DNA of 64,000 nt, from positions 930,001 to 994,000 of the forward strand of contig NGZR01000005.1 of assembly GCA_002197995.1 (NCBI GenBank), in the 5' to 3' direction. The position numbers and the translations under genes were made by a program. The DNA comes from Gaeumannomyces sp. JS-464 (Eukaryota > Ascomycota > Sordariomycetes > Magnaporthales > Magnaporthaceae). Below, in pieces: positions 1-64,000 of this stretch. The stretch's first letter is position 1; each line of letters starts with the position of its first letter. The notes below the pieces were generated by a model that saw only the letters and a program-made list of their open reading frames with translations, was not told the origin of the DNA and made no database searches.

Positions 1-155
1 GCTTTTTACAAGCTGCCTAAGTAGCGTGGCCCTTTTTGGGCCTCTTATTACGTGCCTAAAGTGCTTTAGGCCTTTACGTAGCTCGGGCCCATAAACAAGG
101 CTAAAGCTTTTTATTATAACGGTAGCCCGCTATTATCGCGGCGAGCTTCCTTATA
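1..155 (-). repeat. Distal LTR of the gypsy element (3' LTR), heavily RIP-mutated
   Basis: It aligns base for base with 9399-9553; the first bases of the LTR lie just outside the window. It ends CCTTATA where the other copy ends CCTTACA. Most differences are C-to-T or G-to-A, giving a much lower GC content than its partner. Confidence 0.88.
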
Positions 156-2769
156 TTATCCTTTTTTTAAAGCATTAACGTTTCGGCAATGCTTATTAGC
201 GAAATGGTCGCGTTAAAGCTTGGTCGGTTTATAGCGAATTAGTAAGCAAGCTAAATTTGTTAATACTTTTACCATTTAAAGTAAATGGTTTTTTAATGGT
301 ATAAAAGTGCGAATAGCTTTTTTTAACAAGGTGCTAATAAGGTTTATAGGATTTTAATAACGTTTTCGGTAGCGTTAGCTATATAAAGCCGGCGACGGTT
401 AAGGTAAAAGCGGTTTTACCGGTAAACCTTTTGTATTTTTTCCGGCCGGCCGGCGTTGTTTTCCTTCCTTTTAATAACACAATTAACAACGACGATTAAA
501 CGCCGCTAATTGTTATTTTGTTCCTTTTACCTTCGCATTGCTTATTTGCTTATAAAGCTCGCGCTTTTAACGTATAAAAGCCTGCGTTTGCTTTTTAAAA
601 TTAGCGCTTCCTTTTTTTTCCCGTAATTTTTTTGCGCTTTTTGCTTGGCCCGGATTTAGGCTTTTTCCAGCTGCGATCGCGGTTTTAATTACGCTCGATT
701 ACGTTTTCTTTTCCAATTACGGTCGCGGTTATACGTTTTCGTCCTCCTTTTCGGCTCGCTCGTTTTAAGCGTGCGCTAACCCGATTTTGCCGTAAAATTA
801 TATTTTACAACGCTGCCGTTAACGAAGCATTTCGCCGTCGCCTTTTCGCTTTTAACGATGCGAAGCGGGCGATCGTAGCTAACCTTACGAAAGAAAGCTT
901 TTACCATTTTGCCGATTATAGCATTTTTAAAAGAGTTCGCTTTTTTTTGCCATTTCGCTTCCCGGTTTAACTTTAATTTGGACTTTCGAAATACTTTTGT
1001 TATTAGCATATCCCGCTAGCGTTATTCGTCGGTTCGACGAGTTTAACGATTTTGCTAATAAAAAATATCGTTTCGCTTTGCGTTTTTTTGCAAAGGAAAA
1101 CCGCTAGCGAGTTTAGGTTGCTTTTATTACTAGCACGGTGGCTTTTAATAATGTTCGACGCCGTTTTTTTTATAGTAATTGCTATATGGTTAACCTTTTT
1201 CGAAATGGGACGCATTTTAAACACGATTTGGTATATACCACTAGTATTATTAAAATAAACCGTTGCTTTCGGTGCATTTACCAGGGTTAAGCTTATCGTT
1301 TTTTATTTTAGGGTTTTTTTTTTAACATCGATTTAAGCTTATTAAAAGTATGCTAATAAATGTATAATAGCCTATTAAGTTTTTCGGTAAGCCTATTACG
1401 CGGTTTCGCCTTTTTTAATTTGTTTTTAAAAAAAACCTTTATAATTTTTTCGTTACGATTTATCCCTCGGCTCGTTATAGTTTTTTTTATTTTACTATCG
1501 ATAATGGTTAAACTTTTATTAAATCCGCCTTTTTAATTTCGGTAAAACTTTTATATCGCTATTTTTTTTGGAAATTTAACGATTATAATTCGTACTATTT
1601 CCCGACGTTTCGAAACCTGCTTATAAGTGTTTGGTACCACCGGTTGCTCGCGAAAAGGCATGCATTCGCAGCGTATTCGGAAGTGCACATTCGGCACGTT
1701 TTTTATAACGAGCTTGCCGAAATTAATAAAATGCTAGCTCGAATAGGCCAGTTTATTTTTTAAGGTTAAATTTCGGTTATAGCTCGCGCTAATTGGAAAT
1801 TACGCCCCGTGCTTTTTTACGAAATCGTGTTTAACCCGGCTATTAACGGTATTCGTTTTTTCCAATTTCCGAAGCTATAATAAAAGGTTTTTAACGAAGG
1901 TTAAACTTTTAACTTTTCGAACGAAAAATTTAAAAAAGGTTTAAATTGCGAAGTAAAAATTAAGTTTAACAACGTATTATTATTCGTCGATATTAACGGC
2001 GACCCGACTTTATATTAAATCGCTAAAGCTTAAATTATAATCCAATTTGCTAATAATTCGAAGCTTAAAAAAGGAAATGATAATAACGAGGATTTTTTTA
2101 TTAAAACGCGGTTATTAAACGTCGAGTAATAGTTAAGGACTTTTTAGCGGCTTTAAATTTTCATTTTCCTTTTTTTTTCACTTTCCTTTTTTTTTAGCTT
2201 TAAAATAAAGTTATTTTATTTGCGGTGCGTTTTGCGCTTTTTTTTAAATAGCTTTTAACTAGCTTTTATACGTTATTTAAATGTTTTTCCGGTTTTTATA
2301 TGTTATATTTTGCCGGTTATCCTGCCTATTTTACTAAAAACGAGCGAAATCCGTTTTGCTTTTGCATATCGACCACGTTTTTTACCTTTTACTTTTCGGT
2401 TTCCTTTTCCAAATTTAAAAAAGCGGAATTGGAAACCCGAGGTTTAAAATCGTCCCACGGTTTTAACAAAGCGACGGAAAAAACGTTATATAGTTAACTA
2501 TATTTGGCCGGCAGTTAAACTTTATAAGCAAAGTTTTTTACCCTTTTTACGATAGGCATACGAATGTATATAAATGCAAGTTTGCGCTTTTTTGCTTTAA
2601 ACCGAAAGTTTCGAGTAAATAATTTAACGATTTATCCTTTTTGGTATTTTTAAAATTGTTGTTTTTAGTTATAATACCGGCGTTAAACTTTTACTATTCG
2701 AGCATAATTCGTTCGCATATTGGTTTTAATCCGACGAATATAGTACAGCTTTTTTAGCATTTTTTGGAT

Positions 2770-3260
2770 TTTAATTTTTTTTAGGTTTGTTATAACCTTA
2801 CATATGCGTGGGTTAAAACCATATAAAGCTTTAAAAAGATTAACTTTAATAATTTCGTGCTTCGCGTTATTATAAGCGAATTCGGCTTTATATAATACGG
2901 TTATTTAGCCGAACCTTTCCCGGTTAATAAACGTTCGCAAATAATGCGTTAATGTTTAATAAATACGTTTGGTTTAACCGTTAGTTTAAAAATAAAACGC
3001 AATAAATAATTAACGGGCGGATTAAAGCGCTTTTTTATACTTAATTTAAAAATGATTAGTAAATAGCGAGTTTCGGTTATTTACAATGCTTTTAGGGGTG
3101 CTAAATTAGCATTCGACGTGCTATTATAGCATTTAAGCAAAGAAAAAGGCCGAAATTGTTTTTCGCACGGGGATAAACTTAACGTATTTAGTAAAGCGGT
3201 CCATTATTATAAGCATTGCATTATACATTTAGCTTATAAACGTTAAACATTTTGGTAACC
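2770..3260 (-). pseudogene. Integrase catalytic core of gypsy pol
   Basis: The minus strand reads NAMLIIMDRFTKYVKFIPV followed by RKTISAFFFA, and about 300 bases further on AEFAYNNAKHEIIKVN and FKALYGFNPRI. These are the D-R-F-[ST]-K and AEFAYN / PFxxxYGxxPR blocks of gypsy integrases (rve core). Frameshifts and stops separate the blocks. The order RT-RNase H-integrase excludes Ty1/copia. Confidence 0.85.
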
Positions 3261-3499
3261 TCGTAATAAAATTTAAATTAATTTTTTAAAAAAGGCATTC
3301 GGGTAATAGAAATGGCTAAAATTCGCTATTAGGTTTGTGTTTTAACATTTTCGCTTTTTAGCATGCTTAATAAAAGCGGACGTATTTCGCAATGTTTTTA
3401 TCCACGTTTTTCCAATAAAACTTGCGTTTAATTAGTTCCACCATTTTATATACTTTAAAATGCTTTACTCGGGGATCGTTATAGTATTATGTTATAATT

Positions 3500-4035
3500 T
3501 AAGCTCGAAATGCCTTTTAAGCGGGAATTACTAAGCGTTTCCGGAAATACAAAACTTCGTCTTCGTTTATATGGTATTTTTTATAAAGGTTTTAACTTTT
3601 CCTGGCCTTATCGCCTTTATAAGCGGCATTGCGTTTTTGCGTGGCATCGCGTTTCGGCACGGCATCGCTTTTTCCAGCGGCATCGCGGCTTTGCACGGCA
3701 TTGCGGCTTTGCGCGGCATCGCGACTTTGCACGGCATCGTTCTTTTTAGCGGCATCGCGACTTTGCACGGCATCGCGATTTTACACGGCATCGCGACTTT
3801 GCACGGCATCGCTTTTTTTAGCGGCATCGCGACTTTGCACGGCATTGCGACTTTGCACGGCATCGCGACTTTGCACGGCATCGTTTATCCTAACGGCATT
3901 ACGGCTTCGCGTGGTATCGCCTTTTTCGACGGCATTATTGCTGCACGCGGCTTTACGTTTTTACGTAGCATCGCCCTTTTTAACGGCATTACGGCTTCGC
4001 GCGGCATCGCTTTTACGAGCGGGTTAATCTTTTAG
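3500..4035 (-). repeat. 18-bp minisatellite encoding a hexapeptide repeat inside pol
   Basis: About 25 units of an 18-bp repeat occur here, consensus GCACGGCATCGCGACTTT on the plus strand. On the minus strand it reads as tandem MPCKVA hexapeptides, open over 104 codons at 3567-3881; on the plus strand it reads ATLHGI. GC content is well above the surrounding decayed DNA. It lies between the RNase H and integrase remnants, so it was either a coding linker of the polyprotein or a later expansion. Confidence 0.85.
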
Positions 4036-4689
4036 GATCCCGGCACCGTTTTTTACCAAAGCACGCAATGCGACAACCTTTAGTTTTGCGTTTATAACCG
4101 TTTAACCAGTTAGTATATTGCTCGGCCTAGTTTATCGGTTTTGGCCGTTTCGTTTTTTATTAGTTCGATAATAATAAGGCGAAAAAGCAGTTGGTTATAA
4201 ATAACGCTTTTAGCTTTAAGCTTTTTTACTAGCAGTTTTTTTTTTGCCCGGGGTTAAGCTATCGCTAACTTTTTTGGGTTACCTTTTGGGTTAAGCTTTA
4301 CTTGTTACTTTCGTTTTTTTGCGCGAATAAAAGCTGCGATAGGGATTTATATAGCCATTTGCAGCCTAAACCGTAAAGGTTGGTTATTTTCGGCAACCTT
4401 CGAACGTGCCCGCTTTAGGCGAGGCTTTAACGGTATTTGCTTTTCGTTTTTCCTTTTTATAAAAGCATTAACTTGGGATAAATAATTTAAAAGGTTAACG
4501 TTATAACTACTCCTTTTTAAACGAGCGCGTTGCTTTTTTTGCGGGTCGCGGCCCCGAATCGGAATTATTTTTGCAATTTAAACATATTGTTTTATAACAT
4601 TTAAATAATTCTTTTTAATTATTAATATAACGATTTGTTAGGTTAATTTATTTAACAAATGCGGCAGTAAGTTTAATTTGGCCGCGAGT

Positions 4690-5060
4690 AATAGGACGAC
4701 GTTTTCGTATGTGATTTTTCCTTTTATATAATTTAACCTTTTAAATAAACCATTTACGGGGTTAGTTTTGCCCGATTTATGTTCGATATTAAAGTTAAAT
4801 TAGGATAACCGGTACACTTATCGCGCTAGCTTGCTTTAAAAGTTTTTAACCGGGGTTTAAATTACTTTTTTTAACGTTTAATAGTCCGTTAAAACGGTAA
4901 ACATTTTAAATGCGCCTTTTAAATATTAGCGCTAATATTTAAGGGATTTAATAATAGCTAGTAATTTTTGCTATCCTATAGCCTATTTTTGTTTTGCGTT
5001 TGTCAATTTGCGAAAGTAAAAGGCTATAAGGTGTTATCGCTTATTCGTTAGTTAAAACAG
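4690..5060 (-). pseudogene. RNase H domain and connection region of gypsy pol
   Basis: The minus strand reads HLIAFYFRKLTNAKQK, then QKLLAIIKSLKY, YLKGAFKMFTVLTDY and, further on, FNFNIEHKSGKTNPVNGL. These match the Ty3/gypsy RNase H pattern (IAFYSRKL, ELLAI, TDH) and the connection motif IEHxxGKxNPVDxLSR. At least six stop codons interrupt it. The position just downstream of RT supports the gypsy assignment. Confidence 0.85.
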
Positions 5061-5499
5061 GATGCTAAAAATGGCTTTAGTAAAAGCGTTCGTTTTTATT
5101 CGTGTTTTTTTGGTTAAGTTTTAATGTTTGAAAATTGTCGCGTTTTTAAACGCCGTTTTAAGCTTTTCGAAAGCTCGGGCTATTACGGGTGGCCAGTTAA
5201 ACATTCCTTTTTTTTCCCATTTTAATTGCCTTTTAATAGCTTCGTTATTAAAGCGATTATTTGGGAATAGCTAAAAATAAATTTGCGGTAAAAGTTCGCG
5301 AATTTTAAAAACATTTAAATATTTTTATAAAACTTTAAAGGTTGCCATTTTTAAATCGCTTTAATACGTTTAAAGTTTATAAAAACACCTTTCCGAAATA
5401 CGCGAAATTTTAAAAATTTAACGTAATTTTTAAAAAACTCGCATTTGGATTGCTTCGCGTATAACTTATATAATTAAAGCCTATTTAGGATTTGCTTTA

Positions 5500-5840
5500 C
5501 ATATTGCTCGTGCTTTTTTTTTGTTTAAAAAAACACAATAATATTATTAAGGTATATTACGCAAATGTAATTAATAAAGCTTGCTAATATTTGGTATATA
5601 TAAATTTGGAAAGTAAACGAGGCGTTGGTTAATTCGAATGGCATTACGGTATATTTAAACAGCTCGTATTTGGTATAAAATGCTGTTTTCCACTTGTTTT
5701 CCAATCGAATGCGAATGCGATAATAAACATCCCGCAAGTTTAATTTGGAAAACCATTTAGCTTTCGCCAGCCTGTTTATTAAATCGGATATAAAGGGTAA
5801 TAAATAGCGGTTTTTGCGCGTAATTTGGTTTAAGGCTTAA
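5500..5840 (-). pseudogene. Reverse transcriptase core of gypsy pol
   Basis: The minus strand encodes a recognisable Ty3/gypsy RT block: KWFSKLNLRDVYYRIRI, then WKTAFYTKYELFKYTVMPF, then LTNASFTFQ, then VIYLNNIIVFF. The catalytic YLDD box reads YLNN: both Asp codons have become Asn, the G-to-A change expected of RIP. The frame stays open over about 70 codons (5525-5737). Enzymatically dead. Confidence 0.9.
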
Positions 5841-6352
5841 TAATCGATATATAAACGTAAAAATCCGTTTTTTTTAAGTACGAACAGCATTAAAAAGCCC
5901 GCGTTTACCTTTAAAAAGGTAATCCTTTTTAACGCGAGGTTTTTTTTAAAGTACTTTTTTAATACTGCTGTTTGTTTTTCCGAAGTTAAGTATAAGGCTT
6001 TTATAAAAAGCTTGGCTTTTTTTTTTTAGTTTAATAGTATGCTCGGCTTTTTTTAATAGCGGAAGCTTTTTCGCTTTCGTATTAGAAAACACGTTAGCAT
6101 ATGCTTACAATTAAAAGTCGAGCGGCTTTATTAGCTTTTCCTCGTTTTTCTCGTTTAACGCAAAAACTGCCGGCTCGTAAGTGCTTAGTTAGTAGTAAGC
6201 GGCTATTATATATCCTACTACCGCTTTTATAAGCTGGATTTAATATGCTAAGGATTTTACCGCTATAACGGCAGCCCATTCGCCTAGCTCGGGCATTCGG
6301 GCGGTATTAAACTCCTACGATTGGTTAATATTAAACAAGTTAATGCTTTTTT

Positions 6353-6488
6353 TATAACGGGGTCGCTTTAGTAAAGGATCCCGGGGCTTAATATATTGTG
6401 GTGCCAAAGGGTTTAATTACGAAGTGATTAAACTGTTGGATTTTTTGGTTTATATAATAAAGCGGTATTTTGGCACGTCCCTTTTACA
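6353..6488 (+). repeat. 5' LTR of the miniature element
   Basis: 136 bp, direct repeat of 6924-7059 with a few transition differences. It contains ACGAAGTGATTAAAC (6419-6433), whose exact reverse complement lies just downstream of this LTR. Confidence 0.85.
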
Positions 6489-6490
6489 TT

Positions 6491-6505
6491 GTTTAATCAC
6501 TTCGT
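6491..6505 (+). other. Candidate self-priming primer-binding site
   Basis: GTTTAATCACTTCGT lies two bases after the 5' LTR, where a primer-binding site belongs, and is the perfect 15-nt reverse complement of 6419-6433 within the LTR. In Tf1/sushi-type elements the 5' end of the element's own RNA folds back to prime reverse transcription. The pairing is seen; the priming role is inferred. GGTTCGAGCC just beyond (from 6512) resembles a tRNA T-arm but no tRNA surrounds it. Confidence 0.55.
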
Positions 6506-6923
6506 GGGTGCACTGGTTCGAGCCTGCCTAAGGTCGCTTTTTTGGGATATAAAAGGTCGAACTTTCGTGGCGCTTACAATTTTGCATGGCACGTGCTTGC
6601 ACGTGGGTCGGCGTGCTTTATCCTAAACTTTGGGCCCCAGCATGCTAAAAGGGTGCATCCGCCTCGAAGCGCACGGCCTTACGGGGCGTAACGTTAAAAG
6701 GGATGTTTAACGAGTTATAGGAATTGGGGGTTTTAACATAACGTATATTATTGTATCCCTGTCGAAGCGTCGCGGCGAACGGGCGTAACAATCCAGTTAA
6801 GCAAATATGCGCGGTGCCAAAGCAATGTAAAGGCTAAGCCGTCCTTTTAAATACCTATAAAGAGCGCCACGCAGTTCCCACACATTAAAACCTCGAAAAC
6901 GCGGCCTTTTGGAGGGGGGATAG

Positions 6924-7059
6924 TGTAACGGGGTCGCTTTAATAAGGGATCCCGAGGCTTAATATATTGTGGTGCCAAAGGGTTTAATTACGAAGTGATT
7001 AAACTGTTGGATCTTTTGGTTTATATAGTGGAGCGGTATTTTGGCACGTCCTTTTTACA
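6924..7059 (+). repeat. 3' LTR of the miniature element
   Basis: 136 bp, TGTAACGGGG to TTTTTACA, preceded by a purine tract at 6911-6920. Less AT-shifted at its first bases than the 5' copy. Confidence 0.85.
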
Positions 7060-7429
7060 TTTTCCCGCTATTATCGAGTATTTTAAAAAGATGTTCGAAA
7101 CGTTAGCGCTTTTTCGAATAGCGTAAAAAAGCGCTATAATATCCCGCTTTCGGCTTTCTTTATTTTATGTTTTTAACGTAATTTAATACGCTTTATAGCA
7201 TTTAATAAGCGCGTTTTGCACGCCGATTAGCTCGGGTAATAACATATATGCTTTTAGGATTTTATGCTTCCGAACGAACTTATAATTCACTATATTAGCC
7301 GTTGCGCTCGTATTAAGGTTTACCAGCATTTTAGCTGGTCGTTTTATAATTTAAATATTTATACCCGTCCGAAATAAATAACCATGCTTTTTTATGTTTA
7401 AAATGTTAAAACCACGAAGGTAAAAATTA

Positions 7430-7660
7430 CTTAACGGTTAAATTTATTTCCCGATTCGAAGTTCGAGTCGAATTGCGACCGGTAATTTTCGTTTTGCGTT
7501 AAAACGCGCTCGTTTTTATCATTATCGCTAATAGCGCGGTCGTAATCGAATTTCTCGTCGTTAAAGTAATAAACGTCGATTGCTTTTACCTTTTTGGGTT
7601 TAAAATAACAGTCGGCCGCTTAGTGGTTTAACTGTTCGCAATTGTTGCAATTGCCGGGTT
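7430..7660 (-). pseudogene. gag remnant with CCHC zinc knuckle
   Basis: Minus-strand translation of 7608-7649 reads C-N-N-C-E-Q-L-N-H-stop-A-A-D-C, which is the CX2CX4HX4C zinc knuckle of retrotransposon Gag with one stop inside. The following residues (YFKPKKVKAIDVYYFND) stay open into an acidic tail. The knuckle would bind element RNA in virus-like particles. The stop is what RIP produces from a Trp or Gln codon. Confidence 0.75.
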
Positions 7661-9390
7661 TTTGGCCCAAATGGTTTGGTTTTCCGGCTTTGCCGTTATA
7701 GCCCGACGACTGCTTCGCTTAAAGCGTGTTAAATTTAAAAAAAACGGAAGTTTCCCGTTTTTTGGTTATAACGGCGGAAGTTTTACCGTTTTAAATCGGA
7801 ACGGCGCAATCGTCCCGTTTTTATATCGGCGCTTTTCCCGCCGATTCGAGCGTTCGTCCTTATCGTTCTTTTTTTAAGCTTAATACCTGGATATCTGTTA
7901 CTTTTAATAGGACTTTTAATAAGGACGATAATTGGACGTTTTTGCGTTGGATTTGCTTTTTTTTACGGCTTATTTCCTTTTCGCGGCATTAGCGACGTTC
8001 CGGGGAATGTCCCAATTAGTTTGCGCGTTTATTACCAACTTATCCTACAGCTAATTTTGCAAGTAAAAAGAAAACTTTTTCGATAATTAAAATAGCTATT
8101 AAAAGTTCGTTTATAAGGTTTTAAATTCGATTTTTTAAGCTAATATTTGCCATTTGGTTAAAAATAATACTAAAAAGTCGTAATATTTTTAATGTAATTG
8201 CTTATAAGTAATTTAACTTTAATGGATTTAAATGGTTAAGTTTACTCGTTTTTTTTCCAAATAATTAACGAAATTAGTTTACGTTTATTATTAAAATTGC
8301 GTAAACCCGTATAGCCTTTCCGTATAAGTTTTCCAATTTATAACTACCTCGTAATACAATTAAAGCATTACCCAAATAATTTGCACCCATTTAAAAATTT
8401 TGTTATATAACGCGTTTTTTTCGCTAATATTTTAAATTTAATTTCGGATTTTCGAAAAAAAAGCGTAAAATTTTAAAATTTTTACGCTATATTTTAAAAG
8501 TTTCGTATAACGGGTAAAAGGTGTATAATTTTTATTTTAACGAAACTGACTTTTTTAAAAAGGTTAGCAAATTGTAAATTGCCGTTTCGAAAATCCTACG
8601 TATTGCGGCTACGGTTTTTCGGGGAGTATAAACGCCGGTCCGCTAAAAATTCCCGTTTTTTTTTGCCCCGGTAATTGTAATGTAATGCCCCCGAGGCGCG
8701 GGATTTCGCGCGTCGGGTAAAACGCGAAAAGCTATAAAAACGAAGCTAATTGCGTTTTAAAAAACGGGCTCCACGCGTGGTTAGCTCCTTTTAACGGTGC
8801 TTTCGATAGCGTTCCTTTTTATACCTATGTTTCGGTAGCCCGTAAGTTTAACGCGATCGTTTCGCGGCCCTTAACGAAATTAGGTCGCGACGGTCGCTAT
8901 AAATTCGGTTATCGTCGGTTTTGTTACAAACGTGGTCGTTTTCGGGGGTGTCGTTTTAGCTCGACTCTCCTAATAGGGAAGTAAGCGGATTCGAAGCGTG
9001 GCTCCGCTTTCGAAAGCCACGATGCATTTAGTTTATAAGGTTTTCCAAAGCGTAATTGCCTCCCTATTTAAAAAGGTTTCGAAATCCTTTTTCGAGCCCC
9101 GAGGGAATCGCGGGTTAACGACGTGCCGTTTGCGAGCGAGTATTGGGTCGCGCTGGAGCACGGGGTAGCGGCTTTCCCTAGGTTGCCGTGCCCGGCGTCG
9201 TATTCGATTAACCGTTTGCGTTTATAACGAACGGCTCGTATTCCCAAAAGGATGGTAAAAGCTGAAAAATGTTACGGGGTAAGCCGAAGGCCTGTACGAG
9301 GTGATTACGATAACCGTAAACGGTAATTAAGGGTTAAAGGCTTATATTGCTATAAGGTAAATACAACAACTTTAATTTGTTCCGGCAATT

Positions 9391-9553
9391 TGGGAATTGC
9401 CTCCTACAAGCTGCTTAAGTAGCGTGGCCCTCCCTAGGCCCCCTGTCACGTGCCTGGGGTGCTTTAGGCTTCCACGTGGCTCGGGCCCGTAAACAGGGCT
9501 GAGGCTCTTTGCTGTGGCGGTGGCCCGCCATTATCGCGGCGAGCCTCCTTACA
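9391..9553 (-). repeat. Proximal LTR of the gypsy element (5' LTR), nearly unmutated
   Basis: On the minus strand it starts TGTAAGGAGG and ends in CA, the usual TG...CA form. The adjoining bases 9554-9558 (GGAAG) match GGAAA in the uninterrupted copy of the target transposon (minus strand near 42.74 kb), consistent with a 5-bp target duplication. GC content is far above that of its partner LTR. Confidence 0.85.
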
Positions 9554-9937
9554 GGAAGGTACTTTAAAGCGATTTAAACGAGCACTTAATCAGCCAAAAA
9601 GAGCTTTTGGGAAGGGTTAACGCGTTAACGGTGCGCTTATGCACGGCAGGAGGGCAGGCCGCTTCCAATCCGGCGCCGGAGGGTAAACCTCGGGATACCT
9701 TATGTTTTCGAGGCCGACTTAACAAAAGCGCCGGCACGCACGCCCTCGAAGGCGCACGCGATTTCCGTTTCCGTATATTGCTTTATGAATGGTCCGGTAT
9801 TAAAATGCACCAAAAAAGAAGTTAAACGATTAATTGCTCGTTAAATGGCGACGTGTTGAAGTTGACGCGTTGAAAATCGGGTGGTTGGAATTGGGGTGGC
9901 CGGAAGTGGGGGGTGGCGCAAAACAGGGGTCTTGACT
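9554..9937 (-). mobile_element. End fragment of a Fot1/pogo-like transposon, split by the gypsy insertion
   Basis: This segment is the inverted counterpart of 42354-42745, sharing the terminal repeat (the GGTGGCGCAAAACAGGGG stretch at 9914-9931) and internal blocks. It ends at a TA dinucleotide (9938-9939), the target duplication of this transposon class. The break at 9554 coincides with the LTR end, so the remaining part should lie left of the window. Short reading frames here are not genes. Confidence 0.85.
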
Positions 9938-9939
9938 TA

Positions 9940-10660
9940 GATGCTATCTGCGAGGACAGTAGCAAGCCCCTCCGCGATGTCGAGGTCGCTGAGGATGCTC
10001 CGACCCTCGAAGCTCGTGGCTGGAGGCCAAACGTGGTTCCAGCTCCTACGGCGCTGTTGACAAGGACTACCACAAGAACCGCTGCGCCGTTCCTTTTTTG
10101 CCCGGCCCTGCCGCGGTCTCTGATCAGTGTCGGGGCCGCCCCCATTCATTTTAGTTAGCGTCGGGTAACTGCCAAGTGGAATGTGTTTGTCATCGGGTCG
10201 TGGTTTGGGGCGTGTTCGCCCCAACGACGGTTTTTTGTTTTTTGCATACTATATTTGCCAACCGCTTGAGAAACCGTTTGTGGATCCGAGGCACCCCGGC
10301 CTCGGCCCATATAAAATCCCTAGTAAAAATCGCGTTTGACCCGCTAGAAGTACCATTTTGGCCAGGCCGACGAGTCGGGTGGATGGAGGCCCTGGAAGCG
10401 AGTGGCGGCATAAAGGGCTTGGGGGCAGCCCCAAAGTTTAGGGGTAACCCCGGGCTAGGGATATATAAAGGGGGCGCGCCTTCGCCTTGCCGCAATAGCC
10501 AAGGTCCTCCTTTCCTTTTTTTTTTTCCCAGCCGCCCCCAGTTGCGCCTAAGGCCCAGCACGGGGCCGGAAAGGGCGCCGGAGGCGGCCCCGGTACCTCC
10601 GGGGCTTATATAGCCTTGAAAGGATCGGAAAGACCTTGCAAATTGTCGGCCTCCGGGGCG
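9940..10660. other. Repeat-rich spacer without a recognisable gene
   Basis: GC-rich sequence with open frames in several directions (up to 190 codons on the minus strand at 10190-10762) but no recognisable motif; those frames run across the hAT-like element boundary, which argues against coding. It holds a GGGCTTGGGGGCAGCCCC palindrome near 10420 and one arm of a distant inverted repeat (10207-10243). Confidence 0.5.
10207..10243 (+). repeat. Left arm of a 1.6-kb-spaced inverted repeat
   Basis: GGGCGTGTTCGCCCC-N-ACG followed by T-rich runs is matched in reverse complement at 11799-11837. The arms bracket the hAT-like element, so they may be terminal repeats of an older element into which it jumped. 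The core is itself a small palindrome, which weakens the case. Confidence 0.4.
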
Positions 10661-10668
10661 TTTAAAAA

Positions 10669-11477
10669 GAGGCTCTTCCCGGCCACGCACCCTTTTTGCA
10701 TCTACACGTACCCCCACCCCGATATCGGTGCGCATGGACTTTTCTATGGCGTACCCACACAAACGAACATAGGCTTCAATGCAGGCAGGGGCTCAATCAA
10801 CAAAAGGGAAGCAGGTAGAAGTTATCGCCACGAGCAATTTATTAAAAAACGATCAAAAATGCGGTGTTGATCCGCTAAATTACATAGGAAAAGTGTAGGG
10901 GCACGGCGTTAAGGCCGTCTATCTAGGGCTACAAAGGGGCCTAGGGACTCGCAAAGGGATCAAAAAAACTCGTCAAAGGCCGGCGCAGGCGCTGGAAAGA
11001 ACGTGGAGTCCCTCCCGGCCAGCCTTAAAGGCAGGGCGGCCGGCGTTGAGGGGAAAGTGGCCGGCGTTAAGGGTAGGGGAGTGTCGAGGGGTAAGCACCG
11101 GACCTTCCGCCTCGTCAGCCTCGTCACGTGCCTCCAGGGAGGCACCCAGTTCGTGTTGAGAGTAATCACGCCTTGCGCTGGCCCGTATACCCGTGCGGGC
11201 GCGGGTGCGAGGCCCTGCCGCCGGCGCCTCGTTACCAAAGGGCCCGGTCCCTCGAGGCCGGCCCAGCCTCGTCCGGCCCGGCCTCGCCGTCGCTCGAGAT
11301 CGTGATCACTTCGTTCATAGGGGTAATTGTTGAAAAATGGATCAAAAATGGCACCAAGTTCAATTTGCAGGCAAAATTACGTGGGCTGCGAAACCGGAAC
11401 GCACAGGCGTTGCACGGGCCAAAAGTGGGGCAGGGTGCGTGTAGATGCAAAAAGGGTGCGTGGCCGGGAAGAGCCTT
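10669..11477. mobile_element. hAT-like non-autonomous DNA transposon, copy 1
   Basis: The 809-bp element has terminal inverted repeats of about 30 bp: GAGGCTCTTCCCGGCC at the left end and GGCCGGGAAGAGCCTT at the right. An 8-bp duplication TTTAAAAA flanks it (10661-10668 and 11478-11485), the hallmark size of hAT transposition. Most of its left half is shared with copy 2 at 44425-45468. It has no transposase frame, so movement would depend on another element. Confidence 0.88.
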
Positions 11478-11518
11478 TTTAAAAAGCGGCTGGAACCCCT
11501 AGCGTAATTTGAATGGCT

Positions 11519-11575
11519 GGAAGGTAAGGGAAAGGAAGGGAAAAGAAGGGAAGGGAAGGGAGGGAAGGGGAGGCG
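11519..11575 (+). repeat. Purine-only GGAAG/GGAAA microsatellite
   Basis: An almost pure run of AAGGGA/GGGAA units on the plus strand just beyond the hAT-like element. No coding signal. Confidence 0.8.
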
Positions 11576-11798
11576 CATGAATACAGCCCGATTTTTCTAT
11601 TTTAAGCGCCGGAAGGTAGTGTGAATAGCTTCTATTTTGATCGTTTTAGCCGTTTGTGCTGTTGCATTGACGGATGACGGATGGACGTTCCCTGCCTGGC
11701 GGGGATGTGAAACGAGGGCAAAAAGATACATGATCTGCCACAGGGCTACCCCGGCAACTGTCTCCACTTCGAAGAAAACAGGCAAAAAACCACAGGGG

Positions 11799-11837
11799 GT
11801 CAAAAAACCAAAAAAGCGTAGGGGCGAACACGCCCTT
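11799..11837 (-). repeat. Right arm of the 1.6-kb-spaced inverted repeat
   Basis: Reverse complement of the arm at 10207-10243, with the same GGGCGTGTTCGCCCC core and T-runs. No clear target duplication is visible outside the two arms. Confidence 0.4.
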
Positions 11838-11839
11838 GG

Positions 11840-13380
11840 TTTAGAATAGCGATCACCTGCTTTTGTATTTTTGGATACCGGGGAGCCATAGGAAGCGGGT
11901 TACACGAGCTCGACGCATGATGTTTTAACTATACGTAGTGTCGCAAAGGAGCGGGTCTTTACGGGGGATCTACCGGCAAAGCCATGTTACAAGACCCCGG
12001 TGCCCGTTAGAAACCCTCGTCGCCCTCGGCAGGTGCGTGACACGCACCGGCCGAGGCCGGCGAGGGTTCGATATCCTTACCGCGCACCCGTGTATATAGA
12101 GCCCGAGGGTCTCCCACCCTCAACAGCCTTTCCTACAGTTCTTTAGAGGTAGAAATCAAGCCAATCGGTTAGCTGCCTGCACCTCTACTTTGCAATACGT
12201 AGCATTTCCTGTGCATTTTTGTACCGACTTCTGCGCTAGCGCCTCAATATTAGTACTCGTTTGGCTGAAGACTGGCCCAGTGTATGCCATGAGATTCTAC
12301 TTGTGACGAGTGTGCCCACCGCCGAAAAGGAGACCGAGCCCCGAGATCGTGGGCTATCAACTCTCTGCTTTGTCCTCCATGTCGGCACTAACGTATGCGC
12401 CTGGGCAGGCGGCTGGTCGAGAGTGCAGATGACTCGGCCATCGTCTTGCTCGTTGGCGAGCCCTCCGCCTGCGTGGTTGCTGGCATCGTCCTGTGGACGC
12501 GGTCTTCCACTTCGACCTGCTCCTCCACGATATGCTCCTCGGCGCAATCACCCTCGAAGACTCCCTTGAAGTATTCCTTCTCAAATTATTTGTCAGTCCT
12601 GCTCGTCGACAGCTAGCTCGGTGGGACCCGGTGATTTGATGCCCTGGTGTCTGTATCGTTCCTTGCCGCCGGGTCTTCGCCAGCTCCTTGTCTACGGAAG
12701 GATAAGAGCTTTCCTGTCTGTGATATAGAAGACGTGAGAGTGCGCGCAAGGAAAGATTTAAGGACAGGCGGCCGCCTCGGCGATGAGACCATAGACAAAC
12801 CCAGTCGTAACGAAAACCGGCGGGGACGGGCGCTGTCGAACGACGGCAGGGGTCAGAGAGATGACGTCGGGAGGCCAGTCAATGCCAGGGAATGGACATT
12901 ACGCTCATGTCATCGGCCTACAGAAGATCGTGTACTGCTGCTAGAAGCGTACGCGCGTCGTCCGGCCATGGGCTCTTGCTCGAGGGGCGCGGGGCTAAGT
13001 CTTGCGCTCGTACTTAAAGCGTGCACTGCGCTCCGATGGGAGTCGTGGGCCTTGGGCCTGGTCCTGCTCTCCATATGAGTTTGACGCACGGGATCAAGCT
13101 GCGCTAGATTTCCATACCGAATAGATCCTGGGTTTTCCAGACTAGGAGTTTAGGGGTTGTGTCAGTATTCGATGCTCTTTCCAGAAGCGGTGCAACCGAG
13201 CCAATCCTTCTTTGGCGCGGGGCACTCTCTTCCATCATGCCCCTTCCTTAGGTGGGTGATAGGTAGGTAGTGTCACGTGGGCCAACCGAGGAACATCAAA
13301 TGCCTGGCATCAAAGAGAGCAAGGAAGTCCAAGTCAGAAGATCGATATTCGTCCGCCTTCCGGTTTATTTCAGTCGCAAA
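11840..13380. other. Gene-poor stretch; one strong hairpin
   Basis: No protein family is recognisable. An inverted repeat at 12013-12069 pairs ACCCTCG...CCCTCGGC with GCCGAGG...CGAGGGT, with a nested GGTGCGTGACACGCACC loop. A minus-strand acidic frame near 12410-12590 (with EEHIVEEQVEVED) looks protein-like but has no start or partner. Other frames at 12236-13078 overlap on both strands and are not supported. Confidence 0.45.
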
Positions 13381-13389
13381 TAATGGTAT

Positions 13390-13896
13390 CTAGGGCACGC
13401 AGTGGTACTAGCAAATCTCGAAATCTAGAACTCGTAAAGGTCAGTACGATTAAAGAGCTTTCCTGCCAAACTCTGGCTGTGATCTCCGACAAAAGGGCCA
13501 TTCTTCTGCAGTATCTCCAGGCACATCTACTCCTCGAGTTTGAGCCTCCGTGCGACCAAGTCTAGATCATGCAGAGCCTCCTGGGTGGCCAGTAGATAGT
13601 GCCGAACAATTTCCATACAAATTCAGCCGTAAGGACTCCCAAAGTTAAGACAGAGGCCATGGAGGTCGCGTAGGGGCACTCTGGCCGTCTTTGACTTCCC
13701 CTAAAGACAAGGCGACAAAACGCCAGCGCAGGATCTTCACAAGGACTGGGAGCGCACTTGCCGAGCTTGAATATTTGAAGACACAGACATCCATCAAACG
13801 TAGCTTCAATGGTACCAAAGTCTCTATAAGGCGGGCAGCTCGTGCCAACCCGGTGCCCACACCTATGGTGCTCGCCTCAGCCTCGCCCATTGGCAA
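13390..13896 (-). pseudogene. Decayed protein-coding remnant, family unknown
   Basis: From about 13690 to 13390 one minus-strand frame reads coherent sequence (RDLHGLCLNFGSPYG, MEIVRHYLLATQEALHDLDL, MCLEILQKNGPFVGDHSQSL, GKLFNRTDLYEF) interrupted only by single TGA/TAG codons at sites where Trp or Gln codons are plausible. A second frame upstream (13645-13896, with DVCVFKYSSSASALPVLVKI) may be an earlier part after a frameshift. I do not recognise the family. The pattern of isolated stops in otherwise plausible protein suggests a lost gene. Confidence 0.35.
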
Positions 13897-13899
13897 CCT

Positions 13900-15430
13900 T
13901 GGGATTCAGACAAGGCACCGCACACAAGGCCTGATGCACTCGGAATCCTCATGCACGATTTCCGACTGTGGGATATAGAACATACGTAAGGCTCCGGAGT
14001 GAATAAGTAAACGTGTTCGGCATGTAGTCTGGGAGACATTGAACTGGTAGCCCGCACCATCAGTGACAGAGGCTGGAGCAAAGGCCGCATCTATTTCGAG
14101 TTGCCTGACAAACACGGACCTGATACGCCCGGGAAATGCAATCAACTTTCTCGACTTATATAGCTTTACGTATCTGGCTGCAAAGGTACTTGACGCAGGG
14201 CCGTCACTCTTCGGGAAGAAGAATATGCTTGGTGCTGGGCTACGGCGTAGCTCGAGATGCTGGTCTTGGGTGTCAGGCATTTTCCGCCGACCCAAAAAAG
14301 CATTAGGAGACGGTCTAGCGCTCCCTTTTCTGGAGTGCCATTCAATATGCTCCTGTATCTGAATGGGACTTCCAGGAGAGCCCCCGAGTAGCCGGCTGTA
14401 TCATTGCTGGGGCATTCAAGGGAAGTCTGCAAGCATGATACAACGGAGCGAGCTCCCATACACCAAGGCGGGCATGCGAATACCTCCTCCGGCTAATAGA
14501 TCGCGCTGAATTCAGCTACGCACAAGGACACGCATGCGAGCTCCAGGGAAACGAAAGACGGGGTCTACATCGTATCTATGGTATTCCGTCCAGTGTTCTT
14601 GATATAGCTTTAAGTATCACGCGCACGTCTAACTCTACTACCTCTCTGCTACCGGCTCCCAAGCTCCAATATCAAGCAGCGCCCCTCAGCGCCTGGTCAA
14701 CACTCCCAGTGCCCTTCCTCCTACCCCCTCCCTCCTGCCACCCCTCCCGCGGGCTCCCGCGGGACGGAGGAGGGGCTCTGCCTCGAAAGATCAGAAAATT
14801 CTACCCAGACCCCTGCTCCCGCCCGCCAACCACAGCAGTGAACCGGGCAACCTGACATGGGTCTTGCGTCACTGCCAAAAAAGACAACACGGCTCAGCCA
14901 ATGAGAGGCTCTGTAGTTAAAAAAAACATTGTCTTTTTTCACCAGATCAGAAAAAAAGCCCGGCTGCCAAATCAGTAAACGAGGGGCAGAGGGCAGCCTG
15001 GGTTTAAACTGAGGGCTCAGCAACCCTCCCAGCCCTCCCCAACTCTCTCCTCCGACACACCTTTTCCGCACAACAATGTTGGCCATCACCAAGCATCACC
15101 ACCACCACCATCATCCAGACTTCGCAGGCAGCGGTGCCATCTCTGGCTAGCACTCCTGCATCAGCTTCATCATGGCTAAGATCAACACTTCCTTTCCATT
15201 TCCCTGTCGACTGTTCTAACTCTCCATCTAGGGCCCCGCCGCGCTCCCACTTCTCGCCGGCATTCCTCCACCGACTTCCACCTCCATCACCTCGCTTTGC
15301 TGCCACGGCTAAGATCATTACTTCATTCCCCATCTGCTTTTTTTCTCTGCTTCTTGTCGACTAACTTTGTACTGGGTACACCAGCATCCCGCTTCCACCT
15401 CACAGCCATCTTGCCGGCGCCTACCTTGGC
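13900..15430. other. Spacer upstream of the snoRNA host locus
   Basis: A 129-codon minus frame (13906-14295) and others have no recognisable motif. 14700-15100 is CT-rich on the plus strand. (CAC)n/(CAT)n triplets at about 15085-15115 and pyrimidine tracts to 15400 could be promoter or leader of the snoRNA host transcript, but no start site can be fixed. Confidence 0.4.
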
Positions 15431-15479
15431 AGTAAGTTCATCCATCTCCGTATGTCTTTCTTGGCGCCTTGGTGGGATT

Positions 15480-15580
15480 GCGACTATGATGATATCAAAT
15501 ACACTACACCTCGTGAGGGAAACATTCTTTTTTTTCATTGCTTCCCAGTGGACATCCAATGAGAAGAACATCTGAGTCGC
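15480..15580 (+). ncRNA. Box C/D snoRNA 1
   Basis: Box C ATGATGA (15486-15492) and box D CTGA (15572-15575) are enclosed by a perfect terminal stem GCGACT/AGTCGC. A C'-like AATGAGA lies near 15558. The guide before D is short, so the D' side (about AATACACTACACC) is the likelier guide. Target not identified. Confidence 0.8.
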
Positions 15581-15867
15581 TTTCCTCCATGACGCGCTGT
15601 TTTTCAATTTTTTTTTTTTTCAATTTTTGTTTCAAAATTTTCCTTTTCAATTTTTTCCCTCCTCTTTTCTTCTCTTCTCTTTTCTGCTTGGCCCCCAGCC
15701 ACCTCTGCTAACCATCTCCTATTTTAAAGACAGCCTTTGACCCGGCCACCTTCGCCCTCATCGTCCTCGCTCCCTTCCCTCCGTCCTTCTTGTGTCCCAC
15801 AACCGCGCTTCTCTTGTTAGTATCTCCCCTTCCACTCCCGTCTCCCCTGGCTGCACGTGGTGGGTTC

Positions 15868-15975
15868 CTCGCAATGATGATCAAAAAAAGATACTACACT
15901 CCGAGTGCGAATCCACATTGCACCCCGTGGCTTCGCGCAATGACGAGAGTAGCAGCCACTTGGCACCTGAGCGTC
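15868..15975 (+). ncRNA. Box C/D snoRNA 2, D' guide complementary to U2 snRNA
   Basis: Box C ATGATGA (15874-15880), D' CCGA (15901-15904), C' near 15936 (AATGACG) and box D CTGA (15967-15970). The 12 bases directly before D' (AGATACTACACT, 15889-15900) are an exact complement of AGUGUAGUAUCU, the conserved branch-site recognition region of U2 snRNA (U2 recalled from general knowledge). The plus-five rule would place the methyl group on the U of AGUGU. The terminal stem is short (CGC/GCG). Confidence 0.75.
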
Positions 15976-16250
15976 TTCCCCACCACATCGTGGCCATCCC
16001 CCACCAACTTCCGACCAAGAATTGCAAAGATACTGTCACAAGTTTTTTACACTGGATCAGTCCAACACTGTCAACATCTTTGGTTGCTCCTTTCAGGTAC
16101 GTCCCCCCATTTCCCCATTTCCCCAGTATCGGGTCTCTGTCTGAGCCATATGATTCAATGCTGACTTTGCCAACTTTCCACCTCGACACCTCGCCATCGT
16201 TGCTGCTGCGTCCACGACCCCCACACCTTCCTGTCTCCTTTTTTTCAACG

Positions 16251-16370
16251 AGCCTCAATGATGACCAAAAATTTCTCTGTATCGTCGTAGGGTGGTTCTC
16301 GCCATATGCTCCGGCATTTGGCAAGTCCGTCCACCCCGTGATCGAAAACATACAAAGAATCTGAGAGGCT
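16251..16370 (+). ncRNA. Box C/D snoRNA 3, D' guide complementary to U6 snRNA
   Basis: Box C ATGATGA (16258-16264) and box D CTGA (16361-16364) with a perfect terminal stem AGCCTC/GAGGCT. TTCTCTGTATCGT (16273-16285) is an exact 13-nt complement of ACGAUACAGAGAA, the ACAGAGA-box region of U6 snRNA in most fungi and animals. D' is degenerate (around CGTA, 16286-16289), so the modified base could be the U or the first A of UACAGAGA. Methylation at that A is known in fission yeast, guided by a C/D RNA, as I recall. Confidence 0.78.
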
Positions 16371-16483
16371 CTCCACAAAAGTACTCCGCTAATTGCTTTC
16401 TCCGTCTACCGTAGTAAGTTTCCTTTCCAAAGTTTCTCTGCCCTAACCACCTGCTTTCCTCCACGTCACTGCCTTCCGCCCAA

Positions 16484-16594
16484 GAGCCACAATGATGACT
16501 ACAGTCTATCAGCTGTAGGATAGACCTAGCCTCCAGTCTTGGCTGTGGGCAGGTTCACCCCATGACCGCAACATTTTTTTTACCTGAGTGACTC
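16484..16594 (+). ncRNA. Box C/D snoRNA 4
   Basis: Box C ATGATGA (16492-16498), box D CTGA (16584-16587), terminal stem GAGCCAC/GTGACTC with one mismatch, C' ATGACCG near 16562. The sequence before D is a T-run and a poor guide; the D' side may be the functional one. Confidence 0.72.
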
Positions 16595-16918
16595 TCTGGC
16601 GCACATAGCAGTTCGCTGTTTTTCCACATTTATTCTACGACACCATATCCCAGCACACCCTTGTCCCCAGCCACGCTTCCACATACTATGAACACCACGC
16701 TAATTCTTTCATTCACAGGATTTCATTTCCAGCTAGCTTTCCTCAAGCTATTTCCCCCATGCTCGAGCGAGCCCCTCGTGGGCCTAGAAGGCTCGCTACC
16801 ATAGTAAGTGGCTTATGCAGCATCTCCTACTGTCATACCCCAATCCAGCGCCACCCTCCACCTACATCTCGGCATCTATGTGGCAGCAGTGTTGCCATGG
16901 TGATGCTGAGGGGCCAAA

Positions 16919-17030
16919 GAGTCGCAATGATGATCACCTCTTCGCTCAAAGGAGCAACCATACCTGCTTCAGTTTTACTGCGCAGGTCCGGACTCCCCGG
17001 TGATGAAAGGATCTAGGTTCTGAGCGACTC
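16919..17030 (+). ncRNA. Box C/D snoRNA 5
   Basis: Box C ATGATGA (16927-16933), C' GTGATGA (about 17000-17006), box D CTGA (17020-17023), perfect 7-bp stem GAGTCGC/GCGACTC. Guide before D: AAGGATCTAGGTT. First clear member of the group continuing to 18591. Confidence 0.85.
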
Positions 17031-17152
17031 TTCCGCCATGGATGACTGGTGACTCACTACTAACCAACTAGGCTACGTTTTCCATAAACCCCTCCCTCGT
17101 TATCTTCCACCTAACTGCAGCGCCAGTGCTCCTCGTGCTTGGTTTAGCACGA

Positions 17153-17263
17153 GAGTCGCGATGATGATCACCGCTTTGTTCAAAGGGCTAGCTGCGCCTG
17201 CGTGGTTTTCCATTGCACAAGTGCGAGGCCCAATGATGACAAAGTCTCTGTTCTGAGCAACTC
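17153..17263 (+). ncRNA. Box C/D snoRNA 6
   Basis: Box C ATGATGA (17161-17167), a full C' ATGATGA near 17233, box D CTGA (17253-17256), stem GAGTCGC/GCAACTC with a G-U pair. Shares a TCAAAGGG block after C and a GGTTTTCCATT block in the centre with neighbours. Guide before D: AAAGTCTCTGTT. Confidence 0.85.
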
Positions 17264-17385
17264 TTTGACCGTGAGCATCGGCTCAGGACTAACACGTCAC
17301 GGTAAGTACTTTTTTCAACCCCTTCTCCTTTGTCACCTGTTTTTCCCCCAACCTCTCGGCCCCGCCTTGGCCAGTGCCACCAGAC

Positions 17386-17493
17386 ATTCGCGATGATGAT
17401 CATCTCTTGGTTCAAGGGCGGCCGCACCTGCTTGGTTTTCATGTCGCAGGTGCGAACCCCCGATGACGACAAACTCTGGGATCTGAGCGACAG
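17386..17493 (+). ncRNA. Box C/D snoRNA 7
   Basis: Box C ATGATGA (17393-17399), C' GATGACG (about 17462), box D CTGA (17483-17486). An internal stem GCACCTGC/GCAGGTGC presents a GGTTTTCAT loop, similar to snoRNAs 6, 8 and 9. Terminal stem TCGC/GCGA. Guide before D: CAAACTCTGGGAT. Confidence 0.82.
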
Positions 17494-17625
17494 TTGCACT
17501 GAACGGCCCTTTCATCATGGCCAATGGCTCGCAGCTGATCCGCTATGGTATGTCTCCCCCACCCTGACTCCTACACAAGCTTCCGTTCCACGATCCTCCA
17601 TTTTTTCGTTGGCGGGAACGAGAGA

Positions 17626-17729
17626 GTCGCAATGATGAGAATATGCGCCCAATGGATTAGCCCGAACGGTTTTCATTGCCGGGCTGTCCAGTGGCGCGCA
17701 GAAAAGTACCTGTTCAACACCTGAGCGAC
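17626..17729 (+). ncRNA. Box C/D snoRNA 8
   Basis: Box C ATGATGA (17632-17638), box D CTGA (17721-17724), stem GTCGC/GCGAC. Central GGTTTTCATTGC block as in snoRNA 9. Guide before D: GTACCTGTTCAACAC. C' is not obvious. Confidence 0.8.
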
Positions 17730-17928
17730 GCCCATTCCACTCGCTAGCTTAGAGCACATCAACTTCAACCTTCTGCCAACTACCCGGATACCTACCATCT
17801 AGCCTAAGCGCCTGCCTGCATGGGTACCTACTAGCCTCCCCATCTCTCCTGGCAACCGGCATTGCCTCCAAAGATCTGGTATGTTGACCCCTACAGCCTC
17901 CTGGCCCATCCTCCCGGCACTAGCAAAA

Positions 17929-18035
17929 AGTGGCCATGATGATTTCGATATCGCTCCAAGGGTGAAGAGCGTCTGGTTGGTTTTCATTGCATCAGGCGCC
18001 CACCCGATGACCGACAAACATGGATCTGAGCCACT
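17929..18035 (+). ncRNA. Box C/D snoRNA 9
   Basis: Box C ATGATGA (17936-17942), C' GATGACC (about 18006), box D CTGA (18026-18029), perfect stem AGTGGC/GCCACT. Shares TGGTTTTCATTG and GGCGCCCACCCGATG blocks with snoRNA 10, so the two are recent duplicates with different guides. Confidence 0.83.
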
Positions 18036-18190
18036 CTCCCACCACAAAACCACAGTCTTCAGTTTTTTTGCTTCTGCTAATCAGTTGCCGCTTCTCTTCT
18101 AGCCAAAGATCAAGCTCTGCCTAGCTGGGTTTTGGCTCCTCTTATTTGGTAAGCCAAAATCCCTGTGCCTCACCCAGTCTGCCTGCGTCG

Positions 18191-18325
18191 TGGGAAAGTC
18201 GCCATGATGATCTGGATCAATCTGAGCTCTCAATCGGAGGGTGGAGTGCGTCCGGTGGGTTTTCATTGAAGCCGGCGCCCACCCGATGCCCGACAAAAAA
18301 GTCTGATTCTGAGCGACTTTCCCAC
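18191..18325 (+). ncRNA. Box C/D snoRNA 10 with a 13-bp terminal stem
   Basis: Box C ATGATGA (18205-18211), box D CTGA (18309-18312; another CTGA at 18303). The terminal stem GTGGGAAAGTCGC/GCGACTTTCCCAC is perfect over 13 bp, much longer than usual. Central blocks match snoRNA 9. Confidence 0.83.
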
Positions 18326-18459
18326 TGCGAAATTCTAGTACCTCAACTTCTCCTCTTCTGCTAACTAGCGTTTTCGTCTCAGCCCAGAATTGATATGAGT
18401 CCTGTCACTTTGGTACGTCGGCACTTCCTTGCCCTCCAGATCTGAATGCCAAGTGGTGC

Positions 18460-18591
18460 GAAAGTCTACATGATGATCACATATTTTGTTCTCTGTATCA
18501 AAGGGTGGGCACCCTGTTGGGCTTTTCCCCAGAGGGTGCCCACCCAATGCTGAAAGATTAAAACCGTTTCAAATTTATCTGAAAGACTTTC
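18460..18591 (+). ncRNA. Box C/D snoRNA 11
   Basis: Box C ATGATGA (18470-18476), box D CTGA (18579-18582), perfect stem GAAAGTCT/AGACTTTC. An internal stem (GGGTGGGCACCCT with AGGGTGCCCACCC) makes the centre strongly folded. It is the longest unit, about 130 nt. Confidence 0.8.
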
Positions 18592-18735
18592 CCATCACGG
18601 CGTCAGAATATCAACTTTTGTTCCTTCGCTAGCCAGCGCCAGCTTAGATGCTTCTTCCAGACTTTCTCACCACGCGCTATGGCCGTTTCTGTAAGTACCA
18701 GCCCATCCTTCGCGCCGACACTGGCGTGTGGTGGA

Positions 18736-18820
18736 AACTTTGCAATGATGACAACTATGGAATGCCTCGTGTGGAAACACAAATGGGAGCCTAACGTTTG
18801 CCGTGGTCTGAGCAATCTTC
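18736..18820 (+). ncRNA. Box C/D snoRNA 12
   Basis: Box C ATGATGA (18745-18751), box D CTGA (18808-18811), stem TTGC/GCAA. Shorter than its neighbours. Guide before D: CGTTTGCCGTGGT. Confidence 0.75.
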
Positions 18821-19232
18821 CCATCTCGCCTCACGTCACTATTTAGAAACGGCTGTGTGGTATTTTTGTTTGGGAATTGTTGCTAACCAGCCGTTTTTGT
18901 CCTAGACCCATCTACATTCTTTCGCCGTTGTTATTTGATACTTCCTGGTTCGCCACGCCCAAGCCTCCAGCCTCAGCCGCCACAGCCTTCCGGCACGGGA
19001 GCTTCGCTTAGCTTTAATGAAACACTGCCCAAGCCTCGACTGGAGGCGGAGATACGAGACAAGGTATGGCTCTTGTTCATCCGAGCCACACCCCCATACA
19101 GCCACTTGACACTCCCCTCCTACGAGCAAAGAGATGCCTGCTGACAAGTTGCCCACAGATGCTCCCTCCCGGGGCGTCATCCCAGCCTTTACTGGGTAAG
19201 AAACACCCAAACCATCACACCAGCACTTCGGC

Positions 19233-19330
19233 GGTGGTGGAGCGCGACGATGATGAGAAACCCGCAAATGTCCCGAGTGGAATGCCACTATGAGGGTCTA
19301 TATCAAGTCTTCTTTTTTGAGCAACGCACT
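19233..19330 (+). ncRNA. Box C/D snoRNA 13 with degenerate box D
   Basis: Box C ATGATGA (19250-19256), C' TATGAGG near 19289, but box D reads TTGA (19317-19320) in place of CTGA. The outer arms GGTGGTGGAG/CTCCCACCACC extend the closing stem. It begins the second similarity group (GAGTGG...CCAC-TATGAG core). It may be weak or non-functional. Confidence 0.6.
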
Positions 19331-19512
19331 CCCACCACCCTGAGCCTCCAGCGTTTTTCTGGCAGCAGGCCCTGTCTTGTCTTGCTGCTTCTGGGCGAGA
19401 AAAATACACGTGCTGACGAGTGCGTATACAGACAATATGATTTCCGGGCTTCTTCATCCCCTGCTCTTCCTTGTAAGTAGCCCCCAACTTACCAATCTAA
19501 CGCCCTGTACCC

Positions 19513-19617
19513 GGTGAGAGCGTCACGATGATTAGAACTACGCCTCCATCTCTTGAGTGGCTAAACCCACAATGAGAACCGAAATCTCATGTCTCTGTTC
19601 TGAGTGACGCTCTCACC
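19513..19617 (+). ncRNA. Box C/D snoRNA 14, variant box C, 14-bp stem
   Basis: Box C variant ATGATTA (19528-19534), D' TTGA, an internal GAGTGG/CCCAC stem, C' AATGAGA, box D CTGA (19600-19603). The terminal stem GGTGAGAGCGTCAC/GTGACGCTCTCACC is perfect over 14 bp. Guides: CTACGCCTCCATCTC before D' and TCATGTCTCTGTT before D. Confidence 0.75.
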
Positions 19618-19770
19618 ATCACGCATTGGTCTTTTGTCTGCGTGGTGGAGCTTCCTTGTCCCATCCCCATGTCCTTTGCAAGGCATCCACTAACGATTGT
19701 TCGCATAGGAAGCTCTAGTTCTCGTCATAACCCTCAAGGTAGAAACTCCCAAGCCAACCAGTCTCCACCT

Positions 19771-19858
19771 CGTCACGTTGATGAGGAAGTCGTTACATCT
19801 CCTGTGGCTCAAGCCACAATGAGGGCCTAGCATCTCTTTATCTGTCATCTGAGTGACG
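19771..19858 (+). ncRNA. Box C/D snoRNA 15
   Basis: Box C TTGATGA (19778-19784), internal GTGGCT/AGCCAC stem, C' AATGAGG, box D CTGA (19849-19852), terminal stem CGTCAC/GTGACG. Same core as snoRNAs 14 and 16 with different guides. Confidence 0.76.
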
Positions 19859-20038
19859 CACTCCCCACCACACTTCAACTTCTAATCACAGTGGAGGAAG
19901 TGTTGCTCCCTTCACTAGCCTAGCAAAAGGGCATCTGCTAATCAGTGCTCCTCGAGATGGTCCATTAGATTTTCTCAGCACAAAGCCCTGGGTAAGAGAC
20001 TACGAGCCAGCACATGTGTTCTCCTAGCTCCGGGCATC

Positions 20039-20126
20039 GGCGTCGTGATGATGACAAAAGCCATATCTCTCGAGTGGATCAATCCGCAATGAGAGTTCAA
20101 AAACTGTTTCTTGTTCTGAGCGACAC
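20039..20126 (+). ncRNA. Box C/D snoRNA 16
   Basis: Overlapping C boxes GTGATGA/ATGATGA (20045-20054), D' near TCGA, GAGTGG/CCGC core, C' AATGAGA, box D CTGA (20116-20119), stem GTCG/CGAC. Guides: AGCCATATCTC before D' and AACTGTTTCTTGTT before D. Confidence 0.78.
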
Positions 20127-20272
20127 ACTACTACTACCGTTGGAATTTGCAAATAACTATGTCGAAGGGGTAATCTGCTTACAGATGCTTACACACACAG
20201 GCCCATTGAACTCGTCCTCCCAAGCACTCCAGGTAAGAGACCCCCAAGCTAGCTCGTGCGGATCCCTTGCTC

Positions 20273-20377
20273 GTGGTGGCGGCGTCGTGGTGATTACAAA
20301 CATTTTCCGAGTGGCTTTTGTGGCCACAGTGAAAGATCAGCAAAGAACTCACTCCATCTGAGCGACGCTGCCACCAC
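20273..20377 (+). ncRNA. Box C/D snoRNA 17, variant box C, 15-bp stem
   Basis: Box C variant GTGATTA (20290-20296), GAGTGGC/GGCCAC core, C' AGTGAAA, box D CTGA (20358-20361). The outer stem GTGGTGGCGGCGTCG/CGACGCTGCCACCAC pairs over 15 positions with one G-U. Last recognisable unit of the array. Confidence 0.75.
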
Positions 20378-20719
20378 CTGACATCCCAGCTGTTTGTCTT
20401 ACAAACCATGCTGCCGATGTTAATTAGACCAATTTTGCCAACTGCTTCCGCTTCTATCCCACATGCTTGCCAGCGCCTTTTCACGAATCGTCGCGCCTAC
20501 ACTGCTGTCTCCCTCACACCTTCGGCGAAGAGTACAGCTACGAGGTTGAATCCCTGTTCGCCGTACATGCCTGCCAAGAGAAGTCCCTTCTTATTCCTCC
20601 TTGCCCAAACCCTCCCCGCCCGCACCAGACGGGGGCTGACTATCTGGGACAGTGTTTGATTTTCTCAGCCGCCATCCGGCCTTCTCGACTAGAGAAGAGC
20701 TGGTAAGCACTCGTTTCAC

Positions 20720-22490
20720 ATCTCCTCCTTTCCTTTTCTGGCTCCCCTTCAGCTCCACTACTCCACCGTTCTATGGCTTATAATCACTAACCGCCTCATT
20801 TGGCGGTCAAACAATAACTCAGAAGATATAGGCAGCAAGCTAACGTTCTATGTGCTGTACAGAGACGCTTCGATCGGATCTTCCTGCCAACCATCCCGGG
20901 GCACCGACCCCCGGGTGGCTTTCCTGCCTATGTATCCGAGCAACCTTGACCTCGAGGCCATGGCGCCAGGCGCGCCAAGCCGCCTAAACGCGCGGGGGAG
21001 CGACTCTCCTCGTCAAATTAAAACGGAGAAGGCTAGTCCCTCCACTCGGCACCCAGCCACTTCGCCACCTGAGGTCCGGCGGTCAAGTTCAATGTCGAAG
21101 ACCAAGGCAAGGTGAGTCACATCTTGAAATCAGAGCAGCGCGCTGGCGAGTGCCCAGGAAACAGACAAGCAGTGCTAACAAAGCTGCAAATTTCTACTAT
21201 GGTGCTTGGGTTGCCTTGTATGGTTGGCTTTCTGCTCCTAGCACTCTGTGGGCTTGGGAAATCGGTGCGGTGGACTGGGCTGTTTTTTTGGGGGATAGGT
21301 CTTGTTGGCTAATTAGAGAACTCTCTGAAATCTGTCTGTCCGTTCTTGCCCATGACTTCTGTGATATTGCATCAAGCGACGGCTCACTGATGACATCAGA
21401 GTTGATTTAACCTGCCGCCCTTCCCCTTCCGCCACCGACACGGGCAGCCTAAGACGATAGGGATGCCGAGGCAAGTCCAGGTCTCCCGGGAGTGCATCAG
21501 GTGTAGCCCGCATTGCTATTTGGTAGCCAGGCATAATATATATCCCCGACTCGGCAGGGCTATCTCCCTTGCGAAAAACTTGATTGGAGCAAGATTGATT
21601 CACATTGTGGAGGTGCGATGTTGCTTCGATAGGCGCAGCCGTGTGCCAGGTGTGAGGTTGTGGGATCCTCGCCAGCGCCCCACATGAGGCCAACTTTGCT
21701 CGAGCCGCAAGGCTGAAAGGTCTCGCCCATTTGATGCTCCCAAGACTTGCCAGCACACCCCGGAATAGTGTCATTGCATGATTTGGTTATGGTGCTTTTA
21801 CTTCTGTAGCACGTTTCAAGTAGCCGCTCGTTTAATACGTTGGGCGCGCGAATTTGGGGGCAGCAGATACCGTGCGCTCAGGGGAAAATCCGCCCCGGGC
21901 ATCACATGGGCGGGTGCATGGCTTGTGGCTAGCTTGTTTCCCATCCGCCCTCATATGAACCTTTATATTTCGGCACCGTCCACCCCGCCCCAGGTTTACT
22001 GGCTTTATTTTGGTGGTAGCTAGCCCTGGCGGGTGGCTCGTGCGTGACAACAGCATGGAGCATAATAGGCAGTTTGTTGCCTCGAGGCAAAGGCGGTCTG
22101 CCCTGGCCTTGGGAAATGTATGACTCTCGATGCGTGAGCAAGTTGACGAAATGCTGCCCGAAGCTGTGATTTATTCACGGCCTGCTAATGGAGTGCCTGG
22201 CTAGGCTTTGACGCCCAGGACTCGAGAGTCTGGAGACCGACAGATCTACGTGCCAGCTTGCAGTGCTAACACTCCCCCTATGCTAGCCCCCCCTTTACAT
22301 AAGCACGAGGCAGAGCTGGCATCGCTGAACTCGGTGCTCCCCCAGCAGCACTGGCCATGACCCCTCACACCGCTTTCTAAAACGGGAACACAAATGTTTG
22401 CAGAGAACGGCAGAATGTGTGATTTATTAGACCCGAAGATTTTCCTTCCCCTCACCACAAAATTCTTTCCAGCTTAACCAAAAACCCAGC
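20720..22490. other. Spacer downstream of the snoRNA array
   Basis: A GTAAGC donor at 20703 suggests the host transcript continues, but no further C/D unit is seen. Overlapping frames on both strands (for example 21313-21774 minus, 153 codons) lack motifs. Nothing else can be supported. Confidence 0.4.
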
Positions 22491-22732
22491 ATTACGATTG
22501 CCCATCAATCTCTCGTGCGCACAGCATCTCGAACTAGCAATCCTCCTTGCAGCGATCGCCTTAGGACAGACCAGTCAAGTAAGTGCCTTCTTCACTCTCG
22601 CCGTAACGAGCAGTGTGGCAGGTGACGCCCCACCTTCGATCATCTTTTGGGCAACGCCGACTCTGACTTGGGTATCTAGATCTCAGCGGCTTGTCTGGTT
22701 GCAACGCAAGCCGCCGGCTCCCATCTGCCACA

Positions 22733-23067
22733 ATGCCTTTGAAGCACGTCGAGGTAAGAGGGGCATGCACCTTCCATGCCGTTCTCCTTTCCTCCAACCT
22801 TGCAGATTGACGGCTAACAAATGTGACCACCCTTGCTTCCAGCCTCCTCCATTCTGCCATTGTGAATGCGCAAGCCAGATAAGAAAGTCAAAGACCCGCC
22901 AAGAGTGGGCTCTGAAGACCGCTGGTCCCTGGCCAAAGATCAGAAGAGCGATCGAGAGACACCCACCCGCCGGGGCCGCTGAGCAGCTGAAGCACTACGA
23001 GGAGCACGAGCGGCGGTGGATTCACATACCTATGCATCATTCTGGGTGGTGCCTGGCCTTGGTTTAA
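22733..23067 (+). CDS. Possible two-exon small gene, function unknown
   Basis: ATG at 22733 starts a 7-codon exon (MPLKHVE) ending at a GTAAGA donor (22754). A CTAAC branch site near 22814 and an acceptor ending at 22842 join it in frame to 22843-23067 (PPPFCHCECASQI... to LKHYEEHERRWIHIP...). The product would be 81 residues, basic, with a C-x-C-x-C pair near the junction. I do not recognise it. Other frames continue to 23459 on the same strand, so the true exon structure may differ. Confidence 0.28.
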
Positions 23068-23069
23068 TT

Positions 23070-26000
23070 TTTCCGGTGACTGTATCTTTTGGAAGAGACG
23101 GGGAGAGCCTCCGCGCATCCCCATGCATCATCTGGGCCCTGCGTCGTTGGCGGTATAGCCGCAGCCGAAAGGCAAAATCGGTCGTCTGGAACCTCGTTCT
23201 GGTGGATACCGAGGAGTTCCGGCGCGTAAAGCGGAAGCAGGCCAAGTTCCTGCTGACTCTTTGCTCCCGGTTCACCTCGGTGTCAGCATATGAACCTCGT
23301 TTTGATCGTCGGCGGGAGCACGATCAGCTACTTCATCCTCCCAGACAGCCCGTCCCTCGAGATGCTGGTGGTTGGCGACGCCCCAAAGCCCAAGAACAAA
23401 GCTCGCAGGGAGTCAAGAGCGGCGGCCGGGCGAGGAGTGGTTTAGCTAGTGAGAATTGAAAATCTCGAAAGTGGGAAAGCTGGAGTGCGGAGCTTGTACT
23501 TGTGACATGTTGCGTAGCAGTATTAGCCTCATTGTCGTACCTAGGCCATCGGGCAACCAGCTCGCCCACTGGCCTTAGGTCAGGTCGAGCTCCGAGGCTG
23601 ATCGCGAAGAAGTGTGCGTGGCTAGGTAGGCAGTGGCTGGCTTGTCCAGAGCAGTGCCACGTAAATGTAGCAAACACATTTGACACCCGTCATGATTTGT
23701 CCCGTCGGCTAGGCCAGTATCTGTCATCTGGTGACTTCTCATGTCACAGCGGCAACGTGGGTATCCGGGCTTTCGATGCATGGCAGACTGGGGAAACAGA
23801 GGGTAGGGCAGTGGGTCACACGCTCTCTTTCCGTGGCCAGGCAAGCCGGTGTGCATACTAGCAGAAGCCCGTATCCATATCCATTGGACCGGGCACACTT
23901 GCTAGCTTTTGCGGAGACAGCACTGTATGTCATTGGAGAAGATGTCAAGCATCTCACCAGCCTTTCACACAAGGGTCGCTACCGCTTCCCATAGCTATAA
24001 TGGACGGCTACTCACATGCTTGAAGCGGGCCGAGTTTTGTTGGTGGGGAAGACTTCTCTCTCAAACAGCGTAGCTATCAAGGCTTTTATGATTGCTGCTA
24101 CTGACTAGATGTTCCCGTGGTAGCGTATTCTTCACACCGTCAAAGACACCAAACGGGTTCCGTTTTGGCATGCTTTCGACGCAATCTCGTGGGAGTACTT
24201 CGTTCCTTCTTCCTCATCCTCTATCCTCATCCTCCATCCTCTCCTCCATCCGCAAGCTCGTCGGTTGGTAACATCGGCCATGTGCTGCGGGGTGCTGAAC
24301 CGTTGGGCCGGGCACGGCCAGGTGGGAGTTGCTGAATGCCGACACGGCGAGGTAGTGACGAGAAATACTGATACAGGGCTCTTTTGGGCCCGCGAGGGCG
24401 AGAGCTTCGGCGGGTATGGCTGGCCAGCCGAGCAAGGGAAATGGGGCGACGAGGCAGTCGGGGCGGGGTAAACCCGTAAACCCGCGGGATCGATGTCGGT
24501 GGGTATATGAGAAAGGGGACCTGGAGCCCGGTGCGACGAGGGTGAGGATGCTGTAAAGAATAGAGATCTGCGAGATGGGTGGACAGGGGAGATCGGATTA
24601 GCCACGGCTCGATACCTGTCCCTACCGATCGAGGCGAGCGATGGAATGGCCGAAGGATGGTGGGAGTACGATGAGACGAGAGGAGTACATAACTACTGGA
24701 CTTACAGATATTGATGGTGGATACGTATATATAAAGATTGGAAATGGATATAAGGCGAGCCCGAGGAGAGAATGTCGTACGGACGATGCCGACATGGCAC
24801 AGTCGAATGGGCGTTGTTGAACTTGACGATCGGAGTCGCGAGTGGAGGATGGGGGCTGGCCGGCCTTTTAAGACCGCCAACCTGGTATGTCAGAGAACTT
24901 GCAAGAAGATTCTCCCTATTGATAACCCGTGGTTGGCAGGCATAGGCGGCTTCTCGGCGCATTAGCCACTGCCCACAAGAGGGTGAAGTGGAGTCTGCAG
25001 TGCGGTCTATGACGATGGGCGTTCTCGAGATGGAGGCAGTGTCGATGGAGGGAGCAAGGGAGGCTGTGTCGAGAGAGACGGCAAACGACCTGCGTCAAGC
25101 TAGGATGGAATCCAATGCCTAAAGACAACACAGGCTAGGTGGTTTCCTATGTCGACGCAGCACCCATGCAAAGGCGGGGCGGAAGTGGTCACGGGACCCC
25201 TGGCAGCTGGGTACCTACCTCTCTCAGCGCCATCCTTGAGCAATCGTGTGCCTCCAGAGGAAGCATGAAGGAACGGCTGTGTGAACCTGTGCCGCCAATG
25301 TCCCAGAGCGAGGGAAAGGCCTCCCGTCAACAGGAACTACGGATTCGCGTGCACACCACCCATATGACTACTCGTACCGCCTAGCCCAAGCCCGATCTTC
25401 ATAGCAAGCGCATTCCTGACTTGTCCCACACAGCAAGATCGACGCCCCAGTTGTACACTGCGAGAACCCTTTCTGGCCTGGGCTTGACGGCATTTCCTCT
25501 TTCAGCCGCTTCCCCTTTGGACACGCTCCTTCCAGAGTGAGCTTGCTGACCACGATCCCACTCTGCCGAAGCCGCAGGATATGCCGAATGCCCCGTAGCA
25601 AGCCGGGTGCCTCGAGACTCGTCGACGACTGCCCTTCGCTGTACCTAGACCGCGGACAAGTTCGAGAGCCAGCTCGTTTCGACACCGAGCCGCGTTACAT
25701 CGCCCCGTGCTCGGCTCAAATATTACCACGAAGGCCGGCCTCCACAATAATTCGCCGACTCCCCCGCCGATGCTCGGCACGGGTGCTACCTGCCGCCTCC
25801 TGACCGTGATCAGGGAGCCATTGATACCTGGCGAGTGTATTGCAGGCCTCAGGGAGCCTTATGCACTGCAAGATTGGTTACAGCCTACACCGCGCTGCAG
25901 GAGGAGCGGCTCGCAGCCCAAGCTGGCAAAGGTTGGGTGTGGTGCCCGCACATGGCGCCAGTCCTGCTGGGCCAGGCACTGCTCGGTTGCTGAGAACATC

Positions 26001-26180
26001 GCTCTTTGGTTATAAGAAGCAGGCGTGGCTCTGCAGACGCCACGACGGCGCTCCGCTACGGGGATGTGTGGCGTGCAATGTAGGCACGGTCACGCACAAG
26101 GCCAAGGGCATGACGGCACTGTAGGGGACTCAGTCTCCAACCTCCAACCGCTCTGGCCGAACACGCCGGCGCCGGGCTTC
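23070..26180. other. No confident gene
   Basis: Long antiparallel frames occur (24227-24880 minus, 217 codons, Pro/Ser/Arg-rich; 23502-23861 plus) but show no family motif and overlap each other. A CATCCTC microsatellite lies at about 24215-24245. A minus frame at 25368-25685 reads somewhat protein-like but is unidentified. This may be the degraded downstream flank of the NRPS relic. Confidence 0.4.
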
Positions 26181-26189
26181 GAGGATGCC

Positions 26190-26990
26190 CTGTCAGCCGT
26201 GAAGAAGCCGGTAGTCTGGAGGTAGACGAGGCTCCGGCTGACGCGCTCGCGCGACTCGGCTTCGGGGAAGACGCCCCCCCCCCCCCCCCCGCTGCACATG
26301 CGCTGGATGCCGACGGTGCCCCGTGCGCCCTGGAGGAAAGATGAAGATCGGGAGGATGGCGTGGCCGGGTCCGCGCGCGTTGATGTCCCGCTCGAGCGCC
26401 GCCAGCCAGTCGCGGCTCGAGATGGGCTTGATCTCCAAGCCCAGTTCCGGGTCCTCGGCTAGGATCCTCCAGAGCTCCCTGATGAGGACGCTGTCGATGA
26501 AGCGGATGGTCGACGCCTGGACGTGCCCGATGGCGCGAGTTCGCACGCATACACCGCGGCGCTAGTGGTCTTGTCACCGCCGACGGCCGGCGAGGGAGTT
26601 GTCGAGGTTTGACAAGCCCGAGTTCCGTCTCCAATGACAAGACACGGCTCGAGCAGGACAGGCGTCGGGAAGCCAGGAGACACAGCCGCCAGGCGCTCCC
26701 CGTGGCGGCGCGCGAGCAACTCCGAGACGAGCGTGGTTTGCGGGTAGCCGCGCGAGTCCTGCAGGAGGTCCGCAACCTAGTTGACCGTCTCGCCTGTGGC
26801 GCCAATGTAGCCTCCGGAGATGTGGCAAGAGCACGACAGGAAGGGCCGAGAGGGCCAAGAGGTCAACGGTACTCTCGGCATGGGCGCTCACGAGGTCGTT
26901 GTAACCAACGTGCCAGTGCACGGCGGCGCCGTTGTAGACGATGGCGTCGACCTTGCGGTGCGGAGCGGTGAAGCGCATGCCCGGGCGGTC
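26190..26990 (-). pseudogene. NRPS fragment: terminal thioester reductase
   Basis: KVDAIVYNGAAVHWHVGYND and LVSAHAESTVDLLALS are the VDxIxHNGAxVxW... blocks of the NAD(P)H-dependent R domain that releases the peptide as aldehyde. The C-terminal part (IRFIDSVLIRELWRIL, PISSRDWLAALERDI) follows in another frame, and a run of 17 C interrupts the end. Confidence 0.85.
26274..26290 (+). repeat. Homopolymer of 17 C
   Basis: An uninterrupted C17 tract lies at the very end of the reductase remnant. Its length is uncertain in any assembly. Confidence 0.9.
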
Positions 26991-27039
26991 GGTGCCGGCA
27001 GCGGTGGAGGGCGTGTCTTTGCACTCAAGAGCGTCGACG

Positions 27040-27405
27040 AGCTGACCACAGCGGGCCTGTGGACAGGCGCATAACGACCGAGTGACCGATCTCGCCCATG
27101 GCCGTGAGGTAGTGATGCACCCCTCCCAGCTCGATGCGGTAGCTGTTGATTTTGGCCTGCGTGTCCTTCGGGCCGACGAAGGTAAGAGACCCGTTGCTGT
27201 TGGTACGGACAAGGTCACCGGTCCCGTTGAAGCCAGTTTCGGCAGTGCAGCATACCAGCGGCGCCCAGGTGAGGCCGTTGAGGAAGGCCTCGGGCGTTTT
27301 GGCGGTGTCGTTGATGTGCCCGCGCGAGGGTTGCGCCCTCGAGCAGGAGCTCACCGTTCGCCTTGACGGGGAGAGGCGGTTCCTGTCACTCGGCGCCGTT
27401 ACCAC
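27040..27405 (-). pseudogene. NRPS fragment: adenylation domain 4, C-terminal part
   Basis: FNGTGDLVRTNSNGSLTFVG (motif A7) and KDTQAKINSYRIELG (A8) are intact and adjacent. There is no A10 or carrier before the reductase begins about 100 bases later. Confidence 0.85.
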
Positions 27406-27578
27406 CGGCAGTACCTGGGCCCGTGGCTAATGCTAGACCCCTCAGTCAACCTCGTCAGGCGCGGCCGGGCCGATGCACGGCGGGGCAGTCCGCAGTCCCG
27501 TCCACGTTGCCCAGCTGGGCTCCGCCAGCCCAGCTGTCGACTTCCTTGGGAGATAGCCTCACCCGCGGGGAATACTGT

Positions 27579-27941
27579 TTAGAGAAGTGCCGTGTCTGCT
27601 TGCGGGTATAGATTGCGGAGGAATCGGCGCGTGAGGACGGCCCAGCTGACCCGCATATCCTTAACGACGCGCGGGGAGTCGCGAGGGTGGCGCTTAACCA
27701 CGCGGTGCCAGGCGCGCTCCAGCCAGGCCATATCGATCTGTTCACCGCCGCTGCTTTGAGATCTCCCGCAAAAAGTGCACTTCGTGCTACGAGGCATCCC
27801 TTGTCTGACTGAGGAGGATGCCGCGCTGCATGGGCAACGTGGGTACACGTCCTCGACCCTTTTAACATCCGTGGGAGAAATGGCCGTTGGTTCCCAGTCG
27901 AGTCGCTCGAGCTGCACATGCGAGATGGGAAGCAGCGGCAC
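27579..27941 (-). pseudogene. NRPS fragment: condensation domain 4, N-terminal part
   Basis: RVEDVYPRCPCSAASSSVRQ and IDMAWLERAWHRVVKRHP resemble the VEDxYPCSPMQxG and LxxAWxxVVxRHP blocks at the start of fungal C domains. The rest, including HHxxxDG, is missing. Confidence 0.8.
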
Positions 27942-28015
27942 GTTAGTGCTGGTTAGCTGCGCTGGCGTGGGCTGTAGCGCAAGCGCTGCCTCCTCCGGTC
28001 CCTGATGGTACAGGC

Positions 28016-28960
28016 CTAAGAACCTAGCCAGGCGCTTATGGTAAAGATTTCGGCGCTGCAGCTCCAGGCAATTGTGAGCGCATCCTTTTCGACGGCGGCT
28101 ATGATGTCTATTACGCAGATCCGGGCGGCCGATAGGTTCACATCGGCGGGCCGTATAGTTCCCAGTATGAATTTGAACAGGTCCTTGCCGCGCACCAGTT
28201 GCTGGAAGTGGCCGAGATGATTGCGCAACCTTAAAGAAAGGCTTTCGGGCTTCTCCGAGTCCCGTAGCATTCCGGGCGTGAAATATGGCACACCCAGCCC
28301 GGGCACGTCGCGCCGGACGTCTTTTTACCAGAGGATGCAGTCGACCCAGTCATTTCCATCAGCACGCACGAGCATAAGCGGCATGACCGCAGCGGACCAG
28401 CCTACCGTGTCGTGGGCCGTCACGGCCGTGCCGCGCGGGTAGTCCCTGCAGCACGTCTCGATACGGAACGGAGGCGGCGTCCGCTCTGGGAAGACGGCCG
28501 CAAACGCATGGGCGGGCACGGCCAGAAGGACATCTGGGAGCTCGGCTCTGAGCGTCCTTTCAGGCGGAGCGGGATCTCGGTGACGGCAGCATCAAGTGTG
28601 GCTCCTCTCTTGACCGGGCGGCGGAGTCGCTCCCGACGCTTTGTTCATGCCCCAGAGCTCGAAATCCGGATCTGGCGCCGTCGACAACAGCTCCAGGCCG
28701 CACCGCTTGCGTCCGCTGATCACTCAGCAATCCCCTTTCGAACCAGCGCGCAGCATTGGGTGTCGGCGAAGTGGGTCTAGCAGGGGGCCCTGGACGGTCT
28801 ACTCGGCGATCGGCTTACGCGCCTTGACCAGCAGGCTCTGGTTCTAGTGGTTCTCTCCCTCTGGGAGCTGAGTGAGGTGAAGCTTCTGGATGGGCGAGAG
28901 AGGGAAGGTGGCAAACTCGTTCTCGGCCTCCTGCCCGCTGCCGGCGGAGGCTTTTGCGTC
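28016..28960 (-). pseudogene. NRPS fragment: epimerisation domain
   Basis: ENEFATFPLSPIQKLHL opens the domain (near 28870). AFAAVFPERTPPP and DTVGWSAAVMPLML lie in the middle, and LRNHLGHFQQLVRGKDLFK with ARICVIDIIAAVEKDAL near the end. The TVGWxxxxxP and N-Y/H-LG signatures are typical of E domains, which convert the bound residue to the D form. Frames differ between blocks. Confidence 0.8.
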
Positions 28961-29249
28961 TTCACTCAGTCTGGGTGTCTTGGCAGCCACTCCCATGCAC
29001 TGGGTCTTGCCAGCCCGGTCGGGCAGCCAGACCGAATGCAGTGGTCTGGTCTTTCCGCAGGAGTTTAGGCGTACTTTTGTTACGGTTTGGCCGATATGTC
29101 CAACAATGCTTAGCTTGGACGCAGCCGACAGGTCCCACAGCTTGCATGCCGCCGCCAGGCATGACCCGGGCCAAACGAAAGCTTGACCTGGCCGTCCTGG
29201 GCTGTTTTGGCCGTAGGCTTGTGCCAAGCGGATATACGACGAATCGTGT

Positions 29250-29390
29250 CGTCGCTCGGAGCGGGCTTGTCAAAAATATTTTAACTGATACATTGGTGCT
29301 CAATTTGACGCTCAGCCTGGCGGCTGGCTTGCTTCTTCGAATGTAGTGGTCTCCCCGGTCCAAGGAGCTATCGTTCATTCCGGCCTCCAC
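29250..29390 (-). pseudogene. NRPS fragment: carrier domain 3
   Basis: DSSLDRGDHYIRRSKPAARL and LSTNVSVKIFLTSP match a carrier domain start and end; the GGDSI core is scrambled (GDHYI). It directly precedes the epimerase-like domain, as in epimerising modules. The A domain expected before it is missing. Confidence 0.65.
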
Positions 29391-29419
29391 GCCAAGAGCC
29401 GAGTTGAGCTCACCCAGAC

Positions 29420-30120
29420 GGCGGCGTCAATGTCGTCTTTCAGACTGGAATGGACAGAAGTTACGACGCTGGGCTTCCGGAATGGCTGGTCATGCGGCCC
29501 AGCTCCCCGCGGTCGACTGCACCCGCCGGGAGCTGGCCGCCGAGGACGGCGACCTCCTGAGACCTATGTGTGCCGGGGACGTCTCCTGCGACTCCTCTTT
29601 ACCCTAGGTCAGCCCTGTAATAGATTGCTTGACACCAACCTTCGTGGCTGGCCCTCCGGCGTGTCTTCCAGGCGGAGAAGTCACGGCACGGGGTGTGAAG
29701 AGGCGCTATCTGCTCCAGCAGAGGCTCGTGGCCGCGCAGAGCTCTTGGCGTAGGTCGTTGATCGACCAGCCGTAAGCCATAATGTGGTGCAAAACGATGG
29801 AGAGGGTGTTATTCTCGCCAGTAGTGGATAACGGAGACCTTCCAAGCAGGCTCAAACGTGAGATCGAAAGGCGCCGTTTGCTGTTCAGGCAGCGGCCCTG
29901 TGAAGTTATCGTTCTTTGTGGACGTGTTTATGACTTTGAGTTTTTCTCTCCCGCTATCGACCACCTTCTGCATTCCTACGCCATCTATTTCACCAAAGAC
30001 CGTACGGGGTGTTTCTTGGTGTTGCTCTAAAATAGCCGAAACATCCTGCAGACAGTTTATATTTAAACATGCATTAACATGCGACGTGGTCCAATCGGCC
30101 AGCTACTCCGTAAACCTCAC
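29420..30120 (-). pseudogene. NRPS fragment: condensation domain 3
   Basis: NNTLSIVLHHIMAYGWSIND (about 29765-29815) is the HHxxxDG region with the catalytic-motif Asp replaced by Tyr. Flanking pieces are C-domain-like but stop-ridden. Confidence 0.7.
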
Positions 30121-30249
30121 CCTGCCCTGTGTGGAAGGTTGCCGGACGGTGCAAGAATAGTACCAGAGTCCCTCGACTTGTCTGCACGAGGCCTAGTTAC
30201 TGCGGTGGGTTGTGGCGGCAGAGTCTGCCAGGATGGGGAGACCAAAGAT

Positions 30250-30380
30250 GCCTTGATGCCTATGACGGTGCCGAAACGGGGGCAGAGCCGCGCGGCGAGC
30301 TTGGTGACCATGAGAAAGTTGCCCCCGAGGGCGAAAAAGTTGTCGTTGACGCCCACCCCGCCGGCCCCCAGCACGCCGGC
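30250..30380 (-). pseudogene. NRPS fragment: carrier domain 2 without its serine
   Basis: VNDNFFALGGNFLMVTKLAA is a carrier core in which the conserved serine of GGxSL is phenylalanine, a TCC-to-TTC type change that RIP could cause. Confidence 0.85.
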
Positions 30381-30392
30381 GCACTCTTTGCA

Positions 30393-30435
30393 GACAGCAA
30401 GCTCGACAGACAGCGAGCTCGACAGACAGCGAGCT
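30393..30435 (+). repeat. Short tandem repeat in the NRPS linker
   Basis: AGCTCGACAGACAGCG occurs in tandem about 2.5 times between the A10 motif and carrier 2, adding length to the linker. Confidence 0.75.
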
Positions 30436-30489
30436 CAACCTCGTCGCTGGCGGCCACCGCCACTGCGGACCGGACCTTGCTCCGTCCGC

Positions 30490-31150
30490 CGTGTGCGAGA
30501 GCCGGCCGAGCTCCTCACGGCTGACCTTGCCGTTGGTGTTCAGCGGCATCGGTTCCATCGGCACGATGCCCTCAGCAATCATGTGCTTGGGCAGGAAGAC
30601 CTGCGGTCGCGATGGCCATGGCCGACTCGGGGCTGGCGAGGCACTGCTTGAGGGACGCCGACGTCAGCAGTGGCTGCGCGCGCCTGCTGCCTCTTGAAGG
30701 TCTTGGACAGTGCCGCTGGGCCCAGAAGGGTCAGTAGTCGATGCAAACATCCTTGGCGTAGGCTCGGTTGGTGACCAAGGGCCCGCTGGCAATGTCTAAC
30801 CCTGGTGGGCTCGGAGACCGCCCGCGGAGCCGTGGTCCAACGTGTCGTTCATGCGGGCCGCGTCCACGGCTGTCGGGTAGGTGTCTGAAGGGGGCACCCC
30901 GCGGCCAACCAGGATCAGCTTACACTCGACCGCCAACAGGATGGCCCCAATACGGGCCCGGGGCACGTCAGCATCAAGGGTGATGTATGCCGCCCCGGCT
31001 CCGAGAATGCTCATAAGGCCACAGCTGCCTGGCACGAACGCGGGGGCAAAGACGCCGATAAGCGTCTCAGCTATGATACACCAGAGATGAAGCCAGGCTG
31101 CCGCCTGGTCTGGTTCAGCATCAAGCTTGGCATAGGTCAGCCGCTGCACC
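30490..31150 (-). pseudogene. NRPS fragment: adenylation domain 2, both ends
   Basis: LTYAKLDAEPDQAAAWLHLW (motif A1) and LGAGAAYITLDADVPRARI (A2) are present. Motif A10 (MPLNTNGKVSREEL) follows near 30530. The middle of the domain, including substrate-pocket motifs, is deleted, so the substrate cannot be predicted. Confidence 0.82.
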
Positions 31151-31159
31151 AGCGGGCCC

Positions 31160-31600
31160 GTGACTGCTATCGCATCCTCGAGGCGGCGGCTTGCTGGCGG
31201 AAAATATCCACCACGCTTGAGTCGCGTGGGTAGGTTGTGCGCTTGATATGCGCCAAGTCCATCTTGTTGCGCAAGTCCGTCCTATCTGTCAAAGGAACGC
31301 CGAGATGGGCGTCTGGGGCCAGTCCAGGCCCCGGCGGAGCACCTCCTGGAACACGGCGACGAGGCTCTCGGCTTCTTGCGCGCGCCGGCCTATCGCACGA
31401 CCTGCATGCCCACACCATTGTCTCCATCCTGGGAGGCGGTGCTTGGCGTCTCGTGCCGCTGCTCCAGCGCGTGCAAAGCGGCCTCGAGCGCGTCCGCTTG
31501 GAGCCGCGGAGCCGTGTAGCGAGCGGCACGACGTACGCGGTCGCGATGTTGAGGTGACCCAGGAACTAAACCCGCCCCTGCGCAAACGACTGCTCCACGG
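31160..31600 (-). pseudogene. NRPS fragment: condensation domain 2, both ends only
   Basis: The start of a C domain (YWGPVEQSFAQGRV) is followed after only about 100 bases by a C-terminal piece (LVAVFQEVLRRGLDW, then TDRTDLRNKMDLAHI) and the linker into the next A domain (YPRDSSVVDIFRQQAAASR). The catalytic centre is missing. Confidence 0.8.
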
Positions 31601-31639
31601 GACCCCAGTAGGGCGTGCCCGCGATTGGGCCGTAGGCGC

Positions 31640-31841
31640 TCGAGCTACGGCGGGTGCTAGCCGCGAGGTCCTTGAGCACGGGCTGGTCGAAGATATCCTC
31701 GACGCCGACCTCAGCGTCCAGGCGGCGGCTGAGAGACGACGCCAGGCACGCGGCCATGAGCGGATGCCCGCCCCGATCGAAGTTGTCCTGAGCGCCTACC
31801 TCGACACCCAGCACAGCCAAAGATTCGTTGCGCGGAGCCAC
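31640..31841 (-). pseudogene. NRPS fragment: carrier domain 1
   Basis: LGVEVGAQDNFDRGGHPLMA is followed by RRLDAEVGVEDIFDQPVLK: a peptidyl carrier domain. The GGHSL core reads GGHPL, so the serine that carries phosphopantetheine is proline. Confidence 0.85.
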
Positions 31842-31948
31842 CCTATGGAAGAAGATATGGCTTTTCTCTTTTTAGGCTGTGGTTCTTGAGAGCTCATGCG
31901 GTCCAGGTCGACGACCTTATCTGGGAGCATGTTCGATGGAAGCAACGC

Positions 31949-32422
31949 CTAGATCCTGTCGCGCGCCCTGACCCCAACCCGCCGGTTCGTAGCCAGCGGT
32001 CTCCCAGTGCTGGCCGCCGACGACGCCGCACCCGCGATTTCGACCGCCTCCTCGAGCCTGCACAGCTCCAGGTCGACGCCGGCCTTGGCTGACAGGACCT
32101 CAGCGACGCGGGCCACAGGCACGTTGGGGCCGAGCGGCACGTAGGCGACGTTTGTCCGAAGCATGGAGAGGAGCGCGGCCACGATCTCGCACGACCGGAG
32201 CGCCATGACGGCGATCAGGCCCTCGGCCGGCATGGCGCGGCGCCGGAACCAGGCCGCGGTCGCGTCAGACCGGGCGCCGAACTGCGCGCACATCAGCCGC
32301 TCCGTCGAGTCGACGTTCGCGAGCGCGTCGGGCGTCGCTGCCATGTGGGAGCGGAACACGCCGACCATGATCGAACCGCGCGCGCAGTTGCCCGCTCGAC
32401 AGCTAGCAGACTCATAACCCAC
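31949..32422 (-). pseudogene. NRPS fragment: adenylation domain 1, N-terminal part
   Basis: The frame reads IMVGVFRSHMAATPDALANV, then CAQFGARSDATAAW, VMALRSCEIVAALLSML and NVAYVPLGPNVPVARV: the front of an A domain through motif A2. Motifs A3-A10 are gone; the next thing downstream is a carrier domain about 100 bases away, implying a deletion of about 1 kb. Confidence 0.85.
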
Positions 32423-32429
32423 AGCTTAT

Positions 32430-33990
32430 TAAGCCCGCCCAGTGGGAGCACTCAGACGGGCTCTCTTGGATACTCGATGCCCCCACGCAGGATCTCTCGG
32501 AAGGCAGGCCCTCCTCCCGCAAGTGCAGTCCAAAAAGGATGCGCATCGGGTAGACGCGGCCCTTCTCCTGCTGGCATGCCTGCTGCAGGGCGGACGCGAG
32601 GTAGTCCAGCGGGAGTCGCTGTTGGCCAGGGCGTCGGCGGCTATCGACTCGACCTCACCGTCAGCTCGGCCATCGTTTCGCTCCCCCCACGCGATTTCCA
32701 GACACTCGTGTCGGCCAGCAGGGAGAGCACAGCCTCAGCAGGCCTGTCCGTTAGAAACTTGGCTGGGATGCCGTCTCCCAGCCTGGTCTTCACACTCTAG
32801 CTTGGCGCTCAGGGGCTGCTTCCTGTGTGGCCTCGGCGCCCGGTGCCGTATGGTGTTGCTCCTTGCGCGAGCCGTGACCACGTCGCCGTAGATGCAGTGA
32901 CTGTGGCCCAGCAGGGAGCTGCTCTCTCCGCCGGCTTCGTTTTCCAGTTCCGCAATACCTTGGCCTCGGCTTCGGACCTCCATCTCACCCATACGGCATC
33001 CTTCGGGACCGCCTCGGCCGAACCGCCCAGGTCCTTGGTACCACGCCGCCCCAGCCTCTTTGGCCGTGCCGCCTTCTTGCCCGTCGCGACCAACTAACAG
33101 AGATGTCCGGCCAGCTGCCCAAGGGGCTGGAGATCGGCGGCACGTCCAAGGAATAAATGAGATTTCCAGAAAGCAAGGGAGCTCTCTGCCTTGTATACAC
33201 CAGTACAGAGTGGCCGTTCGAATTTCTCCCTGTATGTAGATATGCAGGCAGCGTTGTGACACTGTCAAGCATCCGTTGTGTCCAACGATCTGCCATCGTC
33301 GAACCTGGACATCTTCTGCGCACGAGCCGCTGCCGGTATCAACCCCCCTTTTCGGTTGCTCGAGGAGCTTCCAGCTTGCTTGTCGTACCAGTTCGGTCGA
33401 TCGAAAGAGAGCGGTGCCGACTCGTGGGCGCAATTTCATTCTAGATCCGTGGTCGAGGCTGGTCGGAAGCCAGTCAGCCCTTAGTTCCATTCTAGCTATT
33501 TTGCAGCAGCAAATGACAAGCAGCTCTCAGCATCAGACGCTAACGGCCAGGGCCAGACTTGCCTAGTGCTAGTAAAACAGCCTTGTATGAATCTCTCGCG
33601 CGAAGTCGAAGGTAATTCTAACCCAGGCAGTCGTCAGCATCGAAAGAAGCCACTGATGTTTACGCGAGGGCTGTGACTTGGGAGCTAGGTCTATCACAAA
33701 TACCGTGACTGTCCGCTTTAGGCCGGCTCAATGACACCGATTTCCGCGAGCTGGTTGTGTTCCCCAGGCTTAGCCTGGGGCTGTGAAATTGTTGAAAGGG
33801 AAGCGCTCGTGACCCTACGTCCGGGGTGGGTTGGGGGCATAGGTTAGCTGCTGGCTCGACACCGAGGGGGCAGATATACAGGAAGGGGCGTCGTTGTCAT
33901 ACCGGAGGTCATATTACTGTCTATTAATATTCGATAATGAAAAGGGTGAAAAAATGATGATAAAGATAGAGGAATGCTGAAGAACTTGGC
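32430..33990. other. Upstream flank of the NRPS relic; possible first-condensation-domain remnant
   Basis: Minus frames contain pieces such as LPLDYLASALQQACQQ and AEAVLSLLADTSVWK that could belong to a further C domain, but no diagnostic motif is seen. 33500-33990 shows nothing recognisable. Confidence 0.4.
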
Positions 33991-34075
33991 TGAATTCAGT
34001 GAATCATCGAATCTTTGAACGCGCATTGTGCCCGCCGGTACTCTTAAGAGTATGTCTGGTCGAGCATTGTTTTGC
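33991..34075 (+). pseudogene. 5.8S rRNA 3'-part / ITS2 fragment
   Basis: TGAATTCAGTGAATCATCGA, then ATCTTTGAACGC and CATTGTGCCCGCC followed by TGTCTGGTCGAGCATT are the well-known 3' third of fungal 5.8S rRNA running into ITS2. The 5' part of 5.8S, ITS1, 18S and 28S are absent. It is about 85 bp, so a dispersed, non-functional piece with a few substitutions relative to the canonical sequence. Confidence 0.88.
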
Positions 34076-34079
34076 TAGA

Positions 34080-35578
34080 CAGAACAGCGCCTCAAGGAGG
34101 GGGAATGGGGTGGCAGCACGATGTTAGGTAATCCATGCTTAGGTAATCTCGGGAACGATTCCCCCTCCTTCCCGCCATCCCTGAGACGGTCGTCTTCTGA
34201 AAGTTTATGCACATATTGCTTTGCGCTCTGTCATCATCCCTTCTCTTTTCAGGGGTGGGCTGCTTCCTTAAGCGTCGTCCCTAGAAGGATCAACTCTCCC
34301 ATCCCAGGCACATTCACAACAAACAGGGCGAGGGAGACACTACGAGAAGCCACGGCAAGGCGCGGTAAGCTTTCGCCGGCTCTCCTGAACCTTCTACGGT
34401 TGTGAGAAGGCTCAAGACTGCAGTTACTGACCGTTTGCTCGAGACTCTGCATCATGGAGAGTTTTAGATGGCAGCGGCGATCTCCCACCTCGATGCAGCG
34501 ACGGCTACCACACTCAGCTCAGCGATCCGGGCGGCCATGGGAGAGGCTGATCCGTAGGACAGCTATAGCTAAATAGCCTGATGCTACGGTCCAGACGACA
34601 GCCATGGGATTCTCGATACGCCACACCACTGATGATACCGTGGCGAAACGCTCGTCTCGCCTCCGCCCCGTTTAGAAGAGAAACAGACGAGTTTACTTCG
34701 CACCACACAAACGCTTCTCCCAGTTCACACGGAACCCCCATTCGCTCCCACGCACCCTCCCGGAAGGCCTTCGCTGACTACTGGAACCCAGCCTATGGAT
34801 GAAGATGCCTATCCCAGACCCGGCCTCAACTTTTCACGGACTCTTGGGAAGGATCGCCTTTCATGCACATACTTGATAGATTTGTCTTCTTGACTGGCTT
34901 TGGTAACCTTTTTCCCGTATGGCCCCCGCTCCTCCTCGATAATTATTGCGAACGGCGACCTCGGCCTCACAGTAGTACCCCACCCCTCGGTTCGGCCGGG
35001 CGCGCTCTAGGATACGTGAACCCCTATAATATATCTTGCTTTGTGTCCTATTTATAAGGCGGCTATCACTTCAGCAGCTGTGGACTCCTCAGTTCCTACA
35101 ACTGGAGACACGAGTGTGCCGGAGTGGTTAGAAACACCCACAAGATATCCAGGATGCTCTGTAGCGCTTGGTAAGCATAGATAACATAGGGGATTTTAGC
35201 CATCACAATCTGAGACTCCTGTAGCTTCTAGGCACTCACTCCACATGCGACAGTAGCTGTTATCATCCGCTTGTGCTCGTATCTTTATACACTGATGCTG
35301 CCTGTTCAGGACAGGAGGGGGTTATTCTACGGCACTGTGCTTTTGCGTGTGCCTCACAGAAAATAGGTAGGATTCTCCTAGAAACCCCAGCTTCGGACGC
35401 TAATTCCTGCAGTCTCGCCTACGCTCCGGAGTTTTCTGTATCTCGCCTTCCTGTGAGGAAAGGTTCCTGGATATATGTTACACAACCAGGGTGCCGTTGG
35501 CGGGCACTTCTAGCCAGACAAGCTCTCCAGCAGATAACAGCTTCCCAAACAACCGATTCGGCCCGTTATTAGAACTAG
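34080..35578. other. Intergenic stretch without a supportable gene
   Basis: It contains a TTAGGTAATC direct duplication near 34125-34150 and a GCCGGAGTGGTTA motif near 35115 that resembles a tRNA A box, without a matching B box. The region from about 35100 may include a 5' exon of the following gene, whose open frame has no ATG of its own. Confidence 0.4.
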
Positions 35579-36556
35579 CCCTCTCCAGGCTTCAACAAAA
35601 ATCGCACAAACGTTCCCATAGCAACACCAGGCACGCATGTGGCAAATAATCGGGAACAGCGCAGACAACATGGACAATGCAAGAAGATACGAGACAGGTG
35701 GCGTAGGCGCCAGGAACCCTCCGTCTTTATCCCCCGTCAGCGACGCCAGCAGCGCCACGCGTCCGCGGGAAGCAGCCGTTCGGTACCAAGCAGCGACAGA
35801 AACCTTCCTGCCGACCTTCCTCCCAATGAGCCTACCTCTCAAAGCGGAAACGACACCGCCGACTCCGTCCAGGTGGTGGGTACGGCCACAGAAAGCACCG
35901 GGCAGGCAGCAGCATCTCTCCCAGCACAGCCCCCTCCGCCAAGAACCGTCGACCTCAACCACAGGATTGTCCTTCAGCTCTGGGCGGCCAGCGTGGCCAA
36001 GACCAAACACCCCAGCCTCGCCTGGGAGGAGTGTCTGGTGGCGGGCACCTTCGTCCAGCAGACGGTGGAGCAGCTCGCGAAGGAGCCCAACAAGATCGAA
36101 GACGCTGTCGAGGAGCTCGAGAAGGCGGCCGGCAAGCCCGGAGGAGGATGGCAAGAGCAACAACTGGACGGCAACAACAGCCGGCGTCTCTCCTTCCGCG
36201 TCATGGGTGTCGGGGTTGCCATTGAAGTCAACGGCAATACGATCATGGACTTCAATCTCAACTACGACAAGTCCGAGGGGGCCAATGGGACTTCTTGTGA
36301 GGAGGAGACCCTCCAAGCCCAACTAGGGAGAGATTCCTACCAGGCGGCCAAGACGACGATGCTGGGCGCCGCTCTCTCGTGGGAGAACGCCGTGGACGAC
36401 CTGGACGGAAACGCCTATCAGCTCTACATGGCGTTCAGGCCGGCGATAGAGGTCCCGGCAAAGGACCGGAGAAAACCCTGGTGGAAAGCCAATTGGACGA
36501 TGGGCTGCACGCTGGATCTTAACAAGGTCCAGGCGGCGGCCCAGCGCAGGGTATAG
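35579..36556 (+). CDS. Hypothetical protein, family unknown, start exon unresolved
   Basis: One frame is open from 35579 to the stop at 36556. The N-terminal third is basic and disordered (Arg/Gln/Ser/Pro-rich). The remainder looks folded: LNHRIVLQLWAASVAKTKHP, then a helical LVAGTFVQQTVEQLAKEPNK followed by IEDAVEELEKAAG, then a strand-rich VMGVGVAIEVNGNTIMDFNL and a Trp-rich tail. There is no in-frame ATG before about 36203. The nearest ATG, at 35637, is in another frame, so either a 5' exon lies upstream (acceptor-like CTCCAG at 35582-35587) or a base is missing. It converges with the HET gene, with about 165 bp between stops. Function not recognised. Confidence 0.65.
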   Translation, partial: PSPGFNKNRTNVPIATPGTHVANNREQRRQHGQCKKIRDRWRRRQEPSVFIPRQRRQQRHASAGSSRSVPSSDRNLPADLPPNEPTSQSGNDTADSVQVVGTATESTGQAAASLPAQPPPPRTVDLNHRIVLQLWAASVAKTKHPSLAWEECLVAGTFVQQTVEQLAKEPNKIEDAVEELEKAAGKPGGGWQEQQLDGNNSRRLSFRVMGVGVAIEVNGNTIMDFNLNYDKSEGANGTSCEEETLQAQLGRDSYQAAKTTMLGAALSWENAVDDLDGNAYQLYMAFRPAIEVPAKDRRKPWWKANWTMGCTLDLNKVQAAAQRRV

Positions 36557-36722
36557 TTGGAGGAAAGCAAACGGTGACTCAACATGGGAACATCTGCTCA
36601 TACGGCTTCTGGCAAGGATGAAGAAAATCAAGAAATAGATGGAGGGACAATGTGCCAGTTCCAGGTCTTCTGAATCGTTCCTGTTCCTTTGCTCTACGCG
36701 ACTTACTGTAGATCATAGAATG

Positions 36723-38996
36723 CTAGACTAGCGTTACTATCTTCTCCTGAGCCTTCAGCATTGTCTCCTGCTTCCCCTTCACCACGCCGACCCGCTCAAA
36801 AACGCCGTCTGAAACTTCCCGCAGCACAAGGCTAAAGAGCATCCAGAACCCGGTGATGTGCTTCTGACGCAGCGGCAGAATCCACGCGACGCCGCCACAC
36901 TTGTCCATCTCCTCGTAGTCGTCAACCATCACCGTCATGGTTACCATGCCGCGGCCCCCGGACCCGTCCCTACCCGCCGAGTGGATGCGCCAATACAGCC
37001 GGTCCGCCCGGTTCGTGTCGTTGGGAGGAATGAGCTCGTCGACAGCAGTCACCTTGGCGCCGGCCGGGATGGACTCCAGTCGCTCGCCGTGCGTCGAGCC
37101 GCCGACGAGCTGCGGCACATTATCGCTCCTATAGACCCTACTGCGTACGGGGCGGCCTTTGACTACCAGCTTCGCACCCGGAGCACTGGCGAGCGTGGAG
37201 CTGCCGACCCCCTCGATGCGCAAAACCTCCACCTCGTCAATGGTATCGTCGACAATGTCCTCGTAGCCGACGCCGTAGGGAAGGCGCACCTGCTGCCCGC
37301 TGGGGCCGAGCGGCGTGTCTGCCAGGCGGTGCTCAAGGCAGGCCCAAGACCACGACGGGGCGCGTCTGACAGAGGCGCGGCGCCTCTGGCGCCAGTACTT
37401 TCCGGAACAGTCCCATTCGAGCCCCTCCAGGATCCGGCTACGCCAGAGGCCGGCCACGTACGCGTCGTCGAGCAGGCGGGCCATGCGCGTCGCGAGGGCC
37501 GCGATGGCGGGGAACCGGTCCGACTCGAAGGTCAACGCGCGTCGCGAGTAGTCCTCGACCACCCGCTGCCATAGCGCGTAAGCTCCCTTGCGGTCCGCCT
37601 GGCTGAGCGTGTGCCCGTCGGCGGCCGCGGCACTGGCCAGCTCTTTGAGTCGGCGGATCTCGCCGCCGGCAGCTGAGAGGGAGTAGTCCCTGCCCGGGTT
37701 GCTGCCCAGGGAGTCGTTGAGGGACTTGGGGCTGTCGGGAGGCTTGGCCAGGCCGCCGGGGCTGGACTCGGAGGCTGCCATCTCTGCGCAGTCGAAGGAG
37801 ATCCAGTACGAGTCGAAGAAGAGGGTGCGGAGGGGGAAGATGCGCTCTTGCAGGATCCAGCCCCGGCTGTCGAGTTGTGACGTCGGTGCTTGGAGCCTGG
37901 GAGCTAGTTCGAGAACAAGTTTCTTGGTGTGGGACACCGGGCCCGGGACTTGAAGCGAGATAGGGAGCTTGAAGGGTCTTGTCGCACGCCCGTCTCTGGT
38001 GCGCCAGAGGCCGCCAACGCTCTCCGCCGACGCTGCAATGTTAAGTACCGCATTCTCGTAGTAGTCAGCCATGAGGGGGATCTCGTTTGCCTTGTCTGCG
38101 CCCGAGTCTTGCAGGATACACAGAGAGTCGATCCAGAGATAGCTTATCCCCAGCTTGCGCGTCGTCTCACAGGCCTCGGCAAAGGTCCTCGAGAGCTTGC
38201 TTAGACGAATACCTTTACCGCAAAGCTCATCTTCGTTGGAAGTCGTTAGGGTGTAGGGATTGTCGGGCGTCCATCGGTGGCTGAGTGTGGCATACTTAGC
38301 AACGCCGTTTCGAGCGCCAGTCTTGACTACCACGATGACCCCGTCCGGCTCCAGCGCGCGCGTAAGATCAAGAAGCCGAGTTGGTAAGACGCTGGCGGTG
38401 TGTGATCCCCATGTGCGGCGACAGCTCTTGTGGCTTTGGTGACACGTATCTATCCATCGCGCCGCAAGGCTCATGGCCGCATCGCTCCCGGTTGAATCGT
38501 CGATGGCCGGTACGGTGTCCAGCTTTAATGACTCCGGGTCAGGAGCGGCGGGCTCCCGGGGCGTGGGCTTGCCTCTGGCGGAATGCGCCAGGTCGTCGAC
38601 AAGCTGCTGGCCGGGGTCTTCTGTCCACCTGGACCTGCTCAGGATCTCGGGCTGGCCTATCCTGAGGAAGTCGGACCCGAGGGGGTGCATGAAGTGGACG
38701 GATGTAGGATAGTCGATCTCGTCTTCGTCCAAGTTCGCGAACTCCCAGTCGCCAGCGGGATATTGGAGCGAGAGCGTGACGTCTGGCCAAGGTTCTGACA
38801 GATGTTTGGTGTCCAGCCCCCACCGACGATGGCGGATGATGCCTAGCAACACAGCACAGACTGGACAGTTGCTGGCCTCGGCCGACCACTCAAGGGCTGC
38901 AATGTTGGGCTGCAGAACGGCCCTGAACTCGAGCTCGTCGCCCTCGGGTACCGGCATGAAGGCGATATTGCTGCAGATATGGCAAAGCGACGCCAT
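36723..38996 (-). CDS. HET-domain heterokaryon-incompatibility-type protein
   Basis: A single 757-residue frame. The N terminus carries the LCHIC...NCPVCAVLL cysteine pairs common in this family. The HET domain (PF06985-type) starts at residue 235 with YATLSHRW, continues through SKLSRTFAEACETTRKLGIS and YLWIDSLCILQDS (about 286-298) and ends with MADYYENAVLNIAAS. The C-terminal half, about 380 residues, is typical of HET proteins and without a named domain; no NACHT or repeat domain is attached. HET domains trigger growth arrest or cell death after non-self recognition between hyphae. The frame is intact, with no intron needed. The first ATG fits the family start. Beyond its own start lies an array of divergent small genes on the other strand. 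Confidence 0.93.
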   Translation of the reverse strand: MASLCHICSNIAFMPVPEGDELEFRAVLQPNIAALEWSAEASNCPVCAVLLGIIRHRRWGLDTKHLSEPWPDVTLSLQYPAGDWEFANLDEDEIDYPTSVHFMHPLGSDFLRIGQPEILSRSRWTEDPGQQLVDDLAHSARGKPTPREPAAPDPESLKLDTVPAIDDSTGSDAAMSLAARWIDTCHQSHKSCRRTWGSHTASVLPTRLLDLTRALEPDGVIVVVKTGARNGVAKYATLSHRWTPDNPYTLTTSNEDELCGKGIRLSKLSRTFAEACETTRKLGISYLWIDSLCILQDSGADKANEIPLMADYYENAVLNIAASAESVGGLWRTRDGRATRPFKLPISLQVPGPVSHTKKLVLELAPRLQAPTSQLDSRGWILQERIFPLRTLFFDSYWISFDCAEMAASESSPGGLAKPPDSPKSLNDSLGSNPGRDYSLSAAGGEIRRLKELASAAAADGHTLSQADRKGAYALWQRVVEDYSRRALTFESDRFPAIAALATRMARLLDDAYVAGLWRSRILEGLEWDCSGKYWRQRRRASVRRAPSWSWACLEHRLADTPLGPSGQQVRLPYGVGYEDIVDDTIDEVEVLRIEGVGSSTLASAPGAKLVVKGRPVRSRVYRSDNVPQLVGGSTHGERLESIPAGAKVTAVDELIPPNDTNRADRLYWRIHSAGRDGSGGRGMVTMTVMVDDYEEMDKCGGVAWILPLRQKHITGFWMLFSLVLREVSDGVFERVGVVKGKQETMLKAQEKIVTLV

Positions 38997-39463
38997 TGTA
39001 GACGGGGCGGGTGGTGGTGGGGGAGGTCAAGATTCTGTGCAGCCCGGGGAAAATTCCGAATTGCATGTAGCCCAATGCGCCCACTACGAGCTCTTGCATG
39101 TCCCAATCCATTTGATCCACGTGACGCTCAAGGACTAACCCCAGCCTCGAAATACAGCCTGAGATTCCCGTCAGTCCCACCATCAACACCAGCCTCACCC
39201 TAACCACACCACACCAACAGGTAATGTTTCTTTCTTTAACAGTGTCTGCTAGCCAGCTTGCATCCCCTTAACTCGCCCCCTAATGACGGTCACATTTCCA
39301 GGCTTCATTGAGCGCCGAAGTGACAGTGCTAACTACTCCAGGGTACTTCATAGCCACATAGCCCAATTTAAAGCCTCAGCCAGGTAAGAACCGCCCAGAA
39401 AGTATTAAAGCATATTTTGCACAGATTTTCTCACCGGCCATCATAACGTCCTGTTTTATCTAT
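38997..39463. other. Divergent promoter region between the HET gene and the small-gene array
   Basis: No ORF of note. It must hold the upstream signals of both the minus-strand HET gene and the first small plus-strand gene; GTAATG and CAGGTAAG motifs near 39220 and 39384 hint at a 5' UTR intron of the latter. Confidence 0.45.
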
Positions 39464-39766
39464 ATGCCAAAGCTCGAGCACAAAACTGACAAACCAGAGT
39501 TCCACCATAGAAAAATGTCCGCCCAAGAGTACAAGTCCGGCGACAAGGTGAACTGCCGGGTTCACCTTGACGAAAACCACTTCTACGAGTTCAAGGGCGT
39601 CGTCGCAGACGGCGAAAAGCACGAGGACGGGAGCATTCCCGTCAGCATCAAGGAAGAGAAGCGTGGGGATGAGTGGTACGAATGCGTGCCCACAGACCCC
39701 GTCTTGGTCTTCCCCGAGTTTTTGAAGCTCGACGAGAAGAAGCTCCGCAAGGAGAAACAAGACTGA
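39464..39766 (+). CDS. Small-protein array, member 1
   Basis: A 100-residue frame; a second ATG at 39515 gives an 83-residue product (MSAQEYKSGDKVNCRVHL...) that matches the length and start of the other members, and I prefer it. It shows the shared plan: GDKV near the start, FKGVVADGE in the middle, PVLVFPEFLKL near the end, then a lysine-rich tail. Charged, no signal peptide, no membrane segment. The composition suggests a small beta-barrel-like domain. Function unknown. Confidence 0.75.
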   Translation: MPKLEHKTDKPEFHHRKMSAQEYKSGDKVNCRVHLDENHFYEFKGVVADGEKHEDGSIPVSIKEEKRGDEWYECVPTDPVLVFPEFLKLDEKKLRKEKQD

Positions 39767-40245
39767 TTACCGCCAGCAGCAAAAGCTGTGCGGAGAGGAG
39801 GAGGAGCACCATCAGGACGCCTGAGGTAGGGATTTCTTTATCCTCGCATCTGCACCTCCCTTTCCCCCAGCAGTCGACAGTGATCATAGGGTTCCTACAG
39901 CGCAACTTTATATATAGTAGGTGCTCCCATCGGGCAGATGCGTGATTCACTCGCGCTGCCTGTATCCAGTCTCTCCTAACCCTCGTGCCCTCATTGTTCC
40001 CTCAATGCGGCTCCTACCGGCAGCGATCTGTCTTACGCCGGTGCTTGCGTTTGCTCGTATCCAGCTCACCAGGGTGGAATCGCCATGCTTAGCCAGTGGC
40101 ATCACACGGCAAACTCTCCGCGTACCTACATAATCAGAGTATCATCTCCCCCGAGAAAAGTTTCAGCGCTAACCACGCTCATGTCACAACTAAACAAGAA
40201 GCAACGAATAGCCTCAGCCTACAACCCACTCCTACACCCCTGACA

Positions 40246-40705
40246 ATGTCAACTGTATACTGCCGCGGCCAGCTGGTGAGGGCCAGTTTGCCGGACTTCG
40301 CCAACTTCGGGATTGACACGAAGATAGTTGGCCGCATCGCGTTCGACGACGACCCCAAAAATCTTGCTGAATGGATCCAAATTAACGCACTAGGAGTTCT
40401 TAGCAACACGACGCACGAGTGGCAGAGATGGAGGGACATAAATCCCGTCTGGTGTTTGAGGAAGGATGTGTGGCGTCTTCAGCGGCTCCCACAACTAGTA
40501 AGTCCTACCAGCCTACGTGTTCTACTACCGCTTTGCGGCAGGGGCGCGGTTAATCACCTTCAGAATGTTGTCAAACATCCGTCCCTCATTCAACATCTTT
40601 ACTCACTGTGCTCATGCACAGCTACCCACTGCATATATCTTGGGTGATTATAAGAAACTGACTCCCTGCCCTCCATCGCAGCGACCTAATACCAACTCGA
40701 CATAG
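40246..40705 (+). CDS. Small-protein array, member 2 (two exons likely)
   Basis: ATG at 40246 opens MSTVYCRGQLVRASLP, then IVGRIAFDDDPKNLAEWIQI and NPVWCLRKDVWRL, the same three blocks as in the other members. A GTAAGT donor at 40498 and an acceptor ending at 40621 join in frame to a short second exon ending at TAG 40703-40705, giving 111 residues. Reading through the intron also stays open for a while, so the tail is uncertain. The family blocks all lie in exon 1. Confidence 0.65.
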
Positions 40706-40868
40706 CATTATGGCCACTCTCAACCGGCTCGAGTGTCGACAAAGCACAAGAACCCCTGATCCGACTATTTCATTAACTCGACCCCCGATCTGATTTCCTT
40801 ATCGACTGAACCCCTCATCCGACTCTTCATTTCCTGGACCCCTGACCCGACTTCTTCGCCACCTGGAC

Positions 40869-41120
40869 ATGTCAGCACCAATTCGTCTCAGAGTCGGCAG
40901 ATGCATAAGCGGCGTTGCGAGGTCTCCCCACAATCAAAATCACCGATGGCTTGTTGAGGGTGTGCTCACCCGGGGCGACCCCGACAGCGGTCCCCTGAAC
41001 GAATACATACAAGTCGCTGCCGACTGGCTCTACATAGAGGGCACCGGCCAATGGGTGCAAACTGTGACCACCTTTGTCTGGGTTAGGAGGGAGTCTGTGC
41101 GGGGGCCGCGTCGGCGATGA
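40869..41120 (+). CDS. Small-protein array, member 3
   Basis: An 83-residue frame: LRVGRCISGVARS, then WLVEGVLTRGDPDSGPLNEY and IQVAADWL, then TTFVWVRRESVRG. It keeps the V-x-G-x-[VL] and D-P-x-x-x-x-L blocks and the FVWVRR ending. Basic C terminus. Function unknown. Confidence 0.62.
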   Translation: MSAPIRLRVGRCISGVARSPHNQNHRWLVEGVLTRGDPDSGPLNEYIQVAADWLYIEGTGQWVQTVTTFVWVRRESVRGPRRR

Positions 41121-41594
41121 TTATTTCCACATCCCAAAGCAGGCAATGCAATATGACGGCGTGCATGGAGCGAGGTGTACATTGTTTTTCAGGCAGTAGC
41201 TGTTGTGTTTTTACCCCCTGGTCTTAGTGACACAAGAATACACGATGGTTTGCCGCAGGCGCACAGGCATTGGAGGTGTGACTTCTCGGCCAGCTCGCCC
41301 CCTTATGTGTAGCATGTGTTGCCCCGACCGTATCAGGTTAGAGGTACAGCTGCCCCAGCATACCCTATCACACCCGGAGAGCGGTATCACAATTAGAGAG
41401 AGTCCAACGTCCAGACAGGCCTGTGAACCGTGTGACGCAACTAGCCGCAAGGCGTGTATAAAAGAGTGCGAATGTCTGGATTCCCTCGAGGAAGAATCCT
41501 TTGTTCCTCACGGTCATCGTACGTGTTGCGTCGCCTCTCAGCTGCCGGGCCAGGGAAAACAGCCGACTTGCACAGGCCCCGAAAGCCCTCCGAC

Positions 41595-41870
41595 ATGGTG
41601 GCAGGCGTGGCTTACACCGCCGGCGACTACGTGGAAGCCAGATGGACAAACCCGAAAGGGGTAGAAATGCTGATCCGCGGGGAGGTGGACTTTACCGACA
41701 ACCCGGAGAATTTGGAGCCCACGATTTGGATCGGCACGGAATTCTACAATGAGCTGGCGACTGACACCAGGCCCGCTGGCAAATGGAAGCGCGCGATCAG
41801 GGAGCCAGGCATCCGGGTCTGGAGGAGTGAGATGTGGCCTGTTGCACGTCGCCCGGCCCCCAGAGGCTAA
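41595..41870 (+). CDS. Small-protein array, member 4
   Basis: A 91-residue frame from ATG 41595: AGDYVEARWTNPKG, IRGEVDFTDNPENLEPTIWI, then REPGIRVWRSEMWPV. Closest in the array to members 5 and 6 (GEVDFTDNPENLEP against GEVDFSDNPDDLDP and GTVDFSDSPNNLDP). No intron needed. Function unknown. Confidence 0.75.
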   Translation: MVAGVAYTAGDYVEARWTNPKGVEMLIRGEVDFTDNPENLEPTIWIGTEFYNELATDTRPAGKWKRAIREPGIRVWRSEMWPVARRPAPRG

Positions 41871-42353
41871 TGCTGCTTGATTTGAAGGAGTGAAGTCACG
41901 GGGAGGCAGTGAATGGAGAAAAAATATCGGGTAGCTCATCATGCTGCGGTTAGCGCCCCTGAAGCGGTGGTGAAGAATGATATAGGGAGTTGCGTCTGTC
42001 TAGGTCACACATGTGCCGTGAGACCCGCCAATTGGCTGGGTCACCACATCATGGAGCAGTACAAATACATCTCGATCCCTCTAACAATGCCCTCCTACCA
42101 GCAAGTTCCTCTTTCACGAGCAATAGCTCCGGTCCCTGTAACCTCCCTGCCGCCATGCCCATCCAAGGAAAGCGAAGATGGTGCTTACCGAGGCAGAGGC
42201 AGAAAAGATAGCCTACAAACTCGGCGACAGAGTGCACTGCCATTGGATATCTCCCGACAATGTCCACCACATAGTATCGGGCGAAGTCGACTTCAGCGAC
42301 AACCCCGACGATCTCGACCCCATGTTGTGGGCAACGATGGTTCATTATTGCTA

Positions 42354-44209
42354 AGTCAAAACCCCTGTTTTGCGCCACCCCCCACTTCCGGCCACCCCAA
42401 TTCCAACCACCCGATTTTCAACGCGTCAACTTCAACGCGTCGCCATTTAACGAGCAATTAATCCTTTAACCTCTTTTTTGGGGCATTTTAATGCCGGACC
42501 CTTTATAAAGCAATATACGGAAACGGAGATCGCGTGCGCCTTTAAGGGCGTGCGTGCCGCGCTTTTGTTAAGTCGGCCTTAAAAACATGGGGTATCCCGA
42601 GGTTTACCTTCCGGCGCCGGATTGGAGGCGGCCTGCCCTCCTGCCGTGCACAAGCGCACCGTTAACGCGTTAACCCTTTTTAAGAGCTCTTTTTAGCTGA
42701 TTGGGTGCTCGTTTAAATCGTTTAAAGTACTTTCCAACCTACGGAAAGTTGCGCTATATCGCCAGCCGTACCCTCAAACAAGGCGGCACCCTTAAGCCTT
42801 CGGGAAGCGTTGGGTGGCTCGTTTTTTGGCCAGATACCCGATTTTTAAAACCCAAAAAGCCCGGCGCATAAAAAACGCACGCGTTAACGGCGCTTTAACA
42901 AAGGTAATCCGGGCGTGGTGGCCTTGTTTGGAAGTGCCTGCCGTTAAAGCTATTAAGCCGGAAAACAAATATAATTTTAACAAGTGCGGGCTTATGGAGG
43001 GCTTCGAATCCAACGGCCTCGTTTTGGGTATTAAAAGCTGCAAGCCGTTGCAAAAAAAAGCCTTTGGCACGCGAGGTTAAACGACTATTATCGAATGCAT
43101 TTTAGCCACCGGAAAAGCGCTCGACCCCCTCGTTATTTTTAAAAGTTTATTAATATAAAAACAGTGGTTTTTTTAAAAAATTAAAAAAAATTTAAACCTT
43201 AAAATTTTACGCAATACAAAAAGGGTGAATAAACGATAAAACGAGTGTAAAATGGCTTAAAAATATCTTCCTCCCGAATACGGTGCCGGCCACCCCCGGA
43301 AATCGCCGGCTTTTGGTTTTAAACGGCTATAAATTTCACGTAATAAAAGACTTTATGTACTTTTACGCATTTAACAACGTTTAGCTCGTTTATTTGCCCG
43401 CTTACAGCTTTTACGTTTTTTAACCTTTCGATTTAGCAGTTTTTAACACGGTTAAAAAGGCTTACCGCCGGCATAGCGGCTTTTTTGCAGCCTTTTGCAC
43501 GTTAACTGTAATAAAAAAACGTCATTTTTTTTAACTGCTATTATAAAGCAAAAAAGGAGGCCTTTATACCCCGTATTATTAAAGCGGGTTAAGCCGCCAC
43601 CGGTTTATAGCCCTAAAAATTAGTAAGCTTTTTATAAGCTTTTTCCTTTTTAAAAATAGCAACGTTAAAGCGTTCCAAGCTGCAAAAGATATTTTAAAGG
43701 CCGAAAGGGTTGCTTAAAGTACTTATTCCAAATACTCCATGCCATTTGATATGGTTGTGGCAATTTCCAAAACGACCTTTTAAATGCGTACCCAAGTGGC
43801 CACTTTTGCTTACAACTTTCAGCTCGGCCGGACGGCCCGTTTATTGTTTCAAAAGCTTACTAAGGCCTATAACAAAAAAGATATCGCTTTAGTTACGTGC
43901 GAGCAAAAAACTAGACGCCTGGAGGCGGAATTAAAGGTTGCACGGCCGTTGAAAAAAAGAAGGTGTTGCCGGACCTAAACGAGGCCTTTGTGCGGATTGG
44001 CGATATTAGGCGTGCATAACAGGAGGATGGCGATCTGCCAAGTGATCCACCAAAATCTCCTGCATTTAACGATTCGAATGATATATCCGATTGTATTATA
44101 GTTGGCTAGGAAAGATCACAATTGCGGAATGAAATTAGCGTGTTGGATGCATGGTGTTGAAAATTGGGGTGGCCGGAAGTGGGGGTGGCGCAAAACAGGG
44201 GTCTTGACT
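42354..44209 (+). mobile_element. Complete Fot1/pogo-like DNA transposon
   Basis: The element is 1856 bp, a typical Fot1 size. Its terminal inverted repeats are about 48 bp (AGTCAA[AG]ACCCCTGTTTT... at 42354 and in reverse complement at 44209), flanked by TA on both sides (42352-42353 and 44210-44211). The interior is AT-rich with runs of transitions, consistent with RIP. The transposase is dead. A related, inverted end is at 9554-9937. Confidence 0.92.
42800..43985 (+). pseudogene. Fot1/pogo-type transposase remnant
   Basis: From about 42808 the frame reads RWVARFLARYPIFKTQKARR, the CENP-B-like helix-turn-helix end, then KPENKYNFNKCGLMEG where active relatives have NFDExG: the first catalytic Asp-Glu has become Asn-Lys, two G-to-A changes. 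TTIIECILATGKALDPLVIF follows a stop, as in DDE_1 transposases. Near 43850-43975 LLFQKLTKAYNKKDIALVTC and EAELKVARPLKKRR represent the C-terminal coil. Many stops lie between. Confidence 0.85.
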
Positions 44210-44424
44210 TATCCCCCCGCGCAAGGCGCTTTGCCGGTCTGGGTCCGCCATCCAACTAGCCCTTCCATTAGGGTTTTTAGGAAATGGACAATTCCTCGTC
44301 CGCGGCGCCGCTAGGTTTCTGTAAGGAAAACAACACGATGGTAGTTTCTATAGCGTTGGGAAGTGTTCTTGTCGCAGGAGATATGGGTTATAATACATTG
44401 TGGTGCTTATCAGGGAATATTTTA

Positions 44425-45468
44425 GAGGCTCTTCCCGGCCACCCACCCTTTTTGCTCCCGCACCCACCCCCACCCCGATATCGGTGCGCATGGACTTTTC
44501 TTTGGCGCACCCACACAAACGAACATAGGCTTTAATGCAGGCAGGGGCTCAATCAACAGGAGGGAAGGAAATAGAAGTTATCGCCACGAGCAATTTATTA
44601 ATAAACGATCAAAAACGCGGTGTTAAACCGCCAAATTACATAGGAAAAGTGCAGGGGCACGGCGTTGAGGCCGTCTATCTAGGGCTACAAAGGGGCCTAG
44701 GGACTCGCAAATGGATCAAAAAACTCGTCAGAGGCCGGCGCAGGCGCTAAAGAGGGCGTGGAGGCCCTCCCGGCCAGCCTTAAAGGCAGGGCGGCCGGCG
44801 TTAAGGGCAGGGGAGTGCCGAGGGTAAGGATTGGATCCTCGTCAGCCTCGTCGGCCTCGTCACGTGCATTTAAGGAGGCGCCCAGTTCGCGTTGGGAGTA
44901 ATCCGCCTTGCGCTGGCCCGTATACCCGTGCGGGCGCGGGTGCGAGGCCCTGCCGCCGGCGCCTCGTTGCTGAAGGGGCCGGTCCCTCGAGGCCGGCCCT
45001 TTTTAACCCCAACCGGCTCTGTAACCCGCAACAGAGGATCCTCCGCGAGGCGGTTGCCCGCGTGCAGCCAAAAGCTATCGACGGCGGCGATCTGCAGGCC
45101 AGGCGCTTGCGGATCGCGTTACTGAGCTTTATGCAGCGCAATAAGATCGTGGGGACAGGGCAGGCCGTCCCAGTGCGTTGGAGGGTCCGGGGCTTGATCG
45201 AAGGCTTCAGTAGCCTCGCCGGGAATCGAACCCGTAGCCTCGCCGGCGCTGGAGTCGTCGCTAGAGATGATGATAGCTTCGTTTCCGTCCATCGCGGTGG
45301 TTGTTGTTATGCGGGGAAATTGATTGCCAATGGGCCAAAATGCGCGAAAATTGAAATTCCCTGCAAAATTGCGGTGTTCCGACACCGGAAAACACACGGG
45401 CCGCACAGGCCAAAAGTGGGTCGGGGTGGGTGCGGGAGCAAAAAGGGTGGGTGGCCGGGAAGAGCCTC
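44425..45468. mobile_element. hAT-like non-autonomous DNA transposon, copy 2
   Basis: 1044 bp with the same terminal repeats as copy 1 (GAGGCTCTTCCCGGCC and GGCCGGGAAGAGCCTC) and a perfect 8-bp duplication ATATTTTA on each side (44417-44424, 45469-45476). It shares the left 500 bp with copy 1 but has a longer right part, including a tRNA-T-arm-like CGGGTTCGATTCCCG on the minus strand near 45220. No transposase frame. It lies between array members 5 and 6. Confidence 0.9.
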
Positions 45469-45895
45469 ATATTTTACCATTGATTTGGGGAGATTTCTAC
45501 AGGGAGTGTTAAGGTTCGTTGCGTTTCGCCAGAAGCATGAGCATTGTTCATTCTCCCACTCATAACAAAGCCGCAATATTCATTATTCTACTCATAACAA
45601 AGCGGTGATGTCCATTCTCCTCCCCATAACAAAGCAGTAATGTTTTCATTCTCCTACTTACAACAAAGCGGTAAATTGTGTGATCTAACTACAACTCTCC
45701 TCAACGAGCCCTTGGGATGACCACGCACGAAGTAGTATAAATACATCCTAACCCTCACTCTTCTACAGTGCCCCTACCATCAACTAGGTAAGCAACCGAC
45801 CATTCCCCAAGGCATTACTCCTATAGCTCTTTCCTCCACCAGCCGCCAGATTTCAGCCCAACAGCTGGCCGGTGCTAGGAGAAAGACAGAGCAAA

Positions 45896-46162
45896 ATGAA
45901 TGTCCCCACTGAGGAAGAGCGAGAGAAGATCGCCTACAAGTGCGGCGACCTGGTAAACGCCAAACTAATCCACAATGGTGAAAACCTAGTGATTCAAGGC
46001 ACGGTTGACTTCAGCGACAGCCCCAACAATCTCGACCCCAAGCTGTGGGTCACGATGTTGTATTGGGACAAAGGCGGGAACGTTATTGTTCAGTGGAAGC
46101 CTTCCCGATCCCGGCCCTCGGTCCAGGTCCCCAGGAAGTGGACAGTTCCTGCTCCCAACTAG
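45896..46162 (+). CDS. Small-protein array, member 6
   Basis: 88 residues from ATG 45896 (MNVPTEEEREKIAYKCGDLV, then IQGTVDFSDSPNNLDPKLWV, then VQVPRKWTVPAPN). Best-preserved sister of the interrupted member 5. The leader from 45780 has a GTAAGC donor and pyrimidine-rich stretch, possibly a 5' UTR intron. Function unknown. Confidence 0.78.
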   Translation: MNVPTEEEREKIAYKCGDLVNAKLIHNGENLVIQGTVDFSDSPNNLDPKLWVTMLYWDKGGNVIVQWKPSRSRPSVQVPRKWTVPAPN

Positions 46163-46686
46163 CGTCTGTTGAGGGCCATGGGGTGACGAAGCTTTTGGCA
46201 TGGATATGAGAGCTGTCTGGGACTCTCAGGGCTAAACGGGTCTCTGTGCTTTGCGCGCCCTAGCGACGGCTTCCCTGGATCTGTGATACAAACCCGTCTT
46301 TGCTGAACCTTGTACCCTTTTCACGAGAAGCCTGATCCGGTAGTTTTATCGAGAGACCGGGAAACCAAATAATTGAGCATCAATATCCTCTACATTTATA
46401 CCTTTGCTTTCGTTAGTGACACATGGATTCCCTAGATATTGCTTAGGTATGTGTCCCAAAATTGAGCTGTTCATTCAAGAAGCTGTCCCTGCAGACAGGG
46501 GTGCTGGTCTGCGGGGTAGCCAGTTGAAAGATCCTAACCAGAGATGCGCGAGAGCCTGGCTATGTCTTCCCGCAAGTCAGAGCTCGACGCCTCCAGCGCC
46601 CAAGCCAGCACCTAAACCCCAACTCTTCAACCTCCAGCCACAAAGAACCACCAACAAAGCAAAAGACAGCCGCCCCCAGATCCAAA
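46163..46686. other. Intergenic region between array members 6 and 7
   Basis: A plus-strand frame at 46404-46811 overlaps the start of member 7 and has no family motif; I treat it as chance. Otherwise nothing is seen. Confidence 0.5.
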
Positions 46687-46992
46687 ATGTCGTCCTTCTC
46701 CTCCCGCAAAGAGATCTACCAGTACAGCGTCGGCGAGAAGATCACGGGCAAGATGCAGAAGGAGGGCAACCACCGGGTGTGGTACAGCATCGAGGGCGAG
46801 ATCGCCGCTGAGGACGACACGGCCGACCTGTGCGTGCAGGTCAACGTCCGCCGCTTCCGCCCCAAGGTCGAGGGCAGGAGGGCCCAGTCGACGCCATGGG
46901 AGGACTGGCCCGAGAAGAGCCCGGTCTGGGTCTTCCGGGACTGGGTGTCGCCCTTGGCCGACGAGGAGGGGCCCGAGGCCGGGGCCGAGTAA
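46687..46992 (+). CDS. Small-protein array, member 7
   Basis: 101 residues: YSVGEKITGKMQKEGNHRVW, YSIEGEIAAEDDTADLCVQV, then SPVWVFRDWVSPLADEE and an acidic tail. It carries the G-E-K-I, E-G-E-I and P-V-W-V-F-R blocks of the family. A CAAAATG context at the start is good for a fungal gene. Function unknown. Confidence 0.75.
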   Translation: MSSFSSRKEIYQYSVGEKITGKMQKEGNHRVWYSIEGEIAAEDDTADLCVQVNVRRFRPKVEGRRAQSTPWEDWPEKSPVWVFRDWVSPLADEEGPEAGAE

Positions 46993-47824
46993 CCGCCGCC
47001 GCCGAGGCCGAGGACATGACACCGTAGGTAGAGCCGCTCCCGGTGGCTTCTTTTGCACTTGACTTTCTGCTCAGTTGCTGATAGATAGGTAGCAACCCAC
47101 CAAGCCCTAATGGGCCCGCCGTTGCCGCTTCGACAGCAGGCGAGGGGAAGGCCAGGCCGAGCAAGTAAGCACGGCGAGAGGAAGTGGCTGTAAGTACAAG
47201 GTCACTGTTCTCCTTGGTTCAGAAATACCCGTCCTGGCCGGTAGGCTCGAGGCGCCAGGCCTGCTGGCTGACTTATGGGGCTGTCACCAGAATTTCAAGC
47301 AAGAATTTACAAACAATAGCTAACTGCCCAGGGTATAGAAATTATTGATATAGCATGGCGCTCCTCGGAGCAAAAATCCAAGAGAATTTCGCCTCCCAAA
47401 TGCCATCCGATCGTCCCAACAAACGTGCTACCTGTTCGCCTGCGGATGCTCGGTTTTAACAGGCTTAAAAGAAATGTGCCAAGAGACCGTTTCGCGTAGT
47501 AGGTCTTTAGGCCATCAGAATAATTACAGGCTAACATATGCAGCTGCTCCTCAGAACTTTGGAGCGCCGTTCCCGGTGAGAGCTCGGCCTTTAAACAAGC
47601 TCGGCTGAGCGTTCCTTCCCACTTGGCTTTGATATCTCCCAGTTCCTCCCCACCGGCTAACAACATTCTCCCACCACAACCCGCATAACAAAGTCGCCGA
47701 CGTCGCACTTGTAAGTATCCAAAGCCCTCGATGCTCTGGCTGAGACAAAAGTAAGCAAAACAGTCGGGCCTCGCTAACAATATCAAACCGCACCCAGAAA
47801 TTCACCCAGCCAAGACAAAAAGAA
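46993..47824. other. Intergenic region between array members 7 and 8
   Basis: Only antisense frames without motifs (47307-47786 minus) are present. A pyrimidine tract and GTAAGT near 47711 may belong to a leader intron of member 8. Confidence 0.45.
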
Positions 47825-48106
47825 ATGCCCATCACCTTCGAACCAGATGACAAGGTCAGCGCCACGGTCCGGGACCCGGCCAACCAGGCCGTCGTGCTCG
47901 AGGTGCAGGGCCGCGTCATGTACGACGAGGACCCGGACAGCCCCGACGACGTGGTCGGCGTGCTGGTGCGCCGCGTCCGCGTCAAGCCGGTCGGGGTCTG
48001 GGGCGTCGACGGCCCCTTCAGGGACTTTGACGGCCCCAACCCGGTCTTCTAGATCCCGCGAGGGGACGTGTACCGCATCCCCGAGGGGTACTATAACTGG
48101 TGGTAG
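47825..48106 (+). pseudogene. Small-protein array, member 8, with an in-frame TAG
   Basis: ATG 47825 opens MPITFEPDDKVSATVRDPAN, LEVQGRVMYDEDPDSPDDVV, FDGPNPVF, then TAG at 48050-48052. The same frame continues IPRGDVYRIPEGYYNWW to a second TAG at 48104-48106. With the first stop read as an amino acid the product would be 93 residues and would end like its relatives (PVF-x-IPRGDVYRIP). A Trp-to-stop G-to-A change is the simplest reading. The 75-residue truncated form could still be made. Confidence 0.65.
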
Positions 48107-48558
48107 CAGAAAAGCAGGGCATCGCGGGCCTGCCAAGAAGTGAGTGAGCGTTTTTAGATTTGATCCCACCCGATGCTCCAAATATGTGCCGAAAAAACCG
48201 TTCGATGGACTGATATTGACCAAAGTATGGGCTGGGGTTCCAGTGTTTTTGCAGATTTATACCAAGCCAGGACCAGGCATCAGCCCGTCCTTTCCCAAGT
48301 AGGGGCCACAAGATATAGCTCAAAGAAGTGGACAAGCAGATCTCTAGAGCTCGATGATTACTTCAATGTTTATCGTGAAGTCTACAGGGGAGTCAACTCG
48401 GCCAAGATCAAGTGGGTGGAAGCAAGAAACGTCAGATCGAGAATGTTGTCATCGGTATAGTTATCCTACAAGTGAACGACAAGCAACGATCGCTGGCAGT
48501 CCCAAGACACAGCTAAAAATAATTCCATCTTTTTGCACAAGCAAGCATTGGAAGCCCA
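48107..48558. other. Spacer between the small-gene array and the transporter
   Basis: Nothing recognisable; it would contain the 3' ends of both neighbours. Confidence 0.5.
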
Positions 48559-50449
48559 TCAGACCCTGGTGGTGTTATCACCAGCCTGCTCCTGCCTCTC
48601 CTCGCTAGGCGCGTCCGTGACGCCCGACTTCTCCCGCGTGGCGGCGACTGCGTCCTCGTCGGTGCCGACAGAGCCGCGCGGGTGGCCTGCCTCCTTGTCC
48701 TTGGCCGCGGCGGCGTCGGAGCCGCTGGCGACGCCCGTGGAGCTGTCGTCCCGCTGGGCGCGCGTGAGGTACCCGGGAGGCGTCCACTTCTTGGAGTTCC
48801 AGGGCTTGACGTGGGGCTCGCCGTACATGCGGTCGACGTTCTCGAGCGAGAGCATGCGCGACTCGTACAGGAAGAAGTAGACGAGCAGGCCGCCCGCCAG
48901 GTTGCAGGCGGCAAAGACGTAGCCGAACTTGAACGAGATCCCCGAGGTAGCGATGGGCGTGAGCAGCGACAGGAGGAAGTTGCCGAGCCAGTTGCCGGCC
49001 GTCGCGAGCGAGGCCTGCTTGGCGCGCGTGCGGAGGGTGAAGGTCTCGCCGATGACGACCCAGGCGATGGGACCCAGGTGCTGTGGATCAGAAATGTTAG
49101 CATCAAGCCATGAACAGTAATAGGAGCCAATGTGTGGGAGTGGCGAGACTAACCTGGCGAACGACGCGATGAACATGCAGGCCGACGCAATCATGACAAT
49201 GCCGGTGGTGGAGTTGGTCTCGGGCGGCAGGGCAGTGCCGACCGACGCGAAGACGGCCAGCCAAGCCGCCTGCCAGAAGGCACCGACGATCAGCGGCAGA
49301 CGACGGCCAAACTTCTCGACAACGTACAGGCCCCAGAAGGTGCAGAGGACGTTAACAGCGCCCAGGATAAGCTGGGTCTGGATCGGGTCCTCGATGCCGG
49401 CCGACTTGAAGACGGTGGCGCCGTAGTAGAAGAAGTAGTTGACACCGGTCCACTGCTGGGCGAAGTGGAGCGCGATGCCGAGAAGGGTGCGGTAGACAAT
49501 CTTGGGGATGCCCGCGGAGCCGCCGCCGCCAGTGAAGCACTCAACCCAGGTGCCAGTACCGACGCTGCGCTCGGTCTCGATGACTTCGCGCATCTCCCTA
49601 AAGTCCCTCTCGATCAGCCTGTTGCTCGGGTCGTCCTTGAGGCCGCGGAGGCGGGCCAGGCTCATGCGCGCGCCCTCCCAGTCGCCGCGTCCGCCGAGCC
49701 AGCGGGGCGACTCGGGGACGAACAGGATGCCGACGCCGAGGGGCAGGGAGAAGAGGATGCCGAGCCCGATGACAATGCGCCACGACGCGTCGTTGTCCTC
49801 GATGGCGCGGACGCCGTAGTTGATCAGGTTGGACACGAGGATGCCGAAGTGTGATGAGCAGCTGGTACGATGCCACGACGGCGCCGCGGATCTCGCGGGG
49901 CGAGCACTCGGACTGGAACATGGGCACGCCGACCGAGAGGTTGCCGACGCCGAGACCGGCGACGAAACGACCATCATCATGTGGACCCACGAGTTCATGG
50001 CCGTGATTTGGATGGTGTTGCCGATGATGAAGATGGCGACGCCGAAGCTCAGGCTGCGGCGACGGCCCCAGGCGTCGGCTGTGTAGGCACCCGAGAGCGC
50101 GCCAATCAGGGTTCCCAGGCTCATAAGCGACACCATGAGTGACTGCGTGATGGAAACCCACTCGGGGATGCCGTCCTTGTCCAGCGCGCCCGTCGCGAAA
50201 CGCCGCCGGAAGTCGTTAAAGATGAGCATGCCCGAAATCTGGCCCGTGTCATAGCCGAAGAGGAAGCCACCCATGGCGGTGACAGCCCCGAGGATCAAGG
50301 CCTCCAGACCGCAGTCGGCGCCATTGATCTTGATGGACCTGCGGATCGGGCCTGGTCAGCTATCTGGCGCCGAATAATAGTGCAACCGCGTATGCCAGCG
50401 GTGATGGGAATCAGTTCGGAGCCGAGACATACTTCTTACCCAACCCCAT
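48559..50449 (-). CDS. MFS sugar transporter (monosaccharide/H+ symporter type), frameshifted as given
   Basis: A sugar-porter family protein of about 590 residues, with 12 membrane helices expected. Exon 1 is only ATGGGGTTGG (50440-50449); an 88-nt intron (50352-50439) leads into GPIRRSIKINGADCGLEALI, then GAVTAMGGFLFGYDTGQISG. Family motifs: AWGRRRSL, VPESPRWL, GVNYFFYYGATVF, EKFGRRLPLIVG and ESRMLSLENVDRMY. The C-terminal tail is long and hydrophilic. A 73-nt intron lies at 49081-49153. Three single-base shifts are needed to read it through: a missing G near 49980, an extra base near 49847 and a missing base near 49075. In the shifted stretch the correct frame reads GRFVAGLGVGNLSVGVPMFQ. 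It is either a young pseudogene or an intact gene with sequence errors. Confidence 0.85.
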
Positions 50450-53400
50450 GGTTGCGGCGGGAAGGGTGAAACACTCGAGTGTTGAACGTGGCTTCCTGCA
50501 CAGGCTGAACGGCGCTGTGTCCTCTTGGGAAAAGGCTGGTCTGCTGCTGCGTGGGCTTCGCGCAGCGCCGAGTATTGGGGGGGTTGAGAGGAAAGAAGAC
50601 TGGAAGTACCGACCAAACGGAGGAAGGTAGACGTCGCCAGAGAACGAGCGCGCATGGTCTATTATGAAGTCCGAGGTGGAGACGATGGGCACGGGGGGCG
50701 TTGCCCAGAATGCGCCAGTCCCAGGGGTCACAGAGAAGTGTAAAGCAAGGGAGAGGGAGGGCGCCACTATGACGTCGGTCAAAATTGGAGCAGAGGACAT
50801 TGCGGTCGCCGGTCTCTCCACCCCGCGATCCGCCCTTTCGGGTGCCACGAGACGCGGAGCTCCCACAAAGGAGAGGAGCGGTTGGGGCGTCTTGGCTGGG
50901 AGCCACCCGTTGGAGGAGAGAGTGCCCCGGGGATTCCGCTGCCAAGGCTGCCTCACCACCATGTCATACCACAGTAAGGAGGGAAAAAACGAAGAGGGAA
51001 AAAATTCAGGAGCTCACCAGCAGGGTTACTCGCTGGCGGTGGCTTTAGCGGTCGCGTGCGCGTTGGATTCTCTTCTGTCCAAAACTAGCATGGTCCTCTT
51101 CCCCATGACGTGAACACCAACATCGGCGGGCTGTTGTGCAGCCATCCCCTTTGGACATTCGGCTAGGAGCCAACCAAGGAAAATAGATTTGTTCTTTGAT
51201 CAGCGCCTCGGTGCTAGAGCTGAGGCTGGAACATGCGGGGAAGGGGGCTGGAGGGTTGGCAGGCGAGCTGTTTGTGTCTTAGCTGAGCTGACAGCTGGCA
51301 CATCCATCTCCTCCAGCCTGCCTGCCACTGCAACATCAATTCTACATTGCACGCCAAGCAGCTTGTTGGCCGCACAGAGATGGTGGTGAATGCAATGCGT
51401 GCGCGGCGTGCTGCGCCGAGCCCAGACACGCGCATGGACTTGGCCGCAGGAGGAGCTCGGTCAGCCTCTGGAATTTTGGGTTGTTTTTTTTTTTTCGCAG
51501 TCGACCTCCTTCTTGGCTATCGTCATCAATTGCCGGCAGCCGAATTCGCTTCCTTCCATGCAGGGCGCTACCACCAATCACCGCGCATCATCTCAAAAAA
51601 AACTGCGGGGTCACCGTGGCATCTTCCCGAGAGCTCGATGGTCGCGGATCGCGCGGAACAGGGAATCAATCCTCCGCGAGCTGCGAGTTGACATCGATGA
51701 CGGAATGCATTAAAGAAAAACCGATTCAGTTGGGCGTTTTCGCCATTGAGCCGTCTGCCATCGTCGTGCCGCATCACAAAGAGTCTCATGGTGGTCTCGT
51801 GGTGGGCCATCACCAGAGTCCGTCTGTATTTCTCCTCCTTCAGGCCAAGCTCGGCCGTATTTCCGGCACTCAATTTGGGTTTCTTGTCGATGGACCGCCG
51901 AGCCTTCAAAACTGCTGTTGGTGTGATGCGCACCCTCGCAAGGCGAATTTGATGCGACCGAAAATCCCCTGGAATCGCCATTTCCAGCAGCACCGCAGGG
52001 CAGAATGCCCGTCGGTGGGCTGCTTCGGTGTTGCTGCGGCCCACTCCGTACCCGCCGACCCACTGGCAGGCCGCCGCGCCATTGGCCCCGAAAGGGAGGC
52101 TCTTTTCGAACGTCCTTGATCGATCCAGCGATCGTCATCACCGGGTGGAACTGTCGAGGGAAAACACCAAGCCCGAGAATTTGGCCTCATGCACTTGGCC
52201 CCTGAATCATGTGCGGCCGTCCCCCAGCACGTGCCCGTCTTTCGACGCGCTGGGCCGCCAGCAAAACACATTTCCTGGACCCGGCTCAGGCCCGGTGCCA
52301 TCCAACTCTCGGGCCGTTCTGCCCACAAGGGCCAGACTTTTCGGTGGGTATTGCCATTTCCGCCCGTCGCCATCCCTTGTATCACGCAACGGATCGCGTT
52401 ACAGGCGGGCGGTATCTCCGCCCTTAGTAAGACGGCCAAGCGGCCATCGGCCCCGACAAATCTCCTGTCCTTCTGGGTATGTGCTATTGTAATCAGCAGG
52501 GCTGAGGAAACAAACCTCCCGTGACCTTCAGAGTCTGAGTGCTGCTACATAAAACTGGACCCTTCCAGATGCCGAGGTGGGCGGAATCCGTGCAAGCGTC
52601 CGGCCGGTGGAATCGTGTCGTGGATTCGCGACTTCGCCCCTTTGACCCGTCCCGAATTTTCTCCTTAATGGGACGGCCAATTTGCGATTACAAGGCGAGG
52701 GACGAGCACCGAGGTTCCGAGAGGCGCCATCCCAAGTGGCATAGGAAGGGTCTCCTTTTGTCGAGTCGGATTCCACGATGTCCACACAGGTGTCTCGCCA
52801 CCGAGACCAAGCCACCTCCGCGGGGGAGACAGCCCAGGCAAACACGTGCTGTTGATCGATTGACTGTGGTGGGATGAATTATTTCCCTCCACCGTCCCTG
52901 AATTCTGCACTGCGGCTGACCTCATCGTCTTGTCGCCTTGAGATTGTGGTAGTACGCAGGCCTGCAATGCAGAGAGTGATCCGCATTTTATTCAGCGAAG
53001 CAATGTTTTCCCCCGTCCCTCCTGTAGCCTCCGTCGCCCTTGGCTTCTGCGGCGTACAGTTACGAGCATGCAGTATGCCCACTTCTGCTTGGCCTACTTG
53101 TATAAGGAGAACTGCAGCCTAGAAGTCAAGGGGACTGGCACTCTGCTCCTTTCGCGGTGGTCTCTCCGGCCGTGGCGGCGGTCCTCATGTCTCACTGCGC
53201 ACCTCGGAACCCACCCCGAGCCAAGCACCAGAATCCCGGAGACTCCACCGCCTATACAATACCACGGTCTCCCCATGCTAACCAGCTCCATTCTATTAAT
53301 CCTTCCTCTCGCCCGCCCGTAGTGACAGCCTCAATGTATGTAACCGTCAGCATTCCGGCCTCGCCCGGAAGCAGCGTGTGCATGGGTACAGCGTGCACGC

Positions 53401-54989
53401 ATGGTACAGATGTAGACAGCACTGCGGAGATAACTATCCTTTTCATTATACTTCTATCACATACTTCCCTCACTCTCAACGGCCCCCTGGACCGCCTCGA
53501 CACTTGGCGCCACGTAGTTCCACTCCTCATCGTTGCTTATGCTCCTCCCTCTGTCTATCCCCTCCTTAACTCCGTATCCACCCATTAGCGACCGAACGGA
53601 GTGTGAATCATTGGAAACGCCCGGCAGGCGGGGGAGACGGGGCTTATTGATGTGAGGTTGTGTTGGTTAGGCCTGCGTTTAGGCCAGCCTGGAAAGGGGA
53701 AGACCAAGGGTCCGAGCCTAATCTTGTTAAACTGTGTCGTGGTGGAAATAGGGCGTTGCAGAAGGCCTGCGTTTCTTCAAGGTCGCTGTCGCGGTCGGGG
53801 AGGGCAGGGGAGGCATACCCGCCGAGTAGAAAGAAGTGACCTCTTTCTTATCACTGTTTCCAAGAGCGTTGTTAGCGTCTGGTCGCAAAGGCCGGTGTAT
53901 TGTGGGGGCGATGGGCTGGTGGAGGCGGGGAGTGCCGCGCTCAACGGGACGCGGAGGCCGAAGATATGAACAGGCCCAGACTTTCCAACCTGTCCGGGAG
54001 AGCCAGAGACGCACCTTGGAGTGATATCGACAGGGATTTAATAATCTAGATAATTATTTTATAAGGAAAGTCGGGTGTGAAGGTGTCAAACAAGCTGTTT
54101 TCGAAAAGGAGCCGAGTTACCCAGGCATCGTTAGCAAGAGATAGATCCGTGGAATGCTTGAGAGGCCGGCTGCTGGGGTGGCGGCCTAGTGTGCAAGTGC
54201 GGGTGGTGGCGAGAACCTGACCCAGGGGGAAATGGGGGACATGTAACGAGACTACTCGGGACGGACGTACCCCGAGACTTCGATTCAGAGTGCTTCATGA
54301 TAACTTCTCGAATCGTACGGCCTTGCGCCGGCTTCTTAGAGGGACGATCGGCTCACATGTGGAAACTGGTGAAGAATTTTCCAAGTCCGAGACGTGAAAT
54401 TTTGACGAATAGTTTCTGGGGGCTGTCTTGGGAGCTCCTTCCTTTCCGGGCTGTTTCACTCTAGAAAAACGCGTGCAGCTAATTTGCTGCCTTAGGGCTC
54501 CCACCCAACACTTGTCGTTTCAACGGTCCACTCCTGAACCTGGATGGACACTGACACCCGGGCTGAAGGCCAAGCTTGAAAACCTATCTTGCCATTAGAT
54601 CCAGCCCTGCACGCCCACCTTAGACGAGTGCGCATTGTCGAAATATCACTCCCTACGCCACATCGACTTTCAAGCCCAGATCCGACAAGCAGGCACTCAC
54701 TGGGATACTTCTCTACCCGCGGGCAGTGCTTTCTGAGGGCCGTCCAGCAAGAGAGATAGGCATCTATCTACCTAGGTAGGCACGCCCCTTCGAAGCAGTG
54801 GAAGACCTACCCGATGCATGGTCTATACCAGTGACCGCCTCCGAGCCATGTCAGCGTGATAGCTGACCAGGACTGGGCCGGGTGCTCCTGAACAAGCGCC
54901 GCAAGCATTGTCGCCCCGAGACGCAGCATCGCTGCCCTGTTGACGACGTCCCAACAACACCCAACAGCCCTCCTGCTCCGAGACGTGCC
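50450..54989. other. Long intergenic region, 4.5 kb, no supportable gene
   Basis: Frames up to 212 codons (51481-52119 plus) overlap frames on the other strand and lack motifs or introns. GC-rich segments alternate with short A/T runs (for example the T-run at 51485-51496). The part next to 50450 should contain the transporter promoter. No transposon end was found. Confidence 0.4.
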
Positions 54990-55346
54990 ATGCCTCCCCG
55001 GTCCTCTAACAAGTCCAAAGCGGGTAAGCGTCTAGTTCGCCATTTTCCTCAAACCCTCAGCCCAGTTAATCCGGGACAGAGAGTCGGGCCATACAGCCAC
55101 CGCCGAGCGCTGCGCTGACCATTCCCAGCAGGACCAGCCGGCCACCCGCCCCGCCGCTCGAGGCCTCGGACGGAAGGCCCGATCCCGGTCCCAGTCACGA
55201 ACAGGAGCGGGACGAAACGCCCATACACGAAGTCGGAACTTCGGATCCTCCAGTTACTCGAGGGCTTCGTGGGGCCCGAGGTGTGGGATTGGGACTTGGA
55301 CGCCCGGAAGAATGGCCGTCTCGACGACGACCACAACGATAACTAG
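54990..55346 (+). CDS. Possible two-exon small protein, unknown
   Basis: ATG 54990 opens MPPRSSNKSKA (34 nt). A GTAAGC donor at 55024, a GCTGAC branch site and an acceptor ending at 55128 remove 105 nt. The joined frame continues to TAG 55344-55346 with RSGTKRPYTKSELRILQLLE, then GFVGPEVWDWDLDARKNGRL and an acidic end: 83 residues in all. The basic disordered N terminus and compact acidic C terminus look like a real protein. The splice signals support it; the family is not recognised. Confidence 0.45.
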
Positions 55347-57564
55347 GCCCCGCTCCTGGTCAGCGTGGGCGAGGACTCCCCGGCCTCTGCATCAACTCAA
55401 CCTCGTCGGCGATCTAGCCGAGCAATACAGACCAGCCGGTAGCGTCGGCAAAGCCTAGCCCAGCTAGCCCGAAAAAAGATGGCGGGGTCGAACTGAGCTC
55501 GTGAGGACGTTCGGCAGAGGGTCAAGCATGCCTGGAATACCTGGCGTGATAGATGCGACGAATATATCACTACTCCCTGGCATGGAATGCCATTACTACT
55601 CTTCCCATTTACCCACTGGCCTTTCCACCTACCTACACAACATGGCTTCGCGACATCGGCGCCTGAAGGCTGGTTGAAACAGAACCCGCCCCCATACCTT
55701 TTGTACAGAAAATACGAGATGTTTAGGGTAGGATCAACCTTCCACCTAGGAGGCCCCCGTCTGATGGTCGTGGCTGTCGAGGCTCGATTTTCGGGATCGG
55801 GGATTTTTTTGGGAGGATCCTCATGGGTCTGGTGGATCATTCACCTTATTAATATAACAGTCCCCCCTATTTCATTACGCCACTTTGGGTGTCGTGAATT
55901 TTGAACAGCAGCGTTTGTCGTCGGATTTTATTATCAGGGATTCTCGGAGAATCCCGTCGGGCAAGGGGTCTCACGTGCCATGTGGGCAGGATGGCGGGCC
56001 GCCAAGACTGAGCGAGGTACACCATTCTTGGCGGACGTGCTCTGCTGAAGAGTCGAGACGAAAAACTGGGAGGGAGGCGTTGAGCTTCTGTTATATGCTT
56101 CGCCAGCCTGTTTATCAAGCTCGAAGGTACCCCTGGGTGGCCCGTAGCTCGGCCCGGGTCTAATCGCGGCCCGTGAACTCGATTCCAGCAAAACATGCGT
56201 GAAAAGACAGCGAAAAGGGGATGATAGGCGGCGCTCGTTCCATCCACCTTATCCCATCGTTGATCCATCGTTATCATGGTGCCCACTGCAGACTTTTACA
56301 TGACCCTGAGCCACCAATCCGCTGCGTCGATGCAATCATGTGTGGCCCTGAGCAGCAAGGGCAGCCCCTGTGCCGGCAGAGCAAGGGTCTCGGCACAGGC
56401 GGCTTGGTGTGGATTCGCTATTTACTGCAGGGCGCTAACTGGCTGCACCCACGCACTCGCACGCGTGGCGGCTGCAGGAACCTCCACTGCAGACCAAGTT
56501 CGATCCTGGCTGGCTCTGGATGGCGTCTTGTGCCGTGCAAGAGAAATCACCCAGTGACACAAGTTTAGGGTAATCCCAGGCGTAAAACAAGGCCAATCTG
56601 CCCCGCGTTTGTCTGGGGCTACGTTATTTTACCTCGATGAATGTCAGACAGCCAGCGACCGCATCAAGCGTCCCGACAAACTTGGCGGTATCACCGCTCA
56701 ACACATGACCAGCAACAGACACGCTGCCTCGAGGTTTGGAGTGCTATTTGGAGCTTCGACTTGGCCCTTGAACCCGACGATTTACAAACCCAGCGTGACG
56801 TCGGCCGAGTCATTCCCGGTGGGCACGTTGCATGCCGAACTCTTGCCGTTGCTTGGAAATTGCTTGTCAGCGACAAGCATACGAAAAAAATTCGTAACGA
56901 GCCGGTGGGCCTGTGTTCCACCCGATTGCCGTCTTGGTGCCCAGAGACGCGCCCGGCAGCCGCGTTACGGGAGCCATCCCTGGCCCTCTGCCATCGACCA
57001 TGGGCCTGACCGTGGTAATCATAGTCCCGCCTTGTCATCTCGACAAGGGAGGCTGCCACCTCAGGGCGGTCAACTGATATCGGCTGGCAGCCTCCGCGAC
57101 GGGACCAAGGCTTAGGCCGCCCTCCCGCGGGAACCACGGCCGCCGCCCTCATCAAGGTTCACCCTCGCGGATAAACACTTTCCCTCCCTTCCTACTCGTG
57201 GCCCTCGACGACGGCCCTTCCACCCCGCCTGCCCCCGTACCCCGAGTCCCCAACCACCGCCCTCGCGGAGGCTACTCCAACAGCATGGTCCCACCCCGCG
57301 GGGGTTCGGGGTCTCCCCAAAGCCACTATTCCCCGGCCGGGCACGGAGCATTTTAAGATATGTTTTCTGGGGCCGAGGAAAAAAACCGTCGCAGTGTCAG
57401 GGCGGTAAAGCTTCATATAAAGGGTTAGGTCGCCCCGAGCTCAAGCTAACCAAGGGGCTCCCCACATCCTGGGCCGCTCTTCCTCGACCTCCATTGCACT
57501 GCCGGTCGCGAACAAGACTGGACTCCTAGGCGCGAGCCGTACTCGAAAATAGCCCGTAGCTAAG
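55347..57564. other. Intergenic region upstream of the second transporter
   Basis: A cysteine/alanine-rich 93-codon plus frame (56276-56557) is the best candidate for a small gene but has no motif or clear signal peptide. 57115-57350 is C-rich. CTTCATATAAAG near 57410 could be a TATA-like element for the transporter at 57565. Confidence 0.4.
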
Positions 57565-59329
57565 ATGACCGTCGCTACGACCGGCGTGAGCAAGAGCTAC
57601 TTCGGCGGCCTGACGGGCGAGCGTCTGGCCGTACTCCAGACGACCCTGATCATCGCGCCGGCCTTCATCCTCTTCGGCTACAACCAGGCCGGGCTCGGCG
57701 GCCTGATCGGGCTCAAGGACTGGGAGCGCACCTTCCCCGAGATCGACACCACCCACAACAAGGACCCGTCCGTGTCGACGCTCAAGGGCTTCGTCGTCGC
57801 CACCGCTGTCATCGGCGCCTTCTTCGGCTCGCTCTCGTGCTCCTACACGGGCGACAAGTTCGGCCGCCGCCATGTCATCTGCTTCTCCGGCCTCTGCACC
57901 CTCGTCGGCGAGGTCCTGGAGTGCTCCGCGTTTGGGCTCGCCCAGCTCATCGTCGGCCGTATCATCGTCGGCTTCGGCGTCGGCCAGCTGAGCTCCATCG
58001 TGCCCGTCTGGCAAAGCGAGACGAGCGGTGCCAGCAACCGCGGGCGCCACGTCGTGCTGGACGGCCTCTTCATCTGCTTGGGTTTCGTCCTTGAGAGTTG
58101 GATCAACGTGAGTTTCTGACAGCCACAACTGCCGCCCCTGTCCCCCCTGAAGCCCGCCCGCTCCGGGCGGGAAACCAACCCGGCGCATACTAACTGGAAA
58201 CCTCTTGCAGCTTGGATTCTTCCAGTTCGGCGACAGCCCCGTCACCTGGCGCCCGCCCATCGCCATCGCCATCCTGTTCTCGCTCATCCTGTGCGGCTCC
58301 GTCTACCTCTTCCCCGAGAGCCCGCGCTGGCTGGTGGCCAAGAACCGCAGCTCCGACGCCCTCGCCGTCCTGTCGGTCCTGCGCGGCCTCCCCCAGGACT
58401 CGATCGAGGTGCAGGCCGAGCTCTCGGGCATCGAGCTCTCGCTCGAGGAGACCACCGGCAAAGACGCCAAGCTTTCCGAGATGCTCAACCCCAAGAACGA
58501 GGATAAGCTGCTGTACCGCTTCGGCCTCTGCATCCTGCTGCAGTTCTTCCAGCAGATGTCGGGCACCAACTTGGTCAGCGTCTACGCCACCATCCTGTTC
58601 CAGGACAACCTCGGCATGAGCCCCGAGCTGTCGCGCGTCCTGACGGGCGGTGCCCTCACCTGGAAGTTCCTGTCGTCGTTCCTGGCCTTCTTCTGCATCG
58701 ACCGCTTCGGCCGCCGCGTCGTCTTTATGATCTCGGGCGCGGGGATGGCCGCTTGCATGATTGCGCTTGCTGTTGCCACCTCGTTCCCTGAGGAGAACCG
58801 CGCCGCCATGATCAGCGCCGGCTGCTTCCTCTACCTCTTCAACACCTTTGTGCCCATCGGCTTCCTCGGCGCAAACTTCCTGTATTGCACCGAGGTCGCG
58901 CCCGTCCGCCTCCGCATGGTCATGACCAGCATCTCGACGGCCAACCACTGGCTGTGGTACGTGCAGTCCCCCCGTACCCGCCTGCAAGAACACAGGCGTG
59001 CTCCGTGACAGATTTACTAACGCAGCTCATGCCATAGGAACTTTGTCGTCGTCATGATCACGCCCGTGGCCATCTCCACCATCGGCTCCAAGTATTACAT
59101 CGTGTACGCGGTCATCGCGGCCTGCATCCCCCTCTCCGTCTACTTCCTGTTCCCCGAGACCATGGGCCGCAACCTGGAGGAGATCGACCTCATGTTCCGC
59201 GACTCGCCCTCGGTCTGGGCCACCGTCAAGTACGCAAACACGCGCCCCATCGGCATGCCCCAGGAGTTCGAGAGGAAGCAGAAGGCGGACCACGTCGAGG
59301 GTGTCGTGGACGAGTCGTCGTCCCGGTAG
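57565..59329 (+). CDS. MFS sugar transporter (hexose/pentose type), three exons
   Basis: Exons 57565-58107, 58211-58956 and 59038-59329 join to a 526-residue protein. Both introns have GT...AG ends and CTAAC branch sites (58187 and 59018 regions). Sugar-porter signatures: FGYNQAGLGGL in helix 1, DKFGRRHVICFSG, GRIIVGFGVGQLSSIVPVWQ, FPESPRWLVAKNR, LQFFQQMSGTNLVSVYA, DRFGRRVVFMISG and PETMGRNLEEIDLMF. It is intact and of normal length, so probably a working plasma-membrane transporter; substrate is not predictable from sequence alone. It has 2.2 kb of upstream space and shares the neighbourhood of a GH43 glycosidase. Confidence 0.93.
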
Positions 59330-60313
59330 GCTTGCGAACTGTGCGATCAAAAACGGTTTTAGTAAAATGGAGTAAAAAAGGTTGGGCTTGCGGCTAGGTA
59401 TCTGTAAATAGGTTAGCGACATATAACTGCGAGATAAAGTTGAATAGCTTGAGGTACGAAGAGGACAGAAGTCCCCGCCTTCTGGTGACTGCCTATGTTG
59501 AGAGTTCCCCTGGGTACCTGTCTCCCGTGCTAACGATGCCAGCAGGCATGGCAAAAAAATCATGACGTAGGAATACCTCAGCATATGCGTTTTAACTTGG
59601 CCCCTCCGTGCGTTCGCAGACCACCAAGCGCCCAACTGCACTGCCATAGTTTCTCTAGATCAAAGACCACCGAAGGGTGCGCATTCCTCCACCTGGAACC
59701 GGCTTGGTGTTTTCATGTTCCAACCATCCGATTCCTGGTAAAGCTCCGAGTCCCTCAGTCGTGGTAACCCCAATATCGCAGCTGGAAGGACAGCCGCCAC
59801 TTCCATGTTGTCTGCAAGGCGGGTAGCATCTCTCCAGAGTAAAGGTAGCTCACCGAAGGTTCTCCAAGGTGACCCACATGACCAAGGGGTTACGTGACGC
59901 GGTTTCAACTGTTCGGTTGTGTAAAGAACTCATAAGAAGTCAAGCGCGTCGACGACGCGGCTGGCGATGGTTGTGGCCATCAGGGGGGGTCGATGCCGGG
60001 GGCTGATTCCTATAGCCTGCTGTCAGCTGTCAGCCACTAGTTGACAAGTGGCTGAGAACTCGACTTCGATACAAAGTGGCGCGGGACCTTGCCACACACA
60101 GTGCAATAGGTGGGTAGGACCTACCACCTGATTACCTACATTAAAAAAATTCCCTTCACAATTTACAATTCAAAAAAGAATTCCAAAAAAAAAAAAAGAG
60201 GAAGTGAACCTTACAACAAAGCATCGGAAAAAAAAAACCACTCCACCGAACAGCCAGTCAAAGCCATCAAGCTATAGTCTCTGAGTACCACAGCAAACAC
60301 TGCCAGCCACACC
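59330..60313. other. Intergenic region with poly-A tract
   Basis: No gene is supportable. An A-run lies at 60185-60200, and GTAGGTCCTACC-type palindromic sequence near 60113-60135 (GGTGGGTAGGACCTACCACC). The second half is probably leader/promoter of the small gene at 60314. Confidence 0.45.
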
Positions 60314-60526
60314 ATGACAGGCGTCAACAACGAGGCGATGAGCCGGGCCAAGCGGGAGGCAGAGATCTGCGCCGACTGGTGCGCGTTTCTGCGAGCAAGA
60401 TTTCCCAACATGAAGGCAGAGCCTGGTGATATCGTCTGCCCGCATCACGGCGTCGTCGACAAGTTTCCCGACGACATGACTGAGAGCGAGGCCGAGCAGG
60501 TCTATCGAGACTTCGAGAGCCAGTAG
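60314..60526 (+). CDS. Small hypothetical protein
   Basis: A 70-residue frame in a good start context (CACCATGAC). It begins MTGVNNEAMSRAKREAEICA, contains EPGDIVCPHHGVVDKFPDD and ends in an acidic helix. A C-x-H-H arrangement is visible but one site does not make a known metal motif. The A-rich leader upstream resembles a fungal 5' UTR. Not a member of the 39-48 kb family by eye. Confidence 0.5.
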   Translation: MTGVNNEAMSRAKREAEICADWCAFLRARFPNMKAEPGDIVCPHHGVVDKFPDDMTESEAEQVYRDFESQ

Positions 60527-61179
60527 GTTAACTCGCTCGTCGCTGTTTACAATTCTCCCGGAGCGTCCAACCTTTCCGCAGCCCGTGGGCTATTTGGTTA
60601 ATTAATCAAGGTGATGGCAACAGGCACAAACACGCAGCTGCTGCCGCGGCACCCGACCCCGGTCCCGGCGACGATTCCTCGATGGCCGGTTGGGCTTGAG
60701 ACGATGGAGGCCGCCAGCAGGAGCAAGCGGGAGGATTCTGGCCAGGCATACAAGGGGAATGGGGGAATTAACGTCGTTTTTTGTTTTCTTTCTCTTCCTT
60801 TTTCTCGGGCTAGTACGGCATTCCTTGTAGCCCGGAAGTCCGTTGGCGTGATTAGGTTGCCAGCTGGACGTGGATGCGGCTGGGTGCAAGTTGAGATCGA
60901 ATTCCACATCCGGATGTGCTAGACTCGAATAGGAAAACAATCTGGACTACGCCAGCATCCCACAAGTACCCGAACCATGCAGATGTGATCCCTGGGCGTC
61001 GACTTCATGCCTGGGTTTCGTACATAGGTACATATATACCTATATACCAAGCTGGACCTTTGCATCCTCAAGCATTTTTTTCTTCTTCTTTTCCGTTCAC
61101 GGCCATTCTCCCACCACCAGCATCCAGGACGGATTACCAAGCCCATATCTCCATCTCCACCGCCCCTCCAAGCAACACG
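60527..61179. other. Intergenic region upstream of the dehydrogenase gene
   Basis: Overlapping frames on both strands at 60598-60940 without motifs. ATATATACCTATATACC near 61030 is a possible TATA region for the gene at 61180. Confidence 0.45.
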
Positions 61180-62144
61180 ATGACGCGGACTAAGGCCTTC
61201 AACCCCGACCACGACGTCCCTGACCTCCGGGGAAAAGTCATCCTGGTAACGGGCGGCAACAACGGCCTCGGCCTCGAGACGGTCCGCCAGCTCGCCAAGC
61301 ACGGCCCGGCGCACATCTACCTCGCCTCCCGCTCGCTGGCCAAGGCGGACGAGGCCATCAGGGACGTGCGCTCGTCCAGCCCCGCGGCCGCGGGCACCCC
61401 GATCAGCGCGCTGCAGCTGGACCTCGCCTCCTTCGCCAGCGTCAAGGCGGCCGCGCGCGCCTTCGCGGCCGCCTCGGACCGGCTCGACATCCTCGTCAAC
61501 AACGCCGGCGTCATGTGCACGCCCGAGGGGCTGACCGAGGATGGCTACGAGGTGCAGTTCGGCACCAACCACATGGGCCACGCGCTCCTGACGCAGCTGC
61601 TGCTCCCGACCCTCAAGCAGACGGCAGTGGCGGCGGCAGCAGCAGCAGCAGCAGCAGCCGGGGCGCAGGGCGACGTGCGCGTCGTCTTCCTGTCGTCGGA
61701 CCTCGAGTCCAGCGCGCCTGGGGGCACGTACCGGCTCGACGAGCTCAAGACCACCATGGCGGCCACGCCGACGCGGGGCGGTACGGCGTCTCCAAGCTGG
61801 CCAACATCCACTACGCGGCCGCGCTGGCGGCGCGGAACCCGGACCTGCGCGTCGTCAGCGTCCACCCGGGCATCGTCAGGACGGGCCTGCAGGCGCCCAT
61901 GGTGGAGGGGTCCGGCCTGCTGCTCAGGGGCGTCTTCAGCCTGGCGCGCAACTTCCTGACGCCCGTCGAAAAGGGCGTGCACAACTCGCTGTGGGCCGCC
62001 ACCGCCAAGGAGGTTCAGTCGGGAGCGTTCTACCACCCTGTCGGCGTGGGTGGGAAGGGTTCCAAGCTGAGCAAGGATGAGAAGCAGAGGAATATGCTGT
62101 GGGACTGGACGCAGAAGGAGCTGCAGCCGCATCTGTGTACCTAA
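61180..62144 (+). CDS. Short-chain dehydrogenase/reductase, one-base frameshift as given
   Basis: ATG 61180 opens MTRTKAFNPDHDVPDLRGKV, then ILVTGGNNGLGLETVRQLAK (the TGxxxGxG nucleotide site, about residues 25-31), LDLASFASVKAA, ILVNNAGVM and GTNHMGHALLTQLLLP. After DELKTTMAATPTRG the frame breaks near 61775-61781, and the next frame gives YGVSKLANIHYAAALA, with the catalytic Tyr and Lys, then VHPGIVRTGL and on to TAA 62142-62144. One missing base in a GGGGC run explains it; restored length is about 321 residues. The order resembles the retinol-dehydrogenase/WW-oxidoreductase-like SDR group of fungi. NAD(P)-dependent; substrate unknown. A poly-Ala insert sits before LSSD. Confidence 0.88.
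61622..61665 (+). repeat. GCA/GCG trinucleotide run coding poly-alanine
   Basis: A run of GCG/GCA codons yields about ten alanines in a row in the dehydrogenase, between TLKQ and GDVRVVFLSSD. Likely a length-variable surface loop. Confidence 0.8.
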
Positions 62145-62510
62145 AGAGTCCATGGAACGCTCCCTTCGACCCATATGAGGTCAACGGAGCCGGGGCCATG
62201 TCCCTCAACGCTGCTATCAAAGCTGTGCTCCGGCGGCATCACGCGACAGAGCCCCCGAGTATGCTACGGGTGCAAGTTTTGTTGGTTGTCTGTTTGAACA
62301 CATGAGCTCGAGGTGATTATTTTACGGGAAGTTCCACGTTCTTTTGATCGGATGGAATACAAGTACCGATGGTTCTACTCTCTTCTATTACCTGAGTGCA
62401 GCACATCAAGCCGGTCTAATATCCGCAGCTACACTGGTAATAAAGCGTGACACTGGAGGAAGAAAGCGAGAGGACGCAGCTGGTCGCAGGCCCTTATCAC
62501 ACTTACCACC
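62145..62510. other. Convergent intergenic region
   Basis: The dehydrogenase and glycosidase stop codons face each other across 366 bases. It should hold both 3' ends; an AATAAA-like TAATAAAGC lies near 62440. Confidence 0.5.
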
Positions 62511-63918
62511 CTACTTGGAGAACTGCCACCAGTTGATGTTGAACAGATACCCCGAGCCGTTGCCGACAAACTTGAAGAACAGGTCCTTGGTGCCCGTCGC
62601 CCCGCTGACGTTGCAAGTCACCGTGGTCCAGGCCTGCCACCCGCCGGTGCTGCCGGGGACGTTGCAGGTGCCGACGAGCGTGCCGGACTCGCCGCCCAGG
62701 CGCAGCTCGATCTTTGCGCCCTGCGCGTTGCCGCCGGCCGCGACACGCGCCGTGAATGTCTTGGCCCCGGGGGCGGCGCCGAACGCGACGCCGGCGACCT
62801 TGACGTAGTCGCCGTTGTTGATGTTGTTGACGTTGATCCCGCCCTCGGAGCACGGCTCGGTGCTGACGCCGCGCGAGAAGGCCATGGTCTCGGCCTCGCG
62901 GCGCGTGTAGGGGTCGAACTCCTTGAGCTGCGGCGCCCCGCCTTGCTCATCCGCATGGTAGGGATGGAGCCGTCGGCGCCGTAGTCGAAGCGCTCGACGG
63001 AGACAGAGCGGGCGTAGCCGCCACCGCCGGGGAGGGCGCCGTTGTGGTAGAAGAAGTAGGCGTTGTTCTTGTAGTGCACCACGGCCGGGTGGTTGGTAAA
63101 GCTGCCGCCCTCGGTCGCCATGACCAGGCCTCGGTACGTCCAGGGCCCCGTGGCGGTCGGGGCGGTGGCGTAGCGGATGTCCTCGCTGCAGCAGTTGGCC
63201 GCGTAGATCATGTAGTAGACGCCGTTGCGCTTGTACAGCCAGGGGCCCTCCTCATATGACGTCGGGCGTCTGGCGTCCTCGCGCCCGGCGCGGCGCTGGC
63301 CGAAGCCTTGGGTCGTGAGCTGGACCCGGACGGGCTGGCCCTGGAAGGAGATCATGTCCGGGTTCAGCTTGACGTACCACAGGTTCGGGTTTCCCCAGTA
63401 GAGGTAGGCCTGGCCGTCGTCGTCGATGAAGACGGTCGGGTCGATCTCGCTGTTTTGAACAAGGGACGACCGATCGCGTCCTTGTAGGGCCCCTCGATCT
63501 TGTCCGCCACGGCGACACCGATGGCCATGCCGCCGCCGGCGCGGGGCTGGATGGGGACATAGAGGTAAAACTTGCCGTTCCTCTCGACAGCTTGAGGAGC
63601 CCAGGCATCCTTTGAGGCCCACGGGAATGTTGTCAGACCGGCGGGGCTGCCGTGGTCTTGCCAGTTGGCCATGTCGTCGGTCGAGTACAGGCGCCAGTCC
63701 GTCATGTTGAAGTAGGTCGCGCCGTCGTTGTCATGGCTAGTGAGGGCGTAGAGGCGGTCCTTGTAAAGCATTGGGGCTGGGTCGGCTGTGAACCGTGTCT
63801 GCACAATGGGGTTGTCCGCCCTGGAGAAGCTTGGAGCGCTGGCAAGGGCGGCCAGGAGGAGGCCTCGGCACGCCGTCTTCACGCCCCAACGCATGTTTCC
63901 GGGCTTGGGAAGATCCAT
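62511..63918 (-). CDS. Secreted GH43 arabinoxylan-type glycosidase with C-terminal CBM6, two frameshifts as given
   Basis: The likely start is the second ATG (63894): MRWGVKTACRGLLLAALASA is a good signal peptide. The GH43 five-blade propeller follows: RFTADPAPMLYKDRLYAL (general-base Asp in DPAPM), GATYFNMTDWRLYS, then EIDPTVFIDDDGQAYLYWGN (second Asp) and SYEEGPWLYKRNGVYY (acid Glu), all three catalytic carboxylates present. The C-terminal ~120 residues (GGINVNNINNGDYVKVAGV to LFNINWWQFSK) form a CBM6 module. The layout resembles bacterial XynD-type arabinoxylan arabinofuranohydrolases. Frames break near 63460 (one base missing in CCAAGG) and near 62937 (one base missing in a C run); restored length is about 460 residues. 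Role: removing arabinose side chains or cleaving xylan outside the cell. Confidence 0.9.
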
Positions 63919-64000
63919 CGGAGTAGCCTAGGATGATGTGCGACTAGGGAGTCAGTGGGTAGCCGATGATCCAGTCCAGGCCGGCAGCTCGCGAGGGTGA
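63919..64000. other. Upstream edge of the glycosidase gene
   Basis: Only about 80 bases of promoter/leader are in the window; no signal can be assigned. Confidence 0.5.

Follow-up and report, generated by a model that had tools for sequence, protein, structure and literature searches.

The genome of the ascomycete Gaeumannomyces sp. JS-464 contains two adjacent box C/D snoRNA candidates, and the question is whether they and their neighbours could guide modification of the spliceosomal RNAs U2 and U6, and at which bases. The window analysed is the whole stretch of 64,000 nucleotides (contig NGZR01000005.1, positions 930,001 to 994,000 of the forward strand), and positions are counted from its first letter. 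The analysis points to three RNAs, named s02, s03 and s11, which are probably intron-encoded box C/D guides for fibrillarin-type 2'-O-methylation of U2 (s02) and U6 (s03 and s11). All three belong to a larger array.

15486..20361, + strand: array s01-s17, 17 candidate box C/D snoRNAs, whose host appears to be non-coding and to carry them in short introns

The candidates, all on the plus strand, were collected by a scan for C and D boxes joined by a terminal stem of at least 4 bp, together with inspection. The scan recovers 13 of the 17 (s15 with its C box displaced by 2 nt), while s02, s04, s06 and s13 come from inspection by eye; the D box of s13 departs from the consensus, and the annotated end of this RNA lies one base too far. 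The remainder of the window gives eight further scan rows on both strands, with stems of 4-5 bp. A motif resembling a 5' splice site is found within 200 nt upstream of 11 of the 17 members, and a branch point with an AG within 230 nt downstream of 13. There is no ATG open reading frame of 280 or more amino acids in the array, the longest one overlapping it having 156 on the minus strand, and the stretch is apparently an intron-rich non-coding host transcript. An internal C'/D' stem candidate is present in seven of the 17 members, several of these stems being weak. An Rfam search of the window yielded no match at the gathering level. Below threshold, between 13000 and 21000, a SNORD39/SNORD55 match covers s12 at 18723-18802 (E 0.05 for SNORD39), and the others have E values of 2.9-4.6, including snoZ119 over s11 (E 4).

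The targets considered were the U2 and U6 genes of the same 53 Mb, 34-contig genome. There are three U2 loci: two hold full copies that are nearly identical, and the third holds a divergent copy that retains the segment matched by the guide. This divergent locus (L003, G000:C12:4036216-4036408, 74 bits) keeps the branch-recognition stretch and is a variant U2 or a pseudogene. U6 occurs at two loci that are identical across the RNA. The U1 gene was identified below its profile cut-off; the U5 profile search gave no match, its control being likewise silent. The set of snRNA genes, like a HET-domain protein encoded in the window, is what one would expect of a filamentous ascomycete. Local numbering starts at the first base of the Rfam match. 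From alignment to the human and yeast sequences, we take local U2 numbering to equal that of S. cerevisiae and to be human numbering plus one, and human U6 numbering to be local numbering plus nine. Likewise, A43 in the Arabidopsis numbering of U6 presumably coincides with or adjoins the last A of the ACAGAGA box and is not human A43. Duplex energies were compared with those of the best readable rRNA sites, the readable rRNA being 18S, 5.8S and roughly 1.4 kb from the 5' part of 25S. As a side observation, one 18S gene (L017, 5138-7308, minus strand) is about 2.2 kb long and matches a group I intron at 5799-6086; the 18S in L019 is shorter, and a single N within it perhaps marks an assembly gap.

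The candidate U2 guide is the second member of the array.

15874..15970, + strand: s02, C box 15874-15880, D' box CCGA 15901-15904, C' box ATGACGA 15940-15946, D box 15967-15970
15889..15900, + strand: D' guide of s02, 12 of 12 nucleotides complementary to the genome's own U2 31-42; the D'+5 rule predicts U2-U35 (human U34)

The C and D boxes of s02 read ATGATGA and CTGA. The guide AGATACTACACT stands immediately 5' of CCGA. The internal stem GTGCGAA/TTCGCGC (7 bp) starts right after D' and ends 1 nt before C', and the same helix appears in the predicted fold. The terminal stem, read by eye, has 3 bp and thus falls below the scan's 4-bp minimum, and the fold z-score is -0.97. The duplex with U2 has an energy of -17.4 kcal/mol vs. 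-11.2 kcal/mol for the best readable rRNA site; s02 is a candidate U2 guide that stands on the strength of its own duplex. Genome-wide, the pattern TGATGA-N3-27-GATACTACACT has at least one match, only s02 being found, and its reversed control has none; this count and the one for s03 below are for the C-box spelling TGATGA in 53 Mb and may be lower bounds.

The next member of the array is directed at U6.

16258..16364, + strand: s03, C box 16258-16264, D' box CGTA 16286-16289, C' box GTGATCG 16338-16344, D box 16361-16364, 7-bp terminal stem
16272..16285, + strand: D' guide of s03, 13 Watson-Crick pairs and one G-U pair to the genome's own U6 27-40 (ACAGAGA region); the D'+5 rule predicts U6-U31 (human U40)

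Here, too, the C box is ATGATGA and the D box CTGA, and the D' box CGTA agrees with CUGA in two of four letters. The guide TTCTCTGTATCGT lies at 16273-16285, and an extra T at 16272 makes the G-U pair. s03 has an internal stem of 6 bp in the expected D'/C' register and a fold z-score of -4.89. Its duplex with U6 reaches -20.2 kcal/mol, vs. -13.4 kcal/mol for the best readable rRNA site, and s03, like s02, is a candidate guide in its own right as judged by duplex strength. The pattern TGATGA-N3-27-TTCTCTGTATC has at least two matches in the genome, s03 and s11 being the only ones found, and none in the reversed control. A U6-like stretch in the D arm of s03 (9 of 10 nucleotides identical to U6) was not used, since 94 of 2000 shuffled arms equal it.

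These results bear on the initial annotation, which was made from the letters of 15868-16370 alone and described two adjacent C/D RNAs there. Its coordinates and letters are as described, with the qualification that the terminal stem of s02 is weak. The 12-nt U2 complement that it placed directly before the D' box of the second snoRNA is borne out, as is the 13-nt complement of the U6 ACAGAGA region in the third, and alignment of both guides to this genome's own U2 and U6 reveals zero mismatches. Its notion of a tandem pair for U2 and U6 holds insofar as the two RNAs are neighbours; it is incomplete in that a further member of the array, s11, is also directed at U6, and with both arms.

18470..18582, + strand: s11, C box 18470-18476, D' box CAAA 18499-18502, 13-bp internal stem, C' box ATGCTGA 18547-18553, D box 18579-18582
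18489..18499, + strand: D'-side complement of s11, 11 Watson-Crick pairs to U6 29-39; a D' box at 18499 predicts U6-A34 (human A43)
18565..18575, + strand: D-side complement of s11, 11 Watson-Crick pairs to U6 19-29, 3 nt before box D

s11 has the same C and D boxes (ATGATGA and CTGA), a terminal stem of 8 bp and a fold z-score of -6.05; its D' box CAAA agrees with CUGA in two of four letters. The last base of the D'-side complement, C18499, is also the first base of D', so 10 bp abut the box. The best-scoring pairing puts the box one base further on, at 18500, which would give U6-C33 (human C42), and because of this alternative register the predicted site of s11 is the least certain of the three. 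On the D side there is a mismatch at guide position 3, and the D+5 rule would give U6-A20. The U6 11-mer on the D' side is identical to that in s03, and the two arms of s11 jointly span 21 contiguous U6 nucleotides (19-39). The energies are -13.4 kcal/mol for 18486-18498 vs. -12.9 kcal/mol for the best readable rRNA site, and -12.2 kcal/mol for the D side vs. -11.7 kcal/mol for a rival 25S site. Since its arms barely surpass the best rRNA sites, s11 is not self-standing in the way that s02 and s03 are; the case for it as a candidate U6 guide is built on the pair of U6 matches that adjoin each other and on the recurrence of the 11-mer, not on the energy of a single arm. The alignment scores are 123 for s11/s10, 95.5 for s11/s03, 99.5 for s03/s05 and 95.0 for s03/s04. 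Because s11 aligns better with its neighbour s10 than with s03, the U6 guide that s03 and s11 have in common is not explained simply by duplication of one into the other, as far as these alignments indicate.

The chance of such matches was estimated on 34 arms, taken as the 32 nt after C and the 22 nt before D of the 17 RNAs (918 nt in total), against one copy each of U1, U2, U4 and U6, with U5 left out. Watson-Crick runs of at least 11 nt occur in five of the 34 arms. The mean is 0.089 with shuffled snRNAs and 0.092 with shuffled arms, and in neither null do any of 4000 trials reach five. For runs of at least 10 nt, the five arms compare with a mean of 0.36 for shuffled snRNAs (0 of 4000 reaching five); for runs of at least 9 nt the excess is smaller (five arms vs. 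a mean of 1.42, with 57 of 4000 reaching five). Two arms have runs of at least 12 nt, which is equalled in 0 of 4000 snRNA shuffles and 1 of 1500 arm shuffles, and one arm has a run of at least 13 nt, equalled in 16 of 4000 and 5 of 1500, respectively. In the window outside 14001-22000, 19 such 11-mers occur among 112000 positions, a density equivalent to 0.16 per 918 nt.

One of the five arms, the D' side of s01, was discounted as a U2 guide, and four are then retained. Its 11-nt match to U2 143-153 (15513-15523) lies, as judged by eye, inside a GGGAA/TTCCC hairpin, lacks D'/C' geometry and has a 10-nt rival in 25S; its energy of -19.4 vs. -16.0 for the rRNA rival counts against dropping it. 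The D side of s01 (15560-15570) forms 10 Watson-Crick pairs and one G-U pair with U2 42-52, adjoining the s02 site on U2. This match was also rejected: it overlaps the likely C' box, again by eye, and opens with a mismatch.

Placement of the D' boxes was made without reference to the targets, by kink-turn geometry: D' is expected directly beside an internal stem, with a single nucleotide between the stem's other strand and C'. It gives CCGA at 15901 in s02, CGTA at 16286 in s03 and CAAA at 18499 in s11, and in all three the last base of the guide is a U, followed by a D' box that opens with C. In yeast, van Nues et al. reported that U is the preferred last guide base and that the 5' C of the box sets the site (PMC5389607). 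With D' placed by stem geometry, the 2'-O-methylation sites predicted by the +5 rule are U2-U35, U6-U31 and U6-A34 (human U34, U40 and A43).

These bases are known for other modifications. In human snRNAs there is pseudouridine at U2 34 and U6 40 and m6A at U6 43, and U2 has pseudouridine 35 in yeast (PMC7960923). The initial annotation had expected the sites at or next to bases usually known as pseudouridines in U2 or as methylated in U6. The first half fits, U2-U35 (human U34) being a pseudouridine in both yeast and human; the second fits only in part: the base predicted for s03, U31 (human U40), is a pseudouridine in human, and the methylated positions nearby, the base-methylated m6A43 at a distance of 3 nt and Am47 at 7 nt, fall within the duplex without being the predicted base (PMC7960923). 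As for ribose methylation, the three predicted bases do not figure in the human 2'-O-methyl list as excerpted (PMC7960923) or among the 2'-O-methyls predicted for N. crassa in the accessible part of that paper (PMC2780460). The Drosophila U2 methyls given in the consulted passages are 48, 41, 28 and 25, without the predicted U2 base (PMC6770171), and A41 is described as the sole 2'-O-methyl of S. pombe U6 outside the ISL (PMC10484740). The Arabidopsis list, in the portion compared, has U6-A43 in its own numbering and, taken without realignment, no entry matchable to the predicted bases (PMC8053127). A search of the available literature for Um34, Um35, Am43 and Um40 in U2 and U6 brought up only the N. 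crassa paper, where, in the part seen, Am43 is a tRNA site (PMC2780460).

C/D guides for U2 and U6 are already known in a filamentous fungus, N. crassa (PMC2780460). According to the main text of that study, CD29 (chromosome II) guides U2-Am31, a methyl shown by primer extension, and has a further target, 5.8S-A42; CD26 (U2-Gm183) and CD11 (U6-Am47) are both on chromosome I, the distance between them being absent from that text. s02 resembles CD29, which is SCARNA9-like, in being an apparently intronic fungal C/D candidate that pairs with the branch-site side of U2. However, CD29 uses its D arm (16/0) and U2-A31, whereas s02 would use its D' arm (12 nt) and U35 (PMC2780460). Human SCARNA9 (mgU2-19/30) and other C/D scaRNAs are likewise guides for U2 2'-O-methylation, with one site beside the branch-site stretch, but the SCARNA9 bases, Gm19 and Am30, differ from the base predicted for s02 (PMC7960923). 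By register, s02 is not an orthologue of CD29/SCARNA9 (U2-A31, human A30), its D' box giving U35. s03 and s11 are comparable to mgU6-47, S. pombe snoZ30 and N. crassa CD11 as C/D candidates against the U6 ACAGAGA box; those guides methylate the last A of the box (PMC7960923, PMC10484740, PMC2780460), whereas the pairing of s03 and s11 lies nearer the 5' end of U6 and predicts U31 and A34. By register, s03 and s11 are not mgU6-47/CD11 orthologues either, D'+5 being U31 and A34 (or C33), not A38. A genome-wide search for an mgU6-47-type guide pattern gave five matches vs. two in the control, none with convincing anatomy; the best, L030, has an 11-nt U6 complement (by eye), but a mere 40 nt or so separate its C box from the next CTGA, and its terminal stem is poor.

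Non-coding, UHG/gas5-like hosts with several intronic C/D snoRNAs have been described in N. crassa (PMC2780460) and A. nidulans (PMC4046813). The array reported here has 17 candidates, compared with seven introns in the A. nidulans cluster (PMC4046813), and three of the 17 are snRNA guide candidates. Since CD26 and CD11 share chromosome I at a distance that is not given, the linkage of U2 and U6 guides cannot be called unprecedented. The differences from the known cases are the predicted bases, the double-arm match to U6 and the presence of U2 and U6 guide candidates side by side in one array; the predicted bases, and possibly the linkage, may be new.

According to the mechanism that we favour, the host transcript would be spliced and its debranched introns trimmed down to the C/D cores. 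Each D' arm would then pair with its snRNA, and the base opposite the fifth guide nucleotide would be methylated. In this way s02 would mark the branch-site-recognition stretch of U2, and s03 and s11 would mark the ACAGAGA box of U6 and the bases just upstream. The D arm of s11 could be a guide to U6-A20 or, more likely, an accessory pairing that anchors U6; extra pairing beside the target has been reported for yeast (PMC5389607) and Arabidopsis (PMC8053127) guides. Starting from the sequence, the box anatomy, the perfect pairing to the genome's own U2 and U6 and the rarity in the genome, all of which are in hand, we infer expression, processing, assembly, methylation and the exact bases.

The methylation-guide assignment is favoured because the pairing with the genome's own U2 and U6 is perfect and exceeds two nulls, because beside a TGATGA box these guides were found only in this array, and because s02 and s03 form duplexes with an advantage of 6 kcal/mol or more over the strongest readable site in 18S, 5.8S or the 5' part of 25S. 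It also has the precedent of CD29, with its primer-extension evidence, and CD11. It is weakened by the short terminal stem and unremarkable fold of s02, by the degenerate D' boxes of s03 and s11 and by the partial self-pairing of the D' guides. In the minimum-energy folds of s02, s03 and s11 the D' guide is partly paired internally, most strongly in s03, and the centroid structure of s11 lacks such pairing. A further weakness is that the compared 2'-O-methyl lists contain no entry matched to any of the predicted bases. That absence, in the lists consulted for human (PMC7960923), N. crassa (PMC2780460), Drosophila U2 (PMC6770171) and S. pombe U6 (PMC10484740), would suit RNAs that leave U2 and U6 unmethylated and act on them by binding, serving as antisense chaperones or as masks over the stretches that read the branch site and the 5' splice site before snRNP assembly. 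The targets are indeed functional stretches that need to be free for intron reading, and the arms of s11 match 21 adjoining U6 nucleotides. Yet the anatomy is that of a methylation guide, with the box placed for the +5 rule. Moreover, we know of no C/D RNA that masks an snRNA, and we consider such a role very unlikely.

Coincidence would be another explanation, the arms serving 25S rRNA, tRNA or nothing. The comparison was confined to U1, U2, U4, U6, 18S, 5.8S and the 5' part of 25S, near-equal rRNA sites exist for the arms of s11, and CD11 of N. crassa is one guide predicted for both 18S and U6 (PMC2780460). Nevertheless, five arms out of 34 have runs of at least 11 nt where both nulls give about 0.09, and the same U6 11-mer stands in two C/D RNAs but beside no other TGATGA box found; we consider this explanation very unlikely. 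For s02 there is the additional alternative of a drifted relative of CD29/SCARNA9-type guides that serves, or formerly served, U2-A31, in which case U35 would be off by 4 nt. s02 covers part of the U2 segment that the +5 rule implies for CD29 (16/0 at D, U2-Am31), and genome-wide searches with a CD29-type 15-mer and G-U-tolerant patterns revealed no other A31 guide. Exact or with one mismatch allowed, the 15-mer turned up at the three U2 loci and nowhere else, and the G-U-tolerant pattern with box D gave two U2 genes and two matches without CTGA, vs. one in the reversed control. However, the s02 guide stops at A31 itself, the geometry-placed CCGA puts U35 at position 5, and CD29 works by its D arm and s02 by its D' arm, so that this origin appears unlikely.

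A broader picture can be tentatively drawn, although we consider it less likely than not. One non-coding host gene might supply co-expressed C/D guides for ribose methylation of bases whose human counterparts are pseudouridine or m6A: U2-U35 for the branch site, U6-A34 for the 5' splice site, and also U6-U31. The spliceosome would then be tuned in both stretches with which it reads introns, by guides whose release from introns depends on the spliceosome itself. The branch site is read by U2-U35 and the 5' splice site by the ACAGAGA box of U6. Provided that the methyls exist, guide deletion in this fungus could reveal the effect of ribose methylation at reading bases on splice-site choice, and one could ask whether a ribose methyl replaces or blocks base modification. 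With three guide candidates in one array, a single deletion would remove all of them together.

The array may also hold signs of its own history. s05-s07 and s09-s11 (16927-18582) look like tandem paralogues with a common frame and diverged guide arms, the best-aligning pairs being s09/s10, s06/s07, s05/s07 and s10/s11, and guides in the array seem to have been retargeted following duplication. On the D' side of s10, the closest paralogue of s11, positions 18224-18235 are a 12-nt perfect complement to the genome's own 18S 1611-1622 (numbering of the intron-containing copy), and the U6 guide of s11 occupies the equivalent place; by rough arithmetic, a single 12-mer to 18S is near chance level. 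The sequence GTCTCTGTT before box D is common to s06 (17244-17252) and s14 (19591-19599), whose D guides can pair with one and the same 18S site, a possible target, through a perfect core of 9 nt in s06 and 7 nt in s14. Elsewhere in the window, the minus strand has a HET heterokaryon-incompatibility domain protein at 36723-38996 and a sugar transporter at 48559-50274.
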